Assembly: GCA_016929415.1 (NCBI GenBank)
Contig: JAFGIW010000117.1
Coordinates: 1 to 64,000, forward strand
DNA: 64,000 bases
Reading direction: 5' to 3'
Source of the DNA: Chitinispirillaceae bacterium
GTDB taxonomy: Bacteria > Fibrobacterota > Chitinivibrionia > Chitinivibrionales > Chitinispirillaceae
Below are positions 1 through 64,000 of this stretch, one piece after another (the first letter of the stretch is position 1; each line of letters starts with the position of its first letter). Made by a program: the position numbers and the translations under genes. The notes under the pieces are model-generated. The model worked only from the letters and a program-made list of their open reading frames with translations. It searched no databases and had not been told where the DNA came from.

Positions 1-177
1 CCGCTTTCGCAGTGGCGTATTTACCGGCATCTGCAGCAGCAGCGCAAAGGAGTCTGCAAAGCAGCGTTTTAATCGCTCAATTTAGGTGATAGTTAAAAAT
101 AAATACAAATTCTATTACAAACAGATGAAAATGTAGTAATTTATTATTATACCCATCTTTTAATCCAGGAGGATTCC

Positions 178-1383
178 ATGTTTAAGAAAAGTCGTGCCGG
201 TATGCTGCTTCTCGTGGTAATGACCACATCACTTTTTGCGATCAGGCCTAATCCGCTGATTTCACGTTTTAAACCGATTTATGCTTCATTTACCGGATCG
301 CCTGCGGCCATTGTGAATGGAAAGTTTGGCGAAACGGCATGGTCGGTCAGCGACAGTTCCTGGATTGCGGTAAAACTCGAAGTCGGTCCGTCAAAAATAT
401 TTTTCACTTGGAACAATACCAATTATATGTGGTCAGACAGTATCGCAAAACCCGCAAACTGTATTGAAGGACTTCCCCTGCCGGTTGATTATAAAATTCT
501 CATTTCGGGTAACTCCACCAACGGGATCGATGGAGACTGGAAAACGGTAGATTCGGTTTCGGGCAATACCGTTGCCGCGAGGGGGCATACCATCAATTTA
601 GAAAACTCGTTCTGGGTTAAGATGCTTGTCGTCAAAGGCGGCGGGAAAATCGATGAGGTTGAGATTTTCGACATTTCAAAGGGAAATGATGATACATGGT
701 TTTTCCTGGGCACCAGTATTACCGCCAATGCATTTAAAAATCCCATACAGATGAAGAATTTCGGCCATTATATCATGGAATATGTGAAAGATTTCAATCC
801 GAATGCGACGCCGGCGTTCATCCGCGGCGGCATCGGGTGCGCTACCATGGCGGGTTTGGCGGCGGACCTGGATAAAATCATGCGGATTGCCGGCAACGTC
901 AATTTTTTCGCCGTTGAGGTCGGCACCAACGACGCCTGGGGCGGTTCGAGCGACAATGTGACGAGCTTTACCGACAACCTTCAGCTCCTTATTTCAACCT
1001 GTAAATCGCGCGGGATCCATCCGGTCATTGCGCGCACTCCCGCCACCAATCCCGAAAAGGCGACGTGGCAGATCAATGAAGGGTATATCAGGGCCATCGA
1101 TGAGCTTACCAAAAAGAACAATCTTATTCCCGGCCCCGATCTCCACACCTGGTTCCTGCAGCATCCCGATGAACTGAAGGATGACGGCATCCACCCGTCA
1201 CAGCGTGGCGGCGCCAGCATTCAGCGGCTCTGGGCCGAAGCGGTGTACAAGCTCTATCAGCCGGGCGTAAAATTACCTGCCGGAGAAATCAACGCGCCGA
1301 AAACAGCTGCTTCCAGGGCGGCGGCGACTCCCAAACGAAAGGGAACCCCGAAGGGAAAAGGTGCCGCCGTGAAGGGGAAATAA
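178..1383 (+). CDS. Secreted SGNH/GDSL-like hydrolase with Lys/Ala-rich C-terminal tail
   Basis: Signal peptide; FFLGTSIT, GGIGC, VGTNDAW and DGIHPS blocks typical of SGNH hydrolases; RBS aggagg upstream. Confidence 0.8.
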   Translation: MFKKSRAGMLLLVVMTTSLFAIRPNPLISRFKPIYASFTGSPAAIVNGKFGETAWSVSDSSWIAVKLEVGPSKIFFTWNNTNYMWSDSIAKPANCIEGLPLPVDYKILISGNSTNGIDGDWKTVDSVSGNTVAARGHTINLENSFWVKMLVVKGGGKIDEVEIFDISKGNDDTWFFLGTSITANAFKNPIQMKNFGHYIMEYVKDFNPNATPAFIRGGIGCATMAGLAADLDKIMRIAGNVNFFAVEVGTNDAWGGSSDNVTSFTDNLQLLISTCKSRGIHPVIARTPATNPEKATWQINEGYIRAIDELTKKNNLIPGPDLHTWFLQHPDELKDDGIHPSQRGGASIQRLWAEAVYKLYQPGVKLPAGEINAPKTAASRAAATPKRKGTPKGKGAAVKGK

Positions 1384-1462
1384 GAAAGCGCGCACAGGTT
1401 GCCCCCAACGCTCGACAGGACCGTTTTTTTGCGGAAACATAACAAATTAATAGCCGCTCTCA

Positions 1463-2296
1463 TCACTCCTGCAACGGATAGCTTCCCGTGTATACCGCCC
1501 GAGCCGGTCCTGTCATGAAAACCGGATCTGCCGATTCTCCGCTCCATTCGACCAGCAGATCACCTCCGGGCAGATGAACGGTGACTCTGTTGCCGTGAAA
1601 CCGGTTGAGTATTCCCGCTACCGCTGCCGCGCAGGCGCCGGTCCCGCACGCCTGGGTTTCACCGCACCCCCGCTCCCAGACCCGCATCCTGATCTCCGTA
1701 TCCGATAAAACCATCACAAATTCGACATTCGTTTTATTCGGAAAACTTGGGTGAGTTTCAATACGGGGTCCAAAGCCGAGCACCAGGTTGTCCGAGAGGT
1801 TGTCGGCATAGATGACGGCATGCGGATTGCCCATCGAAACGGCGCTTATATTGAAGGTAACGCCATTGATACTCAATGGTTCCATTAGAACGCGATCATG
1901 CGGTGAGACAACCGGGACCTGGTCGGCCCTGAGTCGCGGCGGCCCCATGTCAACGCGTACTTGTCCGTTTTCACCTCGTTCCGCACCGATGATTCCCGCA
2001 GCAGTTTCGATGGCAAGCTCCCTGGATGGACTCAACGATAAGAGATTGATATAGTTCACACAGCACCTTATTCCGTTGCCGCACATTTCCGCTTCGCTGC
2101 CGTCGCTGTTGAAAATCCGCATGTGGAAATCGGCACGGTCGGACGGGAGAATCAAAATCAGACCGTCGCCGCCGATACCGCGACGCCGGTCGCAGAGGGC
2201 AACCGCAGTTTCCGCCACGCACCCGAGGGCTCCGGGCGGAAACTCGTGGGTAACGACGAAATCGTTGCCGATACCTTCCATTTTGATGAAATTCAT
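1463..2296 (-). CDS. dapF: Diaminopimelate epimerase
   Basis: MNFIKMEGIGNDFVV N-terminus, EMCGNGIRC and ACGTGACAAAVAG catalytic Cys motifs; start set at internal ATG. Confidence 0.95.
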   Translation of the reverse strand: MNFIKMEGIGNDFVVTHEFPPGALGCVAETAVALCDRRRGIGGDGLILILPSDRADFHMRIFNSDGSEAEMCGNGIRCCVNYINLLSLSPSRELAIETAAGIIGAERGENGQVRVDMGPPRLRADQVPVVSPHDRVLMEPLSINGVTFNISAVSMGNPHAVIYADNLSDNLVLGFGPRIETHPSFPNKTNVEFVMVLSDTEIRMRVWERGCGETQACGTGACAAAVAGILNRFHGNRVTVHLPGGDLLVEWSGESADPVFMTGPARAVYTGSYPLQE

Positions 2297-2345
2297 CGAT
2301 TGACTCCCAGTATATCTGCAGCGGCGCATTCTCCGCCGCCATAAA

Positions 2346-2376
2346 AAAGACGCACCTTTACCGATGCGCCTTCATT
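2346..2376 (-). terminator. Rho-independent terminator-like hairpin
   Basis: Minus strand AGGCGCATCGGTAAAGGTGCGTCTTTTTT, 6-bp stem followed by T run, downstream of the 2402-3760 gene. Confidence 0.5.
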
Positions 2377-2401
2377 TTTATGCGGAATAACGATCACCCA
2401 T

Positions 2402-3760
2402 TTAAGGAACAATAACTACGTTGCTCCGTTTGGAACCGACCCTGACGATCCACATGCCGCTCGGCGGACGGGGCAGGTCGAACGACCGTCCGGCGGTGAA
2501 GATCGCATGGGTGGAAAGGATGCGTCCCTGCACCGAGAAGATATCCACTTTAAACGGGGTGATCATTGCGTCAGCCATTGTACAATGCAGATGTTCCGGC
2601 GCAACATGAATAGCGTATTGCCGGGCTGATTTTACCGGATTGCCGATCACCGGGTGTACATGAACCGTGTCACAGGTTGTATCAAAGACTCCGATAAGCG
2701 ATATGAAATCGAAATCGTACTTGCCGGTGGAGGCGCCGCAAAAAATAGAAAAACTGAGAGAATCGGTACCCGCCAGGTCAATGCTTGTGTAGGAGAGGCT
2801 GCATGCCTGCCATTCGGTTGACAGCGGAAATTCCATTGAGGTGAGTCCCGCATATTCACGAGTGCTGCCGGCCTGGGCCTCGATTGATATGGCCCGGGCG
2901 GAATCGGCTTTCGCCCAGGCTCTGAAGGTATACGTGAAACATTTCTGACACTTCCATGAGGGGTCCTGCAATTGGACTTCAAAAGCACTTTCAGGCTTTG
3001 AAGTGACGTCGACCCTGCAGAATTTTTCCCCCGATTTTGCTCCGGCGGTCGGAAAACCCATGGTTGCCGCTCCGGTGGAGGAACTGTCGGTTTTTACCCA
3101 CAGGTTCCATCCGGCCCCGTCGACCTCGAAACTGCCATTTTGGTAAATATTATTGGTATCGGGGGGTGGGGACGTTATGAGCATTGCAGCATCGAAATCA
3201 TACACACCTATCTGGGATCCGCAGACAAGAGCGAAATTGATTTTATTGGTACCTTCCACATCCGCGGTAAATATTTGATGAAACTGCTGCCATTCCGTCG
3301 TGAGGTTCATTGTGGCGCTCGCACGCCAGGTGTAAATACTTGATGCATCGCCATACACCGATATCGTCGCAGTCCGTGTGCTGTCGGAGCGCGCCCAGAT
3401 TGAAAAATGGTAGACTGAATCCTTTTTCGCCGCCCATGCCGGATCTTTCATCTGCACATGCCAATTATTCTGTTTGGAAACCGCCGTTACGTTTATCCGG
3501 CAGAAACTTTTTCCTTCTTTGGCTGTGCCGGTCATTGAATCGATCACACGCGTTGCCTGAGCGCCGGAGTCGCTGTTCAACTCAAAGGGCCAGCCAAAGT
3601 CGGCACCGCCATCTGCATAGGACCCCTCGAATCCTCCGTTGGTAAACAGATTGGCAGGCGCGGCGGCCATAAGAGAATACGCCAGTCCGGCAAGCAGGAG
3701 CAGACACTTCATGCTCATCCCCTTCATAAACAACACTCCTTGAAAAGGTAAAGAGAACAC
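2402..3760 (-). CDS. Secreted protein with two CBM4/9-like carbohydrate-binding domains and C-terminal sorting-like tail
   Basis: Two repeated units NLFTNGGFEG.../NIYQNGSFEVDG... each with W-rich beta-sandwich pattern; signal peptide; C-term FSVQGRIL...GMWIVRVG. Confidence 0.7.
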   Translation of the reverse strand: MFSLPFQGVLFMKGMSMKCLLLLAGLAYSLMAAAPANLFTNGGFEGSYADGGADFGWPFELNSDSGAQATRVIDSMTGTAKEGKSFCRINVTAVSKQNNWHVQMKDPAWAAKKDSVYHFSIWARSDSTRTATISVYGDASSIYTWRASATMNLTTEWQQFHQIFTADVEGTNKINFALVCGSQIGVYDFDAAMLITSPPPDTNNIYQNGSFEVDGAGWNLWVKTDSSSTGAATMGFPTAGAKSGEKFCRVDVTSKPESAFEVQLQDPSWKCQKCFTYTFRAWAKADSARAISIEAQAGSTREYAGLTSMEFPLSTEWQACSLSYTSIDLAGTDSLSFSIFCGASTGKYDFDFISLIGVFDTTCDTVHVHPVIGNPVKSARQYAIHVAPEHLHCTMADAMITPFKVDIFSVQGRILSTHAIFTAGRSFDLPRPPSGMWIVRVGSKRSNVVIVP

Positions 3761-3993
3761 CGATACGCCAATGCAGCCCGTGAAATCGTTGTTATCAACG
3801 GGCCGATACTATCAGATACTTCCCCCCCTCTTTCCTAATATAATTATTTGCCCCGGTAGATTGTATTTCTAAATTGAAAGCCGGAAAGCTGTACCTATCC
3901 CCTTTAGTTAAAATTTTTCTTCAGGATCAGAAGCAGATTTTATAAAACAGACCTATAGCTCATTGGGCAGGATAAACTTACGTTTCAAAGAAA

Positions 3994-4022
3994 GGGGTGT
4001 CATGCCTAGGACACGACACCCC
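3994..4022 (-). terminator. Terminator-like hairpin
   Basis: GGGGTGTC...GACACCCC 8-bp stem; on minus strand followed by TTTCTTT, just after the stop of 4046-4588. Confidence 0.6.
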
Positions 4023-4045
4023 ATCCGCGGAACTTCGGACAGTTT

Positions 4046-4588
4046 TTATACCTCGGTGTAGGCAACCTCTGCCTGGACCTCGCTGTTTTCTTCAGCTTCA
4101 GCCGGCGCAGCTGCCGTCGGTTTGTCTGCAGGACTGTAGTACGACATCACTGCCGCATAGAGCGCCTTGCGGACATTTCTCGCGCTTTCCTCGGTTTGAA
4201 AGGTAAGCCAGACCGTGGCACTTTTTTCATTCATCGTCACCACATTGACGGGCAGGCCGTATTTCTCGTTTTCCTCGTTTTCCTCCTTTTTCAATTTGAC
4301 CGGCCTGCCGAATGACACGATGCTGGTTATGTCGATACTGTCGCCCTTCGAACGGAACTGGTGCGGTTTGACGGTCCCCAGCATGGCGCCGAGAAGGCCG
4401 CGTGCCTTGCGAGCCGAATCCTCATTCTTGAAATGACAGAATGCGGCGCCGTGTGTTGTCGTCAACCTGAAGTAGTGGGTATTCTCACTCTTTCGGTTCT
4501 GCGGCGTATAGGCGGTGACCGGACCGGCATGAATGACATGGGCAACGATAATGCTGTCCGAAGCGGTACTGAAAATGACGTTTTGCAT
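4046..4588 (-). CDS. Hypothetical protein with internally duplicated domain
   Basis: Open frame with RBS (aaggag); two related segments (AAFCHFKNEDSARKARGLLGAML / ATVWLTFQTEESARNVRKALYAAVM). Confidence 0.7.
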   Translation of the reverse strand: MQNVIFSTASDSIIVAHVIHAGPVTAYTPQNRKSENTHYFRLTTTHGAAFCHFKNEDSARKARGLLGAMLGTVKPHQFRSKGDSIDITSIVSFGRPVKLKKEENEENEKYGLPVNVVTMNEKSATVWLTFQTEESARNVRKALYAAVMSYYSPADKPTAAAPAEAEENSEVQAEVAYTEV

Positions 4589-4654
4589 GATGAACTCCTT
4601 TACTTCTTAAGTTGTTAATGATTTAAGGTTAACCTCGTTATACCATTGAGATAT

Positions 4655-4670
4655 ATCAAATCGCATGCCA
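4655..4670 (-). promoter_or_regulatory. Possible sigma-54 (-24/-12)-like promoter, imperfect -12
   Basis: Minus strand TGGCATGCGATTTGAT; -24 TGGCAT good, -12 TTGAT instead of TTGCW; 67 bp upstream of 4588 start. Confidence 0.35.
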
Positions 4671-4745
4671 AAGAGCACTCGGTGAAAGAAATGGCGAATT
4701 CAAGCAAAAAACAGCGAAGCAGGTCAAGTATTTTTCGATCTATGG

Positions 4746-4790
4746 GTCGCATTTTTGCGACTACGAATTTTATAGTCGCATTTTTGCGAC
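4746..4790. promoter_or_regulatory. Pair of perfect palindromes GTCGCATTTTTGCGAC, 29 bp start-to-start
   Basis: 4746-4761 and 4775-4790 are identical 16-mers (GTCGCA-TTTT-TGCGAC). Confidence 0.8.
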
Positions 4791-4907
4791 AAAAATCCTC
4801 TGTTTGGAATTGTGAAAAAACAAAACGGCAACTTGCATCGCCATGGCTTCATCCGGCCGGAGGAGGATGGGACATGTAGTAAACCGATCAGGTTGCCCGG
4901 ACATTCT

Positions 4908-5112
4908 TTAAAATTTAATTCCCTGACCCTTCAGGATATATCTGCCGAAGCCACGGAAGGTATGTCGGAGCATTTTATACTCGTACTCCCCGCGGTCATA
5001 ATCCCGTTTGAAAACGGTTTTTTACCACAAATCGGCGTAAAAGGCAGTCTCGAATAATTCAACAATTCCGTAAGGGCGGTTTGCGAATCGGCTGTGTATC
5101 CCGGCCCGGCAT
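4908..5112 (-). pseudogene. Degraded coding fragment with in-frame stop
   Basis: One minus frame reads ...GIHSRFANRPYGIVELFETAFYADLW*KTVFKRDYDRGEYEYKMLRHTFRGFGRYILKGQGIKF*. Confidence 0.35.
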
Positions 5113-5343
5113 TGGAAATAAATTACAACGATGAATTAACCAATTTTCGGTATAATAGCAAATTGAAGATTTTAAATTATCAATTTCGGTTCAAATGAGA
5201 TTATGGTTTCCTCATTGCGCCTGACCTCACCCGGCGGCGCTGCCGCCGTGGCCTCTCACATGGCAAAAGACGGGCATGCGCCGGGAGGTAGCGACGGACG
5301 GCCGTGCGTCAATGAATCGTTCAAATAAAATAAGGAGATCATT

Positions 5344-5442
5344 ATGGCAATGTTTGATTGGCTTTCAGAGGAAGTCGCCAGCATCACGAACAAGTTCCAC
5401 CTGTTCGAGAGGCTTCGCACCCAAGGTAAATGGATTATATAA
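5344..5442 (+). pseudogene. Short 32-codon ORF, possibly a truncated gene start
   Basis: RBS aaggag then ATG; MAMFDWLSEEVASITNKFHLFERLRTQGKWII*. Confidence 0.3.
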
Positions 5443-5656
5443 GCCGCTCTGTTCAGGCGCCCGCCGACAATGGTATAATCTGCGATAATAAGAGACTGGT
5501 ATTTGCAATCCTCATGTGGACACCGGCCGGTAGCGGCATATATTGACTTTATTGGGATCGTTACCCTAATATTTGTTAATAACATCCCTTTTATGAGGAA
5601 TGGTTGATTAGGATGTGTATGCAACGTTGAGGTGTATTCAGCTGAAAATCGGTAAC

Positions 5657-7438
5657 ATGACTCGATTTCTAACGGGCGATTTTTTTAAAAAGAGGCGGAA
5701 AGTGTTGAAGAATGTTATAACCTCGAGGTTCTTATCCCAGCTTGCGCTTTTTTTACTAGCATGCATGCTTATTGTTTCTTTATATCATATTGGATCTGTC
5801 TATATAAATAACTATGCGGTTGAATATGGGTTTCATTTAAATATGTTTGGCCCCTCCGAAGGTGCTTTTTATTTATTGTACGGCTCTCTTGGCTTTTTTT
5901 CGGTTTTGTTTTTATCGGCGATTCGCTGGCCTACGGACTGGTTTTCGAGATTGTCTTTGGAAGCCGCTAATATCAATTTCCCGAGGATGGCGTTGATATT
6001 GTCTGTCGCGACAACTGTCTTCGTTATTGTGATTCGTTTTTTGATCCTTCAATGCGCTCCCATGACAGACGATGAACATGCATATCTTTTCCACGCTCAT
6101 ATATTGAAGAGTTTCAAACTGTTCTATGCGGGATATGAAACCGAGATACGGCCTTTCCTGACAAATCAGTTTCTGATGATGGGCGACAAGGCCTATAGTC
6201 AATACTATCCCGGATTTCCATTTGTTTTATCACTGGGCATGCGTCTTGGAATTGTTGATTTTATCAATCCTGTTTTAGCGGGAATGGGGATTTACATCAC
6301 CTATCTTTTAGGCAGCAGAATCGGAAAGTCCGCGTGGATAGGAATTATAGGAGCATTATTTCTCGCTATTTCACCATCCTATTTATTTACCTCTTCGATG
6401 TTGTTATCTCATACGCTCACCGTCGTACTCGGCGGAATCGCATTTATATTGCTGTTTCGTGCTAAGGATACAGGGTCGGTCTTAACTGTCGTTTTTTCTA
6501 CGATATTGTTTGGAGGATTATTATTTACGCGACCCCTGTCCGGAGTGATTTGCGGGCTCGTTGGATTCGTTTCAATAGTCTCATCGTCGCTCTGCAAACG
6601 GATGAAATTAAAACTGTTATTCTGGATTATAACAGTAGCATTGTTGATTGGCGTGTTATTTCTTCTCTACAATAATTTGCTTACCGGAGATCCGCTGACG
6701 ACCACAATAAAGTCTGTTGCCGAACACAGGGGCATGAACAGATTCAGATTTCATTCTTCTTTTTTGCATAGTGGATCATGGGCTGACCTTTTGGCTTTTC
6801 CACTGTTGAGGTTCAATTTTTGGGCCTTTGGTTGGCCATTATCACTCATATTCCTGTTTCTGGTACCAAAGGGTGAGATCAGGATGCTTGGGTATTTAAT
6901 CATATTCGCTTTCTGGCTATCCCATCTACCGTGGCCATCTGTCGGTGTAAACCTAAGTGGGGCCGCGCACTATTTCGAGACACTACCATGGATCGCGCTT
7001 CTAACGGCTTCCAGCGTTGTTCATTGTGTCAGATATTCCAATAGTACAATAAAGAAAGTATGTGTTAGTTTTATTTTATTTTCAACTATAGTTTCTATTG
7101 TCGTATTTTTCCCATGGGCCTCGCAAAATCTGGGCAAACTGGCTGAGCGAAACTTGAAACCATACGTGGCGGAGAAATATGCTGAGCCTCCGGCAATTAT
7201 TTTTGTTCGCTCGTTATATAGGGGAAAAGTAAATCCAAGTAGAATCAACACCTGGACATACTTCAGGAAAAACAATACTCTTGAGTTAACGGATGATATC
7301 TTGTGGTTCAATGACCTTGGAAAAGAAAAAAATCGTATTGCGATGGAGAGATTTCCTAATCGACATTATTATCTTATAAAACCGGCAGTAAGTAAAAAAA
7401 AGGATATCATGTTCGTATTAAAGGAGGTTTATAAATAA
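5657..7438 (+). CDS. PMT/ArnT-like (GT39/GT83-type) membrane glycosyltransferase
   Basis: Multiple TM helices, periplasmic TDDEHAYLFHAHIL near N-term typical of GT-C fold enzymes. Confidence 0.75.
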   Translation: MTRFLTGDFFKKRRKVLKNVITSRFLSQLALFLLACMLIVSLYHIGSVYINNYAVEYGFHLNMFGPSEGAFYLLYGSLGFFSVLFLSAIRWPTDWFSRLSLEAANINFPRMALILSVATTVFVIVIRFLILQCAPMTDDEHAYLFHAHILKSFKLFYAGYETEIRPFLTNQFLMMGDKAYSQYYPGFPFVLSLGMRLGIVDFINPVLAGMGIYITYLLGSRIGKSAWIGIIGALFLAISPSYLFTSSMLLSHTLTVVLGGIAFILLFRAKDTGSVLTVVFSTILFGGLLFTRPLSGVICGLVGFVSIVSSSLCKRMKLKLLFWIITVALLIGVLFLLYNNLLTGDPLTTTIKSVAEHRGMNRFRFHSSFLHSGSWADLLAFPLLRFNFWAFGWPLSLIFLFLVPKGEIRMLGYLIIFAFWLSHLPWPSVGVNLSGAAHYFETLPWIALLTASSVVHCVRYSNSTIKKVCVSFILFSTIVSIVVFFPWASQNLGKLAERNLKPYVAEKYAEPPAIIFVRSLYRGKVNPSRINTWTYFRKNNTLELTDDILWFNDLGKEKNRIAMERFPNRHYYLIKPAVSKKKDIMFVLKEVYK

Positions 7439-7439
7439 A

Positions 7440-8351
7440 ATGCCCTTTTCACGTGATTCGAAAGGTTGTTTTTCTAAAGACGATAGAGCAGTTACCGTAA
7501 TTGTTCCAACGTATAACGAAGAAGCTGCGATTTCGCAAACTGTTGAGAAAATATGGAATACTATGGTATCAACTCAAAGGGAATTTGAAATACTTGTTAT
7601 TGACGATGGTTCCAATGACGGAACAAATCAGATATTGAATTCTATTGAAGACGGCCACCTAAGAATAATTAGGCATAATAGAAATAAGGGATATGGGGCG
7701 GCCTTGAAAACCGGAGTGAGAGCGGCTACAACGCCATTGATTGTGATTACAGACGCTGATGGGACTTATCCAAACGAACGGATTCCAGAATTATTGTCTG
7801 ATTTTGGTGGCAAAGACATGCTCGTCGGATCTCGTACGGGAAAGAAAGTAAAAATTCCTTTTATTAGAAAAATACCTAAATGGTTTATCGGACGTCTCGC
7901 TAATTATTTAGCAAGAATAAAAATCCCGGATATTAATTCAGGTCTAATGGTTTTTAATCGGGATACGCTTCTTGGATATCTCAATATATTGCCCAATGGT
8001 TTTTCTTTTACAACGACTATTACTCTGGCGATGTTAACTTGTGGAAATGAAGTCGAATATGTAGCAATAGATTATGCCCATCGTGTAGGAAAATCAAAGA
8101 TACGCCCTATAAGAGACACTTTAAATTTTATACAACTTATAATTCGTACTATTTTGCTTTTTGAACCGTTGCGAATTTTTATACCAATCGCGGCGTTGAT
8201 GTTTTTATCGAGTATTGGCGTATTTGTGTATTCCTATATTTTTACTCCTAAAGTAATGGACATGACAATTGTAATATTAATAGTCGGCAGCATACAAATG
8301 CTTGGAATTGGTATGCTGGCGGATATGATAAACAGAAGACTTGGGAGATAG
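7440..8351 (+). CDS. Family 2 glycosyltransferase, DPM1/DPG-synthase like, with C-terminal TM helices
   Basis: VIVPTYNEEAAISQTV, VIDDGSNDGT, ITDADGTYP. Confidence 0.9.
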   Translation: MPFSRDSKGCFSKDDRAVTVIVPTYNEEAAISQTVEKIWNTMVSTQREFEILVIDDGSNDGTNQILNSIEDGHLRIIRHNRNKGYGAALKTGVRAATTPLIVITDADGTYPNERIPELLSDFGGKDMLVGSRTGKKVKIPFIRKIPKWFIGRLANYLARIKIPDINSGLMVFNRDTLLGYLNILPNGFSFTTTITLAMLTCGNEVEYVAIDYAHRVGKSKIRPIRDTLNFIQLIIRTILLFEPLRIFIPIAALMFLSSIGVFVYSYIFTPKVMDMTIVILIVGSIQMLGIGMLADMINRRLGR

Positions 8352-8387
8352 AAGGTAAAGCCGAATTGACGGCGTTGAAAAGATACC

Positions 8388-9812
8388 ATGAGAGTTTTAC
8401 TAATCAATCCGCCCAGAAATAACGAAATTATAGGTAACAATCCTAATGCTCTTGAAGAGAGTCGGGGATACAATCCCCCGCTCGGCATTTTATTTTTGGC
8501 GGGATATCTACAAGAGCATACGGAGCACTCGGTAAAAATAATGGACGCGCAAGCGGAAAAACTCTCTTGGGCGGAAATTGGTGCAAGAATCGCGAACGCA
8601 AAACCGGATATCGTTGGTTTGACCGTAATGACACAAACCCTTATAGATGTAATGCGTATCGTTGAGATATCACACGTTAAGGCACCTAGGGCGAAAGTGG
8701 TGCTAGGCGGTCCACATGTTCACTTGTTTCCCGGAGAGACCATTACACTACCCGGTATTGACTACGTAGTGTTGGGGGAAGGAGAAAGAACATTCAGGGA
8801 GCTAGTCGATAAATTAGAGGCAAAAGATGATTTGGAAAACATATCCGGGCTTGTTTTTAAAAGAGGTAGAAAGATAATCAATACAGGATTTCCGGAAATG
8901 GTAAATGATTTAGATGCGTTGTCTTTTCCCGCACGCAATCTTACGGATGTGAAACTCTATGATTCCGTGCTGATGCCTCGTAGTCCAGTTACAACATTAT
9001 TCACCAGCCGCGGTTGCCCCTATGTATGTTCTTTTTGCGACAGACCTCATCTCGGAAAGAAATTTCGGGCTAGAAGCGCGGATAACGTTATCGCAGAAAT
9101 AGAGGAATGCAAGCGTCTTGGAATACGGGATTTCTTGATATATGATGATACATTTACCGTACGGCGCGATAGGGTTTTCGATATTTGCCGCAAAATTATA
9201 GATAATAAACTGGATATCCATTTTGATGCCAGAGCTCGTATCGATACAGTAGATGATGAGATACTGCGACTCATGAAGGAGGCAGGATGCCAAGGTATTC
9301 ACTATGGTGTGGAAGCGGGAACAGAGAAAATATTGAGAGTGTTACGAAAAGGAATAACCCTGGAACAGGCCGAGGATGTTTTTCGATTAACTCATCGCAT
9401 AGGAATCAAGACACTAGCGTACTTTATGATTGGTTCGCCGTCTGAGACAAAAGAGGATATTGAAGAGACCTTCAGGTTTGCAAAAAAGCTAGACTCAGAT
9501 TATATGCACCTCACAATTTTAACTCCGTTTCCCGGGACAGAAATATATAGAAGAGGAATGGAATCCGGCGTTATAAAAACTGATGTATGGCGTGAGTTCG
9601 CGAAAAACCCTCATCTCGGGTTTATTCCACCATACTGGTCGGAAAACTTTTCACTTGAGGAATTGAAATCCCTGCTCATACAGGGATATAAGGAATTTTA
9701 CAGACGCCCGGCGTATCTTTTTAAAAGAACTCTAGAGGTGAGAAATTGTAGGGAATTTGGACGTAAGTTTAGAGCGGGAATTCGATTGCTTACGATGAGA
9801 AGCCGGCAATGA
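8388..9812 (+). CDS. B12-binding domain radical SAM protein
   Basis: N-terminal B12-type Rossmann domain (LLINPPR...GGPHVHLFPGE), CPYVCSFC radical SAM motif. Confidence 0.9.
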   Translation: MRVLLINPPRNNEIIGNNPNALEESRGYNPPLGILFLAGYLQEHTEHSVKIMDAQAEKLSWAEIGARIANAKPDIVGLTVMTQTLIDVMRIVEISHVKAPRAKVVLGGPHVHLFPGETITLPGIDYVVLGEGERTFRELVDKLEAKDDLENISGLVFKRGRKIINTGFPEMVNDLDALSFPARNLTDVKLYDSVLMPRSPVTTLFTSRGCPYVCSFCDRPHLGKKFRARSADNVIAEIEECKRLGIRDFLIYDDTFTVRRDRVFDICRKIIDNKLDIHFDARARIDTVDDEILRLMKEAGCQGIHYGVEAGTEKILRVLRKGITLEQAEDVFRLTHRIGIKTLAYFMIGSPSETKEDIEETFRFAKKLDSDYMHLTILTPFPGTEIYRRGMESGVIKTDVWREFAKNPHLGFIPPYWSENFSLEELKSLLIQGYKEFYRRPAYLFKRTLEVRNCREFGRKFRAGIRLLTMRSRQ

Positions 9813-11257
9813 AAATACTATTTATAAATCCGCCCTATACATCTTTAGCAGGGATTGCTGAGTCTGCGGGACACATGATGCCATTGTGTTTCGGTTATAT
9901 AACCGCGTACTGCAAGGATCGAATTGAAGATTTGGAAATTAAAATACTGGACGCGGAAGCTAAGGGAATAGGATTCGAAGAAATACAGAATACAATATAT
10001 CAATATAGCCCCCAATTAGTTGGAATTACTGTACCAACTCCGACTCTGAATTATGCATACAGAATCGCTCATGAAGCTAAAAAGATAAATAAGAAAGTGA
10101 ATATCGTATTTGGAGGAATACATCCTACGGTGATGCCGGAAAAGACGATTGAAGACAGTAGAGATGTGGATTTCGTTGTAGTAGGAGAAGGTGAGGAAAC
10201 TATGTACCGACTCCTTATAGAAATGAGAAAAAGTAGGCCGGATTACGGAAATGTGGAAGGTATATTGTTCAGGAGTGATAATGAAATAGTAAAAAATCCA
10301 AGACGAGAACTTATTGAAGATCTGGATACAATACCGATACCAGCAAGGCATCTGTACGAGTTGGAATATTATCGATCTGCCCCAACTAAGAAAGTGAGCA
10401 ATGAACTTGCAACCCCCATACTAACATCCCGTGGATGCAGTCACGATTGTATCCATTGTCCGTCAAAATCAATATGGCGTCAAAAAGTAAGGTATCGCTC
10501 GACAAGTAATGTAGTGGATGAGATACAACTATGCGTTGAGAAGTATAATTTTAAAGAATTCAATTTTTTCGATGACACTTTTACTTTAAACAAAAAACGA
10601 GCTATGAGAATAGTTGAGGAAATCATAAATAGAAAGCTGAATATATATTGGATATGTTTCGCGAGAACCAATACAATAGACAGAGAATTAGTAGAGAAAA
10701 TGAAGGAAGCAGGTTGCAGAAAAATATCATTCGGATTAGAATCCGGAAATCAAAAAATACTCGATAAAATGAGAAAAAGGACAACTCTTGAGAAAGGAAG
10801 AAGCGCTGTTGGAATAGTCAGAGAAGCAGGCATACCTGTTCACGGGAGCTTTATGCTTGGTAATGTTGGCGAAACAGAAGATACAATAAGGGATACAATA
10901 GCGTATGCAACAAGTCTCGATTTGGATAATGCAACTTTTTTTATTACTACGCCATTCCCAGGAACGGATTTATTCAAAATAGCTATGGAAGAAGGAAATA
11001 TTACGAAAACCACACCATGGGAGGCATTCGCGCCTTTAACAGACGTTAGTCCCATTCTTGTGCAGAAAGAAATCGGGCCAGACCGTCTAGTTTATTGGCA
11101 AAAACGGGCGTTCAGACAGTTTTATTTGAGACCCAAATATATAAAAAAGAAAATGAAGATGTTACTATCTGTGCAAGGAGTAAAGAATTTACTCGAAGGA
11201 CTAAGAGTATTTTGGAGAATAATGAGAAAAGATAGATACAAGAAGAATAATGAGTAG
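9809..11257 (+). CDS. B12-binding domain radical SAM protein
   Basis: ILFINPPYTS..., FGGIHPTVMPE, CSHDCIHC motif; 4-bp overlap with preceding gene. Confidence 0.9.
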   Translation: MKILFINPPYTSLAGIAESAGHMMPLCFGYITAYCKDRIEDLEIKILDAEAKGIGFEEIQNTIYQYSPQLVGITVPTPTLNYAYRIAHEAKKINKKVNIVFGGIHPTVMPEKTIEDSRDVDFVVVGEGEETMYRLLIEMRKSRPDYGNVEGILFRSDNEIVKNPRRELIEDLDTIPIPARHLYELEYYRSAPTKKVSNELATPILTSRGCSHDCIHCPSKSIWRQKVRYRSTSNVVDEIQLCVEKYNFKEFNFFDDTFTLNKKRAMRIVEEIINRKLNIYWICFARTNTIDRELVEKMKEAGCRKISFGLESGNQKILDKMRKRTTLEKGRSAVGIVREAGIPVHGSFMLGNVGETEDTIRDTIAYATSLDLDNATFFITTPFPGTDLFKIAMEEGNITKTTPWEAFAPLTDVSPILVQKEIGPDRLVYWQKRAFRQFYLRPKYIKKKMKMLLSVQGVKNLLEGLRVFWRIMRKDRYKKNNE

Positions 11258-12206
11258 ACCTTCAAATAGATGGTCAATTATTAAGAAATTTGGCCCATAC
11301 ATCATTACAGCAGTAATTTTAGCCGTCCTATTTTGGAAAATAAGCCCAAAAAAAATTGTTGACGGAATTTCACAAGCTGACTTGATCATGGGGACAGTCG
11401 CCTTTTTTATGTCTGTAGTTTTTGTGTTATTTGCCGGGATTAAAATGAAAATAATCCTTTCGGAGATGGGATATAACATATCATTGAGCGAAGCCTTTGC
11501 CTTGACAATTGCCACATATCCTTTAAACGTTGTTATCCCATCAAAGGGGGGGGATTTTGCGAAAAGTTGGTTTCTGAGCGATAAAATATCGTTATCAGAA
11601 GGGATAAGCGTTGTGTTGGCTGAACGCATAGTAGATATCGCAATGCTTGTGGCGTTTGCGATAGTGGGAGCTCTCGTAGCGGGGATCTACGAATTACTCT
11701 GGATTGCCGTACTTTTTGTAATAGGTTTAACAGGTATTTTCATCATCATTATAAAAACGGAAACTAATAAATTACGTTCAAGATATTTAAGAAAGCTGAA
11801 TAATTTGCGGATGTCGCTCCGAACCATTTTCAAAAATCGCAGGCGATTGATTCTCGTATGTTTGATTAGTATGGGAATATGGGTAGGGAGCGCGGTGCAA
11901 GTGTACGTCATTTTTAAGGCGTTGGGAACCACCGTACCTATCGGTTATACTTGTGCCGCGACCTCCGTCGCAATATTTATTGGCTTTTTACCCGTGACCA
12001 TCGCGGGAATGGGTACAAGAGACGCTGCGTTTGTATTGCTATACTCGGAATACGCATCAGAGGCAAACAGTCTCGCCGCGGGGATGCTTTATACATTGTT
12101 TAGGTATTGGGGGTTGGCGGCTTTGGGCCTTCCGTTCCTATATAGGATACACAAGAAAAACCAAAAAAGCGTAAATGAAATAACGTCAAAAACACAAATG
12201 GAATAA
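11250..12206 (+). CDS. Lysylphosphatidylglycerol synthase TM-region / UPF0104 (AglD-like) flippase-like membrane protein
   Basis: Multi-TM protein with family pattern (YPLNVVIPSKGGDFAKSW..., FLPVTIAGMGTRDAAFV). Confidence 0.8.
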   Translation: MSRPSNRWSIIKKFGPYIITAVILAVLFWKISPKKIVDGISQADLIMGTVAFFMSVVFVLFAGIKMKIILSEMGYNISLSEAFALTIATYPLNVVIPSKGGDFAKSWFLSDKISLSEGISVVLAERIVDIAMLVAFAIVGALVAGIYELLWIAVLFVIGLTGIFIIIIKTETNKLRSRYLRKLNNLRMSLRTIFKNRRRLILVCLISMGIWVGSAVQVYVIFKALGTTVPIGYTCAATSVAIFIGFLPVTIAGMGTRDAAFVLLYSEYASEANSLAAGMLYTLFRYWGLAALGLPFLYRIHKKNQKSVNEITSKTQME

Positions 12207-12207
12207 G

Positions 12208-12879
12208 TTAGACCTTTTTTGCAATTAAGAAGTTTGTTATTCCAAATGCAAAAGGGAAATTGAACCTCTTAATTAAGGGAAGAAGAAAAGTAGGAGTTTT
12301 ATTGGGAACCAGCATTCCAAAAGAAAAGGCGTCTTCTATAAACAGTCCGTTATTCCGCGCCAAGCGTTGTAAGTAGGATAGGGAAAAGTGCAGCGCCTTG
12401 CGTTCTTCTTTAACGATGGCTGAAAAAAGGAACATCAGAGGATTGTTTCTATTAGGCTCAAGTATAACAACCCACTTACGGCTTGTTCGTTTCATCTCTC
12501 GGATAACCTTGTCGATATTATCCACATGGTGAAGTAAAGCATGGCAAAAAACAACATCAAAGGAATCATCATCAAACTCCAATTGATGCGCGTTCATGAC
12601 TCGCTTTTTAAGGACAGGATTAAGGGCGATCATTTTTTCAGAAAAATCAATTCCGGTGGTGTCGCATATTTTATCAAAATGGCAGGTGAAAAAACCGTTG
12701 CCGCATCCGACGTCCAGGAGGCGAGTAGAACTCGTTATGGATACGGTTTTCCGTATTTGAGAGATTTTTGGCAAAACATAATCGAGGACAACCGGATGAT
12801 TGGCATCCCGGCGTTTTTCTAGTGAATCGCGTTTCCAATATTGTTTCTGGGTTTCAAGAAATTTAGAGTTTTCTGTCAT
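12208..12879 (-). CDS. Class I SAM-dependent methyltransferase
   Basis: LLDVGCGNGFFTCHF, FDVVFCHALLHHVDN. Confidence 0.9.
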   Translation of the reverse strand: MTENSKFLETQKQYWKRDSLEKRRDANHPVVLDYVLPKISQIRKTVSITSSTRLLDVGCGNGFFTCHFDKICDTTGIDFSEKMIALNPVLKKRVMNAHQLEFDDDSFDVVFCHALLHHVDNIDKVIREMKRTSRKWVVILEPNRNNPLMFLFSAIVKEERKALHFSLSYLQRLARNNGLFIEDAFSFGMLVPNKTPTFLLPLIKRFNFPFAFGITNFLIAKKV

Positions 12880-12945
12880 TGGCGATAGCTCGTAAAATAC
12901 GCGTTTTGAACATTGCCGGTTCTTTTCCAGGATAAGTCCGAGGGG

Positions 12946-14505
12946 TCATTTCCGGCTCCACCGATAAAGTAATAGAGGCCCTTTTTGCGAAGGATATGTT
13001 TTTTCCAGCAGAAAAGAGACATTTGAAAAACGGCTTAAAACATCCTTCCAGGGAGTATTATAATACCCGCTTAAAACCATGAAGCCGGAGTGGACCGACG
13101 CAGGCAGCGTGTTGAAAAATGATGGCTCGTTCAGGGCCGGACTGCCGACAAGGGGATTTACCGTGATAATTGAATTTGAAAAAACACGCAGGGGCTCGCT
13201 TAATTTCCTGCCGTTTGCGGAAGCAAGATCCCCGCAGAATATTGTTTTCGCGGGTTTCAGATAATAGGCCAAGGGAAACGAAGACATCGGATCAGCAATG
13301 ACATAGACGCCGTCATGAGTGCCCGACAACGAATCGATTGCCCTGGAGACTGAACGATACGGGGGGTAAATCTGGTTCTTTACGTTATAAATTTTGACGA
13401 ATCCGACACAATTCACCACCGCCATTCCGGTAAGAAAAAGCAGAAACATCCTTTTCCCCCGGACTAGGCAGTTTCCCGCCATCAGTCCGAAAAGCAAAAC
13501 GAGAAAATGGTGCATATACATCGGGTGGACGGTGGGGAATTTCCAGCCCAAAAGGCTGTGCACGAAGAACGTTCCGGAAAAGGAGGTGATGACGAGCAGC
13601 TCGGCCCTGGAAATCGTTCCATTGCGCAGTTTCTGCAGGACCGACATTGCGGCAACTCCAAAATAAAAAGCCGCGAACAACAGCGCCGCGGCCACAGCGG
13701 GCGTTATTTGCGAAAGAGAATGATATTTGGGCAGAGCACTCCCCAGCAGCGCCTTGAATACAACGAAAGGAATGCCTATTGCCCATTGTGCGATAAGATA
13801 CTCTTTGCTGCCCCCCGTCTGAAGCGCCAGTTGTTTGACGAACATCGGCGCCATCAGCGCACCGGCGATAACCGTCGATGCGAAAAGAACGCTCCACGCG
13901 GCGAACATTTTTTTCTCCTTCGGGATGAAAATAAACCCGGAAAGCAATACCGTCCCCACCCAGAAAAAAGCGTAGTAATGGGTACAGCCAAGCGCAAAAA
14001 TCAGGACGATACCGCCAGCGGTCTTAACCTTTGAATAACGTTTGACCAGTGAAAGCACCGTTAAGAGGAACAACAATGAAAGCAGGCATAAAAGCGCATA
14101 CGGCCGCGGCCATCGGATTACTTCGATATGATAGCTTGAGGTGACATAAAGCAGGGTGCCTATAAAGGCCGTTGTTCTTGACTGGAAAGTAACGAAAATA
14201 AGGTAGAATAGTATGGCCGAAAGCGCGCCGAACAGCGGCGAAAGAAAACGGAGTCCGTACTCTGAACTGCCGGCAAGCCGACAGGTATACCTTTCTATAA
14301 TAAAATATAAGGGAGGATGGCTCTCAAACCGTTCAAGAGAGGCTACGAGACCGCTTATTGAATTGCAGCGGAGATGATAGGCGGTCAGGGCTTCATCGAA
14401 CCAGACCGAATGGTCAGCCAGCTTATAGTACCCGAGACCGAGAGCAATCAGCACCAGTGTCGCGATCATCGCGGCCTGGACGATTCGACCATTGTTTTTC
14501 ATCAT
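12946..14505 (-). CDS. PMT-like (GT39/GT83) membrane glycosyltransferase
   Basis: ADHSVWFDEALTAYHLRC and HPPLYFIIERYTCRLAG, multi-TM. Confidence 0.8.
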   Translation of the reverse strand: MMKNNGRIVQAAMIATLVLIALGLGYYKLADHSVWFDEALTAYHLRCNSISGLVASLERFESHPPLYFIIERYTCRLAGSSEYGLRFLSPLFGALSAILFYLIFVTFQSRTTAFIGTLLYVTSSYHIEVIRWPRPYALLCLLSLLFLLTVLSLVKRYSKVKTAGGIVLIFALGCTHYYAFFWVGTVLLSGFIFIPKEKKMFAAWSVLFASTVIAGALMAPMFVKQLALQTGGSKEYLIAQWAIGIPFVVFKALLGSALPKYHSLSQITPAVAAALLFAAFYFGVAAMSVLQKLRNGTISRAELLVITSFSGTFFVHSLLGWKFPTVHPMYMHHFLVLLFGLMAGNCLVRGKRMFLLFLTGMAVVNCVGFVKIYNVKNQIYPPYRSVSRAIDSLSGTHDGVYVIADPMSSFPLAYYLKPAKTIFCGDLASANGRKLSEPLRVFSNSIITVNPLVGSPALNEPSFFNTLPASVHSGFMVLSGYYNTPWKDVLSRFSNVSFLLEKTYPSQKGPLLLYRWSRK

Positions 14506-15545
14506 GGTTCCATGCATGATTTGCTAGAGGAAGAAAAAACGCGATCAACGACGAAATCCGGTCGCTTGACGGTATTCGCAAAAATCCGGAAAATGTATTC
14601 TCCGAGAATGCTGATTGAAACCAACTGGACCCCGCCGATAAAACAGACGGTCATGTTCGTCGAAGCCCAGCCCGCTATCGCCGTATGCGAAACCAATTTG
14701 CAGTACAGGATGGCAATGACAAAGGAACCTGCGATCAAAAGCATGGCTGAGCCGAGAAAAAAGGAAACCTGTAGCGGGATGCGCGTGTAATTGAAAATGC
14801 CGTCGAGTCCAAGCTTTACCAATTTAAAAAACGACATTTTCGGTTTTCCGCCAAACCGCGCGTCCCGATGATAATAATAGGGGGCCTGTTTGAATCCGCA
14901 CCAGGCCCGCAGTCCCGGGAAATATCGGTTGCTTTCGCCACACGAGCGCAGTGAGACAACGACTTTTTTGTCAAGAAGTGAAAAATTGCCGGCCTGGGAT
15001 GGAATGGCTTTTGCCACCAGAAGTTGCTGGACCGAATAAAATACGCTGAATAGCAGTTTTCTTAAGAACGTGTCATTCCGGGACAGTTTCACCGTATAAA
15101 CAATGTCGTTTCCCTGTTCCCATAAATAAATAAGGTCCGGGATCAGCTCGGGCGGGTCCTGAAGATCACCATCCAGAATAATGAAGACATCCCCCTTGGC
15201 ATGGAATAAACAGGCGCTCACTGATGCCTGAAGGCCGAAATTGCGCGATAGGCCGATGACCCGCAGATGCGGGTCGCTTGGAGTCTGGTTAACCAGATAT
15301 TCGCGGGTCCCATCGGTCGAACCGTCATCCACAAGAACGATTTCATAGTTATAATCAAGCGTTTTTCCGACAGCCGACAGCCGTCGGTATAATTCGTGAA
15401 CGCAGGATATTTCGTTATATACAGGAGCGGCGAGTGAAACAAGCATATTTTTTTTGTCGCCGTTTTTGCCGACAACGGATTTCTCCATTCCCGCTTTGAA
15501 GGTAGCCGCCGACGTTGTTTTTTTGTCAATAGATCCTGTTGTCAT
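14502..15545 (-). CDS. Family 2 glycosyltransferase with C-terminal TM helices (GtrB/DPM-like)
   Basis: SLAAPVYNEISCVHELY, LVDDGSTDGTREYL, LDGDLQDPPELIP. Confidence 0.92.
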   Translation of the reverse strand: MTTGSIDKKTTSAATFKAGMEKSVVGKNGDKKNMLVSLAAPVYNEISCVHELYRRLSAVGKTLDYNYEIVLVDDGSTDGTREYLVNQTPSDPHLRVIGLSRNFGLQASVSACLFHAKGDVFIILDGDLQDPPELIPDLIYLWEQGNDIVYTVKLSRNDTFLRKLLFSVFYSVQQLLVAKAIPSQAGNFSLLDKKVVVSLRSCGESNRYFPGLRAWCGFKQAPYYYHRDARFGGKPKMSFFKLVKLGLDGIFNYTRIPLQVSFFLGSAMLLIAGSFVIAILYCKLVSHTAIAGWASTNMTVCFIGGVQLVSISILGEYIFRIFANTVKRPDFVVDRVFSSSSKSCMEP

Positions 15546-15726
15546 ATAATTCCTTATGACCGTTTTTGCCGAAGCGGAGCGGGGCCGCCTCGGTAGTTCT
15601 TATATGGGCCGCACTATTAATATACGCGCAGATTGATTTTCTTAACATACGATTTCCCAACAATACGACTACACCATTCAAGCTGAAAATAAATATCATG
15701 ATTGCTGAAATGCAAGAAACACACCG

Positions 15727-15905
15727 TTAGGGACGATGGTATGGTCGCCACACCGCGCCTACTTGCTTTAACTTGCTACGAAGGAGCACCTTACGCAGCA
15801 GAAGCGGAGCTGACAGCCCGTACATATCTTGGAACCGCTCGGGATATACTTTCTTGAACTCATCGGGGGAAATCGGTTTGACGGTTGTCGCACAGTGCCG
15901 CCTCA
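15727..15905 (-). pseudogene. Possible degraded coding fragment
   Basis: Minus frame TTVKPISPDEFKKVYPERFQDMYGLSAPLLLRKVLLRSKLKQVGAVWRPYHRP* with no start; adjacent frame upstream also protein-like (frameshift?). Confidence 0.3.
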
Positions 15906-16103
15906 AGCGCTCCGGTTAAGCATCCGGCAGGATTTTTCCTTGCCGCAAGCATCACGGCGCGATCGTCCACCCGAGGCGATGTATGATTCCCATACCCCGC
16001 GCCGCAGGAATACTCGTAGTATTTTGAGGATGCGTTGAGTGAGGACGGCCCGAGATGACGGGCAGTCCAGGGCCGCAGTAGAAAAGTTTATGAATAATTC
16101 GGT

Positions 16104-16817
16104 CTAAGGATTCGATTTCGCCCATCGCTCCCGGTGGTTTACATAGCGCTCCTGGTTGTGCAGGACGCGCCGGGTGTCTCGCCTGATAAAAAAAATGTAG
16201 AAGTCGATCAAATCGCGATCGATCGTGGTCTGCTGCCAGTAGTCCACGCGGCAGCTGTCACCCTGCGGCGTGATTTCGTAGTAGCCTTGCGACGAACGCA
16301 CCGTGGGAACGATCGAGCTGCCGCTGGTGGAACATGCCTCCATGGTGAAGCGCACGCGCCTGGCAATCGTGTCGGCGCTGCGGTTGAAGCGCAGGCGAAG
16401 CTTCGAGATAATGTAGCTGTAGGTGTACACGATACGGTTGTGCAGTAGCGCCGAATCCATGACCTCCATGTGCAGGTTGGCGCGTTTCATGCAGGCGACG
16501 ATGTGGGCTGGCTGTAAAAATGCCTGAAGCAGGCTCTCCGGAGGGCAATCGGTCGTAAATGAGTACGTTACCGTGTACGTTGGCCCCGCCCACACGAGGT
16601 TCAGCCTGCTGTCCGCAGGCTCGTCGCCGGCACGAACGTAAGCTGCAAGCAGCACCACCAGGATTGCTCCTCCCGCTCTTTCCACACTCAATCCCCTGCT
16701 TTGCATCACTGCAACTGCACTGCGCGAGATGAAAACAGGTGTTCTGATGATTGAAATGCAAGGATTGAAGAACTCATAATCGACGGCTTTTCCGGAATAC
16801 CCCAATCTTGGCCTCAC
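16104..16817 (-). CDS. Hypothetical exported protein, possibly SRPBCC-like
   Basis: Long ORF with internal signal-like segment (AGGAILVVLLAAYVRAG); start uncertain. Confidence 0.5.
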   Translation of the reverse strand: MRPRLGYSGKAVDYEFFNPCISIIRTPVFISRSAVAVMQSRGLSVERAGGAILVVLLAAYVRAGDEPADSRLNLVWAGPTYTVTYSFTTDCPPESLLQAFLQPAHIVACMKRANLHMEVMDSALLHNRIVYTYSYIISKLRLRFNRSADTIARRVRFTMEACSTSGSSIVPTVRSSQGYYEITPQGDSCRVDYWQQTTIDRDLIDFYIFFIRRDTRRVLHNQERYVNHRERWAKSNP

Positions 16818-17866
16818 CGCAACGCCGTGAAGCGGATCACCCGCTGCACCGCGCCGTCGTTTACCACCGCAACATAGCCTCCCGGCGGCAGTGTGACCGC
16901 GCGGCCGTCGAGCGATGCCGATGACCGGCCGAAACAGTGCGCAACCGGTTTCCCGTCAATTGAGAAGATCCTGATCGCGAATGCCGCGGGGTGCTCCGTG
17001 CGGACGGCCAGCCGATTGTTGCTCCAGGTCACGGACGGTTGCCGATGCGACGTCCCCTTTGCGGGAGCGTTGACCGCGGTCGGATTGTATTTATATACCC
17101 GCACGTAGTCGATGACCATTTCCGCCGGACAGATTCCCTCATCAACCCCCTGCTGACCTCCCCAGGTTCCGCCCACGGCGATATTGAGGAGCAGATGGAA
17201 ACGCTTGTCGAAGGGCCAGACCTTGGAATCGGCGCTCTCATTTTTGAACGAAAAAGTCTTTTTATTGTCTGCAAAAAAGACCAGGCTGTCCTCGTACCAT
17301 TCGAGCGCGTAGACGACAAACGCGGTATACGGATCGGCAAGTCTGGCGCTGGCGCCCTTACTCGTTCCGATCGAATGGTTGTACGATTCGGTATGGATGG
17401 TGAAATGGACGATGTTGGGTTCGAAACCGACATTTTCCATGATGTCGATTTCCCCGCTTTTCGGCCATCCTCCGTAAGTGTTATCCGTCGGAAGCATCCA
17501 GATCGCAGGCCAGAGACCGATGCCCTTCGGCAGTTTTGCGGCGATTTCAAAACGGCCGTAGAGCCAGTCGCCTTTATTTTTCGTGATCAGGCGGGCTGAT
17601 GAGTAATTGTTCTGCCCGACCTTCTCCTTGAGCGCGATGATGGTCAGAACACCGTTTCCAACCCGTGCGTTATCAGTGTCTTCTTTGGTATAATTCTGCA
17701 GTTCCTGGTTCCCCCAACCGCTCCCTCCGACATCATACCCCCACTTTGTTTTTTCGGGCAGCCCGGTGTAATCGAATTCATCCGACCAGACAGGCTCCCA
17801 TTGGGAAGAGGCGGAGAAGAAGAGAAGGGAGGCGAGGATCGTTGCTGCAAAAATAACCCGGTTCAT
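16814..17866 (-). CDS. GH16 family glycosidase (laminarinase-like) with C-terminal sorting-like tail
   Basis: WSDEFDYTG..., SGEIDIMENVGF (GH16 ExDxxE catalytic motif), signal peptide at MNRVIFAATILASLLFF. Confidence 0.92.
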   Translation of the reverse strand: MNRVIFAATILASLLFFSASSQWEPVWSDEFDYTGLPEKTKWGYDVGGSGWGNQELQNYTKEDTDNARVGNGVLTIIALKEKVGQNNYSSARLITKNKGDWLYGRFEIAAKLPKGIGLWPAIWMLPTDNTYGGWPKSGEIDIMENVGFEPNIVHFTIHTESYNHSIGTSKGASARLADPYTAFVVYALEWYEDSLVFFADNKKTFSFKNESADSKVWPFDKRFHLLLNIAVGGTWGGQQGVDEGICPAEMVIDYVRVYKYNPTAVNAPAKGTSHRQPSVTWSNNRLAVRTEHPAAFAIRIFSIDGKPVAHCFGRSSASLDGRAVTLPPGGYVAVVNDGAVQRVIRFTALR

Positions 17867-18129
17867 ACATTTCCTTCCAGGGCGAAAATCGACGATAAAA
17901 AGCCTTCCTCTTCCATAAATATATTCAGGAAACAGGTTGTATAAAAGAAATTTGATGTCTTTCCCGAGGAGGCAGGCCTCTATGTTTGGGGATAGGGGAG
18001 ACTGTTGTTGCACCCCTCCCCCGATGCAAAATATTTTCAATTACCACCCGGCGGGATATTGAAGGTATGTGACCGATCTGCCGACGGTCCTTTGAGGTAG
18101 AGCTTCTTCAAACGACAGGGTACCGAATC

Positions 18130-18681
18130 ATGTATCGATGCAGGTTGATTCCAATCATTATTGCCGCAATTGCTTATTGCGGTTTTGCCGGACTGCCGCT
18201 TCATCAAAAGCCTTCCCTGCTCGAACTTTCCGGCCCCTGCGGTGGACGGCTCAATGGCCAAACGTGGTCGAGCGGCGAAATTTCCGGCAAGGTCTTTTCG
18301 GTCTATTACATCGATCCCGACGAGTCGGAGACCAACGAGCCGCTCTTCACGGCGCTTAAAGCTGAAAATTTTCCCGGGGATAAAGTGCAGTCAGTCGCGA
18401 TCCTCAACACGAAAGCGACCTGGGTGCCGGGTGGCGTTCTGACGATGGTGCTCAAGCGCAAGCAGAAGAAGTACCCGCGTACGATCTATGTCAAGGACAA
18501 CTGCCGGCTCCTCGCGACGAAGTGGAACCTCGCCGACCATTCGAGCGACATCCTGCTGTTCAACGCACAGGGAAAGGTGATCTTCAGTCACGACGGCAAA
18601 CTGTCCGATGCGCAGATCCGTGAGGTCATCGGCCTGATCTGGAATGCGATAGACGGGAGACCGGCGGATGCGCAGAAGTAA
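18130..18681 (+). CDS. YtfJ-like thioredoxin-fold protein
   Basis: VFSVYYIDPDESETNEPL..., ILNTKATWVPG, ADHSSDILLFNAQGKVIF. Confidence 0.65.
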   Translation: MYRCRLIPIIIAAIAYCGFAGLPLHQKPSLLELSGPCGGRLNGQTWSSGEISGKVFSVYYIDPDESETNEPLFTALKAENFPGDKVQSVAILNTKATWVPGGVLTMVLKRKQKKYPRTIYVKDNCRLLATKWNLADHSSDILLFNAQGKVIFSHDGKLSDAQIREVIGLIWNAIDGRPADAQK

Positions 18682-19582
18682 CCCTGCGGCAACCGCGCTT
18701 TTTATCGGCGGCGTCTGGAGCATGTTGACAGCGGCCGATTCCACCAATACCATCACCCGCAACCAGTTCAACTTCGGCCATCAGCTGGGGTACATCTATG
18801 CACGTATGGACGACGCCTATTTCGGGGAGCGCGGGTGCTGGCGGTTCGAGACCGGGCTGGCCGCTCTTTACACGGGCAACATGCCGCGGGTGCGCAACCC
18901 GTACTGGAAAGAGCGGACCATGGTCTACATCCCGCTCTATTTCGAGCTGTCCCCGAGCGACAACATCTCCCTGCAGATCGAACTGACCGATCTCTTCGTG
19001 GAGTTCCCGTATTACGACATCACCAGCATGGGCGGCAAGTCGCCCCGGTTCAAGACGAAGATCCGCCTCCTGCGGGAGCGGAAGTACCTTCCGGCAATCG
19101 CCCTTACCGTGGGGGTCAAGTTTTCAAGCGCAAAGCCGTACGTCATCTGGCGCGGCGACCACAATTACGACGAAAGCAACGGGCTTGCCGGAGCCGGCAC
19201 CGGGGTGGCCGACTACCTGCTGCTCTTTACCTTCTCCAAGTCGCTTACCGCCGCGACCTCCCTTCACAGCCACCTCGGCCTCGCACCGCTGGGAAGCCCG
19301 GTTGACGAGTACGGCTACGGCTCCCGGCAGGCCGACGAGATCCCCTACGGCCTCTCGCTACGGCACAACTTCTCCCCCCGCTGGTCCGCCCGTTTCGAGG
19401 TTTGCGGCATGTTCAACGGCCTTCGCGCCAGCGAACTCGCCCAATACTCAGTGGCGCGGCTGAGGCTTTCGTGGAAACCGGGAAACCATTCACTGGCGCT
19501 CAATGTCGAGCACGGATTGACGGAAGAGTCGGACGAATGGGTGGGCGGGCTGTTCGGAACGTTCGAGTGGAAGGTGCGGTAG
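18668..19582 (+). CDS. Hypothetical outer-membrane/beta-barrel-like protein
   Basis: Exported, alternating aromatic beta-strand pattern; translationally overlaps the upstream gene. Confidence 0.6.
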   Translation: MRRSNPAATALFIGGVWSMLTAADSTNTITRNQFNFGHQLGYIYARMDDAYFGERGCWRFETGLAALYTGNMPRVRNPYWKERTMVYIPLYFELSPSDNISLQIELTDLFVEFPYYDITSMGGKSPRFKTKIRLLRERKYLPAIALTVGVKFSSAKPYVIWRGDHNYDESNGLAGAGTGVADYLLLFTFSKSLTAATSLHSHLGLAPLGSPVDEYGYGSRQADEIPYGLSLRHNFSPRWSARFEVCGMFNGLRASELAQYSVARLRLSWKPGNHSLALNVEHGLTEESDEWVGGLFGTFEWKVR

Positions 19583-19711
19583 GGGGGACGGCAAGAAAAC
19601 GGGCAAACTGTTCGACCATTCGCATGATGTAATCTTTCCGGATCATGCAGGATCCTTCTCTTGAATTGTTTTACCTTTCACATCGAGACTTATATTAATA
19701 AACCGCTTTGC

Positions 19712-20788
19712 CTATCTCATTACCGCAATCTTTTTCACCACCCGTTCTTTACCCTCCACAATAACGGCATAATAGCAGCCTGACGGGATATGACTGACCC
19801 TCTTCCTATTCCTGATATCAAGATTCGTCCCGTTGGCGATTTTCTGTCCCCGAGAATTGTAAAGAGCATACGAACGGCGCCGGTTATTACAGGGGGGCGT
19901 CCGCGGCCATGCGGGAATGGTAACCACCCCGGAATAGTTATCTTCAAATTGTTTCTGCGCGGGAAGTGTATATTGTTCAATGACATCAGGCCCGAAAACG
20001 GGCCATGCCAGGTTCCCGAAAAATTGTGGTTTGGACGTGAGATAATATGACGGGGGAAATGTGTGATCGACGATTGCCTGGTCCCATTGGACTGCGCCGT
20101 TGACCACATTGCCATGCGAGAGTGTGCCGGTGATTCCTGTTTCAACCAGTATTCCAAAATCATCGGTTGGCAGTACATTCGCCGCGATATTCTGGTCGTT
20201 TGAGTGATCCGGTATGTCGATGCCTTCCGCTAGTACCTTGTTGCGGAATACCGTGTTTCCTCTGCCGCACGGTCCCCAGTAATCCGCGATATCGATCTCC
20301 TGCACTACATTTCCTTCAAACAGATTATTATTCGGGTAATGGCCGTGCATGGAGATATCACACGGTGTCCATTCCCGGTTGAGATCGGTTTCACCCGCGC
20401 CCTGCACGGTTTCGAATGAATAATTGTAACCAAACACATTGCCGCTGGCACCGACCTGTACCATCATTGCATGACGCAGGTGCCGGAAAATATTGTTTTC
20501 GGTAAGGCAATCGGTAACGTGCAAGCCGAGGGAGACGCCGTATCCGTGTCCGTCGCCGCCGTAGTCGAAGGCATGGTGCAGGTATGAGTCGCGGAACATG
20601 CAGGCGTAAACTGCTTCGCCGGTGATATGGGCCTTTCTCGTATGATCGCTTTCCACCGCCGTTACCCAGCAGTAGGCCGCGTTTTTCAGGGCGATGGTGG
20701 CGCCGTCAGCAGTCGAAACGGTTTTAGCGATGAACAGATTTTCTACACCGGCGAATGTCACGAATCCCTGCCTGCGTATCGCTCTTAA
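19712..20788 (-). pseudogene. 5'-truncated right-handed beta-helix (pectate-lyase-like) protein with sorting-like tail
   Basis: Open frame begins inside a beta-helix domain with no ATG/signal peptide before the upstream in-frame stop; only GTG at 20761. Confidence 0.55.
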
Positions 20789-20861
20789 TCAATAAAAGTA
20801 TAGTATCCACATCCGCGCTTTTTTCCGCCCCGGCCAAATTTCATTTGAAAACGTTTCGACG

Positions 20862-23552
20862 TCAACGGCTCACCTGTTTTCCGATCACTGCCGTTGTCCG
20901 GTAAACGGTTTTCCCGCCAGCGGAAACGGTTATAAAATATACGCCGGGGGCCGCTTTCCGGTTCGCCGCGGTTTTTCCGGACCATTCGATGACGGTTCGG
21001 CCGTTTCCTTTACCCGAAAGTACGCTGATGCACGTTCCGTTGAGGGAGATGACGCGCGCGGTAATCGGAATCCGACGGCCGGCCGGCAACGGCGAATCGA
21101 CGAAAAGCCTGATCCGGCCGCGGGATTTTTTTTCCGTTACGTTCCACCCGTTGACGGAGTTCCTGCGACAAGGAGATTCCACGGACAAATCGGAGATTGA
21201 AAAGGAGATGCTGTCGATCGCCGCCATCCCGGAGGCGTTTCGTGCTTGTAAATACAGGATGTGCGAACCCGAAGAGAGCTCTTCCACGGAAAGGCTGTCG
21301 GAGAAGCTTTCGAACGGTCCGTCGAATCCGGCGTCGAGCGACCGGACCGCACGGGAAAACGTTGTTGCGCCGTCGAATGAATAGTCGATCCCGGTGATGA
21401 CCGAATTCCCCCCGGAAACGCTGCCGCAGAGCGGGAGCACGAGCGTTGCGCCCGTGTTCCGGGTGGAAAGAAGGTGCATGAAACGGGGAGGCTGATCCGC
21501 GGCAGTGGAATCGCGGTAGCGCAGGATGCACAACGAGAGGCCGGGAACGACAAGGTCGGAGAGGTCGTCTTTCGAGTATGTTTTTGAACTCGGACCGCAG
21601 TTCGGAAAGGCAAAGGCATATTTGTCCGAACCGATCCAGGTGAACTGGGAATCTCCCCAGGTGAATACGTCGACGACGCCGAAACCGTTTTCCGAGGTCA
21701 CGCAGGAGACCGTTTCGGGGGCAAGGGAAAAATTGAAGATGAGGGCCCGGAAATCGTCGGCGGTCCTGATGCCGTAAGCCCTGATGCCGTGAGAGGAATC
21801 GACGTCCGCATGGACGACCGAGTTTTCCTTTTTCGGATCGATCCAGATGTTTTGCGCGGCGAACAACGCCCAGTACGCGGCCGACGGCGCCATATCCAAC
21901 GATGAACGGTACGTATACCCCGGGGTATTGAACAGGCTAAAACTCCCGAATGTGTTGTCATTTCCCACGTTGCCCTCTTCAAAAGAGTCCCAGAAAACGC
22001 TCATGGCACGGCTCCCGAATTTTTCCGCAAGCCCTGCATACATGTTGGCGACATAGATCCCGTTGATCGGTTTTTGCAGCAGGTCGCTGAGAATCGTCAT
22101 GGAATTGAATTCGCTCATCATGACAAACACGCTTTCCGGCGCGGCAAGCGACGAATCGATCCACTGCCTGAGGCTGTCGATTTGTTCGTAGACGTAATCG
22201 ACGGTTTCAAGCATGCCCTTCGCGTCGACCGAAAGATCCCAGTAGGGGTAACTGTGAAAGTCAATCCCGTCGCAGTAGTTCCGTCCGTCGGCCTTTTCCT
22301 CCCTGCCGACGATGTCGATAAACGCCTTCATCCATGATTTCCCGTCGTAGAGACCGCTGTTTTCTGCATCGAACCATGCGTTCGACAACAACGGGCCGAA
22401 CACCTTGATCGACGGATCGATCTTTTTCATCGCTTTTGAAAAGAGCAGGAATTTTTCAGCGTACATCCGTGCGGTTACCGGACCGCCGTCTTCCCAGGCG
22501 CCGTCCGGCTCGTTTCCTATTTCCCAGAATCGTATATTGTATTTCTTGACGATATTCGCATAGAAGACCCACGCGGCAGCCTCTTCCGGAGTCCCCGTGC
22601 CGTAATTGACGCAGATCACGGGAACCGATGAATCGGGAAACGATTGCACGTACGCCATGAAGGCCTCGAAATCCCAGCTCTTCCATCCTGCCGTACCCGG
22701 CCGTGCGGTGTTCCCGATGAAGGTCGGCATGGCTATGACACTTGTCTGATTGTCGGGTCCCCCGCCGTTGAACGCCTTTACATTATTTGAAACCTGGATG
22801 TCTTGTGAAAAGAGGTACACCTCCTTTACCTCCACGCTTTTTTCGGTGTCCTTGAACTTCTTTACGAGAATCCGCACGTATTGCGTTGATTCGCCGCCCG
22901 AAACGGTTATCGAGGAAAGGGGACGGTCGTTGTCCGTTATCGTTTGTTGATTCTCCCAGAGATCATCAGGATATCCGAAAGGACCGGGATAAGGGCAATC
23001 CGTCTTCGTGAAAAAATCAATATCAAAATCAACGGCATATCGTTCACCCCATAAAATGACGACCGAATCAACAACGGAGGCCTTGGACAATGCCAGATAA
23101 CAATAGGGTAAGCTTTCGGATATCAGGTCATCGCTTCGCCACCAGGTCGCGGTATCGCCGTCGGTGATGTTCGAACAGCTGTTGAACCCCCAGTTACTGA
23201 CGGATGTGCCGCGTCTGATGGTCATGCTCATGAACCCCGGCGAATAGCTTTGGGAATCGCAAACCCAGACGCTGTCGGCGGTATAGGCGCCCGTACCGTT
23301 CCAATGATACCCGTTTGAAAGCGTACCGTTGGGGAACCTGAAAAGGCGGTAATTGGATTGGGCCAGCCCTTTCTGTATCCTGCTGTAGACATTGGCGTTG
23401 TTCCAGATCGGCAAACACGTGCCGGCGAGATAACGGGGCTGAAGCACGCCGCCGGTGTTCGAGAGATCGAAGGACACCGAAGCGCTGAAGGATTCCCGGG
23501 GGAGAACAACCGATACCGCGACCGCCGCAAAAATCCGAAGAACAACATTCAT
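20862..23552 (-). CDS. Secreted clan-A glycoside hydrolase with inserted F5/8-type (discoidin-like) domain and sorting-like tail
   Basis: RFPNGTLSNGYHWNG, WEIGNEPDG (acid/base), VMMSEFNSM (nucleophile), discoidin-like FNSCSNITDGDTATWWRSDD. Confidence 0.75.
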   Translation of the reverse strand: MNVVLRIFAAVAVSVVLPRESFSASVSFDLSNTGGVLQPRYLAGTCLPIWNNANVYSRIQKGLAQSNYRLFRFPNGTLSNGYHWNGTGAYTADSVWVCDSQSYSPGFMSMTIRRGTSVSNWGFNSCSNITDGDTATWWRSDDLISESLPYCYLALSKASVVDSVVILWGERYAVDFDIDFFTKTDCPYPGPFGYPDDLWENQQTITDNDRPLSSITVSGGESTQYVRILVKKFKDTEKSVEVKEVYLFSQDIQVSNNVKAFNGGGPDNQTSVIAMPTFIGNTARPGTAGWKSWDFEAFMAYVQSFPDSSVPVICVNYGTGTPEEAAAWVFYANIVKKYNIRFWEIGNEPDGAWEDGGPVTARMYAEKFLLFSKAMKKIDPSIKVFGPLLSNAWFDAENSGLYDGKSWMKAFIDIVGREEKADGRNYCDGIDFHSYPYWDLSVDAKGMLETVDYVYEQIDSLRQWIDSSLAAPESVFVMMSEFNSMTILSDLLQKPINGIYVANMYAGLAEKFGSRAMSVFWDSFEEGNVGNDNTFGSFSLFNTPGYTYRSSLDMAPSAAYWALFAAQNIWIDPKKENSVVHADVDSSHGIRAYGIRTADDFRALIFNFSLAPETVSCVTSENGFGVVDVFTWGDSQFTWIGSDKYAFAFPNCGPSSKTYSKDDLSDLVVPGLSLCILRYRDSTAADQPPRFMHLLSTRNTGATLVLPLCGSVSGGNSVITGIDYSFDGATTFSRAVRSLDAGFDGPFESFSDSLSVEELSSGSHILYLQARNASGMAAIDSISFSISDLSVESPCRRNSVNGWNVTEKKSRGRIRLFVDSPLPAGRRIPITARVISLNGTCISVLSGKGNGRTVIEWSGKTAANRKAAPGVYFITVSAGGKTVYRTTAVIGKQVSR

Positions 23553-23776
23553 ATCAACACCCTTTCCGAAAATGATCCGTATTCCAAGATCCCCGGCGGG
23601 AGAGTACCGGCCTTTTCCGTCCTTTTCAGAGCCCTCCGCCCGTTGCTTCTCTTATTCCCACTCCTGCTTTTTATTCCCGGCAGTGTCCCACCAAATATAC
23701 ATTCAGCAAACTGACAAACGGGGCTTTGGAGAAATTGATTGCGGCGAAAATGAAGGAAACGATTCCGGACGCGGCG

Positions 23777-25606
23777 CTACCTTCCCGCTTTTTCAAATGC
23801 CTTCCCGGTCAATCCATACAGCCTGATATCATCAATGAAAATCTCCAGGGAATCGTCCACTGTTTTACCGTAATTCTGACTGCTGCTGAAAGTGACCGCG
23901 CATACTTTTTTCATTCCTGCGCTCCAGTCAAGCTGTTCCTGCTGGGGTTTCGACCAGGGTTTCGGTGTGAGCTCCCCGACGGGTATTACATAATATTTCC
24001 AGTCCTCCGTGAGATCGAAATAGCGGCTGAAGTGACCCCAGTTGTCGGAAGGCGGGTAGCCGTTCCGGATGGTATCGGTAATGAGGTCGATCGTCATTGC
24101 GCCGAACCCTTTCGCGAAAAACGAAACGGCGGTGAGATCCGACAGGTCAAACCAGTCGCTGTTGTATTCGCCGGGAAAGGATGCGCCGATGTTCAGGACG
24201 GGATAGTCAATGCCCTTCAGTACTCCTTTCGCGCAGAGGCCTTTCCCGTTCTTCCCCCACGGTCCCACGAGCCTTTCCGAAGCATTGCCGCCCGGAGGGA
24301 TGCGGATGCCGTCGTTGTCAGTAACAAGGCATGAATCCTTGTACCATACGTTCCAGAAGCAGCAGGGGGCGGCTGCATTTCCGGCGGGGAGAGCGGCGAG
24401 GCGGTTTTGCCCGGGAAGGCTGTCCTCGAAATCATCAAGCAGTACGAAGCGGTCGCTTCCGGGATCCGGCGTGACGAGCGTATCCTTTGCGGCGAGCTGT
24501 TGATAAGCGGTAAAGGTGGATTCCGGCCTGAGCAGGGCGCTCACGAGATACTCCCGTGTGGCATCCGTTGAATCGTCGTAGATGCCGAAGTTGCCGTTGT
24601 ATTTCCAGTAGGAGTACGACCAGCCGCGGGAAACGGCCTGTTTTGCAATGAATGACGTATACAATGCGCGCGAGATTGAGTCCGCGGTGTCGAGTGCGCC
24701 GAATTCTCCCAGGAAAACGGGAATGCGGTTTCTTGCCGCCCAGTCGTCCACTCTGTTGAAACAGGTGACGAGCATGGAAGTATCGCTGCGGGACGCCCTC
24801 CAGCGCGTGCCTTTCCAGAGATCCGTTCCTTTAAGCCACATTGCTCCCTGGTGGGTGAATACCATCGGATCGTATGAGTGGAATGTGGCGATCAGAAAAC
24901 TGTCGGGAGGGAGGACGAGTTCATTGAGCCCGTCGGCGCTGTTCCAGGAGGCGCCGCCGATGATGACGCTCCTGCCGGGATTGGTCCGGCGCACGATGGA
25001 GAGGGCTTTCGCCGCAAGGTCATTCCACAATGCGGAGGTCATCGCGCCGTTCGGTTCGTTGCAGAGTTCGAAGTAGAGCTCCGGCCCGTAAGGGGCGCAT
25101 CGGCCGGCGATCTGTTCCCATATCGCAAGAAAAACCGGGGAATATTTCTCCGGATCGCTCATGAGGTCTTCGAAATGATGGACATTGATTATCACGCGGA
25201 GATCATTCGCACGCGCCTGTTCAATCGCCCACAGCACGCGTTTAAAAAAGGTTTCATCGATGATGTATGGAGCGGCGGTGTCAACATGGGCCGACCAGCG
25301 GACCGGGATACGCACGGATTGGAATCCGAGCGATTTAATATGGCCGAAATAGGTATCCTTAAGTACGACTCCCCATGCGCCTTCGGTGGGCGCTTCGAGT
25401 GCGTTGCCGAGATTCATGCATTTTCCCAGACGGGTATACTGGCTGCGGATATCCCATTCCGCACCGTCTGCGGCCGGCGGTGATTTCGTGCACTCTTTGC
25501 AGGGCGTGCAGGCGAAAAAAAACGCGGCGGATACGACAAATGGCAGCATCCGGAGCGAAAGGGTGCGATCGTTGCCTCGGAAAAACTGACGGTTGAACGA
25601 ATTCAT
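23777..25606 (-). CDS. GH5 family glycosidase lipoprotein with C-terminal CBM11/CIA30-like domain
   Basis: VIINVHHFEDL, YFELCNEPNGAM, VFLGEFGALD; lipobox-like FFACTPC. Confidence 0.88.
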   Translation of the reverse strand: MNSFNRQFFRGNDRTLSLRMLPFVVSAAFFFACTPCKECTKSPPAADGAEWDIRSQYTRLGKCMNLGNALEAPTEGAWGVVLKDTYFGHIKSLGFQSVRIPVRWSAHVDTAAPYIIDETFFKRVLWAIEQARANDLRVIINVHHFEDLMSDPEKYSPVFLAIWEQIAGRCAPYGPELYFELCNEPNGAMTSALWNDLAAKALSIVRRTNPGRSVIIGGASWNSADGLNELVLPPDSFLIATFHSYDPMVFTHQGAMWLKGTDLWKGTRWRASRSDTSMLVTCFNRVDDWAARNRIPVFLGEFGALDTADSISRALYTSFIAKQAVSRGWSYSYWKYNGNFGIYDDSTDATREYLVSALLRPESTFTAYQQLAAKDTLVTPDPGSDRFVLLDDFEDSLPGQNRLAALPAGNAAAPCCFWNVWYKDSCLVTDNDGIRIPPGGNASERLVGPWGKNGKGLCAKGVLKGIDYPVLNIGASFPGEYNSDWFDLSDLTAVSFFAKGFGAMTIDLITDTIRNGYPPSDNWGHFSRYFDLTEDWKYYVIPVGELTPKPWSKPQQEQLDWSAGMKKVCAVTFSSSQNYGKTVDDSLEIFIDDIRLYGLTGKAFEKAGR

Positions 25607-25828
25607 CGCTTATCCTTATCGTAAGAGGTTGAAAGGATAGTAATATACATTAGATGTCTTTCAGTCATTGCGCGGATATTTTAAAACGGCAAGCGGCGCG
25701 CTCCGTATCTCTTGAAGAAAGTCGCTCAATTTAGGTATTAAAAAAAACTGTCCATTTCCGCTCCCGTAAGCGTTATAAAAGTGAAAAACGGCATGCTGAA
25801 CTGTACACTTATATATGGAGGAGGAAGT

Positions 25829-26623
25829 ATGTTGCTGAAAACCTTTGCAGTCATAACGCTTGTCGGACAGGTTGCGGTTCATGCCTGTATGGGACCTGAA
25901 AATGTATTCGGCATTAAATTGAATAACGGAGAATCGATTGATGTGGAGGTGATTGAAAATCTGGGGGAAGAGGGGGTCAATTATAACAAGAATGAACAGG
26001 ACGGTATAGTTACCTATTCATTCCGCAGCCATTACAATCCGTCGATCATGGTCAAGGTCGCTGCCCACACCGACCCTGCAGTCCTTTCCGGCATGCTCAG
26101 TTTCACGGTCGATACTTCAGTGATTCCTATGGCGGGCTTCCCGTTCGGCGCATGCGCCCGTGCGGAACTCGACTGGCTGGCGACCGCCGGAATACTTGAC
26201 GTGGAGCGCATCAGACGCGAAAGAATCGAACAGGCCTTTCAAAATGAAGCTCAACAGCAATATCCCCTCGCCAGTTATTTCTGGATGAAGCAGGATTCCC
26301 TGTTACCCAATAATGCCATTTTCGAATTAACCGAAAATGGTGATTTCATTGTATTAATGGCTAATTGCGGAGGAATTGAATTTGCCGTTGCCAACCTTCC
26401 GCCCAAAACGCTCGACATCGCCGTTGGTGCTGTAATTAATGAGAGGATGGCTTATAGGGGGTGTATCGCAACCGATCCGGATCATTCGGCAATGCTTTTT
26501 ATCGATATGCACGGCCGGATGCAACGACCGGGATCGACGGGGTTGAAGGCGCATCGGTCGGGCGTTCTGCTGGGGTACGACCGCCGCTCGGGAGCAGTGA
26601 AAAGAGTGGTTGCGCTGCCGTAA
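25829..26623 (+). CDS. Hypothetical secreted protein
   Basis: RBS ggaggagg before ATG 25829; signal peptide; Cys-containing exported protein. Confidence 0.6.
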   Translation: MLLKTFAVITLVGQVAVHACMGPENVFGIKLNNGESIDVEVIENLGEEGVNYNKNEQDGIVTYSFRSHYNPSIMVKVAAHTDPAVLSGMLSFTVDTSVIPMAGFPFGACARAELDWLATAGILDVERIRRERIEQAFQNEAQQQYPLASYFWMKQDSLLPNNAIFELTENGDFIVLMANCGGIEFAVANLPPKTLDIAVGAVINERMAYRGCIATDPDHSAMLFIDMHGRMQRPGSTGLKAHRSGVLLGYDRRSGAVKRVVALP

Positions 26624-26862
26624 GCCGGTGGGAAAAGAATCGTGAAGAGGGAGCGGCATCGAATCGGTTAGAGCGTGTCGTTAAAGCGGAATGTCTGACA
26701 TTATCGGCAACCGCTTGTCGCTAACGTCAAAACGGCGACGGGCGGTTTCCCTGTTTTTTATTTATCGGCAATAGTCGCCAAAGCGCAAACGGTCGGCGAA
26801 ATACGGTATTCACCGCAAGAACGCCCATTGTTGCGGCGGCAAGGTATGATATAATAAATTCC

Positions 26863-27804
26863 ATGCCGATCCGAGATTCCGATATGCCCATGCGCCATCA
26901 TCATGCTCTGTTCCGTCCGTACCGGCGCTCCATGATCCTTCTTGTCATGGCGTCATTGTCCGTCTCCGGTCAGATGCGACCGGAAGCGATACTGCTTTTA
27001 GGGTGTATCAGGAATGAAACGACACACCGGGAGTATGACGGCATCCATACCGCACTCAACCGGCTGCTTGCCGATCTCTCTCAGTTCCCGCGGACCATTC
27101 TCGACACCGCGGTGCGCGTCGATTCTTTTCCCGACGAGGCGTCGCTTTTCAGGGCGCGCGACATGAATGCCGCGTATATGATGTGGGGCGTTGTCGACAG
27201 CAGTGAATCAGGGCCGGGTATTACAATCGACATTCTCAATATGGGGCAGGGCACGGTGTCGCATATTCGCATCTCGATCAATTGGAATGAGAGCGGCGAT
27301 GCGGTGGCCGAAACAGTGCGGTCGAAGCTGCAGCTCTGGCTCCAGCGCACGACGATGGTGCAGTTGATCGTGACGACCCGGCCGCCCGCGGCCGCGGTTC
27401 TGCTTGACGATGCATCCATCGGGGAAACTCCCTTCGAAGGAATGCTGCATCCGGGAACGTATCGCCTTGAGTTGAAGAAAAAACCGTTTCTTCCGATGCA
27501 TATACCGGTAAGTTTTATCAGCGGCAATACGTATCAGTACGATTTTGCCTTGAGTACTGATGAAAAGAAAACCGATAAACGATCCGTTGTCGGATGGCTA
27601 AGTCTATCCGTTGCCTGCCTGGGTGCGGGCGGCGGTGCGCATTGGCAATATGACCGTGCGCGGGAGCGCTATCGGGAGGCGATCCCGCCGGCTGATTTCG
27701 ATCGGTTGTATAACCGGGCGATTGTCTGGGAAATCGGTCGGGATATATTGTTTGCCGCGGCAGGGGCGGCACTGGGTGTGATGATGGTAAGGGTCGTTTT
27801 TTAA
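26863..27804 (+). CDS. PEGA-domain membrane-associated protein
   Basis: TRPPAAAVLLDDASIGETPFEGMLHPGTYRLELKK. Confidence 0.75.
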   Translation: MPIRDSDMPMRHHHALFRPYRRSMILLVMASLSVSGQMRPEAILLLGCIRNETTHREYDGIHTALNRLLADLSQFPRTILDTAVRVDSFPDEASLFRARDMNAAYMMWGVVDSSESGPGITIDILNMGQGTVSHIRISINWNESGDAVAETVRSKLQLWLQRTTMVQLIVTTRPPAAAVLLDDASIGETPFEGMLHPGTYRLELKKKPFLPMHIPVSFISGNTYQYDFALSTDEKKTDKRSVVGWLSLSVACLGAGGGAHWQYDRARERYREAIPPADFDRLYNRAIVWEIGRDILFAAAGAALGVMMVRVVF

Positions 27805-29559
27805 ATGAAAAATCCGGTTATTGAACGATGTGTCGCCTGTGCGTGCGCGATCTGGTGCAGTGCACTGCTGCGCTGCACGCCGCGAGATAATCCCTACGAT
27901 CCCGCGAACCCCGGTTTCGTCATGCCGCGGTTTTCATGTACGATTTATTTACGTGATGACGTGACAACGACAGACGGCGTTAAAGGGGCGACAATCTTTT
28001 TTTCATACGGCACTCACGACGATTCCGTTACCGCCGATTCCGGCAGCAGCGTCGATATACGGATCGACGACAACGTTGCCGGTAATAGAATTACCGTCCA
28101 TGTTTTATACGTTACTGCACCCACGCATCAAATACATGATCCGTTCGATGTGGCCCTTTCGAGGGAAGGCAGGGATACGACGGTGTTGCTTCACAACCGA
28201 AGTGCGCGGCCGGTTTCGTGGGATACACTTGGAAGCCGCGTCGATACCGCGGGAGTCTTTCTCGTGTGGCATGCGAGTAGTGCCGATCAATTTGTGTACT
28301 ATCGCCTTATCCGGCACCCCCCGGCATCTGATGAAATTGATACCGTTGCTGTTAATGTGGACCGACTCGATACGGTCTTTTTCGATCATTCGGTGGAAGA
28401 GCACGTGTTGTACTCGTACCGGATAGACGTTGTCGCGACGGACGGAACGGCCGAAGGAATTAATGACTACACGGTGAAGGTACCGAACCGTTCTCCGGAG
28501 ATGCCGCGGATCGATACGATACAACCCGATTTTTTCATTTGTCTACGCATCAGGTGGCTCAAAAACGCCGATGCCGATTTCATGCAGTACACGCTGTTGC
28601 GCGGTGAGGACTCACTCAGGTTCGACTCGGTATATACCTGCGGGAACCGGGACGACACCGTCTGGCTGGATACCACCATCGACAAGGCGGCGCGTCGCTA
28701 CTTCTATAAATTGGCGACCGTTGACAGCGGCGGTCTCTCCTCAGTAAGCAATGTGGTTTCACAGATAAACAGGACGACCATCGAACGGAGCCTTGTTCAT
28801 ATTCCTGCCGGCCCCTTCACCATGGGGCGCAACGGCGCGGAAGGAGTGCCGCTCAATCAGCAGCCGGCGCATACGGTAATGCTTTCGGCATATTGTGTCG
28901 ACCAGTATGAAGTTACGATTGGACGGTATGTCGAATTCTTGAATGATGGAAACGGCGCCCACCGGAAATACTATTCCGACAGTATGGCGATGATCGGAAT
29001 CAGCCGGGACGGATCGTTCTTCACTCCGGACAGTTCGCGCATCAACCATTCGATGGTATGGCTCTCCTGGAGCGATGCCGATACGTTCTGCAAATGGGAG
29101 AGGGGGCATTTGCCGACTGAAGCGCAGTGGGAAAAAGCCGCGCGCGGCAATGACATGCGCCTCTATCCATGGGGCAACAGCTTCTATTTTAACCAGCATC
29201 CGACCGACTTCTTCCTGGCAAATTATATCGCCGGGTATATCCCGGTGGATGACTCGGGCTACACCAACGACGGTGCGCGCTATACAGCCCCGGTGGGCAA
29301 TTATGCTTCCGGCGTCTCCCCCTACGGACTCCATGACATGGCTGGAAATGTTAGCGAGTGGTGCAGTGACTGGTATACCAATGCGTTTCCGTCTGATTCC
29401 ATTGATCCGACGGGACCTGAACTGGGGTTGTGGCGCAGCTACCGCGGCGGCAGTTTTAAAAATTACCCCGAAGAGCTTATGGCAACCTATCGCTTCCGTT
29501 ACGATCCTTCAGCCCGCAGAGATGATCTCGGCTGCAGATGCGTCTATGAAACTCATTGA
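27805..29559 (+). CDS. Lipoprotein with formylglycine-generating-enzyme-like (FGE-sulfatase/SUMF1) domain
   Basis: IPAGPFTMGRNG..., YCVDQYEVTIGRYVEFL, LPTEAQWEKAARG, GNVSEWCSDWY, lipobox LLRCTP. Confidence 0.9.
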   Translation: MKNPVIERCVACACAIWCSALLRCTPRDNPYDPANPGFVMPRFSCTIYLRDDVTTTDGVKGATIFFSYGTHDDSVTADSGSSVDIRIDDNVAGNRITVHVLYVTAPTHQIHDPFDVALSREGRDTTVLLHNRSARPVSWDTLGSRVDTAGVFLVWHASSADQFVYYRLIRHPPASDEIDTVAVNVDRLDTVFFDHSVEEHVLYSYRIDVVATDGTAEGINDYTVKVPNRSPEMPRIDTIQPDFFICLRIRWLKNADADFMQYTLLRGEDSLRFDSVYTCGNRDDTVWLDTTIDKAARRYFYKLATVDSGGLSSVSNVVSQINRTTIERSLVHIPAGPFTMGRNGAEGVPLNQQPAHTVMLSAYCVDQYEVTIGRYVEFLNDGNGAHRKYYSDSMAMIGISRDGSFFTPDSSRINHSMVWLSWSDADTFCKWERGHLPTEAQWEKAARGNDMRLYPWGNSFYFNQHPTDFFLANYIAGYIPVDDSGYTNDGARYTAPVGNYASGVSPYGLHDMAGNVSEWCSDWYTNAFPSDSIDPTGPELGLWRSYRGGSFKNYPEELMATYRFRYDPSARRDDLGCRCVYETH

Positions 29560-29607
29560 TAAAAAGTGTTCGTTTTCCGGTCGGGAGACGTTATAAAGGT
29601 AGCAGAG

Positions 29608-30252
29608 ATGTCCGGAAACCAACGAAACGACAATGAGCCGAGTTCCCGGACAGTACCTGCTTTCTCCGACAGTGAGACAACTGACGCCTGGAATCTGGTG
29701 CTCCTCTGTCGGAATGATAAGGGGCGGTTCTTCCCCCTTCTGATGAAGCGGCACTATGCGCTGGTGGTCAATATGGGATATCGTTTTTTTTCGGATCGCG
29801 GGCTCGCTGAAGATATGGCGCAGGATGTTTTCCTCACGGTTTATCACGAAATCGACCGGCTGCAGCCGGGAAAGCAACCGTTCGTCCACTGGCTCTGCAG
29901 GATAACCTCGAACAGCTGCCGCTCGCTCTACCGCAGGCGGAAAATCGAACAACGGGCGGTAGCGGCCGGCAAGGTGGACTACTGGTACGGGGATGAAGCG
30001 ACGGAGCCTGCGGAACGGATCGATGACGAAACGAAGGACGCTATTGAATATGTCAACGATGCCCTGCAACTGATCAAACCTGATGAGCGGATGGCGCTTA
30101 TTTTATCGCATGTCGCGGAACTGAAAACCGCCGAGATCGCCCTCATGATGAAAGCGCCTGAGTATACGGTGCGGCGGCTGCTTCGCCGGGCGGAGGGGAA
30201 AATGCACAAATTGATTTCTCAACGGACATTTGGACGGCATGAACGACCATAA
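29608..30252 (+). CDS. ECF-type sigma-70 family factor
   Basis: GLAEDMAQDVFLTVYHEI region 2; ALILSHVAELKTAEIALMMKAPEYTVRRLLRRAEGKM region 4. Confidence 0.88.
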   Translation: MSGNQRNDNEPSSRTVPAFSDSETTDAWNLVLLCRNDKGRFFPLLMKRHYALVVNMGYRFFSDRGLAEDMAQDVFLTVYHEIDRLQPGKQPFVHWLCRITSNSCRSLYRRRKIEQRAVAAGKVDYWYGDEATEPAERIDDETKDAIEYVNDALQLIKPDERMALILSHVAELKTAEIALMMKAPEYTVRRLLRRAEGKMHKLISQRTFGRHERP

Positions 30253-31855
30253 CGGCGATATCAAACGCATCGTAAAAAAGGGTTTCATCCGTCTGCCGGT
30301 TGATGACGAAACCGTTGTAAAGGCGATCGATGCGACGATCCGCTACGGTAAAAGCGGGCAGGTGGAGCGGAAAACGCTTCCGTTCCGCCGCCTCGAGCCC
30401 GTGTGGGCGTATGCCCTCGCTGCAACACTGGCGCTCGCGGTCGGAGCCGGGTATCTGGTCCTGCGCCGGGATTCTTTACATTCAGGATCTCGGGCGGCCG
30501 ATTCTCAGGTGAGCGGCGGGCGGCTTCAGCCGAAAGCGGTGGTGGTGTCGTATGTGGCGGATACGGGAACCGTTGATGAGTATATGCGGCGTAAGGGTAA
30601 TGAATTCCTGACCGATGGGCGGTCGCAGCTGCTTCTCGCAGTAGGGATGAGAACACGAACGGTCCTTTTCGAACAATCGGACGTAACGGTGGACCGTGCC
30701 GATTCCCTGCGCACCTCCATTTCGCTGCGGCAGGGGGTAATTGCCGTTGACGTCGCTCCCGGCGGCATCGATACCGTCTCGATCGTCACCGCCTACGGAT
30801 CGTTTACCCAGTTAGGCACCCGTTTTTCGGTGTCGGTCGATTCGATCGAAGGCGCATCGGTAGAGGTCTACCGCGGATCGGTTAGCGTCCGAGAAATTGA
30901 CGGCAGGGATATGATCCTCGGGCCGGGCCGGGCATGGGAGAGCCGCAACGGCGATACGGTTGCGACGATCCGTCGCGATGCGGCCGAGTTGGAAGAGCTG
31001 GAACGGGCATTTATTGACAACAAGCTGGAGCGGTTGCTGCGCCGGGGACCGGATGTACCTTCGCACTCCACGGTCGTTCCGCGAAAACCGCTTTTTAAAA
31101 AGCAACCGTCGACGGGGCGGGAAATAAGAAGCGCCGCTGGCCCTGCGGTCGATGTCGTGCGGTCGATCGGGGCGATGGCCGACCGCGGCGATTTTCATGC
31201 AATCGATTCAGTTGTCGCGCAACTGATCGATCCGGCTACCGCTGATGCCATCGCGGGAATGTTGTTGACATTGTCCCGGCGGAAAACGGATTCGTTCCGG
31301 TTTGCCGATGCCCGACGGCTGCTGGAGACGGTGGTGAAGGGCGGGATATTCTCCCCGGTCCGGCGCGAAGATGCATCAGTCCGACGGTATATGCTTCTCA
31401 AGACTCATGAAGAAACAGCACCCGGTGATCTGCTGAAGGAACTCCGGCGCCACCGGAACCTTTTCCCCGCAGGGTCCTTCGGCGAAGATATGGCGGCCGA
31501 GGAGGTCGCTTTACTCATGGCCATGAAAAGGCATGATGAGGCGGTTGCCGCCATAAAGCGGTTGCTGCACCGTTATCCGCGCCATCCGCAAAGCGGCTAT
31601 TACTGCTATCTGCATGCGAGCGCCCTGCGGGAAAACCTGCACCGTAATACGGATGCGCTTGACGGATACAAACGGTATATCGCGGCATACCCTGACGGAA
31701 AATACGGGGAGGATGCGCTCTATTGGATCATACAGCTCAGTCGATCGTCGGGCGACGCGGATAATACCGCGCAGTATAAAAAAACCTATCTGAAACGATA
31801 TCCGCACGGACGGTGGATCGAAGAGGTTCGGGCAATCGATGTTTCAGTGAGGTAA
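30239..31855 (+). CDS. FecR-domain anti-sigma-like protein with TPR C-terminus
   Basis: Single TM, FecR core (GSFTQLGTRFSVSVDSIEGASVEVYRGSVSV), TPR-like repeats. Confidence 0.85.
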   Translation: MNDHNGDIKRIVKKGFIRLPVDDETVVKAIDATIRYGKSGQVERKTLPFRRLEPVWAYALAATLALAVGAGYLVLRRDSLHSGSRAADSQVSGGRLQPKAVVVSYVADTGTVDEYMRRKGNEFLTDGRSQLLLAVGMRTRTVLFEQSDVTVDRADSLRTSISLRQGVIAVDVAPGGIDTVSIVTAYGSFTQLGTRFSVSVDSIEGASVEVYRGSVSVREIDGRDMILGPGRAWESRNGDTVATIRRDAAELEELERAFIDNKLERLLRRGPDVPSHSTVVPRKPLFKKQPSTGREIRSAAGPAVDVVRSIGAMADRGDFHAIDSVVAQLIDPATADAIAGMLLTLSRRKTDSFRFADARRLLETVVKGGIFSPVRREDASVRRYMLLKTHEETAPGDLLKELRRHRNLFPAGSFGEDMAAEEVALLMAMKRHDEAVAAIKRLLHRYPRHPQSGYYCYLHASALRENLHRNTDALDGYKRYIAAYPDGKYGEDALYWIIQLSRSSGDADNTAQYKKTYLKRYPHGRWIEEVRAIDVSVR

Positions 31856-31895
31856 TAGGCGGTAATTACGGGCCGGACCGAACATGCCCAGATTT

Positions 31896-32669
31896 TTACT
31901 CCCCCCGCAGCTCCCGTACCAGCGGATCCGGGTCTTCCAGGCGCATCAGCGACTCACCGACGAGCAGAGCCCTGACGCCGGCACTCTGCAGCATCCGGGC
32001 CTGTTTTCCGCAGTCAATGCCGCTTTCGGAGACCACCGTCACCTCCCCGGGAATATGGCGCATCAGCTCGAGGGTTACGTTGATGTCGGCGGTAAACGTG
32101 GAGAGGTCGCGGTTGTTGATTCCAACGAGGTGCGGTTCAAGCTTCATCACCCGATCGAGTTCGCGGAGATGGTGCAGCTCGACAAGCGGTTCGACGCCGA
32201 GGGCGCACGAGGCCTCGTAGAGGTCGCGCAACTGTTCATTGTCAAGTGCGGCGGCGATCAGCAGCAGGGCATCGGCGCCGAGGACAGCGGTCTGTTCGAC
32301 CTGGACAATGTCGATGATGAAATCCTTGCGCAGCACCGGAAGCGCAGCCGCCTCACGGATGGCGGTCACATACGACGGCATCCCCATGAAAAAATGCTCG
32401 TCGGTAAGCACCGATACGGCGTTTACCGCGGCACGCTCATACGATCGGGCGATGGCGACCGGATCGAAATCAGGCCGGATGACGCCTTTAGAGGGGGACG
32501 CCTTCTTAACTTCAGCGATGATGCCGAGATGCGTGCCGCCTTCGACCGACCGTGCAAAACCGCGATGCGGCGGCACCGGTTGCATCGCGACCGCTGCGCC
32601 CCGATCGCGCTTGAGCAGGGCGACCTCTTTTCTTTTCCAGACGAGAATCGTATCGAGAAATGACGGCAT
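31896..32669 (-). CDS. trpC: Indole-3-glycerol phosphate synthase
   Basis: IIAEVKKASPSKGVI, VLRKDFIID, VGINNRDLSTF, VVSESGI. Confidence 0.95.
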   Translation of the reverse strand: MPSFLDTILVWKRKEVALLKRDRGAAVAMQPVPPHRGFARSVEGGTHLGIIAEVKKASPSKGVIRPDFDPVAIARSYERAAVNAVSVLTDEHFFMGMPSYVTAIREAAALPVLRKDFIIDIVQVEQTAVLGADALLLIAAALDNEQLRDLYEASCALGVEPLVELHHLRELDRVMKLEPHLVGINNRDLSTFTADINVTLELMRHIPGEVTVVSESGIDCGKQARMLQSAGVRALLVGESLMRLEDPDPLVRELRGE

Positions 32670-32679
32670 GTCGCCCGGC

Positions 32680-33273
32680 CTATCCTTTCGGCGCGGAGCG
32701 GCCGGCCGCGAAGGAGAGAAAATTCTTAAGGAGGATCTTCCCGCCCTCGGTCAGGATCGACTCCGGATGAAACTGGACGCCGAATACGGGGTGGGTTGCA
32801 TGCGCCACCCCCATGATGAGTCCGTCATCGGTATGCGCAGTGACCGAAAGACATGGAGGACAGCTTTTCCTGTCGACAATAAGACTGTGGTATCGCGTGG
32901 CGATAAAGGGGTTGTTCATCCCGCTGTAGATACCGGCGCCGTCATGATGAATCGACGACACTTTCCCGTGCATCAGATAGGGGGCGCGGAGGACCGTGCC
33001 CCCGTACGCAACGCCGATCGACTGATGCCCGAGACAGACCCCGAGCAGCGGCACGGCAACGCCGAGTTTCCGTATCAGCTCGACCGATATCCCCGCCTCC
33101 CTGGGGGTGCAGGGGCCCGGAGAAATAACGATCGCCTCCGGCCGCATCGCCGCGACTTCCGCCACCGTCACTTTGTCGTTACGGAAAACGCGGATTTCCT
33201 TCTCGGTCAACTCACCGAGGTACTGCACGAGATTGAATGTAAATGAATCGTAATTATCAATCATCACTATCAT
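32680..33273 (-). CDS. trpG: Anthranilate synthase component II (glutamine amidotransferase)
   Basis: [45 protein letters not shown]. Confidence 0.93.
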
Positions 33274-33290
33274 GGCGATTTTTTCCGGTT

Positions 33291-34760
33291 CTATCCCGTG
33301 ATCTTTTCCGACTGTGCGATTGCGGTGAAAAGCGCCGTCGCCTTCTGGACCGTCTCCTGGTATTCACGCGACGGGTCGGAGTCGGCAACGATGCCGGCCC
33401 CTACCTGGATGAGCGCCTTCCCGTTATGGTAAAAAATCGTCCGGATGACGATGCAGGTGTCCATCCGTCCGGAAAAATCGATATACCCCAGTGCGCCGCC
33501 GTACAGCCCTCTCTTGACGCACTCAAGCTCGTCGATGATTTCCATCGCGCGGATCTTCGGGGCGCCCGAAAGCGTACCCGCCGGGAAACAGGAAAAGAGC
33601 GCGTCGAAAATATCGCACCCTTTTTTCAGTTTCCCCTCGACATTACTGACAATATGGATCACATGCGAGTACTTCTCAATATGCATCATATCGGTGACGC
33701 GGACCGTCCCGCTCTCGCTCACCCGTCCGACGTCATTGCGGCCAAGATCGACCAGCATGATGTGCTCGGCCCGCTCCTTGGGATCGGCGAGCAGCTTGTC
33801 GATCAGTTCCTGGTCTTCCGCATCGTTCCTTCCCCGGCGGCACGTCCCGGCGATGGGCCGTACCTCCACCGTGCCGTCCTCGACGCGCACGAGCATTTCG
33901 GGCGACGCGCCGATGATCGCGGCATCGTCCTGCATGAGAAAATACATGTACGGTGAAGGGTTGACCACCCGGAGTATCCGGTACAGGTCGAACGGATCGG
34001 CCTCGACGGCAACCGTAAACCGCTGCGACAGCACCCCCTGAAAAATGTCACCCGCGAAAATATAGTCCTTGCATCTCCTTACCGCCCGTTCGAAATCATC
34101 TTTTTTTACATTTGAGGCAGGATTGCCCTGCGGCCGGATGTCGATGGAACGGACGGGAAGCGGTTGGGACAGTTGTTCCTGCATCGATTCGATGCGTTTG
34201 CAGGCGTCGCGGTAGGCCGGTTCGACCTCCGCGGCGGGATCGACGAAAATGTTGCTGATGAGTATCAGCCGGTGCTCTTTATTGTCAAATGCGATGACGT
34301 CGCGGTAGAAGGCGAAAAACAGGTCGTCGAGCGGGTCTTCCTTGGGATTTTTGTCGGGAATAACCTCACTGAGTCGTATCGAGTCGTAGGCGAAATACCC
34401 CACCGCACCGCCGGTAAAACGGGGGACTCCTTCGATCGATGCAACGGTATACCGCGAAAAAATTTCCCGCAGCGCTTCGATCGGATTGGAGGAGCCGCGC
34501 TGATGGCGCATCCCTTTTACCTCCCAGGCGCCGCCTTTTGCGATAAACGTCATGAATGGGTTTCCCCCGATGAACGAATAGCGCGCAACGATATCGCCCC
34601 CGGTAACGCTCTCCAGCAGGAAACTGTACTTTTCTTTGCGATACAGCTTCATCCAGACCGAAACCGGCGTCTCCGTATCCGCCAATACTGTTTTACCGAT
34701 TGGTATAACGTTCGCGGTCTGAGCGGCTCTTGTTACCTCGTCCAGCGTTGGAAATTTCAC
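33291..34760 (-). CDS. trpE: Anthranilate synthase component I
   Basis: FLLES Trp-binding motif; chorismate-binding [15 protein letters not shown] and RNDVGRV. Confidence 0.95.
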
Positions 34761-34829
34761 GTGCGCCTTTCCGGAAAAAAGAATTTTAAAAATACATCGC
34801 GTAAGCTGATACCGGTAGGCATCAGTAAT

Positions 34830-36035
34830 TTATGGGCGATCCGGCGCGAATTGTTTCCTGAGTTCGCGGTCGAGACGTTCGATCTGATCGGGTGAATTTC
34901 CCGCAAGAAAAAACATACTCAGTCGCGGCTGCTTCCACCTGCCGTGATACCCGACGCGAAGCGGAGAGAGGAGCAGAATGCCGCACCCGGTTTCCCGGTC
35001 GAAGGCCCTGTTCCCGAGGCAGTCCCGGAACAGGTCGTATGATTCCGGAAGCGTGCACTTATTCTTCCCGATAAAGCGAAAAAGTGTGTGCTTTCGAGGG
35101 GCGATGCGTTCACGCAGCAATTGCCCGACAAGCCCCATGGTACACCGGCCGTTGATTTCGATACAGGCCGCGAGGCATTTTTTGCCGTGCCGGTCGTGAT
35201 AGACGAACGAATCGATCCCCATGGGCCCGAAATAACCGCATGAAACCGCCTCTTTCGCCGCGGTCAAGGTGGAACGTTCCAACTCCGGTTTCCACGGTTC
35301 GATCATTGGATCGTTTTCCGCGCAGTAGATACCGAAAAAGGCACCGTACCTGTTGACCCACTGCCGCTGGTACCTGATCGTGCCGCTGCTGCCGTCCGGA
35401 TTGATCGTTACTGCGGTGGAGAGATCGGCCGTGCGGGTGCACCATGGCTCGATGACGGCTCCCCCGTGAAGCAGATAGTTTGCAAGCAGCGGACGTTCGG
35501 CGCTGCAATGTTCAGGCTGCCGCACGACACGCAATCCGAAACCCGCCCCGCCGAAGGCCGGTTTGATGACAAGCGGAAAACCGTCTGCGGACGATGCGAA
35601 TGCCGACTCCGCCTCCTCCATGGTGGCGCAGAATCGCGAACACGGAACGCCAAGTCCGTGGCGTCGCGCCAGTGAGGAACAGAAAAGGCGATTGTTGATC
35701 TGACGGACGACATCGAGCGGCGGCAGGCCGGCGTCGGCCTCGGCGGCCAATCGCTTCACCGCCTCCCGGTTCCATCCCCAGACGACATTGATTGAACGGT
35801 CGGAAACACTGCCGCCCCGTTCCGACTGGTCGCCTTGAGCAAGTCCGTATTCCCGCAGGTAGGCATGGAAGGTCTCGCGAAGCTCTACATCGAGCAGTAT
35901 CGTATCGCCCGACTGCATCAGGGGTGTAAACAGCGCCGTCATCTCTGCGGCGGAACGCTTCACCGCACCCACCGGAAAGCCGCCCAGTTCAAGATCGAAA
36001 AGGGCATTAAAATAATAGCGGTGGGGGGTGTGCAT
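34830..36035 (-). CDS. ATP-grasp domain protein of unknown function
   Basis: FPLVIKPAFGGAGFGLRVV, FGPMGIDSFVYHD...CIEINGR. Confidence 0.75.
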   Translation of the reverse strand: MHTPHRYYFNALFDLELGGFPVGAVKRSAAEMTALFTPLMQSGDTILLDVELRETFHAYLREYGLAQGDQSERGGSVSDRSINVVWGWNREAVKRLAAEADAGLPPLDVVRQINNRLFCSSLARRHGLGVPCSRFCATMEEAESAFASSADGFPLVIKPAFGGAGFGLRVVRQPEHCSAERPLLANYLLHGGAVIEPWCTRTADLSTAVTINPDGSSGTIRYQRQWVNRYGAFFGIYCAENDPMIEPWKPELERSTLTAAKEAVSCGYFGPMGIDSFVYHDRHGKKCLAACIEINGRCTMGLVGQLLRERIAPRKHTLFRFIGKNKCTLPESYDLFRDCLGNRAFDRETGCGILLLSPLRVGYHGRWKQPRLSMFFLAGNSPDQIERLDRELRKQFAPDRP

Positions 36036-36081
36036 TGCGGAACCTCGCGGGTTGCGATTGATGGTGAACAACCAACGACGT

Positions 36082-38331
36082 TTATTGCTTTGCCGATATC
36101 TGATACCGGATCCGCAACGATTCGGCCCGCTTTCCTTCTCCGTTGGCAAGCAGCGCGCGGTACAGATGGGCGGCAATGTCCGTCCGTAGGCCGCTGTTGG
36201 CGGCTGTCAGATCGGCAAGCGCCAGTTCGAACATGCTGATCGCTTTCTCGTACCGCTTCTGCTGCATATAAATAACTCCCACACGGTTCTGCAACTCGGC
36301 GATGCGCGGATGGCGCGGAAACTTCTCGAAAAATTTCAGGTAATACTGGATCGCATGTTCCGGGTTCTTCCGGAATTCGAGCTCCGCCAGCCGCAGCCAG
36401 CTCTCGCCTGCAAACGTGCCCGAAGGAAAAAGCGCCAGATAGGTAAGAAAAGCCTCTTTGGCGACCTCCGCGTCGCTGACGTGTTCGGCCTGAAGCTTTG
36501 CAACTGAAAAAAGCGCGTCTTCACGACGCAGCGGCGAGACGCCGGGATCGGCAAGCACCTGTTGATAAAGCTTCAGAGCCTTGCGCCAGTCTTCATTGCG
36601 TTCTGCTTTACGGGCATCGTTGTAGAGCTGCGCCGACACTACCGCGGGTTTTAATCGGCCGAGCAGCATCTCGGTGGTTCGACCGGGCTTGGGGTACGCC
36701 TTCTTTGTTCCCGGTTTGCTCCCGGGAGTGTCGCGGTAACCGCCCGATGCATGAACGTATGCCGTGGTTTTTCCGCGGCGTAACGGTTCGGGCGCGACGG
36801 CAATGACATACACTCTTTCGTTTCCGGTGAGGGAAAACAACGTGTCGACAGTTTCAAATCCCTCTTTTTCGATATGCGCATTGTGCCAGCCGGCAGGCTG
36901 CCTGATCGTGAGCGGAGCGGTCCCGAAGTAGCGTCCGTCAATAAACACGTCGGCGTCCGGAATCTTGCTGCGGACCGAAACCACCTTATACCGCAATAAG
37001 GTATCCACTCCCGGAATCGCTTCGACTTCCGACCGCGCCACGACCGGTCCGCCGCTGAAAATCCTGTAGCGCTGTATTGAGGGATCAAACTGCAGATACT
37101 GCCCGGCATGCAGCACGGTATCGCCAATAGGTCCGTCGGTGATCCTGACCGAACCTTCGAGGACCCTGGTCGCCGCCTTTCCACCCAGATCCGCCTCGAT
37201 GCGGAAATAAGTCCCGGTTACCGCGATGCGATAATCAGGGGTCGAGACCGTAAATGGCTGATCCTTCCTCCGGGGATGGACGAAAAATGCAACCCTGCCA
37301 TTGGTGCCCGATCCTTCGGAAGAGGAGAAATCGACGCGGTAACGGGCCCGGTTTCTTGAAACCGACTCAAAATTGACTGCCGCACTATTGCGCAGCTCGA
37401 TCGATCCGTGGGCATTGACCAGGGTTGCGCTGCCGCCTTCAACCGTCGCGCACCGGCCGCTTACCGTTTCCGCCATGCTGTACGAGCCGGCGGCACTGCC
37501 CCCCAGTTGATACACCATAGTCGGCAACTCCTGCGTGCCCTGCCGCGTCCGGTGGAGTCCGATCATCGCAAGCGCGATAACACCGACCACCACACCTGCT
37601 ACACCTATACCGCGCACCAATGAGCGGTAATGCTTCAGTATATGCCAGAACGGCTGCTGTCCGATGGTGAGTTCCTCCTGCTGCGTAACCATGGAAAAGA
37701 GCCGTTCTTCCATTTTCTCCCATCGGCTGTAAGGTACGATCTGCTCGGCGCGGATGATCTGTTCCCAGCGGGGTTTTGAAGCTGCCTTCACAATCTGCTC
37801 ATCAAGCAGTTCTTCGGCGGTTTCAAGCGCCGAAACGGTCACCGGTTCCTCGCTGGTTTCGTAGCGGACCCAGCTCTCCTGCAGCCGTTCGTCGCAGCGG
37901 CCGATACGATCGAAAAGGAGCGTCTCCATCGCTTCCCACCGGCCGGTGGTCGGTTCCTCACAGAAAGCCATAAACTGTTGTTCCCACGGCGAGAGTTTCA
38001 CTACCGGCTGCATTCGATCATAAAGTTTTACGCTGAGTCGCTCCCACTCTTTTTCAGAGAGATCAATCTCGCTTTTCAGGCATTCGTCAACCGGTTCGTC
38101 ATATTCGCTGTACTGGGTGATCTGGGAAAAGAGGTCCCGTTCCACCTGTTCAGCCTTTTCGGCGGGATGCATCTCGTCGAGGCGCAATATGCTCAAAGCG
38201 CCGAGATCTTCACACTCACGGATACGCTGCAACAGCCTGGCCTCCACGGCGGCGAAATCGATGTCACCCTCCGGACAATGCCTCCGCAGTTCCTCATCGA
38301 ACCAGGTTTCTCTGTTTTCAAACGTTGCCAT
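36082..38331 (-). CDS. FecR-domain protein with N-terminal helical repeats, PEGA domain and C-terminal TPRs
   Basis: TM ~residue 235; FecR core (TPDYRIAVTGTYFRIEADLGGKAATRVLEGSVRI); PEGA (PDADVFIDGRYFGTAPLTIRQPAGWHNAHIEKEGF); TPRs. Confidence 0.85.
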   Translation of the reverse strand: MATFENRETWFDEELRRHCPEGDIDFAAVEARLLQRIRECEDLGALSILRLDEMHPAEKAEQVERDLFSQITQYSEYDEPVDECLKSEIDLSEKEWERLSVKLYDRMQPVVKLSPWEQQFMAFCEEPTTGRWEAMETLLFDRIGRCDERLQESWVRYETSEEPVTVSALETAEELLDEQIVKAASKPRWEQIIRAEQIVPYSRWEKMEERLFSMVTQQEELTIGQQPFWHILKHYRSLVRGIGVAGVVVGVIALAMIGLHRTRQGTQELPTMVYQLGGSAAGSYSMAETVSGRCATVEGGSATLVNAHGSIELRNSAAVNFESVSRNRARYRVDFSSSEGSGTNGRVAFFVHPRRKDQPFTVSTPDYRIAVTGTYFRIEADLGGKAATRVLEGSVRITDGPIGDTVLHAGQYLQFDPSIQRYRIFSGGPVVARSEVEAIPGVDTLLRYKVVSVRSKIPDADVFIDGRYFGTAPLTIRQPAGWHNAHIEKEGFETVDTLFSLTGNERVYVIAVAPEPLRRGKTTAYVHASGGYRDTPGSKPGTKKAYPKPGRTTEMLLGRLKPAVVSAQLYNDARKAERNEDWRKALKLYQQVLADPGVSPLRREDALFSVAKLQAEHVSDAEVAKEAFLTYLALFPSGTFAGESWLRLAELEFRKNPEHAIQYYLKFFEKFPRHPRIAELQNRVGVIYMQQKRYEKAISMFELALADLTAANSGLRTDIAAHLYRALLANGEGKRAESLRIRYQISAKQ

Positions 38332-38335
38332 CGTA

Positions 38336-38905
38336 CTACTTTTCCAGATCGTCCAGAAATTCGCGCATCTGTTTTCGCGCAGTAAACAAACGTGATTTGA
38401 CCGTGCCTTCCGGAATTCCCATGATCGATGCTATTTCCGACAGATCCATTTCGCTGTAGATATTAAGCACAAGGGGAATCCGCAGCTTGTAATCCAGGGT
38501 TGCAACCGCCCGCTCGACCAGATCTTTCAACTCGAGATGCTTCAGACTGCCGATCTCGTGTGAAGGAACCATGTTCTCGACGACATCGATCTGCACCGTA
38601 TCTCTGGGCGAAATCCTCTTTTCAGCCTTCTGATAACGCCATCGTCGCGTACAGACATGGATCACCACCCGGTGAAACCAGGTTTTAAACGAGGAGTCGC
38701 CATGAAAGGTCTTTAGCGACAGATAGATTTGAAAAAAGACCTCCTGCAGCAGATCTTCGTGGTCCCCGTACGGTCCGGTAATCTTGTAAATGAGGTTATA
38801 TGCATAGGAACGGTACATATAAAAGATCTCTTTGAATGCGAGTTGATTTCCAGCCCTGCACTCATCGAGTAGTTTACGCGTCGGCTCCAGTATGGTTTTA
38901 ATCAT
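38336..38905 (-). CDS. ECF-type sigma-70 factor
   Basis: GDHEDLLQEVFFQIYLSL; IPLVLNIYSEMDLSEIASIMGIPEGTVKSRLFTARKQM. Confidence 0.93.
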   Translation of the reverse strand: MIKTILEPTRKLLDECRAGNQLAFKEIFYMYRSYAYNLIYKITGPYGDHEDLLQEVFFQIYLSLKTFHGDSSFKTWFHRVVIHVCTRRWRYQKAEKRISPRDTVQIDVVENMVPSHEIGSLKHLELKDLVERAVATLDYKLRIPLVLNIYSEMDLSEIASIMGIPEGTVKSRLFTARKQMREFLDDLEK

Positions 38906-39080
38906 AGAACTCCATCATTATGAAATAGAAAATCCGGGTAAAACAACTCCCGTTTAAATGACTGGCTCGATTATTTGCGGTATCAATATAATAGTAGCTA
39001 TCATTCACTTGCCGGTTCGGCTTAGTAATGCAGCCACCTCCCGTTTCCGCAGAAGGAATACTACTGTTCTGCCCTGCAGA

Positions 39081-40064
39081 TTATCTTATGATTGTATCTA
39101 AAAGTATCTCAATTATACGATTCTGACTGATGTTGTCAACTTCCGCATGGAAGGAGCGCACCAGCCGGTGACGCAAGACCGGATAGGCGGCTCGGCGGAT
39201 ATCATTTATATCGGGAGTGGGCCTGTTTTCAAGAATCGCATAGGCTTTTGCTGCAAGAATAAGGTACTGGGAAGCACGCGGACCCGCCCCCCATGTAAGA
39301 AACGGCTTGATGGAATCCGGGCATGAAGGGTCCTTCGGTCGTGTGGCCCTGACCAGGGATACAGCGGCATTTATCACGGATTCGGCGATCGGAATGTTCC
39401 AGACCAAGTCCCTGTACAACAGCATCTCTTTAAGGGAGCAGACCGGCTTGAGAATGACATCCTGTTTGGAGGTCGTTGTTCGTACGATCTGAAGTTCAGC
39501 GTCATAATCGGGATAATCGATCTCAATCGAGAACATGAAACGGTCCTGTTGTGCTTCAGGAAGCGGGTAGGTCCCCTCCTGCTCGATCGGATTCTGGGTC
39601 GCCAGAACCCAGAACGGTCGCGGGAGCGAATAGGTATGCCCCGATGATGTCACCTGTCCCTCCTGCATTGCCTGCAGCAGGGCTGATTGCGTTTTCGGCG
39701 GTGTGCGGTTGATCTCATCGGCCAGCACGATATTACTGAATACCGGCCCCTGAATGAAGCGGAATTCGCGGGTACCGGTATTCCGGTCTTCATGCAGTAT
39801 CTCAGACCCGGTAATATCCGAGGGCATGAGGTCGGGAGTAAATTGAATACGGTTGAACTGAAGATCAAGACACTCCGAAAGGCTTTGAATCAGCATTGTT
39901 TTTGCCAGGCCCGGAACACCGATCAGAAGGCAATGCCCCCCGGCCAGAAAACAGGCCAGGAGATCGGAAATAACCTCATTCTGGCCTACTATACGCTGTG
40001 ATAAAGCCTCTCTTATTTTCAGAACCGAAGTAGATAAGCGTTCAAGCTGTTCTTTCTCATGCAT
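39081..40064 (-). CDS. MoxR-family AAA+ ATPase
   Basis: GVPGLAKTML Walker A, VLADEINRTPPKTQSALLQAMQE Walker B. Confidence 0.95.
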   Translation of the reverse strand: MHEKEQLERLSTSVLKIREALSQRIVGQNEVISDLLACFLAGGHCLLIGVPGLAKTMLIQSLSECLDLQFNRIQFTPDLMPSDITGSEILHEDRNTGTREFRFIQGPVFSNIVLADEINRTPPKTQSALLQAMQEGQVTSSGHTYSLPRPFWVLATQNPIEQEGTYPLPEAQQDRFMFSIEIDYPDYDAELQIVRTTTSKQDVILKPVCSLKEMLLYRDLVWNIPIAESVINAAVSLVRATRPKDPSCPDSIKPFLTWGAGPRASQYLILAAKAYAILENRPTPDINDIRRAAYPVLRHRLVRSFHAEVDNISQNRIIEILLDTIIR

Positions 40065-40187
40065 GGGGGACCCCTGTGTGGTGAATTTTTTGTTTCAAGT
40101 AGTCAGAATTCAGGAGTCAGTAGTCAGGAGAATGATGTCATGAAGATTAGTTGAAAAAAGATAAAATGGGATCTGCCGCCTGAACAA

Positions 40188-41198
40188 TTATTCCCCCTCA
40201 GATCGCCTTCCGACTTCCGACCCCTTGCTCTCCCTGATCTCCTTCATCGATATTTTCAAATTGAAAAAATAGTATATCCCCATGACCGCGACGGCGACAT
40301 ATCCGATCGCATGATAAATTACCACGATCGCGCCGGCCTTGTCTGCCGCAATGCCCGCCAATGCCAGCCCCGAAAGCATCATGGCGTGCAATGTCCCTAC
40401 ATAACCGGGTGCAAGAGGAATCGCCGCGCCGATCGCGGCAAATGCGATCCCGAACATGCTGACCCATGCATCAAATCCGGTTATACCGTATCCCAGTACC
40501 TGCACCATCGCGACATAACAGAGCGGCGTAAGCAGCGAAAGGATAATGACGGAAACCGTTCGTTTGAATGAAAAAAGCCAGTCGAGATTTGAAATGAGTT
40601 CTTTACCGATCGGGATAATCACCGTTCGGAACCGCACCGGTATGATCGCCAGGCATCGCTTCGCGACCCGTTTCGAAAGTGCCGGATTTTTCGTATAGGC
40701 GAAAAAGCAGAGCAGCACGCCGCATAACCCTCCCGCAAGCAGCACGCCATAGTTTCGGATAACCGACAGCTTCGGCAGAAAAACGATCGGCAGAATTAAA
40801 AACAAAACGTACACAAGAACATCCAGAAACCGTTCCGCAAGAAGGGACCCCACACTCTCTGCAATGGTGAACCGGTTCCGTTTCCAGAGCAGCACCGCGC
40901 GTGCGGCCTCTCCGATCCGTGCCGGAAAAAAATTATTTACCATGAACCCTATCGCAACCAGCGGAAAAAGCCCCTTTTTCGAGCACTCGCTCCGCTGCGG
41001 CAGCATTACCTTCCATCGCCAGGCCCGCAGGAGCAGGGTTGCCGGACTGAGGGCCACGACAATCGTTATCTTCCAGAACGGCGTCTGACGCATTTCGCGG
41101 AACATCTCCGTAGCGTCGACCTGACGTAAAAAAATCCATACGCCCACCGCGCCGATCGCTACTCCGGCGGCAATCTGCAGCGCCGTCACGCGCTTCAT
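40188..41198 (-). CDS. Lysylphosphatidylglycerol synthase TM-region/UPF0104 membrane protein
   Basis: NNFFPARIGEAARAVLLW; IPLAPGYVGTLHAMML. Confidence 0.85.
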   Translation of the reverse strand: MKRVTALQIAAGVAIGAVGVWIFLRQVDATEMFREMRQTPFWKITIVVALSPATLLLRAWRWKVMLPQRSECSKKGLFPLVAIGFMVNNFFPARIGEAARAVLLWKRNRFTIAESVGSLLAERFLDVLVYVLFLILPIVFLPKLSVIRNYGVLLAGGLCGVLLCFFAYTKNPALSKRVAKRCLAIIPVRFRTVIIPIGKELISNLDWLFSFKRTVSVIILSLLTPLCYVAMVQVLGYGITGFDAWVSMFGIAFAAIGAAIPLAPGYVGTLHAMMLSGLALAGIAADKAGAIVVIYHAIGYVAVAVMGIYYFFNLKISMKEIRESKGSEVGRRSEGE

Positions 41199-42493
41199 GC
41201 CTGGTCCATTCTGTAAAGAACCAGCCCCGAGTATATTTTAGGGTAAAAATTCGTCGATTTCTGCGGCATCCGTTCCCCTGCGGCCACGACATCGCCCACC
41301 GTCGCGATGGTGGTCGGCCTGATGAAAAAGCCCCCGTGGAAATCGTCGTTCCCCGTACACCGTTCGATCCCGGCGGGGACATCATTAACATAGTCGATAA
41401 CGTCATGGAGGACATGCCCGTCGAGCGGCAATCCGAGTATGGTATTGATGACGATGACGTTGATCATCGATACCGGGAGCCGCTTCCAGAGCATCGACCG
41501 CTCCGGCATGATCGATGAGAGGCTGTGTTGTCCGTTCCCGTTAAGCGTACAACCGTACAGCCGCCTGTCCGTGCCGTCGAGAAACAGCAGTTCCCGCCGG
41601 TCATCGGAGGTTATGAAGCGGTAAATTTCCTTTGCATCCACATCGCCATGGTCTTCAAGAGTAAAGTATGCGGCGAGTTCGGTGCGCATGTCGACGCTGC
41701 GTCCCGCCCGGCGCACCAGCCGGTGAAAGGGTCGTATCAACAGCCCGGGATCGGAGGTCGACACCACGGTCATCATCGTGTATCCATATTCGGGTCTAAG
41801 ATGATCATGATAAAAGTTGAGCCCCGTTTCATAACGGTGATGACCGTCGGCGATCAGAATGGTCCGGCTTCCGGCCAAGGCGACAAGTTTGTCGATGGCC
41901 GCCCGGTCGCCGCAGCGGAAAAGCGAATGCACCACACCGTTACTGTCGGTAAAACGTCCGTCGGGACGATCGTTTACCAGACCGCGCAGCAGCGTGTGGA
42001 ACCTGCCGTCATCGTCAAGCAGGCCGAAAATCTGTTCGGTGTGCGTCCGGCAGGCATCAAGCAGTTCATAACGGTCCTGTTTCGGTCCACTCAGAGTCGC
42101 TTCGTGCGGCAGGACGACCTTCTCCTCAAAATCGACCAGTTTCACCAGAACAACGACACCGGTACGCACGACCTCCTTTTTATTGAGGCCGCCGTCGTAG
42201 GTAAACCGCTGCTCATAGATATACACCGACGGTTCCTCATCCCGCCGCAGAATTCCTTTTTCGATCCACGACGAGAGCAGCGATGCCGCCCGCGCATGTC
42301 GATCGGCATTCGCACAGTCATTCTTTCGGGGCTTGTTCTGCGTTACCCGCACGATATTGCTTTCGTCTTTCCGGTAAAGATCATCAATCATCATCCGGTC
42401 GAGCATATCGTAGGGGGGCGCAATAAATCTGCCCATATCATCCGGGTGCTGCAATCGAAAACGAAATCCCGTAAACGGCCGTAATTCCGCCAT
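41195..42493 (-). CDS. DUF1015 family protein
   Basis: MAELRPFTGFRF...FIAPPYDML, IADGHHRYET. Confidence 0.9.
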   Translation of the reverse strand: MAELRPFTGFRFRLQHPDDMGRFIAPPYDMLDRMMIDDLYRKDESNIVRVTQNKPRKNDCANADRHARAASLLSSWIEKGILRRDEEPSVYIYEQRFTYDGGLNKKEVVRTGVVVLVKLVDFEEKVVLPHEATLSGPKQDRYELLDACRTHTEQIFGLLDDDGRFHTLLRGLVNDRPDGRFTDSNGVVHSLFRCGDRAAIDKLVALAGSRTILIADGHHRYETGLNFYHDHLRPEYGYTMMTVVSTSDPGLLIRPFHRLVRRAGRSVDMRTELAAYFTLEDHGDVDAKEIYRFITSDDRRELLFLDGTDRRLYGCTLNGNGQHSLSSIMPERSMLWKRLPVSMINVIVINTILGLPLDGHVLHDVIDYVNDVPAGIERCTGNDDFHGGFFIRPTTIATVGDVVAAGERMPQKSTNFYPKIYSGLVLYRMDQA

Positions 42494-42507
42494 GCTGTCT
42501 TCTCCCT

Positions 42508-43167
42508 TTACAAATAAAGTGTTGTCTGTACCGCCGCTGCGCTGCAAAACGATTTCCGGTGGATCGCACAAAGTCCGTGCCGCCCGATCCGGTCCCGATG
42601 CAGCGCCGTTCCATACCCTTTATGACGGTCGAACTGATACTCCGGGTATCGACGATGAAAATCGAGCATCATCCGGTCGCGCGTCACTTTCGCAAGTATC
42701 GATGCTGCTGCGATCGATGCGCTGCAGGCATCGCCGCCCACAACCGCTTTCTGCCGCTCTGCAGGCAGGTGCGGCACGATCCTGTTCCCATCGATCAATG
42801 CGCGGTTCCAGGCAACCGTAAGGCCGCACACAGCCCGGTACATCGCCGTAAATGTCGCCTGAAGGATATTAAGCCGGTCGATTTCCTCAGACGATGCGGT
42901 GCCGACAGCCCAGCCGCATGCCGATTCGATAATAATCCGGTAGAGCCGCTCCCGTTCTTTCGGGGAAAGTTTTTTCGAATCATTAATACCTTCGATAGGA
43001 TTGATGAGGTCAAGCAGTACCGCTGCCGCAACGACCGGTCCGGCAAGCGGCCCTCTTCCGGCCTCATCGATCCCGATCACCGGCCCTCCCGCTCCGGCCT
43101 CCATCCAATCGAATGAATAGAGCTTTTTCGTGACCGCGGCCCTGATAGTATGATCAGATCCTGCCAA
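42508..43167 (-). CDS. rnhB: Ribonuclease HII
   Basis: [56 protein letters not shown]. Confidence 0.96.
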
Positions 43168-43792
43168 CTACCCGACGCCCTTCAATACGGACCCTTCCAT
43201 TGCCGACAGCCTCTACAGCCCGCCAGTAATTCGCATGCTCTGCCTTGAGTACCCTCGCCGCCAGTTTTTCCGGGGTATCGCCGTCCCTTACCGGAACTGC
43301 CTTCTGCAGGACGATCGGCCCGTGATCATACTCATCATCTGCAAAATGAACGGTTATTCCGCTGATCTTCGCCCCGTAATCAAGAACCGCCCGGTGCACC
43401 CGCTCGCCGTACATTCCCTTGCCCCCGAATGCGGGAAGCAGGCCGGGGTGGATGTTGAGGATGCGGTTTCGAAAAGCGTGTACGACGGGGGGGGGGAGTC
43501 TTTTCATGTAGCCCGCACAAACGATCAGCTCGACGCCGTACTGTTGCAGGTGCTGTTGCAGCGATTCGATATAACGTTTTTCCGTCTGAAAATGCGAAGG
43601 TGCGCAATGTACCACCGGGATACTGCTCTTTTTCGCACGCGCAACCGCCCCTGCGCCGCTGTTATTGACGACAAGAACGGTGATGTCAACGTGGAGGTCA
43701 CCCGCCTCTTTTCGATCGAGTAATGCCTGGAAGTTGCTGCCCCCGCCCGAAGCGAACACGGCGCATCGCATTTCAGTTCCCCTGTTCGGCAT
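43154..43792 (-). CDS. purN: Phosphoribosylglycinamide formyltransferase
   Basis: [40 protein letters not shown]. Confidence 0.95.
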
Positions 43793-45011
43793 CTCCCGGA
43801 CGTTCGATCCGGGCCACGTCGCCGTTGAATGCCAGTTGATATTTTATCCCCGCCCAGGTGATTGTATTGGTCAATGCAGTAAGGCAGTAACTGACGCCAT
43901 GAGTCAATCGCAGAAACGGCCAGTAAAAAATGAATTTTCCCCGCGAGTAGGTCGATCCCAAAAACGGATAGAGTGCGATCGTGATCAGCTCGCCGATATA
44001 GAACAATGTCGCGGCGCCTCCTCCGGCTGCAAGAAAAGACTTATCCGACGACAGCGCAACAACCGCTGCAAAGGGCAGAAGTACAATAAGAAACATCCCC
44101 GAAATAACTACCGGAAAACCAATAAAAAACCAGATTTTTCTCTGATAGGCTTTCAAATACATGATCTGGCGTTCAAACCAGTTGATGGTCCCCCGTACGG
44201 TCTGAAGCAGATCATCCGTCTGAGTGACACATGGTGGAACGACAACCGCTTTTCGTCGTGCTTTCAACACCAGGTGGGACAGACACATATCGTCAACCCC
44301 GGCATGCGACCATTTTTCCGCGACACCCAACTCTTCAAAATCCTTCCGCCGGATGGCCATCGAGCCGCCCCACAATCCGACCCCGCCGATGAAACATGCC
44401 GCGGAAAAAAGGACATAAATGACAATATTAACATATGAATGAGCGAGTTCTCCCAGAGTGCCTTTTCGTGCATGGAGCCACCTGAAACCGCTGGTAGCGG
44501 TTATGCCGGGATCCGCCAGCGGCAAAACCAGTTCCCTCAACCACGACGGTTCAGGCCTGATATCCGCATCGGCGAAGACATACACCTCGGCATTTTCCGC
44601 TTTTTTCAACCCGGCAAGCAAATTATGGTTCTTCTGGACGCATGCAGTTGATAATCCGGCAACTGCAAGCCTTGCCCGCTTATTGCCTGCCATAATCCGT
44701 TTTATCACTCCAACTGCTTTATCTTGTTCGCTTTCAACGGCATAGACAACCAGATAATCCGGATAATCCAGATTGAGGAAACCTTGAAGGTTATTCACCA
44801 GATCCTTGGGAATACCCTTGCATGGAACAATTATGGCACAGCGCGGAGTAAAGGGCATTCTGAATCTTTTGCGCAAATAGTGGTCGTACAGGAAGCGTTG
44901 ATAAAAAATGGTAAAAACGGTGATCAAAAAATCGCACGAAACAAAGAGCAACGCAATTATAAACAGTATCCGCGTTATCAGCGAGCTGCCGGTAATTTGA
45001 AGAAAATCCAA
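43773..45011 (-). CDS. Family 2 glycosyltransferase (ceramide-glucosyltransferase/HpnI-like)
   Basis: AIIVPCKGIPKDL, FADADIRPEPSWL, N- and C-terminal TM helices. Confidence 0.8.
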   Translation of the reverse strand: MDFLQITGSSLITRILFIIALLFVSCDFLITVFTIFYQRFLYDHYLRKRFRMPFTPRCAIIVPCKGIPKDLVNNLQGFLNLDYPDYLVVYAVESEQDKAVGVIKRIMAGNKRARLAVAGLSTACVQKNHNLLAGLKKAENAEVYVFADADIRPEPSWLRELVLPLADPGITATSGFRWLHARKGTLGELAHSYVNIVIYVLFSAACFIGGVGLWGGSMAIRRKDFEELGVAEKWSHAGVDDMCLSHLVLKARRKAVVVPPCVTQTDDLLQTVRGTINWFERQIMYLKAYQRKIWFFIGFPVVISGMFLIVLLPFAAVVALSSDKSFLAAGGGAATLFYIGELITIALYPFLGSTYSRGKFIFYWPFLRLTHGVSYCLTALTNTITWAGIKYQLAFNGDVARIERPGDAEQGN

Positions 45012-45193
45012 AAAACCTCCTTTTTCGGCCTTCTAAAAATACACGCCAACCACAACCCGGTGCAATAAAGGGTTTTTCCAAGGTGAAGTCGAAGCATTGG
45101 CATGATAGGCCGCGGAGTAATCCATGGAGAATAGTAAGGAGTGTCTGGTTTTCGGTTCAGATATTCATCTCTCCAGTGCCGGACGCACGCAAT

Positions 45194-45227
45194 AAAAAAC
45201 CTGTTTCCAACTGGAAACAGGTTTTTT
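45194..45227. terminator. Bidirectional Rho-independent terminator
   Basis: Perfect inverted repeat AAAAAACCTGTTTCCA-AC-TGGAAACAGGTTTTTT. Confidence 0.9.
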
Positions 45228-45249
45228 ACAATGCAGCGGTCAAATATAT

Positions 45250-48200
45250 TTATTCTTGTTTTACACCGAGTTTTTCAATCTTGGACCACGCAGCCGTTTC
45301 ACCCTTTGTCGTATACAACACTTTAATATAGGCAAGATAGGTGCCGTTTCCAACAATGCGACCCTGCCTGTTGGTCCCCCCCCATTCCAGCAGACATGTA
45401 TCGGTGGAGGTGATTTCAGGTGGTTTATATACCACATTCCCGACCTTGTCATAGATGGTAAGATTCGTCTTGTAGGTTGTCTCCTCCGCAACCTTCGCTT
45501 TCGCTTTGATCAGGATATAAACCTTGTTTTGCAGACCACCATTCGGGTTAAACGGATTGGGGCCTATCATAATTTTGAGATCGAATGGAGCCCGTTTAAC
45601 CTTAATCGCGACTTTTTTATTTGTCAAAACCCGCTGAACATTGCCGGCCGCATCAATCACATTCGTTTCAGCTATGGCCGGGTCTGCATTTATCCATGCG
45701 GAGTCGTTATTCGCAGGCCGGACAACCGACGGCACCAGTTCTTTTACCATAAAACGACAGCTGGCGACATCCTGCAATTTGACGCTGCTGTCCACCACTG
45801 AATACGCATTACCTAGTATGTCAATAAAAAGCAACGGCTGACCGCCCGTCTGATTGACTGTAGGCGGACTCTTGAGAGGTTCGGAGAATGTCGCAAAGAC
45901 GGTATCGGCAGCAGTAATGCTGTCGCTCAGATACGCTCCGAAGTGATATCGTACTTCTGTCAACACCGGCGCGGCGCCGTCCTCGACCTGTTTGAATTTC
46001 GTTTGATTTGTTTCATAATTGGAGAAAAACACCGTTACATTCATGACTCCAGATGTCTTGTCCTTCAAGACACTGGGGGAAAACAGTCCAGCTATATTTA
46101 CATCGACGGTATCACCCCCCATTCCTACCGGGGTGTAATTTTCCGTTTTTGCGTTGCCCGAATTTCCCTGCCAGCTGAAACTCGTTCCCATAAATCCCAG
46201 GTCGACACCTTTATTAAACGTGAGGCGCACACGATCGACCATCCCGTTGCCGTCATCGTCGTAGTATACCGCGCTGAGGATATCCGGAGCGATCTTCCTC
46301 GAATTCAATACCACCGGCCGGTTGAGCGGATGGGCATGATTGCCGGAGGCGTCAACAGCAGGACCGGCCGGTGTGATTTTCAGGCTGTCCCCCTCTCTCG
46401 GGGCATTCGCACCGAGGTCCGCCACGACCACAATAATGCGCCCAGTGGGGGCTCCCTGCGCATTCTGCTCGGGCTGCGATTGAATCACCTCCAGTGGAAT
46501 CTGTTCTGTGCCCTTGATAAGGGTGAGGCTGAGACCCTGAACTTTGAGATAATCCACCGATTCCGTAAAATCAATAATCATCGTATCGTATCCCGCGGTC
46601 AGCCGTTCGATCAGCAGGCCGGATTTAAGAAGCGGTCCTACGCCATCTTCGATAGTGAAACTAAATTCGACGGTCGGCGCGTCGGGTGTCGCGGGATTCC
46701 ACCAGTATGTTTTACCCAAACCGGCGCCCGATTCGGTATATCGCGTAATCCCTTCGGGAAACGGCTCGGGAAGGGTAACCGTCAAATGAGCGGGATCAGC
46801 GGCATCCTGGGCGATATCCTGTCGTTTGACAACACGGAACTGACTGTTGACGCCCGTGAGACCCGGCCAGTACAGCACTATCGAATCGGGGATATCGGTG
46901 GGTGCAAGGGCGGAGTCGTAATAAATTTCAACCCGGTCGACACTGCCTCTGCCGTTATCGGCAATATAGGTTGCCTGCTTGATCATGGTAAAACAGGCGT
47001 CGAAGTTGATATCCCTCCGCTCCCCGCTGAGGACATTCGGTTCATTTGAAGTAACGGTAATTTGACCGTCGCTTACATTTTTCGAGGTCGCCTGTATCCA
47101 TATCTTCACCTGCCCGGCGACAAGCTGACTTGTTGTGATCCGCTCGGACGAGATTTCCGTCGCGTACGCCGCCACCCCGCCGAGAAAGGTGATGTTGAAT
47201 GAGGTTGTCTTGTCGGCGGACATTGTAGCTCCCCCATCTTTGGAAGCCCGGATGGTGACCGGAACGCGGATTCCCGAACATCCCCTTATCTCCGCCGTAG
47301 GATCATATTTTGCGGTATCACCGTAAAATACGATGAGCTTGTCCAGCTTTGATCCTACCATCAAATAGGCGGTATCGATTTCAGTGGGTTTGATGACGAG
47401 CGTTGCAACCAGCGGGAAAACCATCCCGCTGTCGCCATTGGTCACTATTGCACGAAACGTCGCCAGCCCGGTAGTGTCCGTATCCCTGAGGGAATCGGCG
47501 ATGATGCCGATATCGGGTTTGGTACTGACGCAATTGATTGCATATGCCGAATCGACCCTGTTTCCATACATATCATATGCCTGAACCGTTGCCGCAAAAG
47601 TCTCTCCCTGATTGATGATTTCCGTCATACCTGAAGCGGGTCGTTGAAATGAGATACTGTCCGCCGGACCGGCAAGAACCCTTACTCCCTGGCTGCTTCC
47701 GAGAAACGGGATCACCTTACCTCCACCACTTGGCTCTATCCATCTTCCGGAAACCAGCACATACTCGACGCCGCCCAGCGGCACCCTGGTGAAAACCACA
47801 TCCACATTGGCCGTGGTTGAAATGCCGCCCGGTATACTGGTTACCGGCGCGCCCGCCGGATCGAGCAGGACGAAACGCGACTGCAGTTTGACGTCCGTCG
47901 GATCGATCTTGTTGGTAAAAGGCTGCGAGCCTTTTCTGGCCTTCACATTGAGCACCACCTCCTCACCCGCGCGCACCACGTCTTTTTGCTTCCCCGCCTT
48001 GTCAACAACAAGCACGTCAAGCACGTAATCAAGTTTACGGTAGGGAATAAACCCGACCGCGGTGGTAAAGGGCTGATTGTCGGAACCGATTCCTTCGATG
48101 ATCATTTCGAGAAACGCGAAATCACCCGTTGCGGGAACGGTAACTTCGATCGTGTTCGAACCCAGTATGATTTTTTGCGCCGGTATAGTAATGTCCTTAA

Positions 48201-49749
48201 CATTGGCCGCGGTGATCGCTTTATAGGCGTTTCCGAAACAATCCGATGTGTCGAGCTTGGTGACGATTCCGAAATAAACGATTTTCAGATCCGTCATCGT
48301 ACCTATTCGCGGAGTGACGTTGAAACCGATTTTAGCGGTCGACCCCGTGATTTCCACCGGCACGGTCGGTCTGACCGTGATCACATCCACCGGCCTGCCG
48401 CCGCCCTTCGGAATGGCTCCCAGATCGGCCCGCGAGCCGTCGGGGTCTTTCACTCCCGCATCCGTCCACCCCTTGTCAACAATATATTTATCTACTTCGG
48501 CATTATTCCAGTCGGGTTCGAGGAAATTCGCCGCGGTCGGATTGACCGACAAAAAACTCGTTTCCACCCATCGAACGTCGGCGCTCGAGGGGAAGGGGGT
48601 AATCGACGCACCTTCATCCGAATTGGACGGAACCCTCAGATCGGTGGTGATCGTCGTGTAATCCGCCGTCGGCGCCTGCTGCTGCGCGGCATAGACGCAA
48701 TTGTGCATACGGTTTACGAATATTTTCGACATGTCAAAGGAGGTGGCGAAGGTGGTTGTGCTATTGTTCCAATACTGATCGGGTTCGGCAAAAATATTGT
48801 TGAAAATGAGGTGCTGCCCGCCCGATTTCCAGTTCCCGAGAAATAGCACTGAATTATGCCAGAGTGTATTGTTGTAGATGGCCAGGGGACTTAGCAGATG
48901 ATCTTTAAACATAAAGGCGCCACCCCCCTGGTTGCCCCCCTCCGACGAGGTAATGCCTTTTACCTTGGTTGCCATTGCTGCGGTCGGGTGATGGTTTTCG
49001 TAAATGAGGTTATACCGTATCGTCGATCCCATGTCCCACGAAGATTCAAAAAACATGCCGACGGAATTATCATGAATCCGGCTATGTTCGAGTAAATGGT
49101 TCCCCGTGCGGGCGAAGGCGGAAAAGGGGATGATATTATCCGGATCGATATCGGCAGGATTCGGGTTGCAAAAAACCCCTCCCTCGTTCCGGTCTTTAAA
49201 AAAGATCCCGAAATAAGCATTTGTAATATCACAATCACGTATAACGGTCTCTCCCGAAATCGTGATGACCAACGCCGCATTGCCGTGTTGCATTGCATAC
49301 CGGCCCTCCCAGATCCCATCATTGCCGAACGGATAAACGCCGCCCCCGTCAATCGCGATTCCCACAATATGGACACCCGCCGTTGCGATGAGCCGGAGCG
49401 CCCCATTATAATCGAATGTAATCGTCGAGTCATCCAATGCTTCGGCGGCAGTGGTGGGACCGATATTCAACCTGTCCTGATATTGAATGGTCGGTTTGTT
49501 GGGAGATTGCGGATTTTCAGACCGGAGTATAAGACCTTGATGGAGACTGTCGATCGTCACCTGTTCCTTATAGACCGCGACATCTAAAATCACCACTTCA
49601 TCACCCATGGCAGCGGCATTTACCCCTTCCTGAATCGTTTTAAACTGACCGCGGCCGTCCTGAGAAACAGTAAAAGTAGCGGCAAAAACAGTCTGCATCA
49701 TCAGAATGACTACCAACCCTGCAATTTTTCCGTATTTAATCGTTTGCAT
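45250..49749 (-). CDS. Large secreted right-handed beta-helix protein with Ig/invasin-like domains and FlgD-like C-terminal domain
   Basis: FKTIQEGVNAAAMGDEVVI (pectin-lyase-like start); repeated beta-sandwich segments; C-term TIYDKVGNVVY...WGGTNRQGRIVGNGTYLAYI; RBS aaaggag before ATG 49749. Confidence 0.8.
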   Translation of the reverse strand: MQTIKYGKIAGLVVILMMQTVFAATFTVSQDGRGQFKTIQEGVNAAAMGDEVVILDVAVYKEQVTIDSLHQGLILRSENPQSPNKPTIQYQDRLNIGPTTAAEALDDSTITFDYNGALRLIATAGVHIVGIAIDGGGVYPFGNDGIWEGRYAMQHGNAALVITISGETVIRDCDITNAYFGIFFKDRNEGGVFCNPNPADIDPDNIIPFSAFARTGNHLLEHSRIHDNSVGMFFESSWDMGSTIRYNLIYENHHPTAAMATKVKGITSSEGGNQGGGAFMFKDHLLSPLAIYNNTLWHNSVLFLGNWKSGGQHLIFNNIFAEPDQYWNNSTTTFATSFDMSKIFVNRMHNCVYAAQQQAPTADYTTITTDLRVPSNSDEGASITPFPSSADVRWVETSFLSVNPTAANFLEPDWNNAEVDKYIVDKGWTDAGVKDPDGSRADLGAIPKGGGRPVDVITVRPTVPVEITGSTAKIGFNVTPRIGTMTDLKIVYFGIVTKLDTSDCFGNAYKAITAANVKDITIPAQKIILGSNTIEVTVPATGDFAFLEMIIEGIGSDNQPFTTAVGFIPYRKLDYVLDVLVVDKAGKQKDVVRAGEEVVLNVKARKGSQPFTNKIDPTDVKLQSRFVLLDPAGAPVTSIPGGISTTANVDVVFTRVPLGGVEYVLVSGRWIEPSGGGKVIPFLGSSQGVRVLAGPADSISFQRPASGMTEIINQGETFAATVQAYDMYGNRVDSAYAINCVSTKPDIGIIADSLRDTDTTGLATFRAIVTNGDSGMVFPLVATLVIKPTEIDTAYLMVGSKLDKLIVFYGDTAKYDPTAEIRGCSGIRVPVTIRASKDGGATMSADKTTSFNITFLGGVAAYATEISSERITTSQLVAGQVKIWIQATSKNVSDGQITVTSNEPNVLSGERRDINFDACFTMIKQATYIADNGRGSVDRVEIYYDSALAPTDIPDSIVLYWPGLTGVNSQFRVVKRQDIAQDAADPAHLTVTLPEPFPEGITRYTESGAGLGKTYWWNPATPDAPTVEFSFTIEDGVGPLLKSGLLIERLTAGYDTMIIDFTESVDYLKVQGLSLTLIKGTEQIPLEVIQSQPEQNAQGAPTGRIIVVVADLGANAPREGDSLKITPAGPAVDASGNHAHPLNRPVVLNSRKIAPDILSAVYYDDDGNGMVDRVRLTFNKGVDLGFMGTSFSWQGNSGNAKTENYTPVGMGGDTVDVNIAGLFSPSVLKDKTSGVMNVTVFFSNYETNQTKFKQVEDGAAPVLTEVRYHFGAYLSDSITAADTVFATFSEPLKSPPTVNQTGGQPLLFIDILGNAYSVVDSSVKLQDVASCRFMVKELVPSVVRPANNDSAWINADPAIAETNVIDAAGNVQRVLTNKKVAIKVKRAPFDLKIMIGPNPFNPNGGLQNKVYILIKAKAKVAEETTYKTNLTIYDKVGNVVYKPPEITSTDTCLLEWGGTNRQGRIVGNGTYLAYIKVLYTTKGETAAWSKIEKLGVKQE

Positions 49750-50185
49750 ACGGGCACACTCCTTTAATTTCACAGATTACTCTAACTCTTTAATAATTAG
49801 TTAGTTCCTGAAACTATCCAGTTCAAAACAATATATAAACAACTAAATGATTGAACAATATTCTATCCCAAGACCTGCTAGTACTATAATATTAAATAAT
49901 ATACTATCATAATTAAAAAAGTGCAGAGGAAAAAAATCAATTCTGTATTCTATATTGTGGACCAGTTCTTCAACGATGAATATACACTATGAGAAATATC
50001 GTTCGCCTGATTTTCGATAACTGATTTATCACGTTACCCGATCGCTTCGCCTCACCCCCCCCCACTCATTTTGCTACAAAATCGTTTTATAATAAAACAG
50101 AAAATCAAAATAATCGTCATGTTTTCAAGAAACAAGAATTGCCGGCTCACAAAAGTTCACCTTTCGGCCTTAAATTATGCATTCC

Positions 50186-50197
50186 TGCATCGATGCA
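50186..50197. promoter_or_regulatory. 12-bp perfect palindrome TGCATCGATGCA upstream of -24/-12-like promoter
   Basis: Direct reading; 16 bp upstream of the -24 box. Confidence 0.3.
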
Positions 50198-50213
50198 ATC
50201 TTTGGTGGTACGT

Positions 50214-50229
50214 TGGCCTGTTTTTTGCG
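50214..50229 (+). promoter_or_regulatory. Putative sigma-54 promoter
   Basis: TGGCCTGTTTTTTGCG: GG-N10-GC spacing, 36 bp upstream of ATG 50266. Confidence 0.55.
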
Positions 50230-50265
50230 ATATTGGAAAAATGAACGATTTGAAAGGAGCCGGAT

Positions 50266-50457
50266 ATGGAAAAACCGAATATTATCGATAAACGACAGAT
50301 TCGTCTTGAAGATCTCGAAAAAGCCGACTATATCCCTTTTCTTGGTGGAAGACCGCAGAGAACAACCATCATCAACCATGACGACTGTATTAATCTGACA
50401 ATTCTCCTTAATACCACAACTACTGTTGATGACCTGCTCAAACAAAAAAGTAATTGA
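50266..50457 (+). CDS. Small 63-aa protein of unknown function
   Basis: ATG after RBS (aaaggag); MEKPNIIDKRQIRLEDLEKADYIPFLGGRPQRTTIINHDDCINLTILLNTTTTVDDLLKQKSN; sigma-54-like promoter upstream. Confidence 0.6.
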   Translation: MEKPNIIDKRQIRLEDLEKADYIPFLGGRPQRTTIINHDDCINLTILLNTTTTVDDLLKQKSN

Positions 50458-50496
50458 TCGCTCTCATCATTTCTTACCCCCCCCCTCAATAAAAAG

Positions 50497-50516
50497 TGCC
50501 CTTTAAAGGGCACTGT
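50497..50516 (-). terminator. Terminator for the 50542-51804 gene
   Basis: AGTGCCCTTTAAAGGGCACT perfect palindrome followed on minus strand by TTTTATT. Confidence 0.75.
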
Positions 50517-50541
50517 TCATTTTCTTGACGATCGTTCGTTT

Positions 50542-51804
50542 TTATAATGCATGCGGTGTCCCCATCTGACCGGGCGCCCCTTCGATGACGGTTGAGGCCG
50601 CCAACCAGTTACGGCCGAAATTATTGTCGGGACAATTGTAGTTACCGGCCTGCAAACAGATTGATGCTTTGCCGCTTATGCGGGGCCACTCCAAATCATT
50701 GTTCCCGCCGGTAAAAATCACCTGATCGATGATGACACCCTCCTTTGAACGCAGGGTAACCCAGTTACCGTTCGCAGAAAGATCCAATGCGCTTTTAACC
50801 GTCGAAGCGGCATCTACCCAGGGGAGCGCCTGCCGTCCGAAGACATAATAACCCGCGGCTTCTATTTGAACATCGGTAAACAATCTCCTGGTTCCATCAA
50901 TGTCGACATAGAGTGAATCAAAGACAACACCAACCTCTTGCGGATTAAATATTTCTATGTATTCGGAATCATTGGCGGCATACATGATTTCGGTAATGAC
51001 AAGGTCACCCCGTTCAGTTTCCGCAACCTCCATTGCCCCCAGGCTTCCCGAAACCGCCGTTGCCCCGGGAAGTTGCAGCGTTCCCGAAAGCGCCAGCCCT
51101 CCCGGCGTTGTCTCAAATGATAACTGAACACCGTTCGTTGAACGGGCACTAACCCTCAACTCAGAGCTCGCCCGATACAGGGTATCGCCCCCCACGGTAA
51201 ATCCGGCAACGATGAGAATGCCGTGGGTATTATGCGGGATCCCGTCGATACTGACGAATACCTTCGGACTGCGCGGCACCGCGGCTGTCCACTGTTTCCC
51301 GTCATCACCGGTAAATACGGCCCCGAGCGTATCGACGGCAGTCGGAACCCCTCCAATTTGTAAATAAATCGAACCGCGGACGGGCACCAGAACAACCTGC
51401 AGAAGCGTCGTGACGTTCGGATCGATGCGAATCGTCCTCACGCCCGCGGAATCCTCGTGGATTACCTCTCCCGCACGGTTTATCGTTGTGATGCGGAATT
51501 CCCTGTCACTCCCTGTCGGTATACCGGAAATCGTATCAATCAGAAAAAGCTGCGCCGGATCGATGGCACAAGCCCAGCGGAACGGTATCATCTCCGTACC
51601 GCTCACTTCAACGACCAGAGAATCAAACCCTGTTTTTTCACGTGCGGCTGTTTTACCGATACCGTCAGCCAATTGCACGTGAATTTCCACATCCCCCGTT
51701 CCATGGGATACACCGGTCGGGACCCTCCCGCATGAAACAGCGGCCGCGATTTCCATCCCGAGAATGACGGACAGTGAAACGAATTGTTTTTTTGTGCAGA
51801 ACAT
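50542..51804 (-). CDS. Lipoprotein with lamin-tail (LTD)-like domain
   Basis: Lipobox AAAVSCG; GDLVITEIMYAANDSEYIEIFNPQ typical of LTD domains. Confidence 0.8.
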   Translation of the reverse strand: MFCTKKQFVSLSVILGMEIAAAVSCGRVPTGVSHGTGDVEIHVQLADGIGKTAAREKTGFDSLVVEVSGTEMIPFRWACAIDPAQLFLIDTISGIPTGSDREFRITTINRAGEVIHEDSAGVRTIRIDPNVTTLLQVVLVPVRGSIYLQIGGVPTAVDTLGAVFTGDDGKQWTAAVPRSPKVFVSIDGIPHNTHGILIVAGFTVGGDTLYRASSELRVSARSTNGVQLSFETTPGGLALSGTLQLPGATAVSGSLGAMEVAETERGDLVITEIMYAANDSEYIEIFNPQEVGVVFDSLYVDIDGTRRLFTDVQIEAAGYYVFGRQALPWVDAASTVKSALDLSANGNWVTLRSKEGVIIDQVIFTGGNNDLEWPRISGKASICLQAGNYNCPDNNFGRNWLAASTVIEGAPGQMGTPHAL

Positions 51805-51847
51805 ACACCCTCCTTGTTAAAGTGGTTAATTGGTGAATAGGAGGGTA

Positions 51848-51864
51848 TTGCAAAGACTGTTCCA
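51848..51864 (-). promoter_or_regulatory. Putative sigma-54 promoter
   Basis: Minus strand TGGAACAGTCTTTGCAA, GG-N10-GC spacing, about 45 bp upstream of ATG 51804. Confidence 0.65.
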
Positions 51865-51923
51865 TTAAAAAGTGGTCAATAATTGCCTATTCAATATTAA
51901 AGGAACCCTTCCAGGCGGCTCAT

Positions 51924-51970
51924 CAGTCGCATTTTTGCGACTGCATCTGCAACAGTCGCAAAAATGATAC
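51924..51970. promoter_or_regulatory. Palindrome pair (enhancer-like), second copy of the 4746-4790 element
   Basis: CAGTCGCA-TTTT-TGCGACTG (51924-51943) and degenerate GTCGCAAAAATGATAC (51955-51970), 29 bp start-to-start as at 4746/4775. Confidence 0.75.
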
Positions 51971-52053
51971 CTGGAATCTATTCAGGTGGTAATGGCATGA
52001 GGTTCACTAGTAGTGTAATATCCGTGGGAATTTCTTTCCGGGACAGGATCTCT

Positions 52054-53370
52054 TTAAGTCGGAGGCTTTACATCCTTTTTACCTCTCTCCCTCATCCCGT
52101 CCTCGAACTTCTCCCTCCAGGCCCACAGCCCCGTCCCTGGCGCCGATATATAATAGATTTCCTCGCCATCGGGTATTCGGTTATATCCTTCGGAGAGTGT
52201 TTTCGGGTCATACCGTTTCATCATTTCATTCAACGGCGCATACTTGAATCCGGCTTTCTCGATCTCTTTTCGGTCAAGTCCGCCCGCGCAGTAGGTGATC
52301 GAGAACCGTCCCTCCGACGAACCGTGAATGAGGTGCGCCGCGGCACTGAGATTGTTTTGCAGCCCTTCGTTTTTCTTCACCGCCTTCATGATGGCGGGTG
52401 TGCCCCGGTAGCCGAACGTCCGGATGAGCGCGTCGATCTGCGGGTCTTCGCCGAAGAGCTTCACGCCGGGCGCAAGAACGACAAGCTCCCCGCCGTCGGC
52501 GATGGCCATTCGGGTGCGGTAGATACTCTTGTTGCCGAGCCAGGTGCTTTTGTATTCGAGAGGATCGAGGTATACCACCACTTTTGCAAGCGGTTTTTCG
52601 AGCGCATGAACATTGACCGCACGCGACAGGTGCGCCGCCCGTTGATAGCATTCATCATCGTTTCCGATAAAAAAACCGCGGATTTTCGTCGTCCCGCGTT
52701 CATCCGCTCCGATCACCGTAATCGCATGGATGAGGGGAAGCTTGCCGAGGAACTCTTTACAGGCATAGTTCAATACCTTCCGTACCGGTGAATCAGCCCT
52801 CCCCATGATCCGTTCCATGCCGTAGGCGGCGCCGAGAAAATGAGTGTGGTGAATGTTTTGCGCGCCGCCGAGCCCCACCACGATGTTCTTGCTGTAGCCC
52901 GCCATTCCTGCCACTTCATGCGGCACGACCTGGCTTATGGAAAGGATGCAGTCGAACGACGGATCGAAAAGCGCGCTATTGACTGAAACGGGTATCTCAT
53001 AGGTAACAGCGCCTTCGGATACTGCCTCGACAAAATCAGCGGGAACCGCGCCGACAGGTTTACAGTCACTGCGCCACCGGTGCGGGCTGAAAAGCCGCTT
53101 CGGAAGATTGCCGAACATTGCTCCGATCTCACTGTCGGTCATGGGGAGATGGGTCCCGAGAGCGGGTATGATGGCGCTCACTGAATCTGGAAGCTGTTCG
53201 TAAACGCAGCGTGTGATCTCGCCCGCATGCGAATGCAGGCGCGTGATGTCGGGGGGTACGATGAGCAGACGCCCGGGTTTGCCGAAAGCCGCAAGAGCGG
53301 ATGCAATTCCTTCGCTGAAGTCGGCGGACGAGAGGTCGGCGACGGGTGATCCCTTATGGTAAAAAAGCAT
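52054..53370 (-). CDS. LarA-type (DUF2088, nickel-pincer nucleotide dependent) racemase/epimerase family protein
   Basis: PPDITRLHSHAG, ALGTHLPM, VVPHEVAGMAGYSKNIVVGLGGAQNIHHTHFLG (His/Lys/His cofactor and catalytic positions of LarA). Confidence 0.85.
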   Translation of the reverse strand: MLFYHKGSPVADLSSADFSEGIASALAAFGKPGRLLIVPPDITRLHSHAGEITRCVYEQLPDSVSAIIPALGTHLPMTDSEIGAMFGNLPKRLFSPHRWRSDCKPVGAVPADFVEAVSEGAVTYEIPVSVNSALFDPSFDCILSISQVVPHEVAGMAGYSKNIVVGLGGAQNIHHTHFLGAAYGMERIMGRADSPVRKVLNYACKEFLGKLPLIHAITVIGADERGTTKIRGFFIGNDDECYQRAAHLSRAVNVHALEKPLAKVVVYLDPLEYKSTWLGNKSIYRTRMAIADGGELVVLAPGVKLFGEDPQIDALIRTFGYRGTPAIMKAVKKNEGLQNNLSAAAHLIHGSSEGRFSITYCAGGLDRKEIEKAGFKYAPLNEMMKRYDPKTLSEGYNRIPDGEEIYYISAPGTGLWAWREKFEDGMRERGKKDVKPPT

Positions 53371-53397
53371 ATCGGCTGTTTCCCGTTTATGTAAATG

Positions 53398-54480
53398 TCA
53401 ACGCTGGATGCGTGCCGATCCGCCCCCGGCAAACGTGCGTACCTGTTCCACGGTCGCCATGGTGGTGTCGCCGGGAAAGGTGGTGAGAAGCGCACCGTGG
53501 GCCCAGCCGAGATTTACCGCAGCCTGCGGCGCTTCGCCGGAAAGCAGGCCGTAGAAAAATCCCGACGCGAAACCGTCGCCGCCGCCCACGCGATCGTAGA
53601 CCGCCAGCTCACAGGCGGGGGAGATGAAGGTCTTCCCGTCGATCCAGGCCACGGCGCCCCACGTGTGATGGTTGGTCGAGTGGACTTCGCGAAGGGTGGT
53701 CGCCACCACCTTCACCTGCGGGTATTTGTCGGTTACCTCGCCGATCATGCCGAAAAAAACGCCCGGATCCAGTTTCGATTTCTTCTCCACTTCAGGCCCT
53801 TTCACGCCAAGCCCTTTCTGCAGGTCCTCTTCATTGCCCACGATTACGTCGACATACCTGACGATCTCCGCGTATACCGAGAGCGCCCGTTCGTGGCCGC
53901 CCCAGATGTTCCAGAGCTTTTCGCGGTAGTTAAGATCGAAGGAGACGATCGCCCCCGCCGCTTTCGCGGCCTTCATGGCCTCGATGATCACCCGGCCGGT
54001 CGTTTCGGAAAGCGACGCGAAAATACCGCCGCTGTGGAACCAGCGCACCCCGCCGGCAAAAACGGTCTTCCAGTCGAAGTCGCCGGGCTTGAGCCGGGCC
54101 GCCGCCTCGTTTGAGCGGTTATAAAAAACCACCGGCGGCCGGATGCCCTGGCCGCGGTCGCTGTACACCGTGGCCATGTTGGGGCCGTTGACGCCGTTAT
54201 GCCTGAATCGCTTGTAAAAGGGGGTGACGCCCATTGCCCTGACCCGTTCGGTAATGAGGTCGCCGATGGGATAATCCACCATGGCGGTGACGATGCCGGT
54301 TTTCAGGCGGAAGCAGTCGGAGAGGTTGGCGGCGCAGTTGAACTCGCCTCCGCTTACGTGGATCAGGCATTCGGTAGCCTTGCGAAATGGCATAATCCCC
54401 GGGTCGAGCCGGTGGACGAGCGCCCCGAGCGAGATGAAGTCGAATGCTCCGTTTTGCGGTATGTTTAAACCGAAATTCAT
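53398..54480 (-). CDS. PfkB-family sugar/sugar-acid kinase (KDG-kinase-like or gluconokinase)
   Basis: HVSGGEFNCAANLSDCFRLKTGIVTAM, IVSFDLNYREKLW, DRVGGGDGFASGFFYGLL anion-hole motif. Confidence 0.88.
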   Translation of the reverse strand: MNFGLNIPQNGAFDFISLGALVHRLDPGIMPFRKATECLIHVSGGEFNCAANLSDCFRLKTGIVTAMVDYPIGDLITERVRAMGVTPFYKRFRHNGVNGPNMATVYSDRGQGIRPPVVFYNRSNEAAARLKPGDFDWKTVFAGGVRWFHSGGIFASLSETTGRVIIEAMKAAKAAGAIVSFDLNYREKLWNIWGGHERALSVYAEIVRYVDVIVGNEEDLQKGLGVKGPEVEKKSKLDPGVFFGMIGEVTDKYPQVKVVATTLREVHSTNHHTWGAVAWIDGKTFISPACELAVYDRVGGGDGFASGFFYGLLSGEAPQAAVNLGWAHGALLTTFPGDTTMATVEQVRTFAGGGSARIQR

Positions 54481-54554
54481 TGGATATGCTCCTTACCGTG
54501 AGTTCTTTTCGTTGATCGATACGCTGATGGTTTTTACGACCATCCCCCCTTTCG

Positions 54555-55391
54555 TCACACTCCCGAATAGGCGCTGAATCCGCCGTCAACGGGCAGTACC
54601 GTGCCGGTGATGAATTTCGCCCGTTCCGAGAGCAGGAACAGCGTCGCGTCCTGCAGTTCATCCGGGGTTCCGAATCGCCGCATGGGAGTTGCATCGAGGA
54701 TCTTTCTGCCCCGCTCGCTCAGGGCGCCGGATTCCTTGTCATACAGGAGAAAGCGGTTCTGTTCGGTGAGGAAAAAACCGGGCGCGATGGCATTGACGCG
54801 GATATTGCGCGGCGCGAGGTGCACGGCGAGCCATGCGGTGAAATTGTTGATCGACGCTTTGGCGGCGGAGTAGGCGGGAATCCGCGTGAGAGGCCGGAAA
54901 GAATTCATCGAAGAAATGTTGAGGATCGCTCCTGCCTTCCGTTCAACCATGTCCTTTGCAAAGATCATGGTCGGCAGGATGGTTCCCATGAAATTGAGGT
55001 CAAAGACGGTCCGGAAGCTTTCGAGATCGAGCCCGAAGAATGTCCGTTCGAGGCAATCAATATCGGCATCCTCGCAGAACTCAGCCGCGGTGGTCGCTTT
55101 CGGCGAGTTCCCGCCTGCGCCGTTGATGAGCAGGTGGACCGGCCCGAGGATGTTGTTGACCGCCTTTTTCGCCGTTTCGAGCGCAGCTTTCTGAAGCACG
55201 TTTCCCGCCACGCCCATCACGTTGCCGCCGGTTGACGAAGCGATCTCGCTGGCTTTCCTGACCGCCAGATCGCCGTCGAGATCGACTATCGCCGTGGCAA
55301 CACCCGCCTTTGCAAGCGCTTCGGCAAGCGAAGAGCAGAGTACCCCCGCTCCGCCGGTAATGACGCAGCATTTACCTTTCAAATCATTCAT
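54555..55391 (-). CDS. SDR family oxidoreductase, D-mannonate oxidoreductase (fructuronate reductase) type
   Basis: CCVITGGAGVLCSSLAEALA, LINGAGGNSPKATT, YSAAKAS catalytic Tyr/Lys, resembles SDR-type UxuB. Confidence 0.82.
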   Translation of the reverse strand: MNDLKGKCCVITGGAGVLCSSLAEALAKAGVATAIVDLDGDLAVRKASEIASSTGGNVMGVAGNVLQKAALETAKKAVNNILGPVHLLINGAGGNSPKATTAAEFCEDADIDCLERTFFGLDLESFRTVFDLNFMGTILPTMIFAKDMVERKAGAILNISSMNSFRPLTRIPAYSAAKASINNFTAWLAVHLAPRNIRVNAIAPGFFLTEQNRFLLYDKESGALSERGRKILDATPMRRFGTPDELQDATLFLLSERAKFITGTVLPVDGGFSAYSGV

Positions 55392-55485
55392 GGTTTTTCC
55401 TTGTACATTCGAAGATACACCACCAACCTTCAAACACGACATTTCATAAGGTAGGGGCACCTCGCGAGGCGTCCCTCCACTATCC

Positions 55486-56940
55486 CTACACCGTATACGT
55501 CCCCGACGCCACGTCGCCGCCCCGTCCGGTCCAGTTGGTATGGAATATTTTATCAGCCGGCGCGTCGATGCGTCTGTAGGTGTGCGCGCCGAAATAGTCG
55601 CGCTGCGCCTGCAGCAGGTTCGCGGGCAGACGTTCGCAGCGGTACCCGTCGAAAAACGCCAGCGCCGACGAGAATGCAGGCACCGGAACTCCGAGTTTCA
55701 CCGCCGTGGCGACGACCTTTCTCCAGGATTCCTGGCATTTGTCGATCACCTCCCTGAAATAATCGTCGAGCAGCAGGTTGGAAAGGTCCGGATTGCGGTC
55801 GTACGCCGCCTTGATTTTTTCAAGAAAGACGCTCCGGATGATGCAGCCGCTGCGCCACAGCAGGGCGATATTGCCGTAGTTGAGGGTCCAGCGGTACTCC
55901 TTCGCCGCCTCGCGCAGGCACATGAATCCCTGTGTGTAGGAGACGATTTTCGACGCGAGCAGCGCGCGCCGGATATCCTCGATGAAGGCTGAGACGTCGC
56001 CGGTAAATTTCGATGCCGGCCCCGTGAGTACTTTTGCCGCGGCAACCCGTTCGTCCTTGAGCGCAGAGAGGCAGCGCGCGTAGACCGCCTCGGCGATGAG
56101 CGTGACCGGGATGCCCAGATCGAGCGAGTTGACGCTGAACCATTTCCCGGTCCCCTTCTGCCCCGCCTTGTCAAGAATTTTTTCGACGAGCGGCCCGCCG
56201 CCGTCGTCCTTGAAGGCAAGAATATCGGCGGTGATTTCAATAAGATAACTGTCGAGTTCGGTTTTGTTCCAAGAGGAGAAGATGCCGTGCATTTCGGCGC
56301 ACGAGAGGCCGAGCCCCTGTTTCATTAGGTGGTATGCCTCGCAGATGATCTGCATGTCGCCGTATTCGATGGCATTGTGCGCCATTTTGACGTAGTGGCC
56401 GGCGCCGTTCTCACCCACCCAGTCGCAGCAGGGAACGCCGTCGGGAGTCCTGGCGGCGATTGCCGTGAATATGTCCTTTACAAGAGGCCAAGCCTTCGGG
56501 CTTCCTCCAGGCATCATCGAAGGCCCCATGCGCGCCCCCTCCTCGCCTCCCGAGACGCCGGTGCCGATATAAAAAAATCCCTTCCCTTCGAGGTACTTCG
56601 TCCGCCGTATCGTATCGGTGAAATGCGAATTGCCGCCGTCGATGACGCAGTCCCCCGGCGAGAGGTGCGGCAGCAGTTTCTCGATTTCCTCATCCACCGC
56701 CTCGCCCGCCTTGACCATGAGCATGATCTTCCGGGGCGTCGTGAGGAGCGCAACCATCTCCTCGATCGAACGGGCGCCGATGACCTTCGTCCCCTTCGCG
56801 GCACCTGTCAGAAATTCGTCAACCTTCGAAACGGTCCGGTTGTGCGCAACCACCGTATAGCCGTGGTCGTTCATGTTCAGGATGAGGTTCTGACCCATGA
56901 CGGCGAGACCGATTACCGCGATGTCACCTTGTTTTTCCAT
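55486..56940 (-). CDS. gnd: 6-phosphogluconate dehydrogenase, decarboxylating
   Basis: IAVIGLAVMGQNLILNMNDHGYTVVAHNRT, GVSGGEEGARMGPSMMPGG, HNAIEYGDMQ. Confidence 0.96.
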   Translation of the reverse strand: MEKQGDIAVIGLAVMGQNLILNMNDHGYTVVAHNRTVSKVDEFLTGAAKGTKVIGARSIEEMVALLTTPRKIMLMVKAGEAVDEEIEKLLPHLSPGDCVIDGGNSHFTDTIRRTKYLEGKGFFYIGTGVSGGEEGARMGPSMMPGGSPKAWPLVKDIFTAIAARTPDGVPCCDWVGENGAGHYVKMAHNAIEYGDMQIICEAYHLMKQGLGLSCAEMHGIFSSWNKTELDSYLIEITADILAFKDDGGGPLVEKILDKAGQKGTGKWFSVNSLDLGIPVTLIAEAVYARCLSALKDERVAAAKVLTGPASKFTGDVSAFIEDIRRALLASKIVSYTQGFMCLREAAKEYRWTLNYGNIALLWRSGCIIRSVFLEKIKAAYDRNPDLSNLLLDDYFREVIDKCQESWRKVVATAVKLGVPVPAFSSALAFFDGYRCERLPANLLQAQRDYFGAHTYRRIDAPADKIFHTNWTGRGGDVASGTYTV

Positions 56941-57110
56941 TGAACGATTCCTTTTAGTAAAATGAATCTGAAAGATTGAAGAAGTGTATTTGCCGCATCG
57001 TAGATTCTGTCGTCAAGCCTGCCCGCGCGACCTCATGACAAAATCTGCGAAGGTGAACGCCGCACGCTCTGCTGCACCTTTGCGCGGACTGTTGAAAGCG
57101 GCATGGTGAA

Positions 57111-58361
57111 CTAGAATTTGGACGTCAGCCTCAGTGTCGTCTTCATGTCGCCGGTCGGGTTCCCGGTGTAAACGCCCCAGTCGATGACGACCCGGTCCAG
57201 ATACTTTTTCTGCAGCGTGATTCCCCATCCAAGTGCCTTGGTGGGAGTACGTCCGGAAACCGCGTCGCGCATGCTTTCATCACTGAAAAACGTATTAGCC
57301 ACATTTTCAAACTCAAGGGTCAGCATATCGAGTACACCGAAGGTCGGGATTGTTATTCCCGCGTTGATCGGCCTGACAATACCCGTACTTGATTCCGAAC
57401 TCATCTTCTGTATCGCCATTTCAGTATAGAATTTCAGGTCCTTGATAATGGTGACATCGAAAACCCACTGTCCGGTTAGATAATATGCCTTCATAAAATG
57501 TCCTTCATATGCCGCCGAGTCCTGTACGGACACGTATTTCCTGAAGCCCCCTCCGACATGAAAACGGTTATGCAGAAAATACAGATCCTCATAGAACCGG
57601 TAAAATCCGGCGCTCAATTTCGAATCCTCTAACTGATAAAACTCGGTTGCCATCGCATCATAGAAATTCCGAGAGTTGAGATTTCCACCGATCATGAACT
57701 CCGTCTTACTTCCGACAATATCGAAAATATTGCATTCAAACCCTACTCCTATCTGGTTCGCGAATACTATTCTGTTTTTAAAAGGACCGGTAATATTCAC
57801 ATAACGCGAATCGCCATAGCCGCCCGCGGGCTGATCGAGATAATTACCGAACAGTTGACTGGAATTATTCAACATCCCGTCGCGACCGATTTTAAAGTGA
57901 GGCTGGAATGTCAGGTTACTTTGCGGAGAGTATTTTTTAAAAAATTTGAGATATGCCCGGGCTATTTCAAACGCATCGATATATGATGTCAAATCGTATG
58001 TTCCTGCGCCGGAAATGTTATTATCCCCGATAAAGTTTCGACGCATCGTCCAGTACGGATAAAACCGCAGGTTGAAGACACTTTCGAAATATTTCAGGTT
58101 GCACGCTCCATTCACCCCGACTCTCATCCAGAAATCGTCGAATACCTTCCGGTAATCATGGACCACGGTAGTCGATATCCTGTTTTTGGAATCAGTAGAG
58201 AACTCATCGTAAAGCTGTTTTTCAACCTGCATATCAACGAATGCCGAGAATTTGACCGGGGAGCCCCTTGAGGCGATGGTATCATTTTCTTTTTCCTGAG
58301 CTGCCGCCGGCAGGTATATGACTATCGCTGATATAATGATCGCCAAAAGATATTGTTTCAT
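57111..58361 (-). CDS. Putative outer-membrane porin-like protein
   Basis: Signal peptide, amphipathic beta-strand pattern, C-terminal aromatic (TLRLTSKF). Confidence 0.65.
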   Translation of the reverse strand: MKQYLLAIIISAIVIYLPAAAQEKENDTIASRGSPVKFSAFVDMQVEKQLYDEFSTDSKNRISTTVVHDYRKVFDDFWMRVGVNGACNLKYFESVFNLRFYPYWTMRRNFIGDNNISGAGTYDLTSYIDAFEIARAYLKFFKKYSPQSNLTFQPHFKIGRDGMLNNSSQLFGNYLDQPAGGYGDSRYVNITGPFKNRIVFANQIGVGFECNIFDIVGSKTEFMIGGNLNSRNFYDAMATEFYQLEDSKLSAGFYRFYEDLYFLHNRFHVGGGFRKYVSVQDSAAYEGHFMKAYYLTGQWVFDVTIIKDLKFYTEMAIQKMSSESSTGIVRPINAGITIPTFGVLDMLTLEFENVANTFFSDESMRDAVSGRTPTKALGWGITLQKKYLDRVVIDWGVYTGNPTGDMKTTLRLTSKF

Positions 58362-58378
58362 TTTTTTTCTACTCCCCA

Positions 58379-58999
58379 TTAAAATTTCGCTGCCGCGTTG
58401 AGTGAAAACCAAGCGGACGGTTTTCCACTTGTAAATACCATCGTCACGCCGGGTGAAAATTCAATTACATCCCAGTTTATGCCTATATTGAAACTGGCTC
58501 CGAAATCTTTCTGACCTTCAGTTACCAAGGTGACGCCACCGGACGGAGGCGGAGACGCCGGAACGGTGTCCATGTCGTTGAAACCATGTTCGCCGATGAA
58601 CATGCCGCCGCCGACCTGACCGAAAAATGCAAATCGATTGATTTTTACGGGAAGATAATACCGCACAATACCCTCTGTTCCAAGAAAGGTGCACTCCTGC
58701 ATTGTGGAATCACGTTTCCAGCGGTTGTAACTTATTTTCCCTCCGAACGCCAGCCCCGAAAGTGCGTTTTCGAACTTTGTGAAAGGAAGTCCGAAAAATG
58801 TTAAGCTGCCCTCCCAGCCCATGTTCAGGTTCTTATCCCCGATATGGACAAGTACCCCGGTATCGTTAGGGCCCCAAATAGGTGCCGCGGATGACAACGG
58901 TACCGCCAGACCGACGGAAATCACCGAATAGGTGTTTTTTGCCTGTGAAAAACAGTACAACAACAGGATGCTTGAAACGATAATTCTTGCAGTTTTCAT
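58379..58999 (-). CDS. Small outer-membrane beta-barrel protein
   Basis: Signal peptide, C-terminal NAAAKF, Gly/aromatic strands. Confidence 0.65.
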   Translation of the reverse strand: MKTARIIVSSILLLYCFSQAKNTYSVISVGLAVPLSSAAPIWGPNDTGVLVHIGDKNLNMGWEGSLTFFGLPFTKFENALSGLAFGGKISYNRWKRDSTMQECTFLGTEGIVRYYLPVKINRFAFFGQVGGGMFIGEHGFNDMDTVPASPPPSGGVTLVTEGQKDFGASFNIGINWDVIEFSPGVTMVFTSGKPSAWFSLNAAAKF

Positions 59000-59137
59000 A
59001 GCCGGACCTTTTTACGTTATTGAAAATAGTGGGATAGCGCCCGCTTCCGCGCCGCTATCCCCCATGAGTGCTAATAAATAATTCTATTCACCCGGAAAAA
59101 TCAAGGTATTCAAACGTGCAGACAACCGACCGACCGA

Positions 59138-61843
59138 TCACCTGATGATCAGCTTGCTCTGCAGATTTCGTGTCGGGGTTGTAAGGCGGATCAGATAGAG
59201 CCCGCCCGCCACACCTCGCGTGTCCCAGAAACAGGTTCCCGGTTGTGATAAGGAGATGGACTTGACGATGCGGCCGTTCAGTCCGTAAATGTCGATTTCC
59301 CCCGCAACCGATGCGTTGATCACGATGCTATGGGGCGCCTGAATTATTTTCATTGATAACGGCTCGGACCTCTCCGCAATTTCGGCTTTAGCCCCGGATG
59401 ACGGTTCGACGAAAATCAGTTCGTTCTCGAATTGATTCGGCCACTTCGAGTCCCAGACCTTGACCGTATAGATCCCGGGTACGCTCGCGGAAAAAGTAGT
59501 ACTCGTTCCAGTTGCGGCGCTGAGGGTCGCTCCGGGTTCAACGACACTCCAGTTAAAAGTCTCTCCGGTGACGGCCGTCCCGTCCTGATTCCTCAACCGT
59601 GCCGAAAGATTTACCTCTGCGCCAACCTTCGCCTCCACGGCCTTCGTGGTATCGGGGGTGATGAGGTCCAGATTGCAGGGGACCTGCGTTTTGTAATAAG
59701 CGCCGAAATCCTTTCTGAAGTTGTTCGTCCATCTTGTTCCATCTTTCAACTGATGGTTGAGCTTTGTAAGCACATGGTTATAAATTTCCGCATCGATGAG
59801 AGGATCAGTAAAAGCGGAATTATTAAGCAGCTTCCAGTATTTGATGAATCGCTGCACCTCATGAATACCGTTGAAATGCTCGAACTGAAGCTGCTGTATC
59901 AGGGTCATCCCGCCTTTCATCTTATGCGTCCACCCGTAGTGATGGAAGAAGAGCATATACTCCTCAGGACATTGGGCGGGGTCAGAGAAGATATTGGCCA
60001 AAGCGGAGGTGAGGTATTGATGCGCAAAGTCGTTATGGACGCTGCCGGTAGTAGATTTATTGCAACGCTCGACGCCGATGCCGTTCGAAGTGAAATTCAT
60101 CAACCATTCATTGAAGAAATTGATGTTTTTCATTCCCGAGAAATTTACTTCGTAATGCTCATTATTCCCTATCTGGGACATGGACGCATTGTGTGCGATG
60201 ACATAATTCATGTATGCCGGCCACGAGCGCAGCAGCATGTGCTTCACAACGTGCTGGACGATCGGATGGTTTCCATTGTCAACACTGCACCTGATCCATT
60301 CATCGGCGATCTGGTCGGCGGAAAGGGTCGGGTTCCATGCCAGCCGGCCCCATCCGTAATAGTTCGCCTGGTGGAGGAAATTGGCGGTCCAGTTTACCGT
60401 ATCGCTCAGATTGCTTATTGCCCATACGCCGCCAGTCCTTTTACCGGCCCCCTTTATAAGCTGATGGGTAATCGTGCCGGGCGCCCCAGTCCAGGTGGGA
60501 GCCCCCTTAATGTCCCAGTCCAGAACCTTTTTCCATCTCGGAACGAGCCAGCAGAGATGGATCCCCTGACCGGTATATTCCTGGGTGATCTGAAACTCCA
60601 TCCCCAGACGCGCGCCGGACATTGCGAGCAGCTGGTGGGGGGGTTCGATCGGTTGGAAATCATGCGTTCCGTCCTTCATACGTATAACGACCGCCTCATC
60701 CCATGTCTGGGGCGGCTTTGCAAATTCCTTGCCTTGGTTGACGGCGAAATCCGGGTCTGATGTGCCGTAAATAAACGTACGCCACACTATAATAAGGCCA
60801 TATCGTTTCAGGGCTTCGGCTATCGGATTGGCTCCCTGTGACTGTGTTTCATTATAGGTTGATCGCGGTCCCTCCTCGCCTTCGGAGTCGGCTTTCATCA
60901 AAAACCCGCCGAAATTCTTGATATACGCACGGACGGTATCGACTTTATCGAACCACCACTGTTTTGCGGCCGCGACTTTATAGGCATCGGCGGAGCTCAT
61001 CTTCGGCGTCACCAGCCGGGGGCTGGCATACGAAACCGACAGGTAATATTTAAGACCGTACGTGCCGAGGATATCGGCGAAAATTTTCTCGTTTTTAAGG
61101 TTCGCGACTTCAAGGCATTTATAATTTGCGTTGCTCCCCTTCTGGTAGGTGTTCACGCAATCCGGAGTTATACCGTTGAGCCCCAGGGCGGCGGCCATTC
61201 GGCAATAGTCGATGACCCGTTTCAGGTCGGCGCCCTCCAATTTATCGAAATCCTCCATTCTGTACACCCTGCGGCCGCCGTACAGGCGATCGGCTTCGTA
61301 AGAGGAGTTATAATGGTTGTACCAGTGGTCAAGCACCCGGTAGGAAAAATAGGGGTTTTCGACAGTGTCAAGATTCCCGATGTCCTTCCCCGTCTGCATG
61401 AGCCTGAGGAAAAAGAAGGTGCCGCGCAGGACGCCGACCTGGCTTTTACCGGTGACATAGGTTTTCCCGCCGCTGGTTTTAACAATGAAGCCTTCATCGG
61501 TCACGGCACTGTAATCGATGCCCGCGGACGCCACGGGTGCCGATCCCTGCTCCGCCAGAACGATCGCCCCCGCGCCCTCGGCCACCGGGAGCGTGGATCC
61601 GCCGAGAATTTTGGGCATTGCCAAATCAAGCTCGGCCTTGGCGTTCTTCAAGGTATCGGAAGCGGCGTCGGAAAGAACAATGCTTTTGCAGACGGCCTGA
61701 TAGGAGGCCAGCAAGGCATCCGGCGCCTTGGTGTAATGCAGAAACGTTTCGTTGCCGCTATAGGCAAGCAGGTTCGCGGGTAAAAGCGTGGCGACAACAA
61801 GAAGCCACATTGACGGATCGCGAAAGTTTTTTTTACTGTACAT
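59138..61843 (-). CDS. GH67 alpha-glucuronidase with Ig-like domain and Por-like C-terminal tail
   Basis: GFLMKADSEGEEGP (acid Glu), MKDGTHDFQPIEPP and MEFQITQEYTGQGIHLCWL (base Asp/Glu); tail IDIYGLNGRIVKSIS...GGLYLIRL. Confidence 0.93.
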   Translation of the reverse strand: MYSKKNFRDPSMWLLVVATLLPANLLAYSGNETFLHYTKAPDALLASYQAVCKSIVLSDAASDTLKNAKAELDLAMPKILGGSTLPVAEGAGAIVLAEQGSAPVASAGIDYSAVTDEGFIVKTSGGKTYVTGKSQVGVLRGTFFFLRLMQTGKDIGNLDTVENPYFSYRVLDHWYNHYNSSYEADRLYGGRRVYRMEDFDKLEGADLKRVIDYCRMAAALGLNGITPDCVNTYQKGSNANYKCLEVANLKNEKIFADILGTYGLKYYLSVSYASPRLVTPKMSSADAYKVAAAKQWWFDKVDTVRAYIKNFGGFLMKADSEGEEGPRSTYNETQSQGANPIAEALKRYGLIIVWRTFIYGTSDPDFAVNQGKEFAKPPQTWDEAVVIRMKDGTHDFQPIEPPHQLLAMSGARLGMEFQITQEYTGQGIHLCWLVPRWKKVLDWDIKGAPTWTGAPGTITHQLIKGAGKRTGGVWAISNLSDTVNWTANFLHQANYYGWGRLAWNPTLSADQIADEWIRCSVDNGNHPIVQHVVKHMLLRSWPAYMNYVIAHNASMSQIGNNEHYEVNFSGMKNINFFNEWLMNFTSNGIGVERCNKSTTGSVHNDFAHQYLTSALANIFSDPAQCPEEYMLFFHHYGWTHKMKGGMTLIQQLQFEHFNGIHEVQRFIKYWKLLNNSAFTDPLIDAEIYNHVLTKLNHQLKDGTRWTNNFRKDFGAYYKTQVPCNLDLITPDTTKAVEAKVGAEVNLSARLRNQDGTAVTGETFNWSVVEPGATLSAATGTSTTFSASVPGIYTVKVWDSKWPNQFENELIFVEPSSGAKAEIAERSEPLSMKIIQAPHSIVINASVAGEIDIYGLNGRIVKSISLSQPGTCFWDTRGVAGGLYLIRLTTPTRNLQSKLIIR

Positions 61844-61942
61844 GTCGACTTCCCCCTTTTTGAAATAAGTTATAAAGATAATGTGGGGCACTGCTCATAC
61901 AACGAGAAACCTTTATGGAAAAATATAATAAATAAATTCAGC

Positions 61943-61959
61943 GGGCGCATTATGCGCCC
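61943..61959. other. Perfect hairpin GGGCGCA-TTA-TGCGCCC between the two GH67 genes
   Basis: Direct reading. Confidence 0.6.
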
Positions 61960-62004
61960 ACGCATCTTCCAGGCGTGAAATCGGATTGTACTGTAAGCCT
62001 CTAT

Positions 62005-64000
62005 CTATTGAATAAAAAATTTGCCCCGCAGCGTTTGCGTTTCGTTTTTCACCTGCAATAAATAGAGGCCTCTGGCCGCTCCCGTCTTCCAGACAATTGT
62101 TCCCGCTTTTTTCGTGGGAAACGACTGCACAACACGCCCCTGCAGACTGACGATACTGATTTTTCCCGCAATAGGCGTACCGATCACGAAATGTCGTGGA
62201 CCCTGTATGATTTTTAAAGGCGGCGACTCACGTTTCGCCATTTTGGTTATAACTCCGGTATGAGGAGCATTTACCCAATTTCCGACTAAAATCATCTCCT
62301 CCTCGAATTGATTCGGCCATCTCGAGTCCCGGAGTCTGACCGTATAGATCCCTGAGTCGCTTGCGGAAAAAACAGTACTCTTCCCTGTCGTGGCGGTCAA
62401 AGTCGCTTTCGCTCCGGGTTCAACGATACTCCAATTAAATGTTCCTTCGGCGACGGCCGTCCCGTTCTGGGTCTTCAGCGCCGCCGAGAGATTTACATTC
62501 GCACCTACCTCCACCGTTACGGCTTTATCGGCGTCGGGGGTGACAATGTTAAGATCGCAGGCAACCTGGGTTGAATAGCAGGCCCCGAACTGGCTCCTGA
62601 AGGTGTTCGCCCATTTTGACGCATCGGAGAGCTGGGTATTGAGTTTTGACGATACATGGGAGAAAATCGCCCCGTCAACGGTAGTGGCGGCATTGAGTTC
62701 CTTCCAGTATTTGATGTATTTCTGCACCCGGTGAATGCCGTTGAAATGCTCGAACTGAAGCTGCTGTATCAGCGTCATCCCCCCTTTCATCTTGTAATCC
62801 CATTTAAGGTGATGAAAGAAGAGAATGTAATCCTCGGGACATTTGCTGAGGTCGCAGAAGGAATCGGCGAGAGCGGGCGTATAGTATTTTTTCGCGAAGT
62901 CGTTGCGGACCGTCCCGCCGCTGCCGTTGCAGCGTGCGACGCCGATGCCGCCGCAGTTCTTCGCGAAATCCATGAACCAATCGGTATAAAAATTGATATT
63001 GCGCATATTATTGAAATCTATGGTGTAATGATCATTATTTCCCAGGGCCGGCATCAATGCCGAATGGTCGATCGTATAATCGGTATAGGCCTCCCATGAC
63101 GTGAGCAGCATATGATTCAAAACGGACTTCACTCCGTAATTGTGTCCGTTATCCACGCTGCATTGAATCCATTCATCCGCGATCTCTTCAGCGGAGAGGG
63201 TCGGGTTCCATGCCAGCCGACCCCACCCGTAATAGTTCGCCTGGTGAAGGAAATGGCCCGTCCAGTTTGGGGCATCGCTCAAATTGCTGATCGCCCACAC
63301 TCCGCCGGTTCTCGAACCGGCACCTCTTAAAAGCTGGTGGGTAATTGTTCCCGCCGCTCCATTCCATTTGGGAGCTCCTTTTATGTCCCAATCGAGGATC
63401 TGTTTCCATTTCGGCACCAGCCAGCAGAGATGTTTTTCCTGGCCCGTGTACTCCTGAGTGATCTGGAACTCCATACCAAGCCGGGCCCCGGACATCGAGA
63501 GCAGTTGATGCGGAGGTTCGATCATCTGGAAATCCCGGGGACCGTCCTTCATGCGCACAATTACCGCTTCGTTCCACGTCTGGGGCGGATCAGCAAATTC
63601 CTTGGACTGATTGACGGCGAAATCGGGATCTGAAGTGTCATAAATGAATGTTCGCCATATCATAACAAGCCCGTACCGTCCCAGTGCTTCGGCTATCGGA
63701 TTGGCGCCCTGCGACTGCGTTTCACGATATGTCGAGCGCGGCCCTTCCTCGCCTTCGGAGTCGGCTTTCATCAAAAACCCGCCGAAATTTTTGATATACT
63801 GACGGACCACATCGACTTTGTCGAACCACCACTGCTTTACCTGAGCGTTTTTATAGGCATCTGCGGAACTCATCTTCGGCGACACGATCCGGGGGCTGGC
63901 ATAGGATACCGACAAATAATATTTAAGACCGTAGGTGCCGAGAATATCGGCGAAAACTTTCTGATTTTTAAGGTTCGCCTCTTCAAGACATCTATGGTTG
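62005..64000 (-). CDS. GH67 alpha-glucuronidase, second tandem copy (5' part beyond window end)
   Basis: Same catalytic blocks (MKADSEGEEGP, KDGPRDFQMIEPP, MEFQITQEYTGQ); frame remains open to 64000 (NHRCLEEANLKNQKVFADILGTYGLKYYLSVSYA). Confidence 0.93.
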   Translation of the reverse strand, partial: NHRCLEEANLKNQKVFADILGTYGLKYYLSVSYASPRIVSPKMSSADAYKNAQVKQWWFDKVDVVRQYIKNFGGFLMKADSEGEEGPRSTYRETQSQGANPIAEALGRYGLVMIWRTFIYDTSDPDFAVNQSKEFADPPQTWNEAVIVRMKDGPRDFQMIEPPHQLLSMSGARLGMEFQITQEYTGQEKHLCWLVPKWKQILDWDIKGAPKWNGAAGTITHQLLRGAGSRTGGVWAISNLSDAPNWTGHFLHQANYYGWGRLAWNPTLSAEEIADEWIQCSVDNGHNYGVKSVLNHMLLTSWEAYTDYTIDHSALMPALGNNDHYTIDFNNMRNINFYTDWFMDFAKNCGGIGVARCNGSGGTVRNDFAKKYYTPALADSFCDLSKCPEDYILFFHHLKWDYKMKGGMTLIQQLQFEHFNGIHRVQKYIKYWKELNAATTVDGAIFSHVSSKLNTQLSDASKWANTFRSQFGACYSTQVACDLNIVTPDADKAVTVEVGANVNLSAALKTQNGTAVAEGTFNWSIVEPGAKATLTATTGKSTVFSASDSGIYTVRLRDSRWPNQFEEEMILVGNWVNAPHTGVITKMAKRESPPLKIIQGPRHFVIGTPIAGKISIVSLQGRVVQSFPTKKAGTIVWKTGAARGLYLLQVKNETQTLRGKFFIQ

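Follow-up and report, generated by a model that had tools for sequence, protein, structure and literature searches.

The locus raises the question of how a bacterium could use the glucuronate side chains of xylan with a gene cluster that contains neither the dehydratase nor the KDPG aldolase of the textbook route. A sequence-only reading of this DNA had proposed that glucuronate passes through fructuronate, mannonate, gluconate and 6-phosphogluconate to ribulose-5-phosphate, and the analysis reported here supports that route, with enzyme activities that are predicted. We consider it highly probable that the locus is a gene run for glucuronoxylan side chains that feeds the uronate into the pentose phosphate pathway and replaces the KDG/KDPG route; substrates and flux are throughout what we infer from the genes and their families, the residues, the cofactor genes, the missing usual genes and the neighbourhood. 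The window, that is, the whole 64,000-base stretch of DNA analysed, covers positions 1-64000 on a contig of 73,401 bases, from a 5.08 Mb genome of 227 contigs that is 91% complete. The host belongs to the Fibrobacterota, since a relative in its family (G003) has exactly the sequence of a GTDB contig assigned to an uncultured Fibrobacteres bacterium of Alinen lake sediment. The list of open reading frames of the window bore out eight genes, all on the minus strand and in the order first read, and Pfam confirmed GH67, Gnd, SDR, PfkB and LarA, all of them except GH67 and PfkB being identified by NCBIfam models as well.

Two of the eight genes encode GH67 alpha-glucuronidases, a (62005-64000; PF07488, PF07477) and b (59138-61891; PF07488, PF07477, PF03648), and the GH67 N, M and C domains all scored over the cut-off in the Pfam search. 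The start of gene a lies 713 bases past the window, in the rest of the contig (L042:713), and its 5' part encodes a signal-peptide-like start, while enzyme b is probably secreted, with a T9SS-type C-terminal tail that scores 23.8 bits against a cut-off of 23 (TIGR04183). Once secreted, the GH67 enzymes would release (4-O-methyl-)glucuronate. Next come a small outer-membrane protein-like gene (58379-58999) and, overlapping it, the gene of an outer-membrane porin-like protein (57111-58412); neither product matches any Pfam family, so both labels rest on appearance and position. Relatives with a conserved position were found for the small protein (58% in locus L032, 50% in L033) and for the porin-like protein (72% and 48%, respectively), the latter staying beside Gnd within the genus. 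Uptake of glucuronate would probably proceed via the porin and the TRAP transporter found beside uxaC; in one genome of the same genus (G021), the run is preceded, on its own strand, by uxaC and a gene for a TRAP transporter. GH67 belongs to the gene run in this genus only, that is, in the window, in G021 and in a third genome, G022. A scan for promoters and terminators returned sites no commoner than in shuffled sequence.

UxaC would then convert glucuronate to fructuronate, and the SDR would turn fructuronate into D-mannonate. The SDR gene (54555-55460, with a likely start at the ATG at 55388) encodes a protein of the fructuronate reductase / D-mannonate oxidoreductase type (Pfam adh_short; NF006132, 372 bits, cut-off 281). 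Among the genes that the sequence-only reading had wanted sought across the genome, uxaC is indeed present, in a divergent form (267 bits) on another contig beside TRAP genes, and uxuA and KDPG aldolase are both absent, so that what had been said of the cluster holds for the genome as a whole. The gene uxuA (PF03786) is missing from the window's genome, from 10 of the 10 tested genomes that carry a LarA of group 18 (LarA-18) and from 167 of 168 Fibrobacterota genomes, the sole carrier (G020) having no LarA-18. The window's genome likewise has no KDPG aldolase (PF01081, eda), nor do 7 of the 10 LarA-18 genomes, among them the six that belong to the window's family. A lone absence is weak in a 91% complete genome of 227 contigs, and the weight lies in the pattern across genomes. 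At the same time, uxaC occurs in all 11 genomes with LarA-18 over the cut-off, as against 18 of 168 in the phylum overall; at the level of genera the link stands at 7/7 versus 13/41 (hypergeometric p 8e-5, a guide only, as genera share descent). Three further genomes with uxaC encode a distant LarA (about 170 bits), with an SDR nearby in 3/3, Gnd in 2/3 and uxaC itself in 2/3.

For D-mannonate to reach the pentose phosphate pathway, the group-18 LarA (52054-53370; Lar_N) would invert C2 and yield D-gluconate. The protein matches NF052594 (NPN_18_hexonate, "nickel-dependent putative hexonate epimerase") with 602 bits over positions 4-410 of 411, the cut-off being 500, and its nearest solved structure is the Thermotoga GntE2 (4NAR, E 5e-37). 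Aligned with 4NAR, it retains the catalytic residues D41, H74, H151 and K281, the residues R44, K161 and H177 that bind the nickel-pincer cofactor (NPN), and the hexonate-type signature, namely E152-V153 in the loop and W277 in helix 11; all ten residues are identical in 90 of 90 aligned group-18 proteins. Furthermore, larB, larC and larE, whose presence had been in question, were each found over the cut-off by profile searches of the window's genome, and therefore the cofactor can be made. The gluconate 2-epimerase activity attributed to the LarA superfamily is real: in Desguin et al. 2020 (PMC7583248), enzymes of groups 19 and 20 were assayed and act on D-mannonate as D-gluconate 2-epimerases. 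That activity was shown for those groups and not for group 18, whose hexonate substrate was only hypothesised there, from signatures that the groups have in common (an E-V/S loop and a tryptophan in helix 11). Another GntE, LarAH15, comes from a 2024 study in which group 18 is not named (PMC11770544). These GntE enzymes share superfamily, cofactor, catalytic residues, the E-V/S loop and the helix-11 tryptophan with group 18, which nevertheless forms an NCBIfam equivalog of its own, separate from groups 19 and 20 and from LarAH15. We propose, from residues and signatures, that group 18 acts as a mannonate/gluconate 2-epimerase. Its physiological substrate could instead be another hexonate, O-methylated or altronate, with mannonate as a side substrate, given that the natural substrates of this superfamily are often not the first ones tested and that hexonate use by group 18 has the standing of a hypothesis; we think this unlikely, as the UxaC, SDR and UxaE neighbours all converge on mannonate and Gnd requires 6-phosphogluconate.

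The kinase step, from D-gluconate to 6-phosphogluconate, was the weakest of the proposed route and would fall to the PfkB-family protein (53398-54480; PF00294), as an ATP-dependent gluconate 6-kinase. No NCBIfam model recognises this protein above its cut-off. The best matches, all below cut-off, are KDG-type models, and the nearest solved structure is the Thermotoga KDG kinase 2AFB, as would be expected if it were an ordinary KDG kinase and LarA served an unrelated side reaction with a different hexonate. We rejected this reading, which we regard as very improbable, because the genome has neither uxuA nor KDPG aldolase, and because of the position of the protein in the tree and the substitution of GntK for it. 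In the tree, a single clade (100/97) gathers the LarA-linked PfkB proteins from many phyla and excludes the eda-linked ones, which are presumed KDG kinases, the E. coli KdgK lying on a very long branch that leaves its own placement unsure. Two clusters (L068, from Carboxylicivirga linearis, and L099) hold both kinds, with a LarA-linked PfkB in addition to the eda-linked one. Moreover, the catalytic Asp motif reads GGGDGF in 46 of the 47 LarA-linked proteins and GDSF in the eda-linked ones, a change from Ser to Gly after the Asp. In G022 the cluster lacks PfkB and instead has a gluconokinase GntK (TIGR01313, 179 bits, cut-off 114) immediately upstream of LarA-18; GntK thus occupies the place of PfkB in a genome of the same genus, and it is on this ground that we read PfkB as a gluconate kinase. 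Such a TIGR01313 gluconokinase is absent genome-wide from G000, G021, G002 and G003, which all have a PfkB of the window type at the locus, and the window's own genome has none. Taken with the separation from the KDG kinases, the GntK replacement supports gluconate as the substrate, and the PfkB protein is most likely, judging from these sequence comparisons, a gluconate kinase. Our literature search, from whose coverage subscription journals were mostly absent, found no PfkB gluconate kinase.

The last two conversions could also run in the reverse order, the kinase acting on mannonate and LarA then epimerising 6-phosphomannonate to 6-phosphogluconate. Gene order and content are compatible with both, and phosphorylation before epimerisation has been demonstrated in cell extracts of Lactobacillus suebicus, where the genes are unknown (PMC6978723). 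We hold this to be improbable, since the GntE enzymes that have been assayed act on free D-mannonate, and since GntK stands in the place of PfkB in G022, the E. coli gluconate kinase not using mannonate (Cohen 1950, as cited in PMC6978723). With epimerisation first, as we prefer, the resulting 6-phosphogluconate would be converted by Gnd to ribulose-5-phosphate, CO2 and NADPH. Gnd (55486-56940; Pfam 6PGD) is identified as a decarboxylating 6-phosphogluconate dehydrogenase by TIGR00873 with 742 bits against a cut-off of 427. The genome also contains zwf (G6PDH), which means that uronate breakdown is not the sole use of Gnd.

The neighbourhood of LarA, PfkB, SDR and Gnd, which the sequence-only reading had suggested looking for in related genomes, proved to be conserved in the phylum and beyond. 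A relative is encoded in at least 588 GTDB stretches, and we scored same-strand runs at 89 LarA-18 loci, comprising the 80 best GTDB matches and 9 loci of the phylum, one sequence being counted twice; as many contigs are short, the counts are lower bounds. Gnd is part of the run in at least 64 loci, the SDR in at least 61 and a LarA-linked PfkB in at least 47, followed by UxaE in at least 18 and UxaC in at least 17. Among the best 80 GTDB loci, under NCBI names, 51 belong to Bacteroidota, 8 each to Ignavibacteriota and Planctomycetota, 3 each to Acidobacteriota and Verrucomicrobiota, 2 to Spirochaetota and one each to Calditrichota, Caldisericota and Fibrobacterota. The gene arrangement is not due to chance, the SDR-PfkB-LarA18-Gnd core being common to about nine phyla; in one genome (G006), uxaC-SDR-HADx-LarA18-Gnd-PfkB form a single run. 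Among the neighbours, UxaE acts in the Thermotoga pathway as tagaturonate epimerase, and its presence points to galacturonate feeding in too. Runs with uxuA (at least 6 of 89) or eda (at least 6 of 89) also occur, so that in some clusters of other phyla the route is not exclusive.

A HAD-type protein is encoded in 15 of the LarA-18 runs, with a LarA-linked PfkB alongside in only one of them (Fisher p 9e-5, a value that ignores shared descent). This protein, which is nearly always found where PfkB is lacking, falls outside the proposed scheme. We considered it as a hidden kinase and rejected this, as its predicted structure (pLDDT 94) shows a normal HAD fold, with phosphatases and beta-phosphoglucomutase among the matches, and all HAD motifs are intact, including those of phosphatases. 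In some way it may substitute for the kinase, or its role may be a different one.

The chemistry from fructuronate through ribulose-5-phosphate is shared with the UxaR regulon of Thermotoga maritima (gnd-uxaE-uxaD-gntE-gntK), for which passage from mannonate through gluconate and 6-phosphogluconate to the pentose phosphate pathway was proposed by Rodionova et al. 2012 (as described in PMC3750489 and PMC6978723), and whose epimerase was assayed in 2020 (PMC7583248). That regulon combines an SDR (UxaD), a LarA-type epimerase, a kinase and Gnd, as does the window, whose genome also has UxaC. Thermotoga, however, uses a group-20 GntE2 with GntK, and keeps kdgA-kdgK-uxuB-uxuA alongside, the KDG-route operon being adjacent and co-regulated (PMC3750489), whereas the window has group 18, a PfkB kinase and linkage to GH67, and uxuA and KDPG aldolase were not found in its genome. 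The galacturonate pathway of L. suebicus likewise leads from the uronate isomerase route into 6-phosphogluconate, but with phosphorylation first, with unknown genes and with phosphoketolase downstream (PMC6978723). The route itself is thus not new; what is apparently new, as read from the sequence, is the function predicted for group 18, a putative PfkB-family gluconate kinase, and use of the route in place of UxuA and KDPG aldolase.

The sequence-only reading left out the 4-O-methyl group of xylan glucuronate, and in poplar wood every glucuronate side chain is methylated (PMC3921138). By our reasoning, O4 of glucuronate would become O3 of mannonate, gluconate and 6-phosphogluconate, and it is this C3 hydroxyl that Gnd would oxidise; a methyl ether at this position would block the route, and therefore a demethylase would be needed. 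Upstream of GH67 gene a, beyond the window and on the same minus strand, lie four corrinoid-methyltransferase genes joined by ATGA overlaps. They encode a corrinoid protein (PF02607 and PF02310, with GDLHDIGKN matching DxHxxG), a homocysteine S-methyltransferase (PF02574, with the zinc motif GGCCG), a Met_synt_B12-like protein and a methyltransferase of the URO-D family (PF01208, 108 bits). The last reaches only 47 of the 235 bits of the MtaA/CmuA subfamily, and its structure predicted from two sequences (pLDDT 46) is too poor for use. With known corrinoid O-demethylases and split MetH systems (MtgC/MtbC, MtaA/CmuA), the module shares the DxHxxG corrinoid protein, the URO-D methyltransferase, homocysteine as methyl acceptor and a reactivation-like domain, but it differs in lying inside a GH67/uronate run and in having no gene for a pterin-binding methyltransferase.

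We hypothesise, with somewhat less than even confidence, that the run covers the whole anaerobic breakdown of 4-O-methylglucuronate, with the corrinoid module as 4-O-demethylase. GH67 would free 4-O-methylglucuronate, the corrinoid protein, the URO-D methyltransferase and the homocysteine methyltransferase would pass the 4-O-methyl group to methionine, and the demethylated uronate would proceed through mannonate and, by way of the nickel epimerase, gluconate to Gnd. All four genes recur in G021 at 67-86% identity, likewise directly before GH67. In G022 the module is not beside GH67, and at the other LarA-18 loci examined, outside the window's genome and G021, there is no corrinoid module nearby. 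Rival explanations are that the module is a split methionine synthase fed by lignin methoxyl groups or another donor, or that its adjacency to GH67 arose by chance within one genus. A literature search, again with subscription journals mostly outside its coverage, found no enzymatic demethylation of methylglucuronate. If true, the demethylase reading would answer how the methyl ether is removed anaerobically from the side chains of wood xylan.

For the nickel-pincer enzymes, these results provide a large group with a testable function, and they predict a gluconate kinase within the PfkB family. Judged on uxuA and eda alone, organisms of this kind would seem incapable of completing uronate breakdown. 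In biomass degraders, a route known from Thermotoga as a side branch can, it appears, take the place of the textbook one through UxuA and KDPG.

Adjoining LarA-18, the group-18 LarA homologue (NF052594) proposed to act as a D-mannonate/D-gluconate 2-epimerase, we found in 15 loci a HAD-type protein with intact motifs, examples being those at L025:11311-12195, L026:9070-9960, L029:4553-5452 and L067:7106-7999. It occurs together with the LarA-linked PfkB, the proposed gluconate kinase, in only 1 of the 15, and it may substitute for the kinase step or have another role. A PPi-type phosphofructokinase shares the run with the HAD-type protein and LarA-18 at L067, L071, L075, L086, L087 and L108 (the L108 protein matches NF010675 over the cut-off), and it may be a sedoheptulose-phosphate kinase serving the pentose phosphates. 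A PdxB-like 4-phosphoerythronate dehydrogenase homologue (423 bits, slightly below the cut-off of 434) is present in 29 LarA-18 runs, that is L113 (7337-8497) and 28 other loci, often between LarA-18 and the 6-phosphogluconate dehydrogenase gene, gnd. At L034, L035 and L036 there is a second paralogue in group 18 (45-47% to the LarA of the window); it has two distant SDR genes but no adjoining gnd, and perhaps acts on another hexonate.

In the window, a 1507-aa protein (45250-49773), encoded upstream of a glycosyltransferase gene (43773-45011), has a type IX secretion tail that scores weakly (25.8 bits, below the cut-off of 27).

Between the two GH67 genes, a strong 9-pair stem with a weak T tail (61941-61961, minus strand) could lower readthrough, although the scan as a whole gave no more sites than chance would. 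The alpha-glucuronidase gene GH67a is directly preceded by a corrinoid methyltransferase set of four overlapping genes just past the window end (L042:835-4161, contig bases 64835-68161), and such a set likewise stands before GH67 in a same-genus genome (G021, L151); the set is a candidate demethylase for 4-O-methylglucuronate.
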